This document shows, piece by piece, positions 1 to 44,734 of a stretch of 44,734 nt of DNA (position 1 is its first letter; each line of letters opens with the position of its first letter). The stretch covers positions 1 through 44,734 of the forward strand of contig CAINLR010000157.1 in the NCBI GenBank assembly GCA_903850425.1, in the 5' to 3' direction. The notes under the pieces are model-generated. The model did not search any database. It was not told where the DNA came from and saw only the letters and a list, made by a program, of their open reading frames with translations. The stretch comes from an uncultured Verrucomicrobia subdivision 3 bacterium (lineage in GTDB: Bacteria > Verrucomicrobiota > Verrucomicrobiia > Limisphaerales > UBA11358). The position numbers and the translations under genes are program-made.

Positions 1-2
1 AG

Positions 3-107
3 CGAAATCTGGCGCCCAAGCGATACGTCTGGCGCAAGAAGGGTGAGGAAATTCTGGCCAAGATTTCCAAAGCCCGGGCGGCCCAAGTCGCCACATCACC
101 GTTATGA
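3..107 (+). CDS. C-terminal end of a transposase-like protein (cut by window edge)
   Basis: An open frame enters from the left edge and ends at a TGA at 105-107. The 34 visible residues include PKRYVWRKKGEEILAKI followed by an Ala/Arg-rich tail. This resembles the extreme C-terminus of IS630-type DDE transposases (a Pro-Lys/Phe-x-Trp segment followed by EILxKIxRAR), but the catalytic residues lie outside the window, so the family call is an inference from a short tail. The stop codon overlaps the ATG of the next frame (ATGA, 104-107). No terminal inverted repeat could be fixed between this stop and the Ig-like sequence. Confidence 0.4.
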   Translation, partial: RNLAPKRYVWRKKGEEILAKISKARAAQVATSPL

Positions 108-586
108 CCCCTCATTTACAGAACACTACACTAGTGCCACCGACCATCACCACCAATCCCGCCAGCCGCGTTGTCAGTGTGGGGGCCAGCACCACCTTCA
201 GCGTATCCGCCACGGGCAGCGCGCTGCTGAACTATCAGTGGTTTTTCAACGGCAGTGCCATCAACGGCGCAACCGGGTCCAGTTACAACCTCAACAATGC
301 CGGAGCCACGAACGTGGGCCAATACACGGTCACGGTCTGGAACACGGCGGGCACCAACACCAGCACTGCCGCCGGCCTGTGGCTGAATGCGCTCAAAATG
401 TATGTCGGCGTGAATGTCTATGGCCCGGTGGGCGCCAATTGCCTGGTGCAATACGCCACCAACCTGACGGCTCCCGTGACTTGGTTGACGGTGCAAAGCG
501 TCACCATCGTCACCAATCCCACGGTGATCATTGACTACGGCTCGGCCGACAAGCCCCAGCGGTTCTACCAGACGGTGCCGCAGTAA
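104..586 (+). CDS. Ig-like domain protein, probably the 3' remnant of a longer secreted protein
   Basis: 160 residues. Residues about 10-95 form one Ig-like fold with the core YQWFFNGSAINGATG and a later GQYTVTVWN strand. Residues about 97-160 form a C-terminal domain containing VQYATNL and ending in RFYQTVPQ. The BspA-type protein at 40670-42079 has the same kind of tail (VEASTNLLNW, RFYRARSQ), so this looks like a C-terminal module shared by secreted proteins of this genome. There is no signal peptide, and the frame starts inside the stop codon of a transposase-like gene. The likely reading is that a longer multi-Ig surface protein was cut by an insertion and only its end remains; a genuine small protein translated by coupling is less likely. 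Confidence 0.6.
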   Translation: MTPHLQNTTLVPPTITTNPASRVVSVGASTTFSVSATGSALLNYQWFFNGSAINGATGSSYNLNNAGATNVGQYTVTVWNTAGTNTSTAAGLWLNALKMYVGVNVYGPVGANCLVQYATNLTAPVTWLTVQSVTIVTNPTVIIDYGSADKPQRFYQTVPQ

Positions 587-620
587 CAAGTTACTGGGTG
601 GGGACGCATCGTCCCCACCC
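582..620 (+). terminator. Double hairpin after the Ig-like frame
   Basis: The palindrome AGTAACAAGTTACT (582-595) contains the stop codon. It is followed directly by an 11-bp perfect stem, GGGTGGGGACG and CGTCCCCACCC, with a 3-nt loop (596-620). No T-run follows, so factor-independent termination is uncertain. It may equally be a dispersed palindrome. Confidence 0.4.
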
Positions 621-650
621 GAATGATGCAGCAAAGGGCAATTTGGCTGT

Positions 651-871
651 TTTTACCGGTTTTACCGGTTTATTTCATCGGCGGGCGGGTTGGAAGGGGC
701 AAATCGCCCCTTCGGAGGGGTGTCTGGTCCGGCGGCAAGGGGCGCGCGGCCCCTTGGATAGGCAGGTTTTGCCGGTCGCAACCCGGCGCGGGTCCGGTCG
801 GAAGGGGCGGCTTGCCCCTTGGCATCGGCCCGGCGCGGGTTCGGAGCGGCAGTCGGCCCCTTCGCAGGGGC
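651..871. repeat. GC-rich hairpin cluster (REP-like)
   Basis: A gene-free stretch holding several short perfect stems with the same core. GAAGGGGC/GCCCCTTC is at 693-713, CAAGGGGC/GCCCCTTG at 736-756, AAGGGGC/GCCCCTT at 802-820 and GCCCC/GGGGC at 856-871. The first three have 5-nt loops. TTTTACCGG is repeated in tandem near 651-668, and GCGGGTTGGAAGGGG occurs at 685-699 and again at 900-914. A frame stays open through this stretch but has no protein-like composition. It lies between the Ig-like remnant and the unknown gene at 1081. Confidence 0.6.
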
Positions 872-922
872 GTTGCCGCTGGTCAGGACCGGAGCGGTCG
901 CGGGTTGGAAGGGGTCGTTCGC

Positions 923-979
923 TGGTAGGGCGGCGTTGCTGCGCCGCCGGGGAGGCCGACCAGCCGGTCGGCCCTACCA
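923..979. repeat. Three-stem dispersed palindrome, copy 1
   Basis: Outer arms TGGTAGGGC and GCCCTACCA (923-931, 971-979) enclose two inner stems: a CGGCG/CGCCG stem near 931-946 and GGCCGACC/GGTCGGCC (954-973). The whole would fold as a three-way junction in DNA or RNA. A diverged copy in the opposite orientation lies at 20614-20667, where it contains the stop codon of rimO. That marks this as a mobile or amplified family. Confidence 0.7.
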
Positions 980-1080
980 AAATAACAGGTCTATTTGGGG
1001 CTGAACGCCGGTCGGGAAGCTGCCGGCAAACTAAGGCAAAGGAAACACCAACGGAACAAACAAACGAAAGCGAGCACACC

Positions 1081-1548
1081 ATGCAAAACGAAATTGATAA
1101 GAAGTTCACGGACGCCGAACTCAAGGCGATGGACGACGCGTTGACGGTGTTGGAAACCACGCTGGCGACGGTGCCGGTGTTGTCGGGCGATGACAAGTCA
1201 TCCCATGTGAAGGCGCCGGATAATTCGCGGGGCTGGCTGGAGGGGATGGTGGTCCGGGCGACGCAGAACCTGGACAAGCTGCCGCGCAATTTCGATCCGG
1301 CGCTGATGCAGCGGGATCTGGATTTCGCTGCGGCCATCGCGCCGCGTTTGCTCCGGGCGCAGCGCGTGGTGGATCGCCTGACCAGCGGGACGTTTCTGGC
1401 GGACAGCGATTCGTTTGCCGCCGCGCTGGAGGTGCGCCGGCAACTGAAGGCATCGGGGGTGGCCGGGGTGGATGATAATTTGAGCGACGGCTTGCAGCGG
1501 TTCTTCAACCGCACCAGCGCCGCGCCCGCCCCCAAACCGGCGGCGTAG
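1081..1548 (+). CDS. Conserved-looking hypothetical protein, 155 aa
   Basis: I do not recognise this family. The ATG at 1081 is preceded by a purine-rich GAAAGCGAG. The same frame stays open upstream to 598, but that part crosses the hairpin cluster and reads as low-complexity Arg/Gly sequence, so I reject it. The protein is soluble and largely helical in appearance (TDAELKAMDDALTVLE; RDLDFAAAIAPRLLRAQRVVDRL), with no signal peptide or TM segment and a short Ala/Pro tail (SAAPAPKPAA). Similar Ala/Pro or Lys/Pro tails end the unknown proteins at 18442-18819 and 39526-40239, a resemblance of style rather than proven homology. It is a single-gene unit: hairpins upstream and a strong terminator right after it. 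Confidence 0.75.
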   Translation: MQNEIDKKFTDAELKAMDDALTVLETTLATVPVLSGDDKSSHVKAPDNSRGWLEGMVVRATQNLDKLPRNFDPALMQRDLDFAAAIAPRLLRAQRVVDRLTSGTFLADSDSFAAALEVRRQLKASGVAGVDDNLSDGLQRFFNRTSAAPAPKPAA

Positions 1549-1570
1549 AATTGATTTTATCGCACGCACG

Positions 1571-1596
1571 CGCGCCGGTTCACACCGGCGCGTTTT
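1571..1596 (+). terminator. Rho-independent terminator
   Basis: A 9-bp perfect GC-rich stem, CGCGCCGGT and ACCGGCGCG, with a TCAC loop and a following TTTT. It lies 23 nt after the stop of the 155-aa gene. Confidence 0.8.
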
Positions 1597-1902
1597 GCTG
1601 GAGTGCAGCTGGACACGGTTTTTAACGACTGGGCCGGCGATGCGACGGTGGGCAGTCGGCCTGGCGGCGGCGGCGGCGGCCGGCCACCAGTTCCAAGCAC
1701 CGTTTCAAGCGGCCCCTGGCCTGCCCATGATCGAGATCGGAAGCTTCACCTTGGCGGAGAGATTCCAAGCATCCAAGCTGCAGCCTGCCGCTGAGAATGA
1801 AGTTTGGCGCAGAATGCCTTCCCAATAATTGGGGTTTGAGCTCGCGCGCCGTTGCCTGCAAATAACATTTCAAATCAGCCTCATGCCGGCTACCTTGCGC
1901 GC
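1597..1902. other. Gene-free stretch before the YacP-like gene
   Basis: About 300 bases without a convincing gene. Frames open here on both strands have low-complexity Ala/Gly/Arg composition and no recognisable start region. I see no strong hairpin. Any promoter for the downstream plus-strand genes should lie here, but no clear -35/-10 pair stands out. Confidence 0.4.
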
Positions 1903-2373
1903 ATGGCGCTGGTGCGAATCCTGATTGATGGTTACAGCTTGCTGCACAACTGGCCGGAGTTGGCGGAGGGCGCGGCGCGTCATTCCGAGGCGGCGCGCGG
2001 GGCGCTGGTGGAAATCCTCACGCATTATCAGGACGCCTGCGGCACGCCGATCACGGTTTTTTTTGACGGGAACTCCGCCCGTTACGCCAAGCCCAAAAAT
2101 GAAGCCGCCGGCGCGGTGGAAGTTTTATTTTCGCGCGCCGGCCAGACGGCGGATGACCTGATCGAACGCGCGGCGCACCGGTTTCAAGACTATGGCGAAG
2201 TGCTGGTGGTGACGGATGACTTCGCCGAGCGCAACCTGGTCAGCGGCTGCGGCGGCTCGGTGGCGAGCTGCGGGAACTTCATCCGCATGATTGACGATGC
2301 GCTGGCGAACTTGCAGGAAAACCTCCAAAATCACAACCGGTCGGAGCGGAATCGTTTTTCCCGGTCGCGCTGA
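1903..2373 (+). CDS. YacP/Rae1-like NYN-domain ribonuclease
   Basis: 156 residues. The family is a PIN-like fold of metal-dependent RNases; the Bacillus member (Rae1) cuts mRNA on the ribosome. Visible family features are VRILIDGYSLLHNWPEL with Asp9, VFFDGNSA with Asp55, the QTADDLIE block with Asp84/Asp85, and VLVVTDDFAERN with Asp105/Asp106, in the order expected for the acidic NYN site. I chose the ATG at 1903 because IDGY normally sits within the first ten residues; an earlier TTG at 1852 adds an unrelated tail. The protein ends with a short Arg/Asn-rich tail. The next gene starts 8 nt after the stop, so the two are probably co-transcribed. The enzyme class is likely; the substrate is unknown. 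Confidence 0.8.
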   Translation: MALVRILIDGYSLLHNWPELAEGAARHSEAARGALVEILTHYQDACGTPITVFFDGNSARYAKPKNEAAGAVEVLFSRAGQTADDLIERAAHRFQDYGEVLVVTDDFAERNLVSGCGGSVASCGNFIRMIDDALANLQENLQNHNRSERNRFSRSR

Positions 2374-2380
2374 AATCATC

Positions 2381-3523
2381 ATGAACTTACTGCCTTCCCA
2401 TCTGGTCGCCACCGCCCGTCGCGGGCTGGTTGCAGGTCTGGTGCTGTTGTTTTTTTGTTCGCGCGCCGCCGCGCAGCCCGCGCCGGAGGATCGCTGGCTG
2501 ATGATTTTTGACACCTCGGCGACGATGAAGAAAGCGCTGCCGGGCGTGACGGCGGAAATAAAAAATCTGCTGGCCTCGGCGGTCAGCGAGCAGTTGCACC
2601 CAGGCGACTCCGTGGGCGTGTGGACCTTTGGCCGGGAACTGCACACCGGACAATTTCCGCTGGTGACGTGGAATCCGGAACAGGCGGCGGCGACGGCGTC
2701 CAATCTGATCCGCTTCGTCCAAAAACAGGATTATGGCGACGACACGACCTGGTCGGCGCTGCAGCCACAGCTCGACCAGCTCATCAAAAGTTCTGCGCGG
2801 CTGACGATCGTTGTGTTTTGCGACGGACAGGGCGAAGTGAATTGGACGCCTTACAACGCGGGCATCAATCAGACCTTCAGTCAGGCGCAGGCCGAGCGCA
2901 AAAAAGCGCGGCAACCGTTTGTCTTGCTGGTGCGGACGCAGCAGGGCCAGTTCACCGGCTGCACGGTGAATTTTCCGCCCGGCGCGCTGAACGTGCCGCC
3001 GTTCCCGCCGCTGCCGCAACCGGTCAAGATCGTCCCGACCAATCCGCCGCCGGTGGCGCCGGTGGTCGTCAAACCGCCGCCCATCATCGTGCCGTCGCTT
3101 TTTATCGTTGGCACCAATGCCGCTACCAACGTGAATGATCTGCCAAAGATTTCCGCGCCGGCAACGAACCTGCCGGCCGCCCCGAGCCAACCAACGAATG
3201 CTCCCGCCGCGAGCAATCACAACGCGTCCGCTGGCGCATCCAATCCGCCGCCGACCACGCCTGTGGCAAAAACCACCGACGTAAAAAGCCCCCCAGCGGT
3301 CACCAACTCTGCCCCAAGCGCGCCGGCGAATGAGCTCCCGGCGAGCGCGGCGCTGGACGCTAATGACCACAGCCCGCGCACCTTGGTTTATGTGGGCGTG
3401 GGCCTGCTCGCGGCGGCCGCCGGGCTGATGATTTTTCTCTGGGCGCGCGCGGCGCGGCAGCCACATGGCAGCCTCATCACCAGTTCCATGCAGAACGACC
3501 CGCGCCTGCCGCCCCGCAAATGA
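2381..3523 (+). CDS. VWA-domain protein, exported and membrane-anchored
   Basis: 380 residues starting at ATG 2381. Residues 1-32 form a signal peptide (GLVAGLVLLFFCSRAAAQ). A von Willebrand factor A-like domain follows from about residue 38 to 200. It starts with LMIFDTSATMKK, where D44-x-S46-x-T48 fits a MIDAS metal site, and includes VGVWTFGREL and LTIVVFCDGQGE. Residues about 215-330 are a low-complexity Pro/Ala/Thr/Asn linker. A single TM helix (YVGVGLLAAAAGLMIFLWA, about 336-354) anchors the C-terminus with a short basic tail. The domain therefore sits outside the cytoplasm on a long flexible stalk, as in ligand- or metal-dependent scaffold proteins. The partner is unknown. It lies 8 nt after the YacP-like gene and 50 nt before a secreted cyclophilin. 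Confidence 0.8.
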   Translation: MNLLPSHLVATARRGLVAGLVLLFFCSRAAAQPAPEDRWLMIFDTSATMKKALPGVTAEIKNLLASAVSEQLHPGDSVGVWTFGRELHTGQFPLVTWNPEQAAATASNLIRFVQKQDYGDDTTWSALQPQLDQLIKSSARLTIVVFCDGQGEVNWTPYNAGINQTFSQAQAERKKARQPFVLLVRTQQGQFTGCTVNFPPGALNVPPFPPLPQPVKIVPTNPPPVAPVVVKPPPIIVPSLFIVGTNAATNVNDLPKISAPATNLPAAPSQPTNAPAASNHNASAGASNPPPTTPVAKTTDVKSPPAVTNSAPSAPANELPASAALDANDHSPRTLVYVGVGLLAAAAGLMIFLWARAARQPHGSLITSSMQNDPRLPPRK

Positions 3524-3573
3524 TCCAATTCCGCGCGTGACTTTTGCCCGCAGTTTTGGAAGATTTTGCGCCC

Positions 3574-4260
3574 ATGAAAACAAACCATTTACTCTGCGCG
3601 CTCGGCATTTTTGCCGCCGTTGCCACTGCTCAAGCCGAAGATGCCAAGAAGGACGAGAAGCCTGCCGTGGCGGCACCGACGTTCGCCGATCCCTCCAAAC
3701 TGACCGAGAAAGCTCCCGAGTCGTTCAAAGCTCAGTTCGAAACCACCAAGGGTAAAATCACCATTGAAGTTACCCGCTCCCTGTCGCCCAATGGCGCGGA
3801 CCGTTTCTACAACCTTGTTCGTTCCGGCTATTTCAAGGACATCGCCTTCTTCCGGGTGATCCCCGGTTTCATGTGCCAGTTCGGCATCCACGGCGACCCG
3901 GCCGTTGCGGCGAAGTGGCAGCAGGCCAACATTCCCGATGATGCCGTCAAAGGCAGCAATACGCGTGGCGCAATCACCTTTGCCACGGCCGGTCCGAACA
4001 CGCGGACGACGCAGTTGTTCATCAACTTCGGCAACAATGTGAATCTGGACGGCATGGGCTTTTCGCCGTTCGGCAAGATCGTAGAAGGCATGGACGTGGT
4101 GGACAAGATCAACGGCGAATATGGCGAAGGCGCTCCCGGGGGCCGGGGACCGGGTCAGGGCCGCATTCAGGCGGAGGGCAATGCCTACCTGAAAAAAGAT
4201 TTTCCGAACCTCGACTACATCAATTCCGCGAGCATCCTGCCCGCCGCCAGCAGCAAATAA
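3574..4260 (+). CDS. Secreted cyclophilin-type peptidyl-prolyl isomerase
   Basis: 228 residues. It catalyses cis-trans isomerisation of Xaa-Pro bonds, here outside the cytoplasm. The N-terminus MKTNHLLCALGIFAAVATAQA is a typical signal peptide with cleavage after AQA. The cyclophilin domain begins near residue 52. FFRVIPGFMCQFG carries the catalytic Arg94 together with Phe99 and Gln102, and TTQLFINFGNN with FSPFGKIVEGMDVVDKI gives the rest of the fold. A loop rich in Gly/Pro (APGGRGPGQGR) replaces the usual C-terminal turn. The ATG at 3574 gives the signal peptide, with GGAAG about 13 nt upstream. An in-frame upstream start would only lengthen the leader. It sits 18 nt before a cytoplasmic paralogue, so the pair probably serves two compartments from one transcript. 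Confidence 0.9.
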   Translation: MKTNHLLCALGIFAAVATAQAEDAKKDEKPAVAAPTFADPSKLTEKAPESFKAQFETTKGKITIEVTRSLSPNGADRFYNLVRSGYFKDIAFFRVIPGFMCQFGIHGDPAVAAKWQQANIPDDAVKGSNTRGAITFATAGPNTRTTQLFINFGNNVNLDGMGFSPFGKIVEGMDVVDKINGEYGEGAPGGRGPGQGRIQAEGNAYLKKDFPNLDYINSASILPAASSK

Positions 4261-4278
4261 TTAACCCCTAAATATTTT

Positions 4279-4779
4279 ATGAGCGAAGTTGCCATCCTTA
4301 CCACCAGCGCCGGCGAAATGGTCCTCGAATTCTGGCCGGACGTGGCGCCCGGCCACGTCAAGAACTTCAAAGACCTTGCAAACAAAGGTTTTTATGACGG
4401 CACGTGTTTTCACCGCGTCATCAAAGGTTTTATGATTCAAGGCGGCGATCCCACGACCAAGGACGAGGCCAAGCAATCCCAGTGGGGCACCGGCGGTCCC
4501 GGCTACCAGATCAAGGCGGAGTTCAACGACAAGGCCCACACGCGCGGCGTCCTTTCAATGGCGCGTTCGCAAAGTCCTGATTCCGCCGGCAGCCAGTTTT
4601 TCATCTGCCACGGCGACCCGCGCTTTCTGGATCGTCAATACACCGCGTTTGGCAAACTCATCCAGGGCGATGATGTGCTGGAAAAAATCGGCACCACGCC
4701 GACGCAGCCCGGTGACCGGCCGGTCAAAAAAGTCAGTCTCATCAGCGTGAAAATAGTTCCGGCCGACTCGGTGAAATAA
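4279..4779 (+). CDS. Cytoplasmic cyclophilin-type peptidyl-prolyl isomerase
   Basis: 166 residues, the normal length of a bacterial PpiB-type enzyme without leader. CFHRVIKGFMIQGGDP contains the catalytic Arg46 with Phe51 and Gln54. SAGSQFFICHGDPRFLDRQ and YTAFGKLIQGDDVLEKI complete the active-site groove. There is no signal peptide, so the protein is cytoplasmic. It follows the secreted cyclophilin by 18 nt and is probably translated from the same message. A dispersed 80-bp inverted repeat begins 6 nt after its stop. Confidence 0.93.
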   Translation: MSEVAILTTSAGEMVLEFWPDVAPGHVKNFKDLANKGFYDGTCFHRVIKGFMIQGGDPTTKDEAKQSQWGTGGPGYQIKAEFNDKAHTRGVLSMARSQSPDSAGSQFFICHGDPRFLDRQYTAFGKLIQGDDVLEKIGTTPTQPGDRPVKKVSLISVKIVPADSVK

Positions 4780-4784
4780 TTTCT

Positions 4785-4864
4785 AACCACGGATCAACAC
4801 AGATTAACACGGATTTTGGGAACGGTTGCTTTCCATCGGTGTTGATCCGGGTCCGTCCGTGGTT
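4785..4864. repeat. AACCACGGA-ended inverted repeat, copy 1
   Basis: The ends AACCACGGA (4785-4793) and TCCGTGGTT (4856-4864) are perfect inverse copies. The inside contains repeated ACACGGAT-like words (GGATCAACAC, TTAACACGGAT) that pair with GTGTTGATCCGGGTCC near the right end. A closely related element lies at 25310-25395. The repeat separates the cyclophilin gene from the small gene that starts 11 nt downstream. Confidence 0.8.
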
Positions 4865-4874
4865 GAAATCGATA

Positions 4875-5069
4875 ATGGAAATTTCCCAACTTGCCCAAGT
4901 TCTCGTGGCCCTCGGTTGTCCGGCGGAAAAATCCGGCGAGATGGCCGCGCAATTAGACAAACGCGCCCGCCAGCTTGCCGCCGAACAAGGCCGCCGCTAC
5001 GAAGAAGCACTGCAACACCTGCTGACCTTGATGAAGCAAGGCTGGGCGGCGACGGGTCGAGGAAATTAA
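4875..5069 (+). CDS. Small hypothetical protein, 64 aa
   Basis: I do not recognise a named family. From ATG 4875 the protein reads MEISQLAQVLVALGCPAEK and continues as one amphipathic helical region (MAAQLDKRARQLAAEQGRRYEEALQHLLTLMKQGWAA). It has no membrane segment. The composition looks real rather than random: Ala/Leu/Gln-rich heptads and no rare-codon runs. An upstream in-frame start at 4839 would take twelve codons from the dispersed repeat, so I prefer the internal ATG. With the repeat ending 10 nt before this start, the gene either relies on read-through from the cyclophilin gene or on a promoter inside the repeat. It converges on hisB 64 nt away. Confidence 0.55.
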   Translation: MEISQLAQVLVALGCPAEKSGEMAAQLDKRARQLAAEQGRRYEEALQHLLTLMKQGWAATGRGN

Positions 5070-5133
5070 GTTGCGGTTGCCGACTGAAGTGGCGCCGAGC
5101 TACCCAGCTCACCGTTCAACTTGCCGCACCGGA

Positions 5134-5796
5134 CTACAGTTTGCCCTTGGTGCTCGGCAGTTGACCGGCGATGCGCGGATCGTGCTGGCGGGCCGCGTCC
5201 ACCGCGCGCGCAAACGCCTTGAACAATCCCTCCACGATGTGATGCGGCTCGTCGCCGTAGAGAAGTTCCAAATGAAGGTTGCAGCGCGCTTCGTTGGTGA
5301 AGCCCTGAAAAAATTCCCGCGCCAGACCAAAGCGAAAGGCGCTGGACATATCCTGCTGCTTTTCGGCTTCAGTTATTTTCTTCAGTGAAAACTTGTCCAG
5401 ACCACGCCAGACCAAATGCGGGCGACCGCTGAAATCCACGACGCAGCGCGCCAGGCATTCGTCCATCGGCACATAAGCTTCGCCGGTGAAAGGATTCCGC
5501 GGATCAAAGCCATGGCCGTAACGGCGGATGCCGCGTTTGTCACCGAGCGCCTCGGCGAACGCTTGTCCTAGCGCGATGCCGCAATCTTCCACCGTGTGAT
5601 GCGCGTCCACGGCCAGGTCACCGTCGCAGTGCAGTTCCAGATCCACGGTTGCGTGCTTGGCGAAGAGCGTCAGCATGTGGTCGAAGAAAGCGATGCCCGT
5701 GGCAATCTTCGATTTGCCCTTGCCGTCGAGATTGAGGCGGAGCGCAATCTGGGTTTCAAAGGTGTGGCGTTTGAGTTTGGACGAGCGCGGTTTCAT
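5134..5796 (-). CDS. hisB: Imidazoleglycerol-phosphate dehydratase
   Basis: 220 residues. It dehydrates imidazole glycerol phosphate to imidazole acetol phosphate, the sixth reaction proper of histidine synthesis, in the cytoplasm as a Mn-dependent oligomer. The two metal-binding His motifs are visible: HHTVEDCGIALGQA (His66, His67) and DEPHHIVEGLFKAFARA near the C-terminus. GIAFFDHMLTLFAKH (His40) and RYGHGFDP/PMDECLARCVVD are also family blocks. Length fits a single-domain HisB without the phosphatase part found in enterics. ATG 5796 gives MKPRSSKLKR; an ATG at 5805 three codons earlier is equally possible, and no strong ribosome site separates them. No other his gene is in the window. A TPR protein gene ends 106 nt upstream on the same strand. 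Confidence 0.95.
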   Translation of the reverse strand: MKPRSSKLKRHTFETQIALRLNLDGKGKSKIATGIAFFDHMLTLFAKHATVDLELHCDGDLAVDAHHTVEDCGIALGQAFAEALGDKRGIRRYGHGFDPRNPFTGEAYVPMDECLARCVVDFSGRPHLVWRGLDKFSLKKITEAEKQQDMSSAFRFGLAREFFQGFTNEARCNLHLELLYGDEPHHIVEGLFKAFARAVDAARQHDPRIAGQLPSTKGKL

Positions 5797-5901
5797 CGCC
5801 GTCATTAAAACCGAAAACTGGCGGTGAATCAACAGAAGGCGGGGCAGACGCCTGCTGAAAAACCCGACACAGACACGGCGGGAGCCACCGAAACACAACT
5901 C

Positions 5902-6759
5902 CTATTTTGTTGCCGGAACCGAGGCTGGCGCGGCCAGCTTTTTCTGGATGGCATCAATCTGGATTTGCAGTTCCCCCGGCACGGGCGAAACGGATTGCGC
6001 CGCGCGCAGCCACTTGATGGCCTGGTCAAAATTCCCCGCCGCGTCCTCGAGCCGGCCGAGGTTCACCGCCAGTTGATCAAAGACGAGCTTGTTCTCTTTC
6101 TTGCCGGCATCATCGAGCGCGAGGAATTTTTTGACGCCCAATTCCCAGACATTCCGGGCCCGGGTGACATCTGCGCTGTCCTGATAAAGCCGTCCGAGCT
6201 CAAAAAGGAGTTCGCTGTTCTCGGGATTATTGTGGAAGCCCTCGCGCAAGAAGGCCTCGGCTTCGTTGGTTTTGCCCAAATGTTCGCGCAGAAAAAATGC
6301 GCCGACGGTGTAGGTCTCGATCTTTTGCGGATCCAGATCGGCGGCCAGGCGGAGCCAGGGCAGCATTTCACGCTCGTTGCCCTGCTCGAGGTGAACATGT
6401 TCGGTGAGGCGAAAGTGGCGGCCAAAGGCGTCAATCCAGTCCTTCGGCTGGCCCAAGAAGTCTTCCTTTTTTTCGTCTTCTTCCGTTTCCTTGGCCCCGT
6501 GGCTGGCGCTGATGATCTCCTTTTGCTCCGCGCTGTTCTTGTCAAAGATGGATGGATAGTAACCGCTGTGGAAATAGACATCCGCCATCGTGAAAAACTG
6601 GTTGGCAAATAGTTTGCGCCCGTCGCCGAAGATGACCCCGAAAAAATTGTTGGACTTGCTCCGTTTGCTCCAAATATCCGCTCGCGACGACAAACTGGTC
6701 GCCACCGTAAACGCCAACGCCAGCAAGGAAACAAGTGCAATCCAGGGCGAGGTTTTCAT
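5902..6759 (-). CDS. TPR-type protein with N-terminal membrane anchor, partner of the ABC exporter
   Basis: 285 residues. A hydrophobic N-terminus (WIALVSLLALAFTVATSL) acts as signal anchor. Then comes GDGRKLFANQFFTMADVYFHSGYYPSIFD, a charged Glu/Lys linker (ETEEDEKKED), and helical repeats from about residue 125 that look like TPRs: MLPWLRLAADLDPQKIETYTV, AEAFLREGFHNNPENSELLFELGRLY, and FDQAIKWLRAAQSVSP near the C-terminus. TPRs bind partner proteins; the ligand is unknown. The ATG at 6759 shares one base with the TGA of the permease gene (TGATG), so translation is coupled. A functionally parallel TPR-like gene follows a permease at 22379-23908, which suggests such proteins are regular companions of these exporters. 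Confidence 0.7.
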   Translation of the reverse strand: MKTSPWIALVSLLALAFTVATSLSSRADIWSKRSKSNNFFGVIFGDGRKLFANQFFTMADVYFHSGYYPSIFDKNSAEQKEIISASHGAKETEEDEKKEDFLGQPKDWIDAFGRHFRLTEHVHLEQGNEREMLPWLRLAADLDPQKIETYTVGAFFLREHLGKTNEAEAFLREGFHNNPENSELLFELGRLYQDSADVTRARNVWELGVKKFLALDDAGKKENKLVFDQLAVNLGRLEDAAGNFDQAIKWLRAAQSVSPVPGELQIQIDAIQKKLAAPASVPATK

Positions 6760-7538
6760 CAGGTGCTGAGGTTTTTGCGACGGAAGCCAAACCACGCGAG
6801 CAAGAGAAAAATTCCCGTCCACACGACCGCGTAAACGGTCGCCAGCGCAAAGGCGGGCCAGGCGATGAGTTTCTGGTCATAAACCACGAAATCACGCAGG
6901 TCGAACCATTCCAGATGGGGCATCGCAAAATAAATCCCGGCGAGCAAAGATTGCATGGGCTCGGGCTGCTGCAGTGCAAGAGTGTTCAGATGGGAACCCA
7001 GTCCCAGCATCCCAACCACGAGGATGAAGGAAATCGTCGAAGTGGAAGACGGGGCGGCAAAGTAAAGCGAGCCGAGCAGCACCATGGCAATGACAATCGC
7101 CAGCATGAACCACTGCAGCCACATGGCTTGGAAATAAACCGCCCACGGCCAGATATGTTCCCGGGAGCCGGTGATGATGGCGAAGAAAAAATAGAAAACG
7201 ACCAGCGCCACCCCCGTGGCCAGCCAGCAGCCCAGAAATTTTCCGGCGAGAACCTGCCCGCGCGAGACCGGTTTGGCCAGCAGCGGAAACAACGTGCGCG
7301 CCTCGCGCTCCGCAGGAATTTGCCGGGCGGTGGTGACGATGGCAATGATCAGCGCCGACACCCAGATGAGCATCAGACAGACGTCCTTGACGATGCGGAT
7401 GATTTTATCGTCATTGAAGAAATTGACCATGCCCGCCGCCACGGTCAGCAGCGCGGTCAGGACGAAGAGGACGTAAAAATCTTTGCGCCGGTAAAGCTCT
7501 TTGATGACAACGCCGGCGAGCGCGACAATTTTATTCAT
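6759..7538 (-). CDS. ABC-2 type exporter permease
   Basis: 259 residues, six probable TM helices. The cytoplasmic coupling region ARQIPAEREARTLFPLLAKPVSRGQVLAGKFLG is typical of ABC-2 permeases of the YhaP/NosY type (EREARTL and LAKPVSRxxxxxGK). Helices include LMLIWVSALIIAIV, GVALVVFYFFFAII, WFMLAIVIAMVLLGSLYF and a final VYAVVWTGIFLLLAWFGF. I chose ATG 7538 because it forms an ATGA overlap with the ATPase stop; an ATG three codons earlier exists. Substrate unknown. It forms a three-gene unit with the ATPase upstream and the TPR protein downstream. The permease at 33212-34174 carries a similar LSKPVGRTQFLFAKFAG segment. Confidence 0.85.
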   Translation of the reverse strand: MNKIVALAGVVIKELYRRKDFYVLFVLTALLTVAAGMVNFFNDDKIIRIVKDVCLMLIWVSALIIAIVTTARQIPAEREARTLFPLLAKPVSRGQVLAGKFLGCWLATGVALVVFYFFFAIITGSREHIWPWAVYFQAMWLQWFMLAIVIAMVLLGSLYFAAPSSTSTISFILVVGMLGLGSHLNTLALQQPEPMQSLLAGIYFAMPHLEWFDLRDFVVYDQKLIAWPAFALATVYAVVWTGIFLLLAWFGFRRKNLST

Positions 7539-8299
7539 GGCTGGCAAGTGGATTGATAGCCGACGACTTCGAGAAATGCCCGTTCCAGATTGGCGTGGCC
7601 GGCGGAAATTTCAGCGACCGTGCCGACCGCCTTGAGCTGGCCTTCATGGACAATGGCGACCCGGTCGCAAATGGCTTCGACCTCGCCCAGTTCATGCGAG
7701 GAGAAGAAAACGGTTTTGCCTTCGTCCTTCAAGCGCTGGATGATTTCGCGGACTTTCATGCGACCGAGCGGATCCAGCCCGCTGGTGGGTTCATCGAGAA
7801 TCAGCAAATCCGGGTTGTTGATGAGCGCCTGCGCCAGACCGACGCGCTGCTGCATGCCCTTGGAATAGGATTTGATCGGCCGTTTGCTGGCATGTTCCAA
7901 TCCGACAAGTTTGATCAGCTTGGCAATGCGCTGGTCGGTTTCCGCGCGGCTCAGTCCGAAAATCTTGGCGTAAAAACGGAGCAATTCCTCGGCGGTGAGA
8001 AATTTATAGTAATAGGTCAGTTCCGGCAGATAACCAATGCGCTGGCGGGCGATCGGCTGGCGCACATCAATGCCAAAGAGACTGGCCGTGCCGCTGGTGG
8101 GCGGCACAAAGCCGAGCAGCACATTCATCGTGGTTGTCTTGCCCGCGCCGTTTGGGCCCAGAAAGCCGAAAACCTCGCCGTGATGCACCGCTAAAGCCAG
8201 TTGGTTGACGGCAGTGACAAAGACCTGCTTCAACCCTGGCTTCGGATAGCGCACGGTCAAACATTTGACCTCAATGACATTAGTTGTTTCCGGATCCAC
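7535..8299 (-). CDS. ABC exporter ATP-binding protein
   Basis: 254 residues. It hydrolyses ATP to drive the adjacent ABC-2 permease. Walker A GPNGAGKTT is at 48-56, the signature YSKGMQQRVGLAQ starts at 145, Walker B LLILDEP is at 165-171, the D-loop SGLDPLG follows, and the switch His is in FFSSHELGEVEAI. The start is GTG at 8299: no in-frame ATG precedes the IEVKCLTVRYP strand. Its last bases overlap the permease start by 4 nt (ATGA). The paralogue at 25399-26598 shares the YLPE and KGMQxRxGLAQALI blocks, which places both in the NatA/YhaQ-like export group. Substrate unknown. Confidence 0.93.
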   Translation of the reverse strand: MDPETTNVIEVKCLTVRYPKPGLKQVFVTAVNQLALAVHHGEVFGFLGPNGAGKTTTMNVLLGFVPPTSGTASLFGIDVRQPIARQRIGYLPELTYYYKFLTAEELLRFYAKIFGLSRAETDQRIAKLIKLVGLEHASKRPIKSYSKGMQQRVGLAQALINNPDLLILDEPTSGLDPLGRMKVREIIQRLKDEGKTVFFSSHELGEVEAICDRVAIVHEGQLKAVGTVAEISAGHANLERAFLEVVGYQSTCQP

Positions 8300-8346
8300 G
8301 CCAACAAATTTGGCGAGTTAGCGCCCCTTTGACGAGCGTAATATTT

Positions 8347-8377
8347 CGGGCAGCACGGCTCGTCACCATGCTGCCCG
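8347..8377. terminator. Hairpin between pseudopilin and ABC ATPase genes
   Basis: CGGGCAGCA (8347-8355) and TGCTGCCCG (8369-8377) form a 9-bp perfect stem with a 13-nt loop. It lies 35 nt beyond the pseudopilin stop on the minus strand and 48 nt before the ATPase start. No T-run follows on the minus strand, so termination may be weak. Confidence 0.4.
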
Positions 8378-8411
8378 TGATTTGTCGGACCGCTCGATTC
8401 AATGAGTGCGC

Positions 8412-8777
8412 TCAGTAAATGACGGCTGGGTGTCGATTCGTGTCAAAGCTACCACAACTGGCGATGACACCAATATCACCGATAGTGTAATCCGTGCCCA
8501 AGGGACACTTGGGCAGGGCATTGCCGCGGCTGATGTAAGGCTCCAAATTCGCAGCGATCACCGGTGCCCCCGTGGTCTGCTTCGCTTCCAAGGCCCACTG
8601 GGTTTTGGACGCCTCAATCACCCGCAGATTATTGATACAGGTATTCGTCAGCGCGGTTTGCCGTGCTCGCACCAAGTTGGGAATCGCCAATGCCGACAGC
8701 AGGCCAATGATGGCCACGACAATCATGATTTCCACCAAGGTAAAACCCGCACGCGGGTCATTCCTTTTTGTTTTCAT
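8412..8777 (-). CDS. Type IV/II pseudopilin-like protein A
   Basis: 121 residues. The class III leader MKTKRNDPRAG is followed by FTLVEIMIVVAIIGLLSALAIP, so a prepilin peptidase would cut after Gly11 and methylate Phe12; Glu16 is the conserved Glu5 of mature pilins. The rest is a short globular part with ARQTALTNTCINNLRVIEA and a C-terminal loop holding CPLGTDY and a later Cys, a likely disulfide pair. The size and the shared Cys-Ile-Asn-Asn block match its neighbour at 9248-9625, so they are recent paralogues. An earlier in-frame start would place leader residues before the normal prepilin leader. The role is in a pilus or type II secretion pseudopilus; no assembly genes are nearby. Confidence 0.85.
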   Translation of the reverse strand: MKTKRNDPRAGFTLVEIMIVVAIIGLLSALAIPNLVRARQTALTNTCINNLRVIEASKTQWALEAKQTTGAPVIAANLEPYISRGNALPKCPLGTDYTIGDIGVIASCGSFDTNRHPAVIY

Positions 8778-8808
8778 AGTTTTGCATGTGTTTGAGCGGT
8801 GGAACAAC

Positions 8809-8858
8809 GCAGCGGGCGGTTTATATGATGACAACTGTGTTCCAAGATTGCCCGCTGC
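8809..8858 (-). promoter_or_regulatory. Palindrome flanking an AT-rich core upstream of pseudopilin A
   Basis: Arms GCAGCGGGC (8809-8817) and GCCCGCTGC (8850-8858) are perfect inverse copies around a 32-nt interval. Read on the minus strand, that interval contains CATCATATAAACCG, a candidate promoter core. The whole block of about 80 nt aligns with the block upstream of pseudopilin B (9662-9712). See the findings for the arm covariation. Confidence 0.5.
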
Positions 8859-9186
8859 AACCGCAACTTGTCACAAAAGCAGTAGTGGTGCCAAATCACA
8901 ACGGACGCAAGTATTGGCAGGCTGCGTCGTTCAATTCAGGAATATCACGGTAAATCACCACTAATAGGGGATGAAGCTGTGGGTGACCGCTAGCGATAGT
9001 CGTGTTTCCGGACTTGGTCTGTGGGAAGAGTGGACAGTCCGCACAAATTTCGGCGGGTGAAACCGGGCACGGTTTCCGGCGGCTAAGCCCTGGCGATCGG
9101 CTCGGCATCATCGGTCTCGCCTGGCCAACGCCGGCATTTTGGAGCGGATTGGTTCGGTTATCGCCGCCGTCGCGGGCGCTGGCAAA
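8859..9186. other. Gene-free stretch between the pseudopilin genes
   Basis: About 330 bases between the palindrome upstream of pseudopilin A and the terminator of pseudopilin B. A minus-strand frame crosses it but runs through the terminator and overlaps pseudopilin B in another frame, so it is not a credible gene. A modest hairpin (GAAACCG/CGGTTTC near 9059-9076) is the only structure I see. Confidence 0.4.
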
Positions 9187-9218
9187 ATGAAAAAGGAGCT
9201 TGGATTGCTCCAAGCTCC
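9187..9218 (-). terminator. Rho-independent terminator of pseudopilin B
   Basis: GGAGCTTGGA (9195-9204) pairs perfectly with TCCAAGCTCC (9209-9218). On the minus strand the stem is followed by TTTTTCATTTT. It lies 30 nt beyond the stop of the gene at 9248-9625, so the two pseudopilin genes are separate transcripts. Confidence 0.85.
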
Positions 9219-9247
9219 GTGAATTTAAGCGGTCGAAGACCGATCGG

Positions 9248-9625
9248 TTAGAAAAGCACCGCGTAATGGGTGCCGTTCGTAGCAGTGACCACCGGGCAGA
9301 CCGGAGGGGTGCCGACAGCCGGGGCAATGTAGGTTTCACCGAGGGGGCCAGTCGGCCAGGAACCGGTCGTTCCACGTCCCATGTAAGGCGCCAACAAAGT
9401 GGTTGACGTCGCGGCCCCGGTGCTCACCTTTGCTTCCAAGGCGTATTGATTAACGGCCGCGTCAATGATGCGGAGGTTGTTGATGCAGGCATTGGTCTGC
9501 GCCGTTTGACGCGCTTTCACGAAGTTCGGAATGGCGATGGCCGCCAACAGGCCGATGATGGCCACGACGATCATGATTTCTACCAGCGTGAAGCCAGCAT
9601 TGCGGAGGTTTTTATTGATTTTCAT
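9248..9625 (-). CDS. Type IV/II pseudopilin-like protein B
   Basis: 125 residues. The leader MKINKNLRNAG precedes FTLVEIMIVVAIIGLLAAIAIP; cleavage is expected after Gly11, and Glu16 is the conserved mature Glu5. The next block, VKARQTAQTNACINNLRIIDAAVNQYALE, is nearly the same as in pseudopilin A. The C-terminal loop has GPLGETY and a Cys before the end, which is HYAVLF. Length is far below the 150-170 residues of classical major pilins, so it is more like a minor pseudopilin or a specialised short pilin. It has its own conserved upstream palindrome and its own terminator, so it is probably expressed alone and perhaps strongly. Confidence 0.88.
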   Translation of the reverse strand: MKINKNLRNAGFTLVEIMIVVAIIGLLAAIAIPNFVKARQTAQTNACINNLRIIDAAVNQYALEAKVSTGAATSTTLLAPYMGRGTTGSWPTGPLGETYIAPAVGTPPVCPVVTATNGTHYAVLF

Positions 9626-9661
9626 ATTACTAGTCTTTCTTTGTTTACGCGGCTGAACAAC

Positions 9662-9712
9662 GCGGCAGGCGGGTTATATGATAGCGACTTTGTTCACTTG
9701 ATTGCCTGCAGC
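9662..9712 (-). promoter_or_regulatory. Palindrome flanking an AT-rich core upstream of pseudopilin B
   Basis: Arms GCGGCAGGC (9662-9670) and GCCTGCAGC (9704-9712) are inverse copies with one mismatch, around a 33-nt interval that reads TATCATATAACCCG on the minus strand. Spacing, interval and flanks match the block upstream of pseudopilin A. Confidence 0.5.
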
Positions 9713-10213
9713 AACCGCGACAAATCTTATTTAGCACTCTTAATGCCAAACTGCCAGCGGAATCCGTCCGCGCGATTTCAAGTAAATAAAATCGCCAGAA
9801 CCGCAGAAAACACCGGTGGAAGATCAGCTTCACCGCATCATTACAACTTCACACATCAAAAACCATGACCACTAACTGGACAGTGTCCAACCGGGCGGCG
9901 GGACACGGAGGCTCGGTGATCATCGTGCAACACAGTCTTTTGATCGCAGCTCCGCCGCGCTATGTGTTGCCAATAACAATCTGCTGTCTGGGGACGCCTG
10001 AGCGGCAGTTAATGCCAGAACCACGGGGCAGGCGGCAAAACTTTCCGCTCCGAGACCACATTGCGCTTCAGAAACCGGTGGCCAACTCACTCAGGAAAAT
10101 AGAGGTGTATTTGCCAACTCAACGAGCCGAAAGCCATTCAGCAACCCCGTCTAGTTTCCGCCCCGATCAAATTATATTCGCTTGCGGCGCGGAGTTTTTG
10201 CATATTCACCGCG
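9713..10213. other. Gene-free stretch between pseudopilin B and yicC
   Basis: About 500 bases with no credible gene; the one longer plus-strand frame runs into yicC in another frame and has no family features. Since the flanking genes diverge, the yicC promoter should lie here. TATATT at 10173-10178 is a possible -10 element but has no convincing -35 partner. Confidence 0.4.
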
Positions 10214-11095
10214 ATGAAATCCATGACGGGTTACGGCCGCGGTGAATGCGCACAGGACGGCTTCAAGATCACGGTCGAATTGAGTTCCGTGAACCGCAAG
10301 CAGGCCGAGGTATCGGTCACGCTCCCGCGTGAACTGGAATTGCTCGAAGCGCAAATCCGCGACGCGATCAACCACCACGTTGCGCGCGGACGCGTCAACG
10401 CGCGCGTCGCTTTGCACGCGGCGGAAACCAAGCTGTCCGCCCGCCAGCACATCAATGAACCGCTCGCCAAAGCCTACGCCGCCGAACTGGCGCGGCTGGC
10501 GAAACAATTAAAATTATCCGGCGAAGTGACGCTGGACCAGGTGTTGCGCGCGCCGGGCGTTTTCCAGACGGACGAGGAACTGGCCGGCACGGAAGATTTG
10601 TGGCCGGCCGTGCAAAAGGCCTTGAACCAGGGTCTCGCCGCGCTCGTGAAAATGCGCGAACGCGAAGGCGCACATCTGGCCAAGGATCTGACGGCACGCA
10701 TCGGCGTGATGCGCACCGCGGTCGAAAAAGTTCAAAAGCAGGCTCCGACCACGGCGGCGAATTATCGCCAGAATTTGCTCGAACGCATCAAGAGCGCCGG
10801 CCTGGAAGCCATCGCGCCGGACGACGAACGGTTGCTGAAGGAAATTGTTTTGTTCGCCGACCGCTCGGACATCTCCGAGGAGTTGACGCGGCTGCAAAGT
10901 CATTTTCAGCAGTATGAAGATTGCCGGAAATCAAAGGACCCGGTCGGCCGCACGCTGGATTTTCTGGCGCAGGAAATGAACCGCGAAATCAACACCATCG
11001 GCTCGAAAGCGAATGACGCCATCATTTCACGCGAGGTCGTGACGCTCAAGGCGGAACTGGAAAAATTCCGGGAACAGGCGCAAAACGTCGAATGA
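10214..11095 (+). CDS. yicC: YicC-family endoribonuclease
   Basis: 293 residues, full family length. YicC proteins are cytoplasmic endoribonucleases; in E. coli the protein promotes decay of a small RNA. The N-terminal signature MKSMTGYGRGE is followed by VELSSVNRKQAEVSVTLPREL, and the conserved C-terminal block reads DPVGRTLDFLAQEMNREINTIGSKAND, then REVVTLKAELEKFREQAQNVE. The central ADRSDISEELTRLQSHF helix, which carries acidic residues of the family, is intact. The gene ends in an ATGA overlap with gmk, the usual yicC-gmk order in many phyla, so the two are co-translated. The ATG at 10214 is fixed by the conserved MTGYG start. Confidence 0.96.
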   Translation: MKSMTGYGRGECAQDGFKITVELSSVNRKQAEVSVTLPRELELLEAQIRDAINHHVARGRVNARVALHAAETKLSARQHINEPLAKAYAAELARLAKQLKLSGEVTLDQVLRAPGVFQTDEELAGTEDLWPAVQKALNQGLAALVKMREREGAHLAKDLTARIGVMRTAVEKVQKQAPTTAANYRQNLLERIKSAGLEAIAPDDERLLKEIVLFADRSDISEELTRLQSHFQQYEDCRKSKDPVGRTLDFLAQEMNREINTIGSKANDAIISREVVTLKAELEKFREQAQNVE

Positions 11096-11736
11096 AGAAT
11101 CCGAATCCCGAACCCCGCAGCCAGAATCCAGCGCCGCTGTTGATTCTGATTTCCGCGCCATCGGGCGGCGGCAAGACGACGCTGTGCGAGATGCTGTTGG
11201 CGGCGTGTCCGCACATGACGCGCGCGGTAACCTGCACCACGCGCGAGCCGCGCGCCGGCGAAACGGACGGCGAGGATTATTATTTCCTGGAGGCGGGAAA
11301 TTTCCTGAAGCGCCTGCAGGCGGGAAATTTTCTCGAGAACGCCACGGTGTATGGCAACAGCTACGGCCTGTTGAAATCCGAACTGCTCGGCAAATTGCGC
11401 GAGGGCAAGGATGTGCTGCTCAACGTGGATGTGCAGGGCGCGGCGACGATCCGCGAACGCGCCGAGGCGGAGCCGGAGTTGAAACGCGCGCTGGTCACGA
11501 TTTTTTTAACCCCGCCCTCCATCGAGGTTTTGGAGCAACGCCTCAAACAACGCGGAGCGGACGCGCCGGCGGTGATTCAAAAACGGCTCGGCGTGGCGCG
11601 GCAGGAAATCGCGCAATGGAAGAATTTCCATTATCTGCTGATCAGCACGTCCAAGGCGGAAGATCTGCGGCGGATGCTGGCGATTGTGGAAACGGAAAAA
11701 ATGCGCGTGGCGCGTTCGTCGCCGCCGGCCTTCTAA
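11092..11736 (+). CDS. gmk: Guanylate kinase
   Basis: 214 residues. It phosphorylates GMP to GDP with ATP in purine salvage and synthesis. The P-loop is APSGGGKTT (residues 22-30; the family usually has GPSGxGKxT). The GMP-binding block follows as VTCTTREPRAGETDGEDYYF, then FLENATVYGNSYGL and VLLNVDVQGAATIRE, all in the usual order. The first 15 residues (MKNPNPEPRSQNPAP) are a low-complexity extension before the first strand and look like translated repeat sequence. GGCGGGAAATTT occurs twice (near 11294 and 11332), giving AGNFL twice. It overlaps yicC by 4 nt. The usual rpoZ between gmk and coaBC is missing here: the CoaC-like gene starts 15 nt later. Confidence 0.96.
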   Translation: MKNPNPEPRSQNPAPLLILISAPSGGGKTTLCEMLLAACPHMTRAVTCTTREPRAGETDGEDYYFLEAGNFLKRLQAGNFLENATVYGNSYGLLKSELLGKLREGKDVLLNVDVQGAATIRERAEAEPELKRALVTIFLTPPSIEVLEQRLKQRGADAPAVIQKRLGVARQEIAQWKNFHYLLISTSKAEDLRRMLAIVETEKMRVARSSPPAF

Positions 11737-11751
11737 GTTAACCTCCCCGTC

Positions 11752-12306
11752 ATGAGCGCAAAAAAAATCATTCTGGGTGTGACCGGCTCCATCGCCGCGC
11801 ACAAGGCGGCGGATCTGGCGAGCCTGCTCACCAAACAAAAGTGTGACGTCCGCGTCGTGATGACCGCCGACGCACAACGATTTATCACGCCGCTGCCGTT
11901 CAAGACACTGACGCGCAATCCAGTGGTGACCGATCTCTACGAGGAAGACGAAGGTTGGAAGCCCACGCACATCGAGCTCGCGGACGCCGCCGATTTGCTG
12001 CTCATTGCACCGGCGACCGCGAACGTGATCGCCAAACTGGCGCACGGCCTCGCAGACGATGCGCTGAGCTGCATTGCGCTGGCCTTGAATCCGGCGGCGC
12101 AGATCCTGATCGCGCCCGCCATGAACGGGAAGATGTGGCTGCACCCGGCGACGCAGGCCAACGTGGCGACGCTGAAACAGCGCGGCGTCGAATTCATCGG
12201 GCCGGATGCCGGCCTGTTGTCGTGCGGTTACGAAGGCGTGGGCCGGCTGTGGCCCGTCGAGAAAATCGCGGCGCAGGCGGTAGCCCAACTAAGAATTGAA
12301 GATTAA
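11752..12306 (+). CDS. coaC: Phosphopantothenoylcysteine decarboxylase (CoaC-type flavoprotein)
   Basis: 184 residues. It is an FMN flavoprotein of the HFCD family that decarboxylates phosphopantothenoylcysteine to phosphopantetheine in coenzyme A synthesis. ILGVTGSIAAHKAADL is the N-terminal nucleotide-binding block. THIELADAADLLLIAPATANVIAKLAHGLADD carries the catalytic His (THIEL) and the PAT/N motif, and IAPAMNGKMWLHPATQAN contains the PXMNxxMW substrate clamp. DAGLLSCGYEGVGRL holds the active-site Cys. Most bacteria fuse this to the CoaB synthetase; here the frame stops just after VEKIAAQAVAQ, so only CoaC is encoded, and no CoaB domain is in the window. It follows gmk by 15 nt. Confidence 0.92.
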   Translation: MSAKKIILGVTGSIAAHKAADLASLLTKQKCDVRVVMTADAQRFITPLPFKTLTRNPVVTDLYEEDEGWKPTHIELADAADLLLIAPATANVIAKLAHGLADDALSCIALALNPAAQILIAPAMNGKMWLHPATQANVATLKQRGVEFIGPDAGLLSCGYEGVGRLWPVEKIAAQAVAQLRIED

Positions 12307-12370
12307 AAAGGCCAGCGGGACCGAACCAGACGGCCCCGGCTTGATTTTTCATTTTGAATTATTCACTGCC

Positions 12371-13765
12371 ATGAATGCGCGCCGCGAGCGATGGCTGAAG
12401 CGCCTGCCGGCCTTGTTTGAAATTCCGGCACCGGACGCGGCGCGGGCCTTGCGCCGCATCCTGCTGATGGAGCGGGAGGTCATGCTGCTGGTAAAAGCCG
12501 TCTTCATCGGGATAGTGCTGCGCTCGTTCAACTCCCACTCGCTGTGGATGGGCCAGATTTCCAGCACACTGGATGTGACGGTGGAAACGGTGCAGTTGGT
12601 TTTTGGCTTTTATATCGCGGCCAGCGTGGCGCTGGCACTGCCGCTCTTCTTCGCCGGGCGGCTGCCGCTGGCAATTTTGCAGTGGACCACGGTGACCAGC
12701 TGCCTCGTGGACGCGCTGTTTCTGGTGGGCATGACGGTGATCACCGGCGGGCTGGAAAGCATTTTGTTCTGGCTGTTCATCGGCCTGATTCTGCGCAACT
12801 CGGTGAGCGTGCCGCCGGGTTTTTCCCAGCTCGTTTTAAATTTTGCCACGAGCCTGTGCTACGCGCTGGTGGCGGTATTGGACGCCTCCATCCTGGCCAA
12901 CTTGGATGACACCACGCTCAAGGCCTACGATCTGTCGCCGCACGAAGAACTGGGCGAGACGTTCGCGCTGCGGATGCTGGTGCTGTGGCTCACCGCCATC
13001 AGTTGCTACGGCGCCCAGGCATTTTTGGAGCGGCAGCGGCTGGCCACCGAGGAGGCGGATGAATTCGCCGGCCGGGAAAATCAACTGCGTTCGGCCGGCC
13101 GTCTCGCCGCCGAATTTGCGCATCAAATCAAAAATCCCCTCACGGTCATTAACAACGCCGCCTACTCATTGCAACGCTCGCTGGCCGAAAATAAAACCGC
13201 CGCCGCCCAGCAGTTGGCAATCATCCGCGAGGAGGTCGCGCGGGCCGACCGCGTCATCACGCAGATCATGGGCTACGCGCAATTGAGCGAGGGCCGCGTG
13301 GAAAAACTGGACGTCGTGGGGGAAATGGAACGGGCCATCGCGCAGGTTTTTCCCGACGCGCTGCCATCAGGCATCCAGTTGCAGAAACGCTGGGAGGGAC
13401 CGTTCCCGCCGCTGCTGATGCAGCGCGGGCATCTGTCCGAAATTTTGGTCAACCTGTTGCAGAACGCCCGCGAGGCGCTTAGCGAAAAGGGGAATATTCT
13501 CATCACCGCCGATTGCCGGCGCGACCATGCCACCGTCATTTCCGTGAGCGATGACGGCCCCGGCATCCCGCCGGACAAAATGGAACGCATCTTTGAGGCG
13601 TATTACACCACCAAAGAAAAAGGCACCGGCCTGGGCCTCGCCATCGTGAAGCACAACGCCGAACTTTACAGCGGCACCGTGCGCGTGGAATCGGAGCTTG
13701 GAAAGGGCGCGAAATTCACGGTAAACTTCCCGGCGAAGGCATTGCCAAAATCCTTCATCAAATGA
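12371..13765 (+). CDS. Membrane sensor histidine kinase (NtrB-like)
   Basis: 464 residues. The N-terminal half has about five TM helices (EVMLLVKAVFIGIVL, LVFGFYIAASVALALPLFF, LVDALFLVGMTVITGG, ILFWLFIGLILR, LVLNFATSLCYALVAVL), with no evident periplasmic sensor domain, so it may sense the membrane itself. The H-box is AAEFAHQIKNPLTVINN with phospho-acceptor His251. The ATPase part shows the N-box NLLQNAREAL, the G1 box DDGPGIPPDKM, the F-box FEAYYTTKEKGTG and the G2 box GTGLGLAIVKHN. ATG 12371 is preferred; an upstream TTG would start inside the end of coaC. The stop overlaps the start of an NtrC-type regulator (ATGA), so the two form one two-component system. The spacer before it (12307-12370) is AT-rich. 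Confidence 0.93.
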   Translation: MNARRERWLKRLPALFEIPAPDAARALRRILLMEREVMLLVKAVFIGIVLRSFNSHSLWMGQISSTLDVTVETVQLVFGFYIAASVALALPLFFAGRLPLAILQWTTVTSCLVDALFLVGMTVITGGLESILFWLFIGLILRNSVSVPPGFSQLVLNFATSLCYALVAVLDASILANLDDTTLKAYDLSPHEELGETFALRMLVLWLTAISCYGAQAFLERQRLATEEADEFAGRENQLRSAGRLAAEFAHQIKNPLTVINNAAYSLQRSLAENKTAAAQQLAIIREEVARADRVITQIMGYAQLSEGRVEKLDVVGEMERAIAQVFPDALPSGIQLQKRWEGPFPPLLMQRGHLSEILVNLLQNAREALSEKGNILITADCRRDHATVISVSDDGPGIPPDKMERIFEAYYTTKEKGTGLGLAIVKHNAELYSGTVRVESELGKGAKFTVNFPAKALPKSFIK

Positions 13766-15180
13766 GCCTCCCGCTGCCACCCGTCCTCGTCGTGGATGAC
13801 GAAAAAAACATGTGCCGATCGCTCCAGACCATGCTGGGCGACGAAGGCTACGCCGTGCGCACCGCCGAATCCGCCGAGCTTGCGCTGGGCCTGCTCGCAC
13901 GCGAAGAGTTTTTCATGGTCATCACCGATGCCCGCTTGGGCGGCATGACCGGATATGAGTTCCTCGCCAAAATCCACAGCCAGTGGCCGGAACTGCCCGC
14001 GTTGATGATCACCGCCTACGCCACGCCGAAACTCGCCGTCGAAGCCATCAAGGCCGGAGCGATGGATTATCTGGCCAAGCCGTTTGCGCCGGAGGAACTC
14101 TTTCTCGCCGTCGCCCGCTGCGCCGAACGCCACCGGCTGCTCCGCGAAAACGCCGCGCTCCGTTCCCGTGCCGGCGAAGTTTTTGGCCTCGAACAAATCG
14201 TGGGCGATTCCGAAAAAATGCGGGAGATCCGGCAACTGATCCGCACGGTGGCCGCCACCGACGCGCGGGTGTTGGTGCTCGGCGAAAGCGGCACCGGCAA
14301 GGAACTGGTCGCCGGCGCGCTGCACAGTCTAAGCGCGCGGCGGAATGAAAACTATGTGCGCATCAACTGCGCCGCCATTCCCGAAACCCTGCTGGAGAGC
14401 GAGTTGTTCGGCCACGAAAAAGGCGCGTTCACCGGCGCGGTGAAACAGAAGCTGGGCCGCGTCGAGGAAGCCGATGGCGGCACGATTTTCCTGGATGAGA
14501 TTGCCGACATGGGCAAGCCGCTCCAGGCGAAACTGCTGCGGTTCCTCGAAGACGGCTCGTTCACCCGCGTCGGCGGCACGGAGGAATTGCGCGTGGACGT
14601 GCGCCTGGTCGCCGCGACGAACCGCGACATTGTGCAGGCCATTCAGGCCGGCGAATTTCGCGAAGATTTGTTTCACCGGCTCAACGTGGTGCAGTTCAAC
14701 CTGCCGCCCCTGCACGAGCGGGGCGAGGACGTGTTGCAGTTGGCCGATCATTTTCTAAAGATTTTCCGCGTCAAAATGGGCAAAAACATCGCCGGCTTCG
14801 CGCCCGCCGCGCGGCAGAAACTGCTCCTGCACCACTGGCCGGGCAACGTCCGCGAGCTCCGCAACGCGGTGGAACGCGCGTTGATTTTGGAAACAGGTCA
14901 TGAAATCCAGCCGGCCTGTCTGCCAGTGTTCGCCGCCGAAACCCGGCTGCAAAAGACCGGGGCGGCCGCGCCCGGCCCGGATGAATCGCTCGATGCCGCG
15001 CTCGAACGGCTCGAACGCGAAGTCATTCAAACCACCCTCGAACAAAATAATTTCAACCTGACACACGCCGCCGAACAGCTTAAGCTCACCCGGCATGCAT
15101 TGCGCTATCGCATGCAGCGATTGAACATGAAATTTTCCCACAACGCCGTCGGTGAAACCGCTGGCAGCACCACCCAATGA
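13762..15180 (+). CDS. NtrC-family sigma-54 dependent response regulator
   Basis: 472 residues. The receiver domain (1-120) has the acidic pocket VVDDEK and phospho-acceptor Asp56 in VITDARLGG, Thr in MITAYA and Lys in AKPF. The AAA+ domain has Walker A GESGTGKE at 174-181. The sigma-54 contact loop GAFTGA is intact (in HEKGAFTGAV), followed by Walker B GTIFLDEIADM and the Arg finger region LRFLEDGSFTRVGG. The C-terminal helix-turn-helix is of Fis type (FNLTHAAEQLKLTRHALRYRMQRL). It should activate RpoN-dependent promoters once phosphorylated by the adjacent kinase. The stop overlaps the next gene by 4 nt, which ties a small membrane protein and the hpnD-like gene to the same message. Confidence 0.95.
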   Translation: MSLPLPPVLVVDDEKNMCRSLQTMLGDEGYAVRTAESAELALGLLAREEFFMVITDARLGGMTGYEFLAKIHSQWPELPALMITAYATPKLAVEAIKAGAMDYLAKPFAPEELFLAVARCAERHRLLRENAALRSRAGEVFGLEQIVGDSEKMREIRQLIRTVAATDARVLVLGESGTGKELVAGALHSLSARRNENYVRINCAAIPETLLESELFGHEKGAFTGAVKQKLGRVEEADGGTIFLDEIADMGKPLQAKLLRFLEDGSFTRVGGTEELRVDVRLVAATNRDIVQAIQAGEFREDLFHRLNVVQFNLPPLHERGEDVLQLADHFLKIFRVKMGKNIAGFAPAARQKLLLHHWPGNVRELRNAVERALILETGHEIQPACLPVFAAETRLQKTGAAAPGPDESLDAALERLEREVIQTTLEQNNFNLTHAAEQLKLTRHALRYRMQRLNMKFSHNAVGETAGSTTQ

Positions 15181-15425
15181 TTAATCCCCTTGCCCTGCCC
15201 ACGACTGGCAAATCGGCGGACTGGCTGATTTTTGGGGCCATGCTGCTCGCCCTCGGGCTGCCCATTGGGGGATTGGCCGTCTGGTTCGCCGTCTTCCGCA
15301 ATAAAACCAAGAAAGCCCGGCGCAAACGCCGGCAACGCCACAGCCGGCAACACAATCCCACCCGCGCCGAGGTCGGCGGCCTGCCGCCCAAACGCGATCC
15401 GAACCAGCCGCCCGCCGGTTTGTAA
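15177..15425 (+). CDS. Small single-span membrane protein, 82 aa
   Basis: No family recognised. One TM helix (WLIFGAMLLALGLPIGGLAVWFAVF, about 16-40) is followed by a strongly basic tail (RNKTKKARRKRRQRHSR) and a Pro-rich end, so the C-terminus should be cytoplasmic. It starts within the stop of the response regulator (ATGA) and ends 2 nt before the hpnD-like gene. That tight packing argues for a real gene and for translation coupled to both neighbours. It could be an accessory of the sensor kinase or of the membrane-lipid enzyme downstream; nothing in the sequence decides this. Confidence 0.65.
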   Translation: MINPLALPTTGKSADWLIFGAMLLALGLPIGGLAVWFAVFRNKTKKARRKRRQRHSRQHNPTRAEVGGLPPKRDPNQPPAGL

Positions 15426-15427
15426 CC

Positions 15428-16297
15428 ATGCAGCACAGTCGCGCGATCACCAAAAAAAGCGCCTCCAATCTCGCGCTGGCGTTCATTTTGTTGCCGCGTG
15501 AAAAGCGCGATGCCATGGCCGCGCTTTACGCCTTCTGCCGCGCGGTGGACGACGTGGCCGATGAGGATGCCGTCCCCACCGAAAGGCGCCGCGTCCAACT
15601 CGCCGCCTGGCGTGAAGACATCCGCCGCGCCGTCCAGAACGAACCGCCGGAGTTCATCATCAACCAGGAATTTCAGCCCATCATCCGCCGGTTTCACCTG
15701 CCCTTCGCGCTGTTTGATGAACTCATCCAGGGCTGCGAAATGGATCTCGACACCCTGCGCTACGACAATTATGAACGGCTGGAACTCTATTGCCATCGGG
15801 TCGCCTCCGTCGTCGGCCTGTTGAGCATTGAAATTTTTGGCTACAAAAATCCCGCCTGCCATGACTATGCGGTTTATCTCGGCAAGGCGCTTCAGCTCAC
15901 CAACATTTTGCGCGATGTCCGCACGGATGCCGAACGCGAACGAATTTATCTACCACTCGACGAACTGAAGAAATTCAACGTCACGGAGACGGAAATCCTT
16001 GGCTCCAAATACTCGGAGAATTTTTGCGCGCTCGCCACCAGCGTCGCCGAACGCGCCAAGCACTTCTACCAACTCGCCCACCGGACATTGCCCGCTGAGG
16101 ACCGGCGCGCGATGGTCGCCGCTGAACTGATGGGTTCCGTCTATTGGCAGTTGCTCCAAAAACTGGAGGCGAACCGCTTCAACGTCTTCGGCCCGCAACC
16201 GGTGCGCTTGAGCAAGCCCCATAAGCTCGCGCTGATTTTGGGATCGTGGCTGCGTTACGCCACCGGCTCAACTGCCTCCGGCTATGGCCAGCCCTGA
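15428..16297 (+). CDS. hpnD: Squalene/phytoene synthase family enzyme, HpnD-like
   Basis: 289 residues. The family condenses two prenyl diphosphates head to head. The first Asp motif is FCRAVDDVADE (Asp41, Asp42, Asp45), the second is LTNILRDVRTDAERERIYLP (Asp163, Asp167), and RYDNYERLELYCHRVASVVG is the middle family block. The sequence RDVRTDAERxRIYLP favours HpnD, which makes hydroxysqualene or presqualene precursors for hopanoids, over carotenoid CrtB, and the next gene (HpnK-like) supports this. A CrtB role cannot be excluded from sequence reading alone. The start follows the previous stop by 2 nt, and the 3' end overlaps the next gene by 14 nt. Confidence 0.85.
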   Translation: MQHSRAITKKSASNLALAFILLPREKRDAMAALYAFCRAVDDVADEDAVPTERRRVQLAAWREDIRRAVQNEPPEFIINQEFQPIIRRFHLPFALFDELIQGCEMDLDTLRYDNYERLELYCHRVASVVGLLSIEIFGYKNPACHDYAVYLGKALQLTNILRDVRTDAERERIYLPLDELKKFNVTETEILGSKYSENFCALATSVAERAKHFYQLAHRTLPAEDRRAMVAAELMGSVYWQLLQKLEANRFNVFGPQPVRLSKPHKLALILGSWLRYATGSTASGYGQP

Positions 16298-17114
16298 CCC
16301 GCGCCGGCTGATTGTCAACGCGGACGATTTCGGCCTTTCCCCTTCAGTCAATGCCGCCGTCATCCGCGCGCACCGCGAAGGCATCTTGACCAGTGCCAGC
16401 CTGATGGTCAACGAACCGGGTTTTGCTGAAGCGGTCAAGCTGGCGAAAGAGAATCCCGGGATCGGCATCGGCCTGCACCTCACTTTGCTGATGGGCCATG
16501 CCGCCTTGCCGCCGGAAGAAATTCCCGACCTCGTCAACGCACGCGGTGAGTTCAGTAATTCGCCTGTCGGCGTCGGCCTGCGCTATTTCTTCAAACGCGG
16601 CCTGCGCGAACAGCTCCGCGCGGAAATCCACGCGCAGTTTGAAAGATTCCACGCCACCGGTCTGCGCCTCGACCACGTCAACGGCCACCTGCATCTGCAC
16701 CTCCATCCCGCCATCTTCAAAATCCTGATGGCGGACGCGGAGAAGCTTCGCATCCGACACTTGCGCCTGACGCGCGATTGCCTGACGCGCAGCCAGCGCA
16801 TGACCAATGGCCGCTGGTTTTATCGCGTCTCCCACGCGGCCATCTACGCCTGGCTCTCCCGTCGCGCTCGCGCGCCGTTGCGCCAGCGCGGCATCCGGCA
16901 CGCACAGATTACCTTTGGCCTGCTGCAAGATTCGCGCGTGGATGAAGATTACCTGTTAAAGCTGCTGCCCGAGTTGCCGGCGGGTGATTCCGAACTGTAT
17001 TCGCATCCGTCGCTCGACAAATTTATGCCTGAGTTCAATGCCCTCATCAGTCCGCGCGTGCGGGAACTGGTTTCCAAGCTTGGCATCCAACTGATTCGTT
17101 ACCAAGATTTGTAA
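16284..17114 (+). CDS. hpnK: YdjC/ChbG-family carbohydrate deacetylase, HpnK-like
   Basis: 276 residues. The metal-site motif RLIVNADDFGLSP (Asp14, Asp15) begins the protein, GIGLHLTLLMGH gives His65, and RLDHVNGHLHLHLHP (130-142) gives the His cluster, as in YdjC-type deacetylases. Members linked to hopanoid synthesis are named HpnK; their reaction is not settled. The overlap of 14 nt with the hpnD-like gene indicates coupled translation, and the DMT transporter gene starts one base after its stop. The context, rather than any specific residue, is what points to hopanoid metabolism; general sugar deacetylation is the alternative. Confidence 0.8.
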   Translation: MASPDPRRLIVNADDFGLSPSVNAAVIRAHREGILTSASLMVNEPGFAEAVKLAKENPGIGIGLHLTLLMGHAALPPEEIPDLVNARGEFSNSPVGVGLRYFFKRGLREQLRAEIHAQFERFHATGLRLDHVNGHLHLHLHPAIFKILMADAEKLRIRHLRLTRDCLTRSQRMTNGRWFYRVSHAAIYAWLSRRARAPLRQRGIRHAQITFGLLQDSRVDEDYLLKLLPELPAGDSELYSHPSLDKFMPEFNALISPRVRELVSKLGIQLIRYQDL

Positions 17115-17115
17115 T

Positions 17116-17550
17116 ATGTTCAAACTGCTTTCCATCCTGCTCGTCGGCCTGGTCTGCGAATCCGCCGGCGTGGTGCTGCTGAAAAAAGGCATCGACAACG
17201 TCGGCGACATGCACAGCGTGACCGCCGCGGAGATTTTCCGCGTCGTCCGGTCCTGCCTCACCAGCCATCAGGTCTGGCTCGGCATTTTTTTCGAGGCGCT
17301 ATTTTTCATCGGCCTGCTGGTGCTGATGGCGAAAAGCGACATCAGCTTTCTGTGGCCGTTGACCGGCCTGAGTTTTGTCTTCGCCACCTTCGCCGCGATG
17401 TGGTTCCTCGGCGAACACGTCTCCCCGACGCGCTGGATTGGAGTTTGTCTGATCGTGCTGGGCGCGGCCTTCATCAGCTACAGCGAACACTCCAAGGAAA
17501 AGCCTGCGCTGCCGACATCGCCCTCAGCCACGGCACCAGGTAATCCGTAG
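17116..17550 (+). CDS. DMT/EamA-type small transporter
   Basis: 144 residues with four predicted TM helices (LLSILLVGLVCESAGVVLL, WLGIFFEALFFIGLLVLM, FLWPLTGLSFVFATFAAMWFL, WIGVCLIVLGAAFISY). The order and the GEHVSPTRWIGVCLIVLGAAFIS end are typical of the drug/metabolite transporter superfamily, half-size like SMR and ArnE/ArnF-type flippases, which work as dimers. It follows the HpnK-like gene with a single base between stop and start. Transport of a lipid-linked or sugar intermediate would fit, but the substrate is not shown by sequence. The C-terminus is a short Pro/Ser/Ala tail. Confidence 0.8.
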   Translation: MFKLLSILLVGLVCESAGVVLLKKGIDNVGDMHSVTAAEIFRVVRSCLTSHQVWLGIFFEALFFIGLLVLMAKSDISFLWPLTGLSFVFATFAAMWFLGEHVSPTRWIGVCLIVLGAAFISYSEHSKEKPALPTSPSATAPGNP

Positions 17551-17566
17551 TGCCGAAGGCACGAAT

Positions 17567-17679
17567 GAAAATAGCCCGCAGTTTCAACTGCGGGTTTGCT
17601 TTGGAACGCCGCTGGCGTCCCTGCTGGGACGTGTATTTGATGGCGTTTTTTTCCACAATTAAAACTGCGGGTTATTTTC
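17567..17679. repeat. MITE-like element with GAAAATAGCCC ends, copy 1
   Basis: The ends GAAAATAGCCCGCAGTTT (17567-17584) and AAACTGCGGGTTATTTTC (17662-17679) are inverse copies with one mismatch. The left arm also folds with AACTGCGGG at 17586-17594, and CGTCCC/GGGACG (17616-17631) forms an inner hairpin. The element lies between the converging DMT and hpnG-like genes and may act as a two-way terminator. A longer relative is at 19467-19613. Confidence 0.7.
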
Positions 17680-17697
17680 GGTCGTCGCGTTGCGACT

Positions 17698-18381
17698 TCA
17701 AATGATTTTCTCCAGCACGCTGGCCAATTGTTCGGCTGCGAATTGAGTCTTCTTTTGCAACGCCATCAATTGCGGAATCTTGCCCGGCGATTTGGCAATG
17801 GCCCAGGCGAGATTCCCGAAATCCAGACTCTTATCCGGCTTGGCTAGCGCGTTGAAATCCAGCGGTAAATCCTCATTGGCCATGTCTGAGATCACGCGGA
17901 CGGTGATGCAGGGAAGACCGCGCTCGCGGCAGACCGCGTGAATCGCCGCTGACTCCATCTCCACCACATCCGCGCCAGTCTGGACGCGCAATGCTTTCTT
18001 CTCCGCGACAGTCGTGGCGATGCGGTCGGCGCAAAAAAATGTCGCGGGCTTCGCGCCAGCGGCGATTAATTGTTCGTAGCAGCCGGCGTGAGTCGGCTCA
18101 AATATGTTCCGGGTTTTAGTTGGCGCCTCGTCACTGCGGCAGCTACCCGGAAGCATTTCAAAAACAACTTCGCCCAGCTTCAGATCAGGATTCAGTCCGC
18201 CGGCGAAACCACAGGTCAGCACCCGTTCCGGTGCCTGGGTGGCGAGAAAATCGCGCACTGACTTCTCGGCGTTCTGGCGGCCGATGCCGACGATGAGAAT
18301 TGAGAAGTCAGCCCTGCCCGCCGCCAGTTTCCGAAACGGCGCGGCTTCTTCTCTTAACGCGAAACAAATCAGGGTGGACAT
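17698..18381 (-). CDS. hpnG: Nucleoside phosphorylase-type protein, HpnG-like
   Basis: 227 residues. The family is the MTA/SAH nucleosidase/phosphorylase fold; HpnG removes adenine from adenosylhopane during C35 hopanoid synthesis. Visible blocks are ICFALREEAAPFRKL at the start, VLTCGFAGGLNPDLKLGEV, and VVEMESAAIHAVCRERGLPCITVRVISDMAN, which carries the substrate Glu and the catalytic Asp. The length is typical of HpnG (about 220-240). Position next to hpnD/hpnK-like genes, although convergent, supports the hopanoid role. An ordinary MTA/SAH nucleosidase is the main alternative. Confidence 0.75.
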   Translation of the reverse strand: MSTLICFALREEAAPFRKLAAGRADFSILIVGIGRQNAEKSVRDFLATQAPERVLTCGFAGGLNPDLKLGEVVFEMLPGSCRSDEAPTKTRNIFEPTHAGCYEQLIAAGAKPATFFCADRIATTVAEKKALRVQTGADVVEMESAAIHAVCRERGLPCITVRVISDMANEDLPLDFNALAKPDKSLDFGNLAWAIAKSPGKIPQLMALQKKTQFAAEQLASVLEKII

Positions 18382-18441
18382 CGTGCGACCCCATGTTCGC
18401 CGATTGTGCCCCTCGCGTTCAAGGCTGCGTTGCGTGGCGGC

Positions 18442-18819
18442 TTACTTCGCCGCGACCTTCGGTTTGCGCACCGGCTTCTTACGTTCGCTCGTGCGCACGC
18501 CGCCCGCCTGGTCGTATTGCGCCGAGTCCGGGCCGAAGATGCCGCGGATGGCACTCAACGCGCGCGTATTCAGGTCGCTCAAACCTGCCGCCGCATCGTC
18601 CTTGTCATCCACCAACTTCGTGAGTTGGTTGCGGAGCGTCTCGATCTGCCCCACCAGATCCGACACCTTTTTCTCCGCCGCTTGGAAATCGGCGAAGGCG
18701 ACCTTGGGATTGTTTGGATCATTGGCGCTGCCGAGGGTGATGGTGGAGTTTGCGCCCCAGACCTTGTCAATTCTGGCCGCGTCGGCCAACGTGAGTTCCG
18801 CACTGACTTTGGTTGCCAT
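18442..18819 (-). CDS. Hypothetical coiled-coil protein, 125 aa
   Basis: I do not recognise a named family. ATG 18819 has a good AAAGGA site 9 nt upstream. The N-terminus (MATKVSAELTLADAARIDKVW) leads into a helical, heptad-like middle (FQAAEKKVSDLVGQIETLRNQLTKLVDDKDDAAAGL), then RALSAIRGIFGPDSAQYDQAGG and a basic Lys/Arg/Pro tail (TSERKKPVRKPKVAAK) that could bind nucleic acid or cell-wall polymer. It has no leader or TM helix. The region upstream holds a phased TTGAA array (19056-19155), which is a candidate control region. Size and tail are reminiscent of the unknown proteins at 1081 and 39526. Confidence 0.7.
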   Translation of the reverse strand: MATKVSAELTLADAARIDKVWGANSTITLGSANDPNNPKVAFADFQAAEKKVSDLVGQIETLRNQLTKLVDDKDDAAAGLSDLNTRALSAIRGIFGPDSAQYDQAGGVRTSERKKPVRKPKVAAK

Positions 18820-19055
18820 AGTTTTATGTCCTTTCAGCCACCGACTATAACAGCTTTTGCCGGACGTGAAGTGGGTGCCGGCAAAGTATAATCGCCGGTT
18901 TTTGTTTTCTAAAATAAAACTGATGCTGAACCTTCAAACTTTGGGATGCATCGAAGTCGCAACCGCGCCGGCAAAAGCAACGGCCAGTGGAACCGTGGAA
19001 CCGCCGGTTGAAAATTTTCGTGAAGCCTTGACCCAAACCCACGCCGCTGCCCATA
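18820..19055. other. Gene-free leader region of the 125-aa gene
   Basis: No gene is seen. TTGAA-type words occur at 19008 and 19028 at the same 20-nt phase as the array that follows, so the array may begin here in decayed form. Confidence 0.35.
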
Positions 19056-19155
19056 GAATCAACCGGTAATTGAATGGATAAATCGTCAGGTTGAAAAATT
19101 CAACCGGACGTTGAAAGATTAAACCCGTAGTTGAAATGATCAACTAGCGGTTTGA
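19056..19155. repeat. Phased 20-bp TTGAA repeat array
   Basis: TTGAA starts at 19070, 19091, 19111 and 19131, with TTTGA at 19151, giving spacings of 21, 20, 20 and 20 bp. The unit is roughly TTGAAANATTNAACCSGNAG. Several units are palindromic, for example GGTTGAAAAATTCAACC at 19089-19105 and GTTGAAATGATCAAC at 19130-19144. It lies about 240 bp upstream of the minus-strand gene at 18442-18819. There are no spacers, so it is not a CRISPR array. Confidence 0.7.
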
Positions 19156-19466
19156 TTTAGAGACGAGGTCGTTCGTTCTAAAAACCTGCGGTTTTAACAC
19201 CGTCGGCGTGGCATCGGTGTAGAAACCAGCCCCAAAATCATCATTAGCCCCATCGGGGCGGCATATTCCGGGAATGACAAGCTGTCGCTCCTACGGAGCT
19301 TTGGAATTTAGCGCCGGCCAATGCTACAACGATGCCGCACCTACGGTGCGGCCGAGACCCACGAGGCTGGAGGTGCCCCCCGCGCTTTTCCGAAACGACG
19401 CGGCTTCTTCTTTCAGGGCGGAGCAAATTGAGTTTAAGCCGTGACATTTGGAATTTTATTCCGGCG
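19156..19466. other. Gene-free repeat-rich stretch
   Basis: No gene. Short hairpin words of the dispersed type follow one another: TAGCCCCATCGGGGCGGCAT near 19246, CTCCTACGGAG near 19290 and CGCACCTACGGTGCG near 19337. These look like decayed or truncated palindromic elements. Confidence 0.45.
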
Positions 19467-19613
19467 GAAATAGCCCAGCCATTGATGGCTGGGTATCTCG
19501 CCAACCAACAATTCAAAGTCGCGTCAGGGACGGCAGACAATTTCTTTCGTCCCTGACGGGACTGGGGATGTTGCCGAACCGTGAACCCAGCCATCAATGG
19601 CTGGGCTATTTTC
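19467..19613. repeat. MITE-like element with GAAAATAGCCC ends, copy 2
   Basis: The left end GAAATAGCCC (19467-19476) and right end GGGCTATTTTC (19603-19613) are inverse. Each flanks a full palindrome, CCCAGCCATTGATGGCTGGG (19474-19493) and its inverse at 19586-19605. Inside, CGTCAGGGACG (19522-19532) pairs perfectly with CGTCCCTGACG (19548-19558). End sequence and inner GGGAC module match the shorter element at 17567-17679. It lies downstream of the exonuclease gene. Confidence 0.7.
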
Positions 19614-19786
19614 AAAACAACCCTCCGCGTGTTTCACATCAGCCTCTTTTGCTTCTTTGTGTTTGCGACTGCCTTGGCCGCAGCAAAGTGACTACCAACT
19701 TTATTCACCCTCCGCCATTCACGACCAATGTAATAGGTTACCGAACTGCCCGGCTTGCGGTCAACGCACTGACTTTCTTTGTTTGT

Positions 19787-20506
19787 TCATTTTATCCCCG
19801 CCAGCCGTTCCTGCCAGATTTTGTAAAGCTCCACGGTGGCGCGGACGTCGCGCAGGCAGTATTCGGCGATCTCGCGGAATTTGCCTGCCGCCATCAGCGT
19901 GCTTACGTCGTTGCCGGTCACACCCGCGCTCTTGGGCGATTCGATGCCGAAGGCTTTGCAGTAAAAATCCAGATTGAATCGGCGCGCGGCCCCGCCCTGC
20001 CCGCCCACGGAATAAAACGTGAATTGCTCCGCGAGGTCGCAGTGCGGCTCGCAGGCGTAACGGTAGCCCAGCCAGTTCTTCTTGGAGATCGGCACATTGA
20101 GCAGCGCCGAGCGCAGGTAGATAAACGGCACATCGAAGCCGCGCCCGTTGAAGGTGACGATGTGATCGTATTTTTTGGCGACCTCCCAGAACTGGGTGAG
20201 AAGTTCCGTTTCATCCGCACAAGGAATGAATTTCACCGGCGCATTTACCTCCGCCACTTCTTCAAAATCATCCGCCACGAAAAGGGACTGGCCGCGCAGC
20301 GACTCCGCGTTGAGCATGGCGATGCAGACGACCTGCGACGTGAGCGGCCAGAGGCTCATGAACCGCGTGATCTCCTCACGCTTGGCGTCTTTGGCGGCGG
20401 GGTCGGCGAGTTTCTCAGTCTCGCGGAAAAGATATTCCTGCTGGGACGCGTCAAAGTTATCAATCGGCTGCGCGGTGGTTTCGATGTCAAATACGAGGGT
20501 GGCCAT
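19787..20506 (-). CDS. PolB-like 3'-5' exonuclease (DEDDy)
   Basis: 239 residues. The Exo I motif is LVFDIETT (Asp7, Glu9), Exo II is VTFNGRGFDVPF (Asp125), and Exo III is YCLRDVRATVELY (Tyr216, Asp220). The catalytic acidic set of the DEDDy class is thus complete, and the layout matches the predicted PolB-like exonuclease family that stands alone without a polymerase domain. It would remove nucleotides from 3' ends in DNA repair or RNA processing. ATG 20506 places DIETT near the N-terminus; a longer reading adds an unlikely leader. It is the last gene of the long minus-strand run, 156 nt after rimO with a dispersed repeat between. Confidence 0.88.
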   Translation of the reverse strand: MATLVFDIETTAQPIDNFDASQQEYLFRETEKLADPAAKDAKREEITRFMSLWPLTSQVVCIAMLNAESLRGQSLFVADDFEEVAEVNAPVKFIPCADETELLTQFWEVAKKYDHIVTFNGRGFDVPFIYLRSALLNVPISKKNWLGYRYACEPHCDLAEQFTFYSVGGQGGAARRFNLDFYCKAFGIESPKSAGVTGNDVSTLMAAGKFREIAEYCLRDVRATVELYKIWQERLAGIK

Positions 20507-20613
20507 TTGTGAAGATTGAAGCACCAAGGCGCAACGAACACCAAGAGAAAAAACGACCGCATGAATAAAATCCACCGCCGGTATGGTTCCGACAAAACTT
20601 CGGCATGAGGCAA

Positions 20614-20667
20614 GGCAGGGCCGACCGGCTGGTCAGCCAAATGGCGGCGCGGCAGCACCCCCCTACC
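20614..20667. repeat. Three-stem dispersed palindrome, copy 2
   Basis: An opposite-strand diverged copy of the element at 923-979: GGGCCGACCGGCTGGTC and GGCGGCGC words are kept, and the outer CCCTACC end is at 20661-20667. The TAG stop of rimO (20663-20665) lies inside it, so insertion may have reset the end of that gene. Confidence 0.65.
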
Positions 20668-22348
20668 GAATCGGCGCGGCAATCAAATCGTAGTCGGTGT
20701 GGCCGACGACTTTGACTTTGGCGAATTTGCCGATCGGCAGTTTACCGCGCACATAGACGCGTCCATCAATGTCCGGGGCATCCGCCTCGCCGCGCGCGAC
20801 GAGATAATGGCCCTTCATCTGCGCCAGGTGCAGGTCGGTTTCGCGCATCAGGCCATGTTCCCAGGAACTGACGTTGGCGCTCTGAAGCTGCTTGGCATTC
20901 GCCTCGCCTTCAATCAGGACTTTGATGTCGCGACCGACAAACGATTCCGAAACGGCGACGGCAACCTGGTGCTGCGCGGCCATGGCGAGTTCGCGACGCT
21001 TTTGTTTCACTTTATCAGAAAGCTGTCCGGCCATGGCCCCAGCGCGCGTGCCGTCCTCTTTTGAATAGGCAAACACGCCGAGGCGCTCGAACTTCGTTGC
21101 GCGGATAAAATCCAGCAGCGTGTTGAAGCTTGCCTCGGTCTCGCCGGGAAAACCGACGATGAAAGTCGTGCGCAGCGCGATGCCGGGAATGCCCGCGCGA
21201 ATCTTGTGGATGAGGTCCACGATGTATTGCTGCGAGGTCTCGCGGCGCATCCGTTCGAGCATGTTTTCATGGATGTGCTGGAGCGGGATGTCCACGTAGC
21301 GCGCCACTTTATTGCAGGAGGCGATGGTTGCGATGAGTTCGTCCGTCCAATGCGCCGGATGCGTGTAGAGCAGACGAATCCAGAAATCGCCTTTAAGCGA
21401 ATTGAGTTCGCGCAGCAGCGTGCAAATCGTGGTGGCATCGGCGGCGAGGGATTTGGCAGCGGCAGAGAACTTCTCTGGCGAGGAGATGGCGCGGCTATGA
21501 TTCGCGCGCAAATCCAGTCCGTAGTAAGTGGAATCCTGCGAGATCAGATTGATCTCCTTCACACCGTCGGCAATGAGCGCCTTGGCCTCGGCGACAATAT
21601 CCGCCTGCGTGCGGCTGCGATGCGAGCCGCGCATCCGGGGAATAATGCAGAAGCTGCACGGGTGATTGCAGCCCTCGGCAATCTTCAAATAAGCAAAATG
21701 CTTCGGCGTCAGACGAAAGCGCGGCGTCTCGAAATCGGGAATGAATATCGGGCGCGCGGTGACGTCCAAGATTGCCGATTGGGGCGAAACGACGGTTTTG
21801 GTTTTGCCAAATTTTCCCGAGCCGCGCAGGGATTCTTCTTCTTCGTGACCGGAAACGTCGCGGCTTTTTTCCAGTTCCGTCAGGCGCGCGGAAATTCTCG
21901 TTTTTGAATTTTTAATTTTTAATTTTTCATTCCCTGTCTTCTCCGCGCGATTCACGATGGCCCGGCTCACGATATCGCTGACCTGCGCAACCTGGTCAAT
22001 GCCCATGAAGGCGTCCACTTCGGGCATGAGCTTGGGAAGCTCGTCGCGGAAGCGCTGCGAGAGGCAGCCGGAAACGATGACGGCCTGGCCGCGCCGGTTG
22101 GCGTCGCGCAGTTCGACCGATTCGAGAATGGTGTCCACGCTTTCTTCCTGCGCTGAGTCAATGAAGGAGCAAGTGTTGACGATGACGGCATCGGCCTGCG
22201 CGGCGTCGTTGGTGATCTCCACGCCGCCTTTCATCAGCGAGCCCAGCATGATCTCGGCATCCACCAGATTTTTGGCGCAGCCCAGCGAGATCAAGCCGAC
22301 GCGCAGCGGACGCGGTTCAGTATTTTTTTCTTTAGTCACGGAAAGCAA
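20663..22348 (-). CDS. rimO: Ribosomal protein S12 methylthiotransferase RimO, with internal insertions
   Basis: 561 residues against about 430-460 in the family. It adds a methylthio group to an Asp of ribosomal protein S12 with two Fe-S clusters. The N-terminal UPF0004 domain has Cys24, Cys60 and Cys95. The radical SAM cluster GCNHPCSFC has Cys227, Cys231 and Cys234. RYVDIPLQHIHENML and FIVGFPGET are further family blocks, and a TRAM domain ends the protein. Two low-complexity insertions explain the length: residues about 137-196, between the domains, and about 281-304, before TICTLLRELNSLKG. The first begins with NEKLKIKNSK, encoded by an AT-rich repeat. The start is TTG at 22348 or GTG at 22339; there is no earlier ATG. 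The stop lies in a dispersed repeat. Confidence 0.95.
   Translation of the reverse strand: MLSVTKEKNTEPRPLRVGLISLGCAKNLVDAEIMLGSLMKGGVEITNDAAQADAVIVNTCSFIDSAQEESVDTILESVELRDANRRGQAVIVSGCLSQRFRDELPKLMPEVDAFMGIDQVAQVSDIVSRAIVNRAEKTGNEKLKIKNSKTRISARLTELEKSRDVSGHEEEESLRGSGKFGKTKTVVSPQSAILDVTARPIFIPDFETPRFRLTPKHFAYLKIAEGCNHPCSFCIIPRMRGSHRSRTQADIVAEAKALIADGVKEINLISQDSTYYGLDLRANHSRAISSPEKFSAAAKSLAADATTICTLLRELNSLKGDFWIRLLYTHPAHWTDELIATIASCNKVARYVDIPLQHIHENMLERMRRETSQQYIVDLIHKIRAGIPGIALRTTFIVGFPGETEASFNTLLDFIRATKFERLGVFAYSKEDGTRAGAMAGQLSDKVKQKRRELAMAAQHQVAVAVSESFVGRDIKVLIEGEANAKQLQSANVSSWEHGLMRETDLHLAQMKGHYLVARGEADAPDIDGRVYVRGKLPIGKFAKVKVVGHTDYDLIAAPIR
21898..21934. repeat. AT-rich repeat tract inside rimO
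   Basis: A TAATTTTTAATTTTT-type tract translated in frame as NEKLKIKNSKT. Its minus-strand reading is closely similar to one arm of the intergenic inverted repeat at 33116-33216. It is flanked by CGCGCGGA (21885-21892) and TCCGCGCG (21942-21949), a short inverted pair. Confidence 0.55.
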
Positions 22349-22378
22349 GCCTACGCGAACGGGCGGCGGCGGTCGAAA

Positions 22379-23908
22379 TTATTTGGCGGCGGAATTGGTC
22401 GGGAGGCTTTCGACAGCGTTGGTCAGGACCGCTGGCGCATTGGTGCTCGGGGTTTCGGCGGGCAACCCGAGTTGGGTGCGCAGCACGGCCCGCGCGGCGA
22501 AGGGCAGGCCACGTTGCTGGTCCAGCATCTCGGTGACCACCTGGCGGTTCATGGTGTCGTAAGGAATGAGCGGAATGCGCTCAACCCCCTTAAAACCGTA
22601 GGCCTTGTCCACGTATCGTTGATAAACTTTCTTGCCCAGCAACTTGTAATTTTGATAACGATCCTCGTGGCCCATGACTAATTCGAAGTAGGATCGCCGA
22701 ACCAAACCAAGCAAGGCGGCATTGACGCGTTCCTGTGAGGTTTCGCCAATGTCCTCCTGCACCTTGGCCACGGCGTATTCATCCAGCGTGACATTCTTGG
22801 GAAGGGAATTGGGATCGGAGTCTATGATCGGCTTGTTGGGATAGCGCTCACCGAGCACCTTGAACCATTTGTTTGCCTCGGCCAGGCGGTAGTCTTCGTA
22901 GAGAAAATAAACGGCGTCGCGCAGAAAATTCCGATGGGCGAGCGAAATGTGTTCGCGCATCTGCGCATCATCGCGCATCATTTCTTCGTAGGCGGCGTTG
23001 ACTTTGGCGGTCAGCTCCAGATTCGGTCCGAGCGAGTAAGTGTGCGTGAAAGGATTCGCAATAATGCGCCCGTGATGGAACGCCTGCAACATGGACTGGT
23101 AAATGATCCGGCGCAGCGTGATGAGGTCGTCGGCCTTCACTTTGTCGGGATTTTTGGCGGCTGCGTCGAGGCCCGCCGCGCCCCAGTAGATGGCGTGCGC
23201 TTCCGGCAACCGCCAGTCGAACGGGCCGTATTTCTCGTCCACCTGCTTGGCGAACAGTGGATCAATCTTGTATTTTTCGTGCAACACGACGGCGTTCGTG
23301 CTTTGCGACGCGAGCAGCTCCGTAAAATTGGTGCCCTCCGGCCCAAAGAAATCCATCATCTCCTCCGCCCACTGCTGTTTGTAAAACATGTTCCCGTCGT
23401 CCAGATTCGCGCCCATCTTGTGCTGGAAAAACCACGCCAATTCGCGGTGGATCAACACGTCATTCGGATTGTAGCGCAGGCCGTCATCGCGCAGCAGTTC
23501 GATGCCGCGTTCCACCCAGCGCCAGCGGTCGGAAAAATCGCCGGGACCGTTTTCCTTGAACTTCACCGAAATGTTGTAGGCCATGTTCCAGCCCTGAAAC
23601 AGCCAGACCTGGGTGAACGTCGGCTCCAGCTTGGTGATCCAATCGGCCAACTGCGCGGCCTCAAAAAACTTGTCGTCCTGCTGCAGATCATTGGCGCGGA
23701 TCCAGAGAAAATTGGAGATCAACCCGCGAAAGCCGCCCAGCGCCACCGTCGTGAACGCCAGCATCGGCGGCGCGTTCTCAAGCACCGCCGCGTGCGTCAA
23801 TCCCAGCGCATCACGGTCCTGATTCAACGCCTGCTGCATCTGGCCGGAACCGAACAGCAGCGCCGCCGCCAACAGCACCAGCAGGATTTTTTTTGCGCGC
23901 GAGTTCAT
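22379..23908 (-). CDS. TPR-like membrane-anchored protein next to an ABC permease
   Basis: 509 residues. The N-terminal helix ILLVLLAAALLFGSGQM anchors or exports the protein. The rest is helical: ISNFLWIRANDLQQDDKFFEAAQLADWITKLEPTF, followed by long Trp/Tyr-rich helices (IHRELAWFFQHKMGAN, DAVYFLYEDYRLAEANKWFKVLGERYPN) and a Thr/Asn/Ala tail. The repeat pattern resembles divergent TPRs; I do not know a named family. The stop lies 30 nt before rimO and the start overlaps the upstream permease by 4 nt (ATGA). Position after an ATPase-permease pair mirrors the TPR protein at 5902-6759, so it is probably a periplasmic or membrane companion of the exporter. Confidence 0.65.
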   Translation of the reverse strand: MNSRAKKILLVLLAAALLFGSGQMQQALNQDRDALGLTHAAVLENAPPMLAFTTVALGGFRGLISNFLWIRANDLQQDDKFFEAAQLADWITKLEPTFTQVWLFQGWNMAYNISVKFKENGPGDFSDRWRWVERGIELLRDDGLRYNPNDVLIHRELAWFFQHKMGANLDDGNMFYKQQWAEEMMDFFGPEGTNFTELLASQSTNAVVLHEKYKIDPLFAKQVDEKYGPFDWRLPEAHAIYWGAAGLDAAAKNPDKVKADDLITLRRIIYQSMLQAFHHGRIIANPFTHTYSLGPNLELTAKVNAAYEEMMRDDAQMREHISLAHRNFLRDAVYFLYEDYRLAEANKWFKVLGERYPNKPIIDSDPNSLPKNVTLDEYAVAKVQEDIGETSQERVNAALLGLVRRSYFELVMGHEDRYQNYKLLGKKVYQRYVDKAYGFKGVERIPLIPYDTMNRQVVTEMLDQQRGLPFAARAVLRTQLGLPAETPSTNAPAVLTNAVESLPTNSAAK

Positions 23909-25296
23909 TGCGTTCCTTGCGCCGTGGCCAGTTCGCGGCGGTTAAAGAAAAGGATGCCCGCCACGACGAAAATTCCGCCGAGGATCAAAACAATCTGGGT
24001 CACCGCCAACCCAAGTTCGCTCCAAGTGATGCTGCGCCCGCTGCTCAAGGCGTCAATCGGCGAAAAGTTTTTCGCCAGGTTCACCACCGCCAGCACGCCC
24101 TTGAACGACGGGATCAGGAACGAGTCCGCAAACGAATGGCCCGCCGTGCCGCTTTCCTCGTCGCCGGCCGCCACCGTGCCGTTCTCGACCGATTCCGCCA
24201 GCGTGCCACTGGACAACACGACCAGCATCAGGGACAGCGCAAAAAACGTGGCCACTGGAAACGAAAGAAAACTGGCCGCGCACAGCCCGACCGCCGCGAG
24301 CAGCGCCATCCAGCAAAAAATAATTCCCAGTCCGCGCGCAAAGTTCAGCGCGAACCCGCCTTCGGGATACAAGACTTCCATGCCTTCATTCAGCGGGAAC
24401 AACAGCGCCGTGCCGTTTTGCGGCGGATTGATCACCGTGATTGTCAACACCCCGTCTTGGTCGAACATGTCCGGCGGAATTGGAAATTCATGGAACGTGT
24501 CCGGCGCCAAACTCATCGGCTCGCTCGGCCATATCTTCTTCATCTCCTCCGTGCCGACCAGCCACTCGAGCCTGAAGGTCCCCGACGCACTTTTTTGCGC
24601 GGCGTTGAATTTAACGCGCAACTGCAGCGGCTTGCCTTGCAGATAATTCTTGGCGAAGCCCAAGTTAATTTGCCAGATCCGCTGATAACTCGGCGGCACC
24701 AATTGCGCATCCGCCTTCACGCCCTCACGAATCTGCCGGCGCACTTCCGGCACATCCACCCTTTCCACCGGGCTATTTGTCAGCCGCCCCTGCAAAATAC
24801 GTTCGGCCACCGCATTGAGTTCCGCTGTCCTGTCCGGCTCCTTGGCCGAACCGCGCGCCACCAGCACTTCGCTCCGGAGTTTGATTTGTTCCTCCGGCGG
24901 CAACTTCGTGGCCCGCCATTGCAATAGTCCAAAAATACAAACTCCCGACAGCGCGAGTAGAACCGCGTTCAGCAGGACAATGCCCAGCCATTTGCCCAAC
25001 CAGATCTGCCAGCGCGCGATGGGCTTGGTGGCGACGACCTGGATCTGGCACTCTTCGATATCGCGGGCGAGCGTGCCGCACGACAGCCACAAGGTCGAAA
25101 TGCCGAGCAAGCCCGTCACCGCGCTCAGCGTGTAGGTCAAAATGATCTGCGTAAAACCGCGCGCCGTGCCGTCGTCATGAATCACCAGCGGCAACCCCAC
25201 CACCGCCGCGAGCAGCAGCACCGCGATGACCAGAAAGAGCTTGAACCGCAGCGCAGCTTTCCAGGTCAACCAAACAATGGCGAGGAGTCTTTGCAT
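23905..25296 (-). CDS. ABC-2 type permease with a large extracytoplasmic domain
   Basis: 463 residues. The first TM helix (FLVIAVLLLAAVVGLPLVI), a second and third hydrophobic stretch (ILTYTLSAVTGLLGISTLWL; LGIVLLNAVLLALSGVCIFGLL) and the cytoplasmic IQVVATKPIARWQIWLGKWLG segment match ABC-2 permeases. Residues about 145-310 are hydrophilic and include a beta-rich part (LQLRVKFNAAQKSASGTFRLEWLVG), a domain the shorter permeases lack. Three more helices follow (GIIFCWMALLAAVGLCAASFL, TFFALSLMLVVLSSG, VTQIVLILGGIFVVAGILFF). The adjacent ATPase gene lies upstream across an 86-bp dispersed repeat, and the downstream gene overlaps by 4 nt. The substrate is unknown. Confidence 0.75.
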   Translation of the reverse strand: MQRLLAIVWLTWKAALRFKLFLVIAVLLLAAVVGLPLVIHDDGTARGFTQIILTYTLSAVTGLLGISTLWLSCGTLARDIEECQIQVVATKPIARWQIWLGKWLGIVLLNAVLLALSGVCIFGLLQWRATKLPPEEQIKLRSEVLVARGSAKEPDRTAELNAVAERILQGRLTNSPVERVDVPEVRRQIREGVKADAQLVPPSYQRIWQINLGFAKNYLQGKPLQLRVKFNAAQKSASGTFRLEWLVGTEEMKKIWPSEPMSLAPDTFHEFPIPPDMFDQDGVLTITVINPPQNGTALLFPLNEGMEVLYPEGGFALNFARGLGIIFCWMALLAAVGLCAASFLSFPVATFFALSLMLVVLSSGTLAESVENGTVAAGDEESGTAGHSFADSFLIPSFKGVLAVVNLAKNFSPIDALSSGRSITWSELGLAVTQIVLILGGIFVVAGILFFNRRELATAQGTQ

Positions 25297-25309
25297 TTCA
25301 AATCAAATG

Positions 25310-25395
25310 AACCACGGATGGACACGGATCAACACGGATAACAAAAGTGTATCCGGTTGCTTCTGATCCGTGTGCATCGGTGTCCATCCGTGGTT
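25310..25395. repeat. AACCACGGA-ended inverted repeat, copy 2
   Basis: The outer arms AACCACGGATGGACAC (25310-25325) and GTGTCCATCCGTGGTT (25380-25395) are perfect 16-bp inverse copies. GGATCAACACGGAT words continue inside. It is the same family as 4785-4864. It fills the gap between the ABC ATPase stop (25399) and the permease start (25296). Confidence 0.85.
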
Positions 25396-25398
25396 AAA

Positions 25399-26598
25399 TT
25401 ATTTCTTCCCACCCAGCAGCGATGAGAGTTTTTCATCCGCCTTGGCCAAATCGGCCGGCTTCACCGCCGGCGCAGATTCGGTTTTGCTGGGAACGGCTTC
25501 GACCGCCTTGCCCAGTGCGGCCAGCTTGCTTTCATTCACCGCTGTTTTTGTTTCCACGGTGGAAGTTGGAGCGACTGCCTGCGTTTGCGGCAAGGACAGC
25601 TTTTCCAGGATTTTGTCCGCCGCCGGTTTGGCTTCCACGCCGCCGCGCAGATACTCCGCCACCCGCGCCCCGGATTGAGCGCCGCTGGTTTCATTTGCCG
25701 CGCGAGCCTTCGCCACGACGTCGAGGAAATAGCTTTCGAGATTCTGCGTCGGATTGTCCACGCGCACTTCGCCTTTGGAAATATCCTTGCGGATGATTTC
25801 CAGAACGCGTTCCAAGGTTTCGCGCGGCAGCACGGGCGTTGTAATTTGAAGCGTGTCCGGCGTCGCCAGCAATTCGTTCAAGGTGCCGGCGGCCTGAATT
25901 TTGCCGCCGTAATAAATGACCACGCGGTCGCAAACGTCCTCGACGTCAGACAGCAAATGGCTGCTCAAGATCACCGTCTTGCCGCGCCGCGCCAGCGCGA
26001 TGATCAAATCCTTCACCTCGCGACAGCCAATCGGGTCAAGCCCGGCGGTTGGCTCGTCCAGGATGATGAGGTCGGGATCGTTGATGAGCGCCTGCGCCAG
26101 ACCGATGCGGCGCTGCATGCCTTTGGAAAACTCGCCGACGGCACGCGTCTGGGTTTTACCCAGACCGACCATTTCCAGCAATTGTTCCGCGCGATTGTTG
26201 CGGTCGTCCTTGGAGAGATGAAACAGGTTGCCGAAAAAATCCAGCGTCTCGCGCGAGTTGAGATAGCGGTAAAGATATGATTCCTCCGGCAGATAGCCGA
26301 TGCGCGACTTCGTCTGCACATGCCGCGGCGAATGGCCGAAGACTTCAATGTGGCCTTTCGTAGGATTGAGCAGGCCGAGGAGCAGCTTGACGGTCGTGGA
26401 TTTGCCGGAACCGTTCGGTCCGAGTAAACCAAACACTTCGCCGCGCCGGACTTCAAAATCCACGTTGTCCACGGCGCGCGCCTTGGGGCGATTCCAAAAG
26501 TCCTTGAAAACTTTCGTCAACCCGCGCACGGACACGATAACCTCATCGGATTTTTGATTTCCGATGTCCGATTTCCGATTTAATTCAGCGACAGGCAT
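25399..26598 (-). CDS. ABC exporter ATP-binding protein with C-terminal extension
   Basis: 399 residues. Walker A GPNGSGKST is at 60-68, then IGYLPEESYLYRYL (Q-loop region), the signature FSKGMQRRIGLAQALI, Walker B LIILDEP with AGLDPIG, and the switch His in ILSSHLLSDVEDV. The core is related to the ATPase at 7535-8299. Two oddities: the N-terminal segment NRKSDIGNQKSD is encoded by a TCGGAAATC-type repeat, and the last 90 or so residues form an Ala/Lys/Thr-rich low-complexity tail ending in KLSSLLGGKK. It should energise the permease at 23905-25296, and possibly that at 33212-34174, which has no ATPase of its own nearby. Confidence 0.92.
   Translation of the reverse strand: MPVAELNRKSDIGNQKSDEVIVSVRGLTKVFKDFWNRPKARAVDNVDFEVRRGEVFGLLGPNGSGKSTTVKLLLGLLNPTKGHIEVFGHSPRHVQTKSRIGYLPEESYLYRYLNSRETLDFFGNLFHLSKDDRNNRAEQLLEMVGLGKTQTRAVGEFSKGMQRRIGLAQALINDPDLIILDEPTAGLDPIGCREVKDLIIALARRGKTVILSSHLLSDVEDVCDRVVIYYGGKIQAAGTLNELLATPDTLQITTPVLPRETLERVLEIIRKDISKGEVRVDNPTQNLESYFLDVVAKARAANETSGAQSGARVAEYLRGGVEAKPAADKILEKLSLPQTQAVAPTSTVETKTAVNESKLAALGKAVEAVPSKTESAPAVKPADLAKADEKLSSLLGGKK
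26545..26582. repeat. Repeat encoding the N-terminus of an ABC ATPase
   Basis: ATTTCCGATGTCCGATTTCCGATT-type sequence, made of repeated TTTCCGAT words, is read in frame as RKSDIGNQKSD between the ATG and the first strand of the ATPase. It is absent from the paralogue at 7535-8299. Confidence 0.5.
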
Positions 26599-26601
26599 AA
26601 A

Positions 26602-26841
26602 TTATTTTGTCAAAGCTTCGCGCTCTTTGGTTTCAAGTTCGGCGAGTTTTTGGAAAAGTTCTTTATTTTCAGAAAAAACTTTGTCCGCAATTTCCTCAAA
26701 TTTTTCATCAACACCGCTGTAACGAGTGGACGCCTGACGACCACGAACTTCAGCTTCGTATTCTTTGATCAAAACAAACAGCTTTTCAATTTCAGTCGGT
26801 TCAAGCGACTGAATCAATTTGATGATTTGTTCGGCTTTCAT
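26602..26841 (-). CDS. Small acidic hypothetical protein, 79 aa
   Basis: No family assigned. The protein is helical and charged: MKAEQIIKLIQSLEPTEIEKLFVLIKEYEAEVRGRQ, then a variable centre and ENKELFQKLAELETKEREALTK. The first helix (a MKAEQII start, LEP-E-KLFVLI) resembles the N-termini of some antitoxin-like small proteins, but no toxin is adjacent, so I make no such claim. The base composition is clearly more AT-rich than the surrounding genes. Its start overlaps the stop of the Cys-rich membrane protein by 4 nt, and its stop is 3 nt before the ABC ATPase. The pair probably arrived together by transfer. Confidence 0.6.
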   Translation of the reverse strand: MKAEQIIKLIQSLEPTEIEKLFVLIKEYEAEVRGRQASTRYSGVDEKFEEIADKVFSENKELFQKLAELETKEREALTK

Positions 26842-27218
26842 TTTTTATCCGAATGATTTCTCAACATCAAAAGATAATAAAACGCAATGCACAAAAAAAT
26901 TACACCCACTGAAATCAAAACCACTCTTTCGATACTTTCCGAAGAAACAAAATTTCCCCATGAGAGAAAACTGATCGTGAGTGCAGCCAAACCTCCAAGA
27001 CAAAAAAAGAGCCCCCACATTTTATAGTAACCGCCAAGAATAGGTTTGCTTCTTACACCACGTTGAATCAATTCACTGAACCCTTGAACTTCAGCCTCAC
27101 ATTTTCCCTTGCACGCAGCGCCGTGTCCAACATCCGAGACACATTCCATGCAAAGTCCCTTGCCGCAATTTTTACAGATTGCAACCGCATCAGTTTGCGG
27201 ATGGTAAAAGCATTTCAT
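26838..27218 (-). CDS. Cys-rich zinc-binding membrane protein, 126 aa
   Basis: The N-terminus has a B-box-like Cys/His pattern: CFYHPQTDAVAICKNCGKGLCMECV followed by HGAACKGKC, eight Cys with spaced His, enough for two Zn sites. Two TM helices follow (MWGLFFCLGGLAALTISFLSW and VVLISVGVIFLCIAFYYLLML). Proteins of this form occur widely as unknowns; the zinc finger is probably cytoplasmic. The gene is AT-rich compared with its neighbours. It begins 9 nt after the P1B-ATPase stop and overlaps the small acidic gene by 4 nt, so it is translated with the metal ATPase operon. A link between its metal site and the metal pump is an inference. Confidence 0.65.
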   Translation of the reverse strand: MKCFYHPQTDAVAICKNCGKGLCMECVSDVGHGAACKGKCEAEVQGFSELIQRGVRSKPILGGYYKMWGLFFCLGGLAALTISFLSWGNFVSSESIERVVLISVGVIFLCIAFYYLLMLRNHSDKK

Positions 27219-27227
27219 TGAAAACTC

Positions 27228-29231
27228 TTACGCCAGCTTCGGAGTCAGTTCGCCCGTCGGCTTCGAATGCGAGCCGTGGTCGTGTTTGTCGGCGATGGTC
27301 TCAGGATGAAAATGTTCCAGTTCCTCGCCTTTGCGGACGAGGCGGGCGCTGTTGAAAATCACGATGAGCGAACCGACGTTGTGCAACAATGCCGCGACAA
27401 TTGGGCCGATATAGCCGAACGCCGTCGCGGCCAGACCGACGATGATGAACAAGACTCCGAACAAGAAATTCTGGTTGATGACGGCGCGGGTGCTGCGCGA
27501 AAGTTTCACAAGGAACGGCAGCCGGCGAAGATCATTGTTCATCAGCGCGATTGTGGCGCTGTGGATGGCCACTTCGCTGCCGGCGGCGCCCATCGCAATG
27601 CCGATGTCGCCAGCGGCCAACGCGGGGGCGTCGTTCACGCCGTCGCCAATGACCGCGACTTTGTAGCCTTTGGCCTTCATCGCCCGGACGAATTCCACCT
27701 TGTTCTGCGGCAGACAATCGCCCTTCGCTTCTTCACAGCCGATCTCGGCGGCGACGCGGGTGGCAACCACCTGGCGGTCGCCGGAAACCATCGCGATGCG
27801 GCGGACACCGGCTTCTTTCAATTCCGCCAAAGCCTCCTTTGCGTCGGCGCGAGTTTGGTCCTGCATGCCAACCCAACCGACGCACTTGCCGTTTTGCGCG
27901 ACGAAAATCAAGCTCCAGCCTTCGGTCTCGCCCACGTCCACGAACTTCTCGAAGCCGGCGTCAATGCCGTTATCCTTCAGCCATTGCGCGCGGCCCACGA
28001 GCACACCGGCACCGTTGATCTGGGCTTTCACACCACGTCCGGCCGTTTCGGCAAAATCTTTTGGTTCGGCGAGCGGAACGCCAGCCTCGCCCGCGAGGGT
28101 CGCAAGGGCTTTGGCCGTCGGATGGTTGCTATATTTTTCGGCGGACGCGGCGAGCAACAAAAGCTCTGCGGGCTTGGTGTCACCAATTGGCGCGAGGCGA
28201 CTGACGGCCAGTTGGCCGGTCGTGAGCGTGCCGGTTTTGTCAAAGACGAAGGCATTGATCTTCGCGGCAAGTTCGATGTCAGCGACGTTCTTGATCAAGA
28301 TGCCAAGACGTGCGGCGGCGGACAGAGCGGCGACCATCGCGGTCGGCGTTGCGAGGATGAAAGCACACGGACAGGACACCACGAACACCGCGATGACGCG
28401 GCTCAAATCGTGCGTGAACGCCCAGACCAGCGCTCCGATGACCAGCACGAGCGGCGTGTAAAAGCCCATGTATTGATCCACGATTTTCTGGATCGGCAGC
28501 TTGGTTTTTTCCGCCGCGATGATCAGTTCACGCACGCGGCCAAGGGTGGTGTCCGTGCCGGCGCGGCTGACTTTGATTTCCAAAACGCCCGTGAGATTTT
28601 GCGTGCCGGCGAACACTTCGTCGCCCGCACCTTTTTCGGCGGGCAGGGATTCACCGGTGATGGTCGCCTGATTAAAGGAACCCTGACCTTTCACGATGAC
28701 ACCATCCGCCGCGACGTTGTCGCCAGGGCGGATGCGGATCACATCACCCACCGCGAGTTGGCTGGCGGCGACTTCCTCCTCGCTGCCGCCTTTCAAGATG
28801 CGGCGTGCTTTCGTGGGCGTGAGCTTGATGAGCGATTCGATGGAGTCGCGCGCGCCCTGGGCCGTGCGGGTCTCGATGATTTCGCCGGTGAGCATGAAGA
28901 AGGCGACGATGCCGGCAGTCTTGTAATCGCCAGACGCGAATGCCGCGAGCACGGCGATGGCGACGAGTTCGTTGATGCTTAGGCGACCTTGGCGCAGATC
29001 CTTGACGGCGGTGACGACAATGGGAAAGCCCAAAACCATCGCCCCGATCATGCCGCTGAAACTGGCGATGGTGTGTCCCGAATCAAAAACCCAGTCCACG
29101 ATGAAGGAGTTAATCACGCAGACGACACCAAAGACGGCCCACGGAATGGACACCACGGAATGTTCGTGGTCGTGGCCGCAGCCGCACTTGTCATCGTGTT
29201 CGTGCTGGCTTAAAAGCGAAGTGACTTGCAT
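27228..29231 (-). CDS. P1B-type heavy-metal translocating ATPase
   Basis: 667 residues. It pumps a soft metal cation across the inner membrane using ATP. The N-terminus is a His/Cys-rich stretch (HEHDDKCGCGHDHEH), not a folded HMA domain, and the C-terminus ends with HDHGSH. The key P1B motifs are the TM6 CPC in VSCPCAFILATPTAM (near residue 284), the A-domain ITGESLP, phosphorylation site DKTGTLT (near 329), the SNHPTAKAL His-Pro motif and GDGVNDAPALAAGDIGIAMG. The last helix reads LLHNVGSLIVIFNSARL: it lacks the MxxSS of copper pumps and the Asp of typical zinc pumps, so the metal is undecided. It starts 18 nt after the HflK-like gene, whose product also has a His-rich N-terminus. Confidence 0.92.
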   Translation of the reverse strand: MQVTSLLSQHEHDDKCGCGHDHEHSVVSIPWAVFGVVCVINSFIVDWVFDSGHTIASFSGMIGAMVLGFPIVVTAVKDLRQGRLSINELVAIAVLAAFASGDYKTAGIVAFFMLTGEIIETRTAQGARDSIESLIKLTPTKARRILKGGSEEEVAASQLAVGDVIRIRPGDNVAADGVIVKGQGSFNQATITGESLPAEKGAGDEVFAGTQNLTGVLEIKVSRAGTDTTLGRVRELIIAAEKTKLPIQKIVDQYMGFYTPLVLVIGALVWAFTHDLSRVIAVFVVSCPCAFILATPTAMVAALSAAARLGILIKNVADIELAAKINAFVFDKTGTLTTGQLAVSRLAPIGDTKPAELLLLAASAEKYSNHPTAKALATLAGEAGVPLAEPKDFAETAGRGVKAQINGAGVLVGRAQWLKDNGIDAGFEKFVDVGETEGWSLIFVAQNGKCVGWVGMQDQTRADAKEALAELKEAGVRRIAMVSGDRQVVATRVAAEIGCEEAKGDCLPQNKVEFVRAMKAKGYKVAVIGDGVNDAPALAAGDIGIAMGAAGSEVAIHSATIALMNNDLRRLPFLVKLSRSTRAVINQNFLFGVLFIIVGLAATAFGYIGPIVAALLHNVGSLIVIFNSARLVRKGEELEHFHPETIADKHDHGSHSKPTGELTPKLA

Positions 29232-29249
29232 ACAAATTAAGAAATCGGT

Positions 29250-30326
29250 TTACGGATTCGCCGTGGTCTTCTTCTCTGGCGGTTCGCGGTTCAACTGTAG
29301 CCTAAGTTCGCGCGGCTTGCCATCGGCGCGCTGGGGCAGAAAGATCTTGTCCTGCACATTTGTCAGCACCTCGCCCATGACCTTGACGAACTCCTGCTGC
29401 GCAAACAGATTCCGGTTGGTTTCGTAGCCCGGCAGCAAGGCGCTGAACCGCTTGGCCTCCGCTGTGAGAGATTCGACAAACCGCGCCCGGTCCGACGCCG
29501 CGACATTCGTGATGGTGGAAGCCCGCGCACCGGCCTGGCTCAAGACCTGATTCTCATAGCTTTTGGCGTCGTTGAGCAGCTTGCTGCGGTTTTGACTGGC
29601 GGTCGTGACCTGGGCAAAAACCTCTTTCAACTGGCGCGGCGCGACGCTTTGCACCTCGCATTGATCAATGCTGATGCCGAACTGTTCGCGCTCGGCCAAG
29701 GCGGTCACCCGCAATTTGACGGCCTCTTGAAAACCCAGTTTGTCGCGCGTCAGGATGTCATCCACCTTGAACTTCGCGGCCGAATAAATCAGCGCGTTGT
29801 TCAGCGCGTTCTGCACGGAATTGGACGCGCTCGAAAATTCAAAAATATAACGGATCGGATCGGTGATGTGATAAGTAAGTTTGGCGCGCGTGTGGATGAT
29901 GTTGCGGTCGGCCGTGATCGCGTAGCTATCAATGGCTGGATTGAGCGACGCTCCCGCCGGCGGTTCCGCGCCGGCGAGTTCCATTTCGGGCGTGGTGAGG
30001 AACCAGCCGACGCTGGAGTAAACCGTTTGAATTTCCGATATCGGAATTTTCACGACCTCGTCAATCGGATACGGAAAAGACCAATGCCAGCTACCGGCGG
30101 TCAGCAGCGCCTTCTGGCCTTCGCCAACGGGTTTGCCAAAGCGCAGGATGACCGCCTTTTCGGACGAGCCAACCGTAAAGAATCCGGAGCCAAAAAACAC
30201 CAGCACCAGCACCACCATCGCCACTTTGACAATGGCGAAGCTGCTCTTCAACGCCTCGGCCATCGCCAGCGAACCGGCGTCCTGGATTTCGGTCGAATGC
30301 TCGGGATGATCGTGATCGTGGCTCAT
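29250..30326 (-). CDS. SPFH/Band 7 protein, HflK-like
   Basis: 358 residues. The cytoplasmic N-terminus is His-rich (MSHDHDHPEHSTE), followed by one TM helix (VAMVVLVLVFFGSGFFTV) and the SPFH domain with GSSEKAVILRFGKPVGEG. LTYHITDPIRYIFEF and DDILTRDKLGFQEAVKLRV continue the fold, and a coiled coil (NRSKLLNDAKSYENQVLSQAGARA) leads to the C-terminal VMGEVLTNVQDKIFLP. HflK with HflC forms large membrane cages around FtsH in E. coli; no ftsH is in the window. The start overlaps the HflC-like stop by 4 nt, and the metal ATPase follows by 18 nt. A His-rich end is unusual for HflK and suggests metal binding. Confidence 0.85.
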   Translation of the reverse strand: MSHDHDHPEHSTEIQDAGSLAMAEALKSSFAIVKVAMVVLVLVFFGSGFFTVGSSEKAVILRFGKPVGEGQKALLTAGSWHWSFPYPIDEVVKIPISEIQTVYSSVGWFLTTPEMELAGAEPPAGASLNPAIDSYAITADRNIIHTRAKLTYHITDPIRYIFEFSSASNSVQNALNNALIYSAAKFKVDDILTRDKLGFQEAVKLRVTALAEREQFGISIDQCEVQSVAPRQLKEVFAQVTTASQNRSKLLNDAKSYENQVLSQAGARASTITNVAASDRARFVESLTAEAKRFSALLPGYETNRNLFAQQEFVKVMGEVLTNVQDKIFLPQRADGKPRELRLQLNREPPEKKTTANP

Positions 30327-31234
30327 GGCTGCGGATTGGCCGGCAGGTTACGGAACAAATCAAACGGCGGCGTGCGCTCGTCGAAAATCAGCGTGGCGCG
30401 CGAGTTGAGCGACTGCTTGAGCGCGTCCACGCGCAGGAGAAAATTCGCCAACTCGGGATTTTGCTGGAACACCGGGAGCGTCTTGGCGGCTTCGGCTTCG
30501 CCCGCACCGCGGATGCGGGTGGCGGCGGCATCGGCATTGGCCACGGTTTCGGCGGCCTGCCGGTCGGCGGCGGACTTGATGTTCTGCGCCTCGGCTTCGC
30601 CTTCATACTGCGCCTTGCTGATGAGCACCTGGCGTTCAGATTTCATGCGATCAAATACCGCGGTCGTGACATTGTCCGGCAGGGCGAGTTTCTTGATGCC
30701 GAGAAATTCAATTTTGATGCCGTAGTTGTTAGCCTGCAGCCGGGCCTGCACGGATGAATTAATCTCCTGCTCGACCGCATCAAACTTCAAGTCCTGCGGA
30801 TTGGAATTCACGAAATCAGAGAGCGGATGCTTGCCCATGACGGCCAGCGCGGAACTGCGCAACATGCCTTCGAGCTGGCGCTGCGCGTTCGGCATGGAGA
30901 CGTCAGCATCGCCGGGAAATTTCGGCACGAACACCGCCGCGTCGGAAATCCGCCAGCCCACATAAACGGTGGCGATCAGGTTGTTATTATCCGACGTGAG
31001 GCCCTCGCTGAACTTGTCCTCGAAATTCTGCACGCGCTGGTCGAAGCGATACACTTTCTGGATCGGCCAGGGCCATTTGAAATACGCGCCCGGCTCGGTG
31101 ATGTTGCGCACCGGCTTGCCGAAAGTCATGAGGACGGCGACCTCGGACTGGCGCACTTGAAAGGCAAACAGCAGCAGGGCAAAGATCACGACGAGCAAGG
31201 CGCCGATGATGAGGGTGAGTAGATTTCGTTTCAT
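30323..31234 (-). CDS. SPFH/Band 7 protein, HflC-like
   Basis: 303 residues. The N-terminal TM helix (LLTLIIGALLVVIFALLLFAF) is followed by the SPFH start VRQSEVAVLMTFGKPVRN and EPGAYFKWPWPIQKVYRFDQRV, a hallmark of HflC. Further on are LRSSALAVMGKHPLSDFV, IKKLALPDNVTTAVFDRMKSERQ and the Ala/Glu-rich coiled coil ISKAQYEGEAEAQNIKSAAD with RIRGAGEAEAAKTLP. It overlaps both neighbours by 4 nt, so three SPFH proteins are translated in series and probably assemble together. The C-terminal PANPQP tail is short. Confidence 0.88.
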   Translation of the reverse strand: MKRNLLTLIIGALLVVIFALLLFAFQVRQSEVAVLMTFGKPVRNITEPGAYFKWPWPIQKVYRFDQRVQNFEDKFSEGLTSDNNNLIATVYVGWRISDAAVFVPKFPGDADVSMPNAQRQLEGMLRSSALAVMGKHPLSDFVNSNPQDLKFDAVEQEINSSVQARLQANNYGIKIEFLGIKKLALPDNVTTAVFDRMKSERQVLISKAQYEGEAEAQNIKSAADRQAAETVANADAAATRIRGAGEAEAAKTLPVFQQNPELANFLLRVDALKQSLNSRATLIFDERTPPFDLFRNLPANPQP

Positions 31235-33108
31235 GGCTTGGAATCAGTGGGGACGGTCAGGTTCAAAAGGTCAGCGCGAATCTGGTCTTCCAGATTGAAA
31301 ATAACCACGTCGGAGGTGTTGGTGACGAGCAAAACATACTTGCGTGCGTTGGCGGTGGCGGCGGCGAAGTTCAAAAGATAGGCGCGCTGCCGGTAAACGG
31401 ACGGCGCGGCGGCGTAGGCCGGAATCTGGTTCGTGAAGAGCGCGGCGCGGGCCAGCGCGGAAACCTCAAGCCGCTGCCGGGCGGCGTCAGCGACGTTCGT
31501 GGTCATGAACGAGCGGGCACCGGCGAGCGCATTCGTGCGAATGGCCGCAGCTTGCGCGTCCAGAATTTTTGCAAGCTTCGTCTGCCCGGCCCCGACCACT
31601 TTTTCATAATCCGCAGCCACCGTGGTGGGCGGATGAATGTCCTGCAAGCCGACGAAAATGATCTTGGCTCCAAGTTGACGTTCGTTGGCCGCCTCCTGAA
31701 TTTTGTCGCAGAGCATTTGCGCCGCCTCTAACCGGTTGCTGGACATCACGTCATTCAAATCCTTGCCCGCGAGAAAACGGACGACTTGGCGGGTGGCCAG
31801 ACTTTGCAGCAAGGTCACTGGATCGCCGTTTTTGTAGGCCCAGTCCGTCACGTTGGTGATCTGGAATTGCACCGGGATGCTCACGGTGATGAGACTGACG
31901 GGCGGGGCCTTCAGCGTATCGTGCGTGTCGGCGGCCGCCGTGTTCACCGTCGCCGGAGCGCGGTTGCCGACGAGGAAATTTTCCTCCTGCATGTGGCTGA
32001 CGCTCCAGAGAATGATGCTCGCGGATTCTCCTTTTTCTTCCGGCGTGTAGCCGACGGCAAACGACTGGATTTGGTCCGTGCGGTAGCGATAGATTTTGTC
32101 CGCTGGCCAAGGCCACTTGAAATGCAATCCCGCCTCAAACGTGGCCACCGGCCGGCCATAATGCTCCCGCACCGCCTGCTCCCCGGCATCAATGAAAACG
32201 ACACAGGTGGACAGCAGCAGCACGGCGAGCTGTGCGAGAATCAAGGCGGGAAGATTTTTTTGGAGCGCCTGAAAAAACCAGGTTTCGGAAACTTTGAAGC
32301 CGAATTGATAATCCAGCGTCTGCGCTGCTGTGGTGAAGAGACTTTCCGGTTGCCCCAGCAAACCGACCAAACGGCTGTCGTAAAGCGGGCGGGCGATCTT
32401 GCCTTTGACGCGCGGGCGGTAGATTTCTAGCAGCAACGTCAGCAGGATTTCCACTGCGAGCAGGCCGAGAAGCACGCACAACCCGCGCGCCACCCACAAA
32501 TCGGCGTTCACATATTTGGCCTGAACGCCCGCCATGCCGAGGGCTGTGAGCGCGCAAACGTAAGCGCCCGCCAACAAGAAACTCGCGCTGGGCCGAAGGA
32601 GACGGTGATTTTCCAGCCGCGCAATCGTCACCGAGAAACGCCCGAGCAAAAACAACAGCAGGGCAAATATCGCGAAGAGCGAGAGGGCTTCCATCGCGCG
32701 TTCAGGAATGAGTCCCGCTGGAGCCTTGGCCGTCCAACGCCAGAGCAGCCACGCCCCGCCGCCCGAAAGCAGCATCAACAAAATGCTGAAGCCGGGCACG
32801 AAATACTTTTCAAACTGCACCCGCGCGTTTTGCGCCGGGAAGCTGCCTTCGTCCTTGTTTTCGAAGAGCGAGATGCCGGTGCGGCTGCGGGCGAGTTCGT
32901 CCAGTTCCAGTTTTTCGAGCCGCTCATTTTCATCGAGCCGCATCTGGAACCAGCTCATGAAGGCGACCAGCACGCCGAGGCCGAGAAACACCACGGCCAC
33001 CTGCCCCGCCAGCGAGCGGGCAAACACCGTGACGCCGAAGGTGGCGAGAAAAATCACCGCCGCCGCGCCGAGATTGACCAGACCGTTTTTTTGGGTGTTG
33101 CGTTCCAC
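31231..33108 (-). CDS. Polytopic SPFH-domain membrane protein
   Basis: 625 residues starting at GTG 33108. The N-terminal half has six TM helices (AAAVIFLATFGVTVFA, VAVVFLGLGVLVAFMSWF, VPGFSILLMLLSGGGAWLL, LSLFAIFALLLFLLG, FLLAGAYVCALTALGMAGV, CVLLGLLAVEILLTLLLEI). A seventh (LILAQLAVLLLSTCVVFI) then leads directly into an SPFH domain: DAGEQAVREHYGRPVATFEAG followed by LHFKWPWPADKIYRYRTDQ. SLITVSIPVQFQITN and VRFLAGKDLNDVM are later SPFH strands, followed by a helical end. The last part is thus HflC/HflK-like with an added six-helix membrane unit. I know no named function. Its 4-nt overlap with the HflC-like gene indicates a joint complex. Confidence 0.8.
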   Translation of the reverse strand: MERNTQKNGLVNLGAAAVIFLATFGVTVFARSLAGQVAVVFLGLGVLVAFMSWFQMRLDENERLEKLELDELARSRTGISLFENKDEGSFPAQNARVQFEKYFVPGFSILLMLLSGGGAWLLWRWTAKAPAGLIPERAMEALSLFAIFALLLFLLGRFSVTIARLENHRLLRPSASFLLAGAYVCALTALGMAGVQAKYVNADLWVARGLCVLLGLLAVEILLTLLLEIYRPRVKGKIARPLYDSRLVGLLGQPESLFTTAAQTLDYQFGFKVSETWFFQALQKNLPALILAQLAVLLLSTCVVFIDAGEQAVREHYGRPVATFEAGLHFKWPWPADKIYRYRTDQIQSFAVGYTPEEKGESASIILWSVSHMQEENFLVGNRAPATVNTAAADTHDTLKAPPVSLITVSIPVQFQITNVTDWAYKNGDPVTLLQSLATRQVVRFLAGKDLNDVMSSNRLEAAQMLCDKIQEAANERQLGAKIIFVGLQDIHPPTTVAADYEKVVGAGQTKLAKILDAQAAAIRTNALAGARSFMTTNVADAARQRLEVSALARAALFTNQIPAYAAAPSVYRQRAYLLNFAAATANARKYVLLVTNTSDVVIFNLEDQIRADLLNLTVPTDSKP

Positions 33109-33115
33109 GGGAGTA

Positions 33116-33216
33116 ATTAATGCAAAATTAAAAATTAAAAATTAAGAATGTGACCGAGCCCTCCAGGCGTTGGGCTTCGTCATTTTGCATTTTTAACTTT
33201 GAATTTTTCATTTAAT
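33116..33216. repeat. AT-rich inverted repeat between permease and SPFH genes
   Basis: The left arm, an AATTAATGCAAAATTAAAAA-type sequence (33116-33150), and the right arm, the inverse of it (33181-33216), are imperfect inverse copies. A small AGCCC/GGGCT hairpin lies in the middle. The TAA stop of the permease (33212-33214) is inside the right arm. A closely similar tract is inside rimO. Confidence 0.7.
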
Positions 33217-34174
33217 TGAGTTCGCGATCTTCAAACAGGGCCGCGCCCACGGCCAGCGCCGCGCCGACATAGCACGTCGCGTAGCCAAGCGCCTTGCCGA
33301 CGTAAGCCCATTGAAACGTGTTCTTACCCGTCTCGAGCGCGTCGGCGAGCCAGAAAAGCTGCCAGTTCGGGACCGCAGTGTAAAGCGTCGAAGCCCACCA
33401 ACTGCCTTTGGCAGCGGGCAAGCCAAAGAAATAATCCGACATCAAGCCGACCATGAAAATCCCGGAACAGATGGCCAGCGTCGGAATCGTGTCAAAACGG
33501 GTGGAACACGCGAGCGCCACGGCGGCCAGAATCCAGAGCGCGAACAAAATCAAAATGCCGGCTGGCAATAACCGCCAGTCCACCGCCGCCGACTGGCCGA
33601 GACTTTGCATCTGGCTGGTGAATTGAATGATGACGAAGCTGGCGAGCGTGCTCATCACCACGACCATCAGCACCGCGTCGCTCACAAACGGGCGGCGCAG
33701 GAAGAAATTACTGCAGCCCGCCAGCGCGTAGGCCAGCGCCATGGCCGCCACAAAAATACCGATGGCTTGCACGTCCGTTTTGCCGTAGGCATCAAACGCA
33801 AGCCAGCTCGCGAGCAATACGCCGATGAAATTCACATACGCCAGCACGGTCAAGGCCCCGGCGAGTCCGGCAAATTTGGCGAACAAAAACTGCGTCCGCC
33901 CCACCGGCTTGGACAGCACCGTGAGTGCGGTGCCGGTGCGGAGTTCCCGCGCCAGCGAGGCCGACGCGCTCAACACCGCGCCGAACAAGCCGCTCAGCAG
34001 CATCACCGCCAGCGCACTCGTTTTGACGAGTTTCATTTCGTCGCCGAAGGCGAAGTAATACGGCACCGCGAGAAAGATCTCAAAGAGCACGGAGCCCGTC
34101 ATCAACAGCAGAAAAATCGGCTGCCGGATGAGTTCCATGAACGCGTTGACCGCAATGTTTCTAAATTGACGCAT
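33212..34174 (-). CDS. ABC-2 type permease
   Basis: 320 residues. MRQFRNIAVNAFMELIRQPIF opens as in many ABC-2 permeases, followed by TM helices at about 20-38, 52-70, 105-125 and 135-150, with more to the C-terminus (VLMVVVMSTLASFVIIQF, LLPAGILILFALWILAAVAL, FMVGLMSDYFFGL). The cytoplasmic ARELRTGTALTVLSKPVGRTQFLFAKFAG segment is the coupling region. No ATPase gene is next to it, so it may use the ATPase at 25399-26598 in the same transcription run. It is the first gene of the minus-strand run. The first 28 or so codons and upstream DNA are duplicated at 39277-39420. Confidence 0.85.
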   Translation of the reverse strand: MRQFRNIAVNAFMELIRQPIFLLLMTGSVLFEIFLAVPYYFAFGDEMKLVKTSALAVMLLSGLFGAVLSASASLARELRTGTALTVLSKPVGRTQFLFAKFAGLAGALTVLAYVNFIGVLLASWLAFDAYGKTDVQAIGIFVAAMALAYALAGCSNFFLRRPFVSDAVLMVVVMSTLASFVIIQFTSQMQSLGQSAAVDWRLLPAGILILFALWILAAVALACSTRFDTIPTLAICSGIFMVGLMSDYFFGLPAAKGSWWASTLYTAVPNWQLFWLADALETGKNTFQWAYVGKALGYATCYVGAALAVGAALFEDRELN

Positions 34175-34284
34175 GACCTTCTGACTAGCTTACAAACCGC
34201 GCGGACGTTTGCAAACGGTTAATCCGTGTGCAGCAAAGAAATGGAGCGGGAAAATGCGGTTTGCGTTCAAATTTGACTGGAAAA

Positions 34285-34421
34285 TCATAGGGACAACTTT
34301 TCGCGGTGCGGCAGATGGTCGCGGTTCCAACGCACCAAGGCAGCGTCGCTGGTGTCTTCAAAGAGAAATTTCAACGTCGGCGATTCGACGTGGCCGTCGC
34401 AAAAGACTGTAGTGGCCTTGC
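34285..34421 (-). pseudogene. 3' fragment of an H-X9-DG pilin-like gene
   Basis: Read on the minus strand this gives [20 protein letters not shown], then a last part close to RWNRDHLPH and a TGA stop. That is nearly the same as the end of the intact gene at 34539-35357. No upstream part of the gene is present: the copy is cut off by the palindromic element at 34435-34534. It is a leftover of a duplicated gene. Confidence 0.8.
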
Positions 34422-34434
34422 TGGGACCGGGGGG

Positions 34435-34534
34435 AAAGCTCCAGAGGGCTGGAGCACTCCAAGACGCTTCGCGTTGACGATGCCCGTGGATTTTCGCGCC
34501 AGCGTCTTGGAGTGCGGTGGTCCTCCACCGCTTT
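34435..34534. repeat. Palindromic element between two pilin 3' ends
   Basis: GCACTCCAAGACGC (34454-34467) and GCGTCTTGGAGTGC (34502-34515) are perfect 14-bp inverse copies. CCAG/CTGG-type and GGTGG/CCACC hairpins lie outside them, with AAAG and CTTT at the ends. It abuts the fragment on the left and the last codons of the intact pilin-like gene on the right, where the TAA stop follows 5 nt later. Confidence 0.7.
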
Positions 34535-34538
34535 GGCC

Positions 34539-35357
34539 TTACGGCGACAATTTTGCGCGGTGCGGCAGGTGGTCTCGGTTCCAGCGCGCCAAAGCCGCGT
34601 CGCTGGTGTCTTCAAAGAGGAATTTCAGCGTCGGCGATTCAACGTGGCCGTCGCAAAAGACCACGTTGGCTTTGCCTTGGTGGCGGGAGATCGCCGTGGA
34701 GGTGTCAAAAAAGCCGGTGAACGAATCATGCCGCCAGAGCATGGACTGTCCGCTGAAAATCTGGTCTCCGTTTCCATGAAAACCATCACCGATGGCCATC
34801 ATCTCGGATGGGCTTACAACCAACGAGTCGCTTATGGCTGGTTTGACCACTGGAAAAGCGGATCCTTTATTTCCAGACGGGTATGGCACCGTGTGAGTGA
34901 AACCGAATGTGCCGCCTAATCCCAGTGAGTTTGTATCGGTGCCTATTCCAAAAGCGTTGTAACCATAGGAACTAAAACTTGTTTTCAGAATGCCCATCGA
35001 CTTGACGCCCGGGCAGAGCCACACATCACGATTCCAGAAATTTGTCTTGTTGTGATGGTCGTAACCGAATTGATTTCCAAGCGTTTCGACCCAGGTGTTG
35101 AAGTCATAAGGAATGCCATTGGTGGTAAACTTAGCGTCCACAAAAAGCGGATATTTATGATTGTCTCCGACGAATTCCTGCAACCCTTGTCCCAGTTGGC
35201 GCACGTTGTTAACGCATTGTATCTGTCGCGCTCTTTGCATGCTGCGTGACAATGCGGGCAGCAACAGCGCCGCGAGAATTGCGATGATGGCAATGACGAC
35301 CAAGAGTTCCATCAGCGTCAAAGCTGAGTTCGCTTTTGGACGTTGAAGCCTTTTCAT
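34539..35357 (-). CDS. Prepilin-like protein with H-X9-DG motif
   Basis: 272 residues. The N-terminus is a prepilin type helix, [26 protein letters not shown], in which Ala replaces the usual Gly before the cleavage point and the usual Phe is Leu; Glu is present. The middle is variable with many aromatic residues ([19 protein letters not shown]). Near the end, His226 to Asp236-Gly237 in [17 protein letters not shown] is the H-X9-DG motif, a mark of a large prepilin-like family expanded in Planctomycetes and Verrucomicrobia. Such proteins are thought to be secreted pseudopilin-like proteins of unknown role. The purL 3' fragment lies 37 nt upstream. Processing by prepilin peptidase is uncertain because of the changed cleavage site. 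Confidence 0.88.
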
Positions 35358-35393
35358 TCAGCGATTAGACCGCCGCGACCACAATTGGTCAAG

Positions 35394-35559
35394 CTATCGC
35401 GCGGGCAATGCTGCTCCGCCACGCGTCGTGCGGTTCGGTGAGTGGGGGTAGAATTCGCCTCTCACGCTTTTCACCGTCAGCCTGCCGCCGCTGACTTTGC
35501 CGATCTGCACCGCCGGCACGCCCTTGAGTTTGGCGCATTCGACGACGTTCCCAACGGCG
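35394..35559 (-). pseudogene. 3' fragment of purL
   Basis: The minus strand matches the last 55 or so codons of purL (42123-44732): [10 protein letters not shown] is kept, then RLTVKS, and the DNA of the IARAMG end is recognisable (ATTGCCCGCGCGAT). A one-base deletion near 35450 shifts the frame, so it cannot encode the normal end. It ends 13 bp before the stop of the SNF2 gene. Confidence 0.85.
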
Positions 35560-35571
35560 AACAAACATCAT

Positions 35572-38500
35572 TCACCCCGCCAACAGATAGCGCAGATCGT
35601 CCAGCGACAAGCCCTGCGCAAATTTCTCCTCGCCCAGCACGTCATTAGCAAGCGAGTGCTTTTGCTTTTGCAGGGAGCGAATTTTTTCCTCGATGCTGTC
35701 TTTGATGAGCAGCCGGTAGGCCATGACTTTGCGGGTCTGGCCAATGCGGTGCGTGCGGTCAATGGCCTGGTTCTCCACCGCCGGATTCCACCACGGATCG
35801 AACAGCACAACGTAACTAGCCGCCGTCAGATTCAGGCCGAAACCGCCGGCCTTGAGCGAAATTAAAAATACGCCCTCGCCTTCTGCCGCTTGAAAATCCT
35901 TCACCAGCTCGCCGCGATTCTCCGTTTCGCCCGCCAGATACCAGTGCTTCCATTCGCGCTTTTTTATTTCATCGCGCAGAATGTCGAGCAAGCCCACGAA
36001 CTGCGAAAACACCAGCACCTTCTCGCCTTCCTCGATCAACGGTTCGAGCGTCTCAATCAGCGCTTCAACCTTGGCGCTGGCGGCTTTCGAGTCGGGCTTC
36101 ACCAGTTGCGGGTGACAGCAAATCTGCCGCAGCCGCAGCAGCGAGGTGAGGAAGTTGAAGCGTTCCTTGTTCAGCGCCGCCGCCGTTTTCACGCCGAGCA
36201 GCATCGCTTGGGCGCGCTTGAGTTCGGCGCGGTAGAGCGTCTTCTGTTCGCCTTCCATCTCGCAAAACAAATCTTCCTCCATGCGATCCGGCAGGTCGCG
36301 CGCGACCTGTGCTTTGGTGCGGCGAATCAGAAAAGGCCGCACGCGCGCCGCGAGCCGCTGGCGGGCGAATGGATCGTCCTTCGCGTCATAGAGCCGACCG
36401 AATTGCGCGCGGTTGCCGAGCGCGCCGGGCATGGCAAAACTCATCAGGCTCCACAAATCCAGCAGCCGGTTTTCGATGGGCGTGCCGCTCAAGATCAACC
36501 GGTGGGTGGAACGCAACTGCCGCGCAATCTGTGCCGTCTGGCTGGAAGGATTCTTGATGTATTGCCCTTCGTCGAGAATGACGGCTTGAAACCGTTCGCG
36601 CGCGAGGTCTTCGCCCACCACGCGGAGCTGGCTGTAATTCAAGACGTGTAAATCCGCCGAGGCCAGCATCCCGGCAACGGATTTGAGTTCACTCGCCGAC
36701 CACACGCGGACTTTCAGCGACGGGAAAAATTTCACCGCCTCGGCATGCCAGTTGTCGGCGACGGATTTGGGACAGACGACGAGACTGCTAGTGGCACGGG
36801 CGTCCCGCCCATGTGTTTCTTGACCGGCAGATGAAGTCACGGGCGGGACGCCCGTGCCACTACCATTCCGCAGCCACGCCAGCCACGCGAGCGTCTGCAG
36901 AGTTTTTCCCAGCCCCATGTCATCGGCCAGGATGCCGCCGAAATGATTGGTCGAGAGATAGCAGAGAAAATGAAAACCATCGCGCTGATACGGCCGCATC
37001 TCCGCCTGGATTTCCACCGGCACCTCCGGCGTGACGCGCGCCTGCAGTTCCGTGGCGCGCCGTTCGATGCGTTCGCAGGTTTCCTCCGGCAGAAATTTTC
37101 GCGCCGCTTTGTCCGCGAGTTGAAACGCGTGCAGCCGCTGCGGTTCGCTGGTCAATTCGTGCGACGTCAGACCAAGCCGCGCCAGTTCCTCGTCCTCTTC
37201 CTTGCTCAAGGCAAACTCCAGTTTGCGCCAGCCTTTCTTGCCGACGCGCACCCATTTGCCCTTGGCGTCGAGCAACAGTTTGATTTCCTCCTGCGTCAGC
37301 GTGGCGTCGTTCACGTCCACGATCACGCGGAGATCGAACCAGTCCATCTCCGTCTCGCTGGCTTCGAGCCGGATTTTGCCGGACACCTCGGCGTTTTGGA
37401 ACGACGCCAGTTCGCCGCGCAGTTCGATCCGCGTGCCGGCCGGCATGGCCTTGAGGAATGGAACAAAAATTTCCGGAAATCTTTTCGTCAGCCGCAGCGA
37501 CCAGCGACCGGAATGAAAGTCCCATCTGAACCCGGCCGCTTCGAGTGGCGCGGTCAGCGCATTCAACGCGGAACGATCCAGCCGCAGCAAATCATTCTCG
37601 CGCGCCAGCGGATTTGACGCCGACTCCGCCGTGGGCAGCCAGCCGTTCGCCGTCCAGTGCTCGATGAATGTCGCGTCGTCGGAAACGCCCAGCAAATCCA
37701 CATAGCAACTCTCGCTGGCCATGCCCGGCCAGGGCGACTTGACCTCCGCCCGCAAACACGGCTTGAGTTGAACTGTGCGCACGCGCGCGGCCAGACGCGG
37801 CGGCGGCTCAACGTGGAGCCGCGTCAGCAGGCGCAGTCCACCGGCGGATTCAAACGCCTTCGCGGGAATCACCGTCGGCTCGTGCAGCGCCATGAGATGC
37901 GGCTCGAACGGCGGGCCGTTGAAGATACCCAGCGGCGTGAGATAAAGCACCGGTTGCGAAGGCGTGGTGAACCAAATTTCCGGCAGCGGTTCGCCGTCGG
38001 CTTGCAGCAGGGAAAGCGAATAATCGCCCTCCGCATCCTCGGGCTGCGTGACTTGCCAGCGCAGTGGGGCCGCATGAAAAACGAGCGGCTCCCCGGCGGC
38101 GTTGGCCAAGAGCGGACGCAAATGCGGCTGGCGAAACCAGCGCCCCGACTGCTCAGACATCCACGGGTCGGTGTAGGCAAGCGAACTGGAGGAATAGACC
38201 TGCGAGCGTTGCCAATAGGGAAGCCAGAGCAGCGCCGCCTCCGCCGAAAGCTGGGGCGCATGGGTGGCGTCGAAATCACGAAGTTTGCCCGGCTTCAACG
38301 CCAGCCATTCGCCGCCAGTGATCCGCCATTCCAACGATGCCTGCCTCGGATTGAAGCGCAGCCGCAATTCCACCGGCCCAGCCGACTGCGGCGTGGCGGT
38401 CGTCGGATTCGCCGGGTCGCCGAGCCGCGATAAAGTTAAGGTCCAGCGCTCGATTTCTTTGCCGCGCCGCAGCCGGTGCATCCGGTCGCGCACGACGGTC

Positions 38501-39180
38501 AAATCCGTCACTGGCTGCAGAAATTCCGGGATCGGGACCTTTAGCTTCTCGGTAAAATACAGCGCGAGATAATTCCAGAATTCCGCCTCCGTCTTCGGCA
38601 CGCTGGGATAAAGCTCCAAACGGTCCCACGAGTGAAACTTGTGACCGACCCCCAGCGCGCTGAGTTCGTTGATGTAAAAAAGTCCGCCGATGCGCGCCTG
38701 CTGGAAAAGCCGGCTGATATTTTTCAGGAAGTTCGCTTCCTCAGCCGTTGGTTTCCGGCCCAGCTTCCGCCGGACCTGATCCGCAAACGTGGCCGGCTTG
38801 CCGGAAGCAACCTTTGGTTTGGGCAGAGCGAAGGTTTTCCCGTCCGACACGCTTAAAGTATCCACCGCGGCGCTGGAATATTCCGCGAGCAATTGCATGA
38901 ACGCGGCATAGGCATGCTTGCACTCATATTCAACCGGACAACTGCATTCCTCCATCCAGCCGGTCTCGTGCGGATCGAACGTCAGCGAGACCTCATATAA
39001 ATCTCCGCCCTGCACCGTCGCCGTGTAATGACGACCTGGCACCAGACACGCCAGCGACTTCACCGCCCCGGCTTGCAAATACGCTTCACCCCGTTGTCGC
39101 GTGCGCGGGTCGTAATATTTCAGACAACTTCTGACGTCGTCCGCATTGAATCCCACGAAATCAGCGGCCTGTAATTTCAT
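35572..39180 (-). CDS. SWIM zinc finger SNF2-family helicase/ATPase
   Basis: 1202 residues from ATG 39180 (a GTG at 39201 adds 7). The SWIM zinc finger CSCPVEYECKHAYA is at 79-92. A long middle part (about 150-690) is rich in Trp/Arg and beta strands. The SNF2 core begins near residue 725: RPYQRDGFHFLCYL, motif I DDMGLGKTLQTLAWL, motif II DEGQYIKN, motif III LSGTPIENRLLDLW, LLRLRQICCHP, motif V GGFGLNLTAASYVVLFDPWW and motif VI QAIDRTHRIGQTRKV. It should move on double-stranded DNA using ATP and remodel bound proteins. Between motifs I and Ia a translated palindromic element adds about 24 residues (GTGVPPVTSS ... HGRDARAT). No defence or restriction genes are adjacent. Confidence 0.93.
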   Translation of the reverse strand: MKLQAADFVGFNADDVRSCLKYYDPRTRQRGEAYLQAGAVKSLACLVPGRHYTATVQGGDLYEVSLTFDPHETGWMEECSCPVEYECKHAYAAFMQLLAEYSSAAVDTLSVSDGKTFALPKPKVASGKPATFADQVRRKLGRKPTAEEANFLKNISRLFQQARIGGLFYINELSALGVGHKFHSWDRLELYPSVPKTEAEFWNYLALYFTEKLKVPIPEFLQPVTDLTVVRDRMHRLRRGKEIERWTLTLSRLGDPANPTTATPQSAGPVELRLRFNPRQASLEWRITGGEWLALKPGKLRDFDATHAPQLSAEAALLWLPYWQRSQVYSSSSLAYTDPWMSEQSGRWFRQPHLRPLLANAAGEPLVFHAAPLRWQVTQPEDAEGDYSLSLLQADGEPLPEIWFTTPSQPVLYLTPLGIFNGPPFEPHLMALHEPTVIPAKAFESAGGLRLLTRLHVEPPPRLAARVRTVQLKPCLRAEVKSPWPGMASESCYVDLLGVSDDATFIEHWTANGWLPTAESASNPLARENDLLRLDRSALNALTAPLEAAGFRWDFHSGRWSLRLTKRFPEIFVPFLKAMPAGTRIELRGELASFQNAEVSGKIRLEASETEMDWFDLRVIVDVNDATLTQEEIKLLLDAKGKWVRVGKKGWRKLEFALSKEEDEELARLGLTSHELTSEPQRLHAFQLADKAARKFLPEETCERIERRATELQARVTPEVPVEIQAEMRPYQRDGFHFLCYLSTNHFGGILADDMGLGKTLQTLAWLAWLRNGSGTGVPPVTSSAGQETHGRDARATSSLVVCPKSVADNWHAEAVKFFPSLKVRVWSASELKSVAGMLASADLHVLNYSQLRVVGEDLARERFQAVILDEGQYIKNPSSQTAQIARQLRSTHRLILSGTPIENRLLDLWSLMSFAMPGALGNRAQFGRLYDAKDDPFARQRLAARVRPFLIRRTKAQVARDLPDRMEEDLFCEMEGEQKTLYRAELKRAQAMLLGVKTAAALNKERFNFLTSLLRLRQICCHPQLVKPDSKAASAKVEALIETLEPLIEEGEKVLVFSQFVGLLDILRDEIKKREWKHWYLAGETENRGELVKDFQAAEGEGVFLISLKAGGFGLNLTAASYVVLFDPWWNPAVENQAIDRTHRIGQTRKVMAYRLLIKDSIEEKIRSLQKQKHSLANDVLGEEKFAQGLSLDDLRYLLAG
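36789..36862. repeat. In-frame palindromic element in the SNF2 gene
   Basis: GTGGCACGGGCGTCCCGCCC (36791-36810) and its perfect inverse (36841-36860) surround a 30-nt loop. TA flanks both ends (36789-36790, 36861-36862) and could be a duplicated TA target. Element plus one TA is 72 nt, that is 24 codons, with no stop in the gene frame. Confidence 0.85.
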
Positions 39181-39276
39181 TTCAGCAATACGCCGCGTCA
39201 CGCCCGCGCGCCAGCGATGGCCGGTTTCAATGCGCCGCCGCCCGCGCAGTAAAACGGCGCGGCGAGAACGCTATCG

Positions 39277-39420
39277 AACCGCACGGAACCTGTGAGTAGC
39301 AGCAGAAAAATCGGCTGCCGGATGAGCTCCATGAAAGCGTTGACCGCAATGGTTCTAAATGGACGCATGAACTTCTGATTAGCTTACAAACCGCGCGCAG
39401 ATTTGCCAACGGTTAATCCG
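39277..39420 (-). pseudogene. 5' fragment of the ABC permease gene with its upstream DNA
   Basis: From ATG 39368 the minus strand gives MRPFRTIAVNAFMELIRQPI and then FLLLLTGSVRFD before homology ends. This matches the start of the permease at 33212-34174. The 50 bases upstream of the ATG match too (TTACAAACCGCGCG and GGTTAATCCG words). Confidence 0.85.
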
Positions 39421-39464
39421 GGTGGGCGCAAGGCCACGGAGTGGCACCTTGGCGTGGGGGTTCA

Positions 39465-39507
39465 GAACCATGACCCGCGTCCGGCGCGGACGCGGGTTAC
39501 ATGGTTC
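39465..39507. repeat. Perfect long hairpin downstream of the 237-aa gene
   Basis: GAACCATG (39465-39472) with CATGGTTC (39500-39507), and CCCGCGTCC (39474-39482) with GGACGCGGG (39488-39496), pair with a 5-nt loop. It could terminate the minus-strand gene that stops at 39526 but lacks a T-run; it may be another dispersed palindrome. Confidence 0.6.
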
Positions 39508-39525
39508 AGCGGTTTGTTTTGGCGG

Positions 39526-40239
39526 TTACGCCGCCGGCGTGACCTTGGCTGGGGGCGGCGCGGGCGCGGGTTTGGTGTTGGCGGATGGCGTGTAGGTGGT
39601 GGTAATGGTGCCTCGGATCATGTCGCCTTCCGGCGTGCCGGGGGCGAAGACATCGGTGGCATCGGAATACCACGCCACGTTGATTTCTTCCAGGTTGGCG
39701 GCCAGTTGGTTGAGCATGCCCGCCTGTTCACGCCACGCGGAGGCCTTGTTTTTGTAATCTTCCTGCAACACCTTCAAGCATTGCGTGCGCAGCGCGCTGA
39801 ACAGGACCAGCGTGTTGACCGGCAGCGGATTCCACGTCGGGTCGGCCTCATTCCAGGCGGTTTCCCAATCCAGCGCTTCCGTCAGGATGGCCGGCCGGCT
39901 GTCGCCCCGCGCCGTGAGGTGGGCCACCAGTTCCAATTTCACCGGGTTATTGCGAAAGTGGTTCTTGGCCATCGAGACCCCTTGCATGGTCCAGCGGTGC
40001 AACTGATCCAGTTTACTGTCCCACAAGCCCCGCGCATCCTGCATGGTCTTCTCCGCGGCGCTGGCGATTTTTTCCTGGCCCGGCACTGGCGGCGTCACGG
40101 TGGGATCGCCCTGAATGGCCGTGAGCGCGAGCTGCATTTGCGGGATGGGTTGTTCCTGGCACGTCCATTGGGCGGCCAACGATTTGGCGGCGGCGATGGT
40201 TTGGGTGGCCCGTTCCTTGATGAATGAGAGACTTTCCAT
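39526..40239 (-). CDS. Hypothetical helical protein, 237 aa
   Basis: No family recognised. ATG 40239 has a good AGGAAG ribosome site 6 nt upstream; a longer reading from 40347 would run through repeat DNA. The protein is mostly helical (MESLSFIKERATQTIAAAKSL, PGQEKIASAAEKTMQDARGLWDSKLDQL, LFSALRTQCLKVLQEDYKNKASAWREQAG). It ends with a Pro/Ala/Lys tail (PAPAPPPAKVTPAA) much like that of the 155-aa protein at 1081. No leader or TM helix. It lies inside the duplicated permease-purL junction, next to the permease fragment. Confidence 0.7.
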   Translation of the reverse strand: MESLSFIKERATQTIAAAKSLAAQWTCQEQPIPQMQLALTAIQGDPTVTPPVPGQEKIASAAEKTMQDARGLWDSKLDQLHRWTMQGVSMAKNHFRNNPVKLELVAHLTARGDSRPAILTEALDWETAWNEADPTWNPLPVNTLVLFSALRTQCLKVLQEDYKNKASAWREQAGMLNQLAANLEEINVAWYSDATDVFAPGTPEGDMIRGTITTTYTPSANTKPAPAPPPAKVTPAA

Positions 40240-40603
40240 AAACTTCCTGAGTCTGATTGTTGTTGTTTTGCCCGTTTCAATTCCCGGCGGCATGACCCGA
40301 CCCGCCGACGTATCGGTGGAGCCCTCCCACAGGTAAGCGATCGGCACCGACGTATCGGCGCGGCCCGCCTACGGCGTAGGCGCTATCGGGGAACTCCGTA
40401 GGAGATAGAAATTACCCATAGCAACGTCAAGCGGATATTTCGGCCGGCCGCTCCGCTAGCTCGGCGGGCAGCGGGAACCCGTCGGCGCATCACTTGGCTA
40501 CGTCGGCCACCCACTGCCAGCCGTAGGCGCCCCGCCCCGATCCGTAGGCAACCATCGGGAACACCGCAAAACCGGCTGGGAACAAAGAATTTAGGCTTTA
40601 AGA
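40240..40603. repeat. Gene-free stretch with short repeats
   Basis: CCGACGTATCGG occurs at 40305-40316 and 40347-40358. GCCTACGGCGTAGGC (40367-40381) is a palindrome, and CCGTAGG/GCCGTAGGC words recur up to about 40550. Frames here give Arg/Pro-rich sequence without family features, so I see no gene. Confidence 0.5.
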
Positions 40604-40669
40604 CACCAACTTTTCGCGGTGGGGCAAAGGGTTGGGGGGCCGTCCGCAAAAGACCACGTTGGCTTGGCC
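40604..40669 (-). pseudogene. Decayed 3' end of an H-X9-DG pilin-like gene
   Basis: ACCAACTTTTCGCGGTGGGG and GTCCGCAAAAGACCACGTTG match the end of the pilin-like gene at 34539-35357 and its fragment at 34285-34421, with the DNA between these two words deleted. It abuts the stop codon of the BspA-type gene (TAA at 40670-40672). Confidence 0.65.
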
Positions 40670-42079
40670 TTATTGTGAACGCGCGCGGTAGAACCGCTGG
40701 GGATAGTTGGTGTAGCCAGAATCGCTGAAGGCGTTGGTGCCGTTGACCAGCGCGTTGGTGATGACCGGCGTCCAGTTCAGCAAATTGGTGGAGGCTTCCA
40801 CCACCACGGCGGTGTTGGTGGCCCAGGAAATGGTGAATTGAAATTCATTGCTCTGTGCGCCGGGACCAAGGCCGGAATTCAGGATTTGCGGCTGCGGTTG
40901 ATACCATTGTGCCGTGGGCCAGCCGCCGTAATTTGTGCTCCAGCCCGACGCACCCGGCAGGTAATACACCGTGCCCGACTCGCCATAAAAAATCGAGTTG
41001 TCCAAGCTGCCATCCACTCCGTTCACCGTCGGCGCGTTGCCTTGGAAATACACCTGATGTAGATTGGGGCAGAGCTCAAAGACATAAGAACCAAAGTCCA
41101 TGACACTGCGGGGAATCGTCATGCTGGTCAGGGCTGGACAATGGTAGAAGGCCGCCTCGCCGATGACCGTCACGCTATCAGGAATCACATAGTTGCTGCC
41201 CGCCAGGCCTTCGGGATATACAATTAGCTTGGACAAGTTTTTATTATAGAGAACCCCGCCCGGACTCGCGAAATTTGGATTGGCGGCATCCACCGCGATA
41301 TTCGTCACGCTCGAACAACCAACAAACGGCACCGAGTCGAAGTTGGTGAGACCCTTGGGAATGATGACACTCGTCAGGCCGGAACAACCAGCGAACGTAT
41401 CAATGCCAAGGCTCTGAAGACTGGTGGGCAGGTTCAGCCCATTCGTCAGGGCGGAACAAGCCACGAAAGCCCTGGTGCCGAGGCTGATCACATTGCTGCC
41501 AAAGGTCACATTCGTCAGATTGTAGCAGCTACCGAACCCATTGACGTCAATAATGGTGACGTTATTGGGGATGATGACATTCCTCAGCGCGGAACAGGCG
41601 TCGAACGCGTAAGCACCAATGTAAGTGATACCTTGGCCGAGGGTCACGCTGGCCAGATTAGTGCAACTCTGGAAAGTATAAGAGAAGATCGCGTTGACCC
41701 CGTCGCCAATCACTGCATTGGTCAGGCCGTAACAAGATTGGAACGCCGCGCCGCCCAAATTGATGACGCTGTCGGGAACCACCACATTTTTCAAATGGGA
41801 ACAGAAAGCAAAGGCATTCCCGCCAATGTTGGTGATGCTGTTGGGAATGGTGATCCCGGTAATGGTGGATTTGCTAATAAAAGCACTGTTCGCAATGGTG
41901 GTCACGGGATGGCCATTGGTGGTGCTGGGAATAACCACATTGCCACCCGCCCCGGTGTAGTAGTTGATGGTGATGGCTCCATTGTTGGTGGTAAAACTGA
42001 ATTGCCCCCAACTGCAAAGTGGCAACGCCATTATCGCCACCACCACTAGAATAAACATTTCGCGCGCGCGCCGTTTCAT
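40670..42079 (-). CDS. Secreted BspA-type leucine-rich repeat protein
   Basis: 469 residues. The signal peptide is EMFILVVVAIMALPLCSWG, with Gln next. About a dozen BspA/LRR_5 repeats of 22-24 residues follow (for example ITIPNSITNIGGNAFAFCSHL, VIIPNNVTIIDVNGFGSCYNL), with the NxAFxxCxxLTxVxIPxxV pattern. The C-terminal part has AVVVEASTNLLNWTPV and ends in RFYRARSQ, the same kind of end domain as in the Ig-like protein at 104-586, possibly a sorting or surface-retention module. BspA repeats commonly bind host or matrix proteins; the ligand here is unknown. It lies in the permease-purL junction where the other copy of that junction has the pilin-like gene. Confidence 0.88.
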   Translation of the reverse strand: MKRRAREMFILVVVAIMALPLCSWGQFSFTTNNGAITINYYTGAGGNVVIPSTTNGHPVTTIANSAFISKSTITGITIPNSITNIGGNAFAFCSHLKNVVVPDSVINLGGAAFQSCYGLTNAVIGDGVNAIFSYTFQSCTNLASVTLGQGITYIGAYAFDACSALRNVIIPNNVTIIDVNGFGSCYNLTNVTFGSNVISLGTRAFVACSALTNGLNLPTSLQSLGIDTFAGCSGLTSVIIPKGLTNFDSVPFVGCSSVTNIAVDAANPNFASPGGVLYNKNLSKLIVYPEGLAGSNYVIPDSVTVIGEAAFYHCPALTSMTIPRSVMDFGSYVFELCPNLHQVYFQGNAPTVNGVDGSLDNSIFYGESGTVYYLPGASGWSTNYGGWPTAQWYQPQPQILNSGLGPGAQSNEFQFTISWATNTAVVVEASTNLLNWTPVITNALVNGTNAFSDSGYTNYPQRFYRARSQ

Positions 42080-42122
42080 GGTCGGAATTTAAAATTCCAA
42101 ACTAATCCACGCAATCAGATAA

Positions 42123-44732
42123 TCATCCCATCGCGCGGGCAATGCTGTTCCACCACGGATCGTGCAACTCGGTGAGCGGGGCGGAGCATTCGCCGCCGGC
42201 GGTTTTCACCGTGAGCTGGTCGCCGCCGACTTTGCCGATCTGCACCGCGGGCACGCCCATGAGCTTGGCGCGTTCGACCACTTTCACGGCGTCGAGCGGT
42301 TTGCAACTGATAACGACGCGGGATTGCGTTTCGCCGAAGAGCAACGCATCAAGGCGAGTTTCAAGTTTCAAGTTTTCAGTTTCAAGTTGAGCAGGCGCAG
42401 CGCCCTGAACACTTGAAACTTGAAACTTGAAACTGCTCAAATCAACTGAAGCTCCAATCAACCGAGGCGTTTCCCGAGCAATCAATTGCGAGATGCAGCT
42501 TTCGGCGAGCGCGACGGCGAGGCCGCCTTCGCTGCAATCGTGCGCACTTTTCACGAGGCCGGACTGAATCAGGCCGATGAGCGTGGTGTGCAGCGTCTTT
42601 GCTACTTCGAGGTCGCAGCGCGGCGGCGAACCATTCTTTTTGCCGTGGACGACTTGCAAATACGCGCTGCCGCCGAGGCCGAGAATCGGGTCGGCTTGAT
42701 CCACCGCGCCGCCGAGCAGGATGATGGCGTCGCCTTCGTCCTTGAACCATTGCGTGGTGACGTGCTCCAGCTTCTCAATGATGCCAACGACGGAAATCGT
42801 GGGCGTCGGATCAATCGGGCCGGCGGGATTTTGATTGTAGAGCGAGCAATTGCCGCCGGTGACGGGCGCGTTGAAAGCCTTGCAGCCTTCCGCCAGGCCG
42901 CGCACTGATTCCTTGATCTGCCAGAACAACTCGGGCTTGAGCGGGCTGGGCATGTTGAGATTATCCGTCGCGCCGAGCGGAATCGCACCGGAGCAAGCAA
43001 GATTCCGGCACGCCTCGGCCACGGCGATTTTCGCGCCTTCGTAGGGATCGAGATAAACGTAGCCGCCGTTGCAGTCCACGGTCATGGCGATCAACTTTTC
43101 GGGAAAAGGGAGCGCAGGCGTCTCGCGTGCAGCGTCCGGCGTCGCGCCGGACGCTTCCAAACCACCCTTCAAGTTTGTTGAACGAGAACCCGGCGCGACG
43201 CCGGGTTCTGCAGGCGGGACGCCTGCGCTCCCCTGAACGGGAATTGAGTCTGCCTTAATCCGAATCACCGCGGCGTCGCTGCCGGGCAGGACGACCGAGC
43301 CGTCGCGCACTTGATGATCGTATTGACGATAGACCCAGTTCTTCGACGCAATGCTTGGCCACGCGAGCAGCTTCTTCAAAACGTCCGCGGGCGCAGTCGT
43401 GTCGGCGATGCCGTCGAGGCGGAACGCCTTCACTTCTTTGATGTAGGCCGGTTCAACGCCTTCGCGATGATACACCGGAGATTCGTCCGCAATTTTTTTT
43501 GCGGGAATGTCCACGACGAGTTTGCCGCCGTGGCGCACCTTCATGTGGCCGGTATCGGTGATGATACCGATCTCGGCCCACGGCAAATCCCATTTGTCGA
43601 AAATGCGTTTCACTTCCTCTTCGCGGCCCTTGTGGACGACGATGAGCATGCGCTCCTGCGATTCCGACAACATGAGTTCGTAGCTGCTCATGTTCGCCGC
43701 GCGTTGCGGAACTTTGTCGAGTTCGATCTCGATCCCCGTGCCGGCGCGCGCGGCCATTTCGCAGGTCGAACAAGTCAAACCCGCTGCGCCCATGTCCTGC
43801 ATGCCGGCAACCGCGCCGGTGGCGAGCAGTTCCAGACACGCTTCGCACACGAGCTTTTCCATGAACGGATCACCGACCTGCACCGCGCCGCGCTGCTGTT
43901 CGGACGATTCCTCGGTCAAATCCTGCGACGCAAACGCCGCGCCCGCAAGACCGTCGCGCCCCGTCGCCGGGCCGACGTAAAACACGGGATTGCCCACGCC
44001 CTTGGCCGCGCCGCGCGTGATCTGTTCATGGCGCAGCACGCCGAGACAGAACGCGTTCACGAGCGGATTGCCTTGATACGTTTTGTCGAAATACACCTCG
44101 CCCGCAACGGTCGGGATGCCGAAGCAATTCCCGTAATGCGCGATGCCACTGACGACGCCGGCGAACAATCTCCGATTGTTGGCAATTTCAGCTTTTGTGC
44201 TTTGGGGATCACGCGCGCCCTCGCGCGTTGCGGACGACGCCCCGTCGTTCGCTTTCCCGTTTACGGTTGACGGGGCGTCAACCGCTGCGCCCGAGGCGGG
44301 CGCGCTCCCCAATCCATTTTCCGTGATCGGCCCGAAGCGCAAAGAGTTCACCGCGCAGACGGGCCGCGCGCCCATCGTGAAAATGTCGCGCACGATACCG
44401 CCGACGCCGGTGGTCGCGCCTTGGAACGGCTCGACCGCGCTCGGATGATTGTGCGACTCGATCTTGAACGCGATGGCGATGCCGTCGCCGATGTCAATGA
44501 TGCCGGCGTTTTCCTCGCCCGCGCCGACGAGGATTTTCGGCGACTTGGTGGGGAAGGTCTTGAGCAGCGGCTTGGTGTTTTTGTAGCTGCAATGCTCGCT
44601 CCACATCACGGAAAAGATGCCGAGCTCGGTGTAGCTCGGCGTGCGGCCGAGGATTTCCACGGCGTGGGCGTATTCTTCCGGCGTGAGGTTGTGCTTGGCA
44701 ACCAACTCTGGGGTGATGGCGGGTTCGGTCAT
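42123..44732 (-). CDS. purL: Phosphoribosylformylglycinamidine synthase subunit PurL, with three in-frame insertions
   Basis: 869 residues, complete, against about 740-770 for this type. It makes FGAM from FGAR, ATP and glutamine-derived ammonia (with PurQ and PurS, not seen here). The family blocks are intact: [105 protein letters not shown] and [17 protein letters not shown]. Three low-complexity insertions, at residues about 139-184, about 500-545 and about 765-795, coincide with palindromic DNA elements and account for the extra length. None carries a stop. A broken copy of its 3' end lies at 35394-35559. Confidence 0.95.
42357..42434. repeat. In-frame element 1 in purL (heptamer palindrome)
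   Basis: The left arm is built of AGTTTCA heptamers (from 42357) and the right arm of the inverse TGAAACT heptamers (to 42434), around GAGCAGGCGCAGCGCCCTGA. The span is 78 nt, 26 codons. It encodes FKFQVSSVQ, then GAAPAQ, then [11 protein letters not shown]. Confidence 0.8.
43108..43232. repeat. In-frame element 2 in purL (three-stem palindrome)
   Basis: The outer arms, GGGAGCGCAGGCGTC-type (43108-43132 and 43208-43232), pair with two mismatches. The inner stems are CGTCCGGCG/CGCCGGACG (43133-43153) and GAACCCGGCG/CGCCGGGTTC (43186-43208). It encodes [19 protein letters not shown] and then an Ala/Gly/Pro-rich stretch up to ETPALPF. Confidence 0.85.
44202..44312. repeat. In-frame element 3 in purL (three-stem palindrome)
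   Basis: The ends TTGGGGA and TCCCCAA (44202-44208, 44306-44312) lead imperfect GC arms. The inner stems are GACGACGCCCCGTCGT-type (44229-44251) and GGTTGACGGGGCGTCAACC (44265-44283). The span of 111 nt is exactly 37 codons. It encodes [19 protein letters not shown] followed by a Ser/Ala/Arg-rich stretch. Confidence 0.8.
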
Positions 44733-44734
44733 GG

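Follow-up and report, generated by a model that had tools for sequence, protein, structure and literature searches.

A REPIN in frame in an SNF2 helicase gene of a Verrucomicrobia bacterium and its probable link to RAYT transposases nested in housekeeping genes

The window analysed here, a stretch of 44,734 nt from an uncultured Verrucomicrobia subdivision 3 bacterium, harbors a 74-nt palindromic block inside the gene for an SNF2-family helicase. The block is a REPIN/BIME, an element of a kind already known, including inside Verrucomicrobia genes. On the sequence evidence laid out below, it was very probably mobilised in trans by a RAYT (REP-associated tyrosine transposase) and settled in a permissive loop of SNF2, where it would be translated as approximately 24 residues. 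The window REPIN would then be the small end of a larger pattern, in which complete REP-bounded RAYTs lie in frame in housekeeping genes. A wider proposal, for and against which we find the case evenly balanced, is that a Y1/HUH lineage is obligate in protein-coding genes. Such a lineage would occur only in frame and without stops in housekeeping genes (alaS at two sites, A and B, thrS, priA, recG and others), would add a domain to the translated host enzyme while remaining catalytically intact, and would colonise the same loops in other genomes in the manner of inteins but without splicing, with REPINs of the window type as its short non-autonomous forms.

The first-pass annotation of this DNA had described a palindrome, perfect over 22 bp, around a loop of 30 nt, and inspection of the sequence confirms it. 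Positions 36789–36810 and 36841–36862 are exact reverse complements, 22 nt each including the TA, and enclose a loop at 36811–36840; the outermost letters are T36789-A36790 and T36861-A36862. When mismatches were tolerated in extending the inverted repeat (pair I5), the arms reached 31 nt at 90%. An 80-nt RNA fold of the element has an energy of -61.1 kcal/mol (z -9.6), which was equalled by 0/200 shuffles, and the DNA fold has a z of -8.3. Each arm corresponds to a REP unit, (G)TAGTGGCACGGGCGTCCCGCCCGTG, and the two units stand head to head with their 23-nt cores separated by 24 nt (Table 1). Folded alone as DNA, the arm with the minus-strand unit has a z of -4.42 (equalled by 0/200 shuffles) and that with the plus-strand unit a z of -1.33 (24/200). 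The presence of a hairpin and a GTAG or CTAG tag on each arm points to RAYT (Y1/HUH) transposases. The arm can be read in two frames, as SGTGVPPV...HGRDARAT and as VARASRP...TGGTPVP; a single open reading frame per arm is ruled out by the use of two frames among related pairs.

Table 1 Features of the window discussed in the text
Feature	Position	Strand	Remarks
REP pair, head-to-head (REPIN)	36789..36862	.	74 nt; minus-strand in-frame reading
REP unit 1	36789..36813	+	TAGTGGCACGGGCGTCCCGCCCATG, C before it (CTAG); hairpin weakened by one consensus change
REP unit 2	36838..36863	-	GTAGTGGCACGGGCGTCCCGCCCGTG, GTAG tag intact; stem of 8 bp, CACGGGCG/CGCCCGTG; loop of 3 nt
Host gene, SNF2-family helicase	35572..39201	-	1209 aa; frame open across the element
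DDMGLGKT, presumed SNF2 motif I	36901..36924	-	Counted from translation; alignment
LVVCP, presumed SNF2 motif Ia region	36769..36783	-	Counted from translation; alignment
Second REP-type inverted repeat (pair I1)	43108..43232	.	In frame in the purL-type gene
Host of the second element, PurL-type protein	42123..44732	-	869 aa; AIRS, AIRS_C, FGAR-AT linker

The host ORF contains the Pfam domains SNF2-rel_dom (residues 738–1033) and Helicase_C, and its minus-strand frame reads SGTGVPPVTSSAGQETHGRDARAT between DDMGLGKT and LVVCP, which we take to be SNF2 motif I and the motif Ia region. The earlier proposals of an in-frame insertion between these motifs and of a location in a variable loop both hold up, as the ORF stays open through the element and the interval between the motifs varies in length and composition across 30 aligned SNF2-type proteins (the window's own plus 29 of other genomes, among which paralogues are numerous). 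Conservation of the segment in all SNF2 relatives, which the annotation had named as the contrary outcome, is refuted; the inserted peptide is present in the window protein alone among the 30. The loop of the nearest SNF2 homologue (G038, L033; 63% aa) cannot be aligned and hence gives no clean empty SNF2 site. The SNF2 protein of genome G187 has a RAYT with REP-like flanks between its DEMGLGKT and LVICP, in the very loop that carries the window REPIN. This RAYT (L302) was recognised by its 52% identity to the dnaE RAYT and by its motifs, and it does not reach Pfam Y1_Tnp at E 0.001.

The REP arm recurs within and beyond the window's genome. At up to three mismatches, the 21-nt arm core has 20 matches there (2 for a reversed control pattern), and 12 of these form six head-to-head pairs with differing loops; the copy number is modest, tens and not hundreds. 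Of the 293 genomes searched in the order, 19, its own among them, contain a 24-nt version of the arm with at most one mismatch, with a maximum of 73 in one genome, while the exact 25-mer occurs in 60 stretches across the public genome set (34 in records from Verrucomicrobia or phylum members, 15 in one Phycisphaerales MAG and 11 in others). From the loci gathered by that stage we collected 50 distinct head-to-head REP pairs. Both arms end in TA in 31 of them, and G directly precedes TA in 38 of the 76 TA-bearing ends. Related pairs gave 27 distinct open readings, of which 20 were submitted to Pfam; a host was recognised in 13 (12 genes) and none in the other 7. Hosts include UvrD, HrpA-type and DinG/XPD-type helicases, the types being deduced from their domains, together with two protein kinases, a GH2 enzyme, DnaE and the window SNF2. 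Spacers are divisible by three in 12 of the 14 pairs in Pfam-recognised hosts versus 20 of 36 other pairs, in a sample that was chosen for near-exact arms and is dominated by one 18-nt spacer class. The two kinase hosts (L068 and L090) break the rule, and two of the 14 pairs (L087 and L146) have a recognised domain on one side only; spacer length modulo three is suggestive only as a sign of selection on frame. In the window's genome no window-type arm (at most three mismatches) adjoins any PF01797 match, and a Y1_Tnp domain lies inside alanyl-tRNA synthetase, in the sole full alaS match of that genome.

In dnaE of another species (G026, locus L122), a REPIN, a RAYT and a second REPIN form one stop-free frame between the finger and HHH domains, with a Pfam Y1_Tnp domain inside the DNA polymerase, and the ends of this cassette are those of the window element. 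It is from these shared ends, in a different species, that the dependence of the REPIN on a RAYT is drawn. The same dnaE site holds a lone REPIN in G009 and the full cassette in G026, and the window REPIN would stand to the SNF2 cassette of G187 as the REPIN of G009 stands to the cassette of G026. The dnaE interval is 31 residues long in 19 of 29 homologues and 33–67 residues in ten.

In total, 64 RAYT copies turned up, distributed over 61 long open frames. The order accounts for 56 copies in 53 ORFs (those of at least 300 aa were retained), with hosts assigned by masked-reference comparison and Pfam: AlaRS (28 ORFs), PriA (7), ThrRS (5), DnaE (3), a DinG-type helicase (3), ClpB (2), SNF2 (1) and a NOV_C helicase (1). 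Three further ORFs are without a clear host (weak UDPGP, weak N6_Mtase and none). A phylum-wide search of 387 genomes yielded 8 more ORFs (AlaRS 5, RecG 2, NOV_C helicase 1), and its three weakest matches were free-standing. Host protein is present on both sides and in the same frame in 52 of the 64 copies, 44 by reference comparison and 8 by Pfam or alignment. The others comprise 8 copies cut by contig ends, 3 with an unclear host and 1 (G037) with a frame break, where the N-part of alaS is out of frame with the RAYT and the C-part, owing to either a broken gene or a sequence error. Three AlaRS ORFs (L311, L312 and L313) contain two RAYT copies each. An alaS-nested RAYT is also present in G132, a genome represented by a single contig, and draft assembly is therefore not a general explanation of the nesting.

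The catalytic residues of the nested enzymes are largely retained. Among the order's copies, counted with 12 duplicate loci and L265 (27% identity) left out, the HUH-type motif is kept in 56/56 checked and the Tyr motif (Y..NP) in 54/56, the two others being contig-cut (L294) or unmatched (L303). Of the 28 nested ORFs scanned, 24 gave PF01797 at E≤0.001, four of these below the family cut-off; the four ORFs missed (L250, L252, L302 and L321) are all matched by RAYT queries in blastp.

Searches with individual RAYTs bear on whether the enzymes also occur outside host genes. Across 320 genomes, the alaS RAYT query gave at least 41 matches at E≤1e-29 (33 genomes), all in stop-free frames of 555 aa or longer; the next match has an E value of 2e-15, and the weaker matches are a mix of long and short frames. 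One RAYT clade, the alaS type, thus appeared in long frames only (41/41). A broader form of this statement, nesting of every alaS-type match at 40% identity or above, is ruled out by free-standing matches at 40–41% identity over short stretches, for example G037:C31, G213 and G198. With the dnaE RAYT as query, frames reach 500 aa or more in at least 42 of at least 113 matches, all 22 best among them, and one of these long frames contains a stop; the remaining matches have frames of 172–420 aa. The counts for both queries are lower bounds because at most about ten candidates were scored per genome. In a control, a general Y1_Tnp search, frames were up to 333 aa long among the strongest matches listed. 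A long frame alone is no proof of nesting, and the host check covered the 61 ORFs.

The nested RAYTs are bounded by REP-like ends. An inverted repeat between the flanks with a score of at least 14 was found in 50 of 52 copies with flanks of 60 nt or more (four short-flank copies were left out), compared with 0/52 shuffled pairs and 0/33 pairs of host-only stretches; the exceptions are L276, with none, and the first copy of L313, with a score of 10. The flanks typically consist of two REP-like hairpins in tandem. Ends of the alaS/thrS clade are of the GGGGAGC or GGGTGGAAC types and those of the dnaE clade of the GTAGGACAGG or TAGTGG types. The arms of the second inverted repeat in the window resemble, by eye, the terminal repeats around RAYTs in alaS and thrS, and from this likeness the second element is perhaps a RAYT-less miniature of that family; its PurL-type host carries repeat-like sequence in two further loops.

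Insertion sites recur as well. In AlaRS, 36 copies map to two sites, at residues ~299–307 (10 copies) and ~416–424 (26 copies) of the G042 protein, although for 7 of the 36 the position was fixed from a single side, and one upstream end falls elsewhere, at 453. Four of the five ThrRS copies start after a similar ...GAAAA/GTAAA and the fifth a few bases further on. Other repeat-like sequence, recognised by eye, is also carried by the SNF2, DnaE and PurL loops in other genomes, so that loop permissiveness is part of the story; much of the recurrence of sites may be due to it and require no homing.

The history of the copies was approached through a tree of 70 RAYT segments, a quick tree without bootstrap that has several long branches and 6 free-standing rows among the 70. 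On it the host-gene label changes 16 times, against a shuffled mean of 32.7, and 0/200 shuffles were as low; the ThrRS copies form one group, as do the ClpB copies, and the AlaRS copies account for 6 changes. In this analysis the RAYT copies appear to group by host gene, like homing elements. The identities of AlaRS host and RAYT are loosely coupled (Spearman 0.38 over 433 pairs, from 28 of 33 AlaRS ORFs and 30 of 36 copies). The AlaRS N-parts of G587 and G645, for example, are 94% alike and their same-site RAYTs 45%, and for G068 and G183 the values are 78% for the hosts and 87% for the RAYTs. The support for homing is circumstantial and consists of the same sites, the gene-specific lineages and the loose host coupling.

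Comparison of the RAYT in the window's genome with those of eight others gave dN/dS values of 0.034–0.090, obtained at near-saturated dS (pS 0.60–0.73; a ninth pair is fully saturated). For the flanking alaS the values are 0.088–0.257, above the RAYT value in every one of the eight pairs, and the dS of the RAYT is not below that of the flanking alaS in the compared pairs. A dS that is not lower than that of the host argues against recent exchange between these pairs, and for them horizontal transfer of the alaS RAYT in recent times is not supported. The data fit nested RAYTs that are of old date, have been inserted repeatedly and are selected for the function of their protein.

The nested RAYTs might have become domesticated host functions, with a Y1 domain that processes REP-bearing DNA or RNA while seated inside a core enzyme, and with REP peptides as by-products, an idea favored by the low dN/dS, by the intact HUH and Tyr motifs and by the spread of nested RAYTs across families and classes. 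We nevertheless regard domestication as unlikely. The presence of these RAYTs is patchy, with any match to the alaS RAYT query at E 1e-8 in at least 55 of the 320 genomes of the order and at E 1e-12 in 12 of 387 phylum-wide, and their hosts are many and different. There are two sites in AlaRS and genes with two copies each, and the loose coupling of host and RAYT, with the G587/G645 pair as its extreme, likewise speaks against a domesticated function.

The first-pass annotation had read the block as a MITE-like element flanked by a duplicated TA target. Its picture of a small, mobile-type, frame-keeping insert survives; the arms, however, are REP hairpins with a tag and not plain terminal repeats. 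A DDE-transposon MITE (Tc1/mariner-like) with a duplicated TA is improbable in our estimation, although several observations are in its favor. TA stands at both ends here and in most related pairs, and the proportion of intragenic spacers divisible by three would fit a net length equal to the length minus 2, an argument that is weak because such spacers are also found in 20/36 other pairs. Moreover, with TA counted once, the dnaE cassette of G026 leaves exactly the 15-nt loop of the 19 short-interval homologues. These homologues, on the other hand, have TA at the expected place in 0/19 cases and anywhere in the loop in 2/19, so that in dnaE the length fits a single TA and the bases do not; a duplicated target is thereby not demonstrated. 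The hairpin arms with their GTAG-like tag and the bracketing of a Y1/HUH transposase by the same ends also weigh against a DDE element, and the sister families end in GGGG...CCCC. As these ends are an inverted and not a direct repeat, the TA more plausibly belongs to the terminal tag.

Still less probable is removal of the nested elements before or during protein synthesis, whether by protein splicing, RNA excision or ribosome bypassing. Removal is compatible with the DNA sequence alone, the window element would fold into a strong hairpin in the mRNA, inteins favor hosts similar to those of the nested RAYTs, and the G037 frame break would do no harm if RNA were removed. Against it, Pfam detected no Hint or intein family in the 28 of 61 nested ORFs scanned or in the scanned REPIN hosts. 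One frame is common to host and RAYT in 52 of the 53 copies with host on both sides, which also counts against removal, since a skipped stretch need not keep its frame open. A merely coincidental palindrome in the usual coding sequence of a variable SNF2 loop has next to no probability, for although such loops vary in length and composition among the 30 aligned proteins, the inverted repeat is perfect over 22 bp and folds with a z of -9.6, and copies of the same 21–25-mer elsewhere in this and other genomes already refute it.

Returning to a REPIN moved by a RAYT, we envisage the following course. The RAYT, a single-strand transposase of the Y1/HUH type, would cut single-stranded REP ends and would move either its own cassette or, in trans, a short REPIN. 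A REPIN would have entered the permissive SNF2 loop in a frame where neither arm yields a stop, and the insert would then be read as approximately 24 extra SNF2 residues. Insertions into variable loops would persist as long as the frame stays open, and those in housekeeping genes would be hard to lose because imprecise deletion breaks the gene. Most likely, this is a selfish element that persists as a read-through, tolerated protein domain in genes that are costly to lose imprecisely. Points we count against this explanation are the window arm with CTAG and a weakened hairpin, the modest copy number and the frame break in G037, and likewise the PF01797 matches of the window's genome that have no such arm beside them, the unalignable loop of the nearest SNF2 homologue, the Pfam miss of the G187 RAYT and the near-saturated dS behind the low dN/dS.

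If true, inteins and introns would be joined by another means of living inside indispensable genes, and the persistence of RAYTs and REPINs would become a directly testable question. The host proteins would show, in natural cases, that enzymes can accommodate a foreign domain of 150–250 residues. Annotators who meet a transposase domain in a protein of this kind should not take for granted that assembly or annotation went wrong.

REPINs were reportedly described together with RAYTs by Bertels and Rainey in 2011. Intragenic REPs have been reported, with the largest number of GTAG ones in Opitutus terrae, a member of the Verrucomicrobia; over half of the intragenic inserts are dimers or groups encoding 20–30 aa, and many of the hosts act in DNA synthesis or repair, with RNA helicases among them in O. 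terrae (Di Nocera et al. 2013, PMC3733652). The elements described here share with REPIN/BIMEs and GTAG-class REPs the arrangement of head-to-head hairpins tens of nt apart with GTAG-type tags (in the window GTAG on one unit and CTAG on the other), a likeness that is set by layout and tag, with the REP consensus outside the comparison (PMC3733652). They differ in that the RAYT gene itself lies in frame in the host gene, an arrangement absent from the passages of PMC3733652 drawn on here. The same source describes TIRYT elements, which are tyrosine transposases between terminal inverted repeats; a GGGGWSAS motif is present in some. Many of our alaS/thrS-type cassettes likewise combine GGGGAGC-type terminal inverted repeats, which by eye resemble that motif, with a transposase of intact HUH and Tyr motifs. 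Here, however, the transposase frame continues through both ends into the host, whereas the TIRYT transposases appear in those passages of PMC3733652 as separate genes. Elsewhere, in the portion of PMC6006769 relevant here, unexpectedly long proteins were set aside as gene fusions or annotation errors. A search of the open-access literature by title and abstract, with supplementary tables outside its scope, found no description of RAYTs nested in frame in host genes. Intragenic REPs are known; that search showed no case of a RAYT predicted to be read through as a domain of AlaRS or DNA polymerase III that recurs at the same loops and evolves under purifying selection.

Inteins and homing endonucleases place a DNA-cutting domain in frame in conserved genes, at sites that are reused across species. 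The nested RAYTs are similar in bringing a domain of DNA-cutting type in frame into conserved genes at the same sites across species, but no splicing domain was detected in the scanned ORFs and the nested enzyme is a Y1/HUH transposase. Rickettsia palindromic elements (RPE) are palindromic repeats that are translated in frame in many proteins, and our elements resemble them as in-frame palindromic repeats inside many proteins, with translation here being predicted. RPE-4 and RPE-6 are members of the CGTC class, which is described as having no associated transposase genes (PMC3733652), whereas RAYT-bearing versions exist for the elements described here.

The PurL-type gene of the window carries, in frame, a REP-type inverted repeat (coordinates in the table). 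Alignment of 14 PurL proteins revealed that the window's protein alone has this insert, and that one other protein harbors a different insert at the same place. By eye, the arms of the PurL insert resemble the terminal repeats of the REP-associated tyrosine transposases (RAYTs) nested in alaS and thrS. The same gene contains two more repeat-like stretches, in loops that vary between relatives. In the purL gene of another genome, G037 (locus L330), the loop 1 peptide reads ...SGTGVSPVQ...DRRDACPTT and, as judged by eye, looks like a REP pair of the type found in the window's SNF2 gene.

Repeats detected in the window
Position	Feature	Details
43108-43232	REP-type inverted repeat	PurL-type gene, ORF 42123-44732 (-); in frame
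44219-44296	Repeat-like stretch, inverted repeat	PurL gene
42357-42434	Repeat-like stretch, AGTTTCA-like tandem arms	PurL gene
19468-19611	Perfect 27-bp inverted repeat (AAATAGCCCAGCCATTGATGGCTGGGT)	90 nt between arms
25305-25400	Inverted ACCACGGAT-type repeat	
4785-4864	Inverted ACCACGGAT-type repeat	

The perfect 27-bp inverted repeat belongs to a different repeat family. The SNF2 loop of loci L046, L037 and L038 contains the peptides ITDHASRITHHA and TLNSQPSTLNPS, which, on visual inspection only, look like other repeat DNA in translation.

In alaS of the window's own genome (L011/L152), site A, the other of the two AlaRS sites, is occupied by a tandem SPNVG-type repeat; other genomes have a RAYT there. 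A frame break separates the nested RAYT from the alaS N-terminal part in G037 (L249); either this copy has decayed or the sequence contains an error. An Acidobacteria contig (L141, 3275-3580) harbors three REP pairs arranged as a tandem array with a spacing of ~100 nt.
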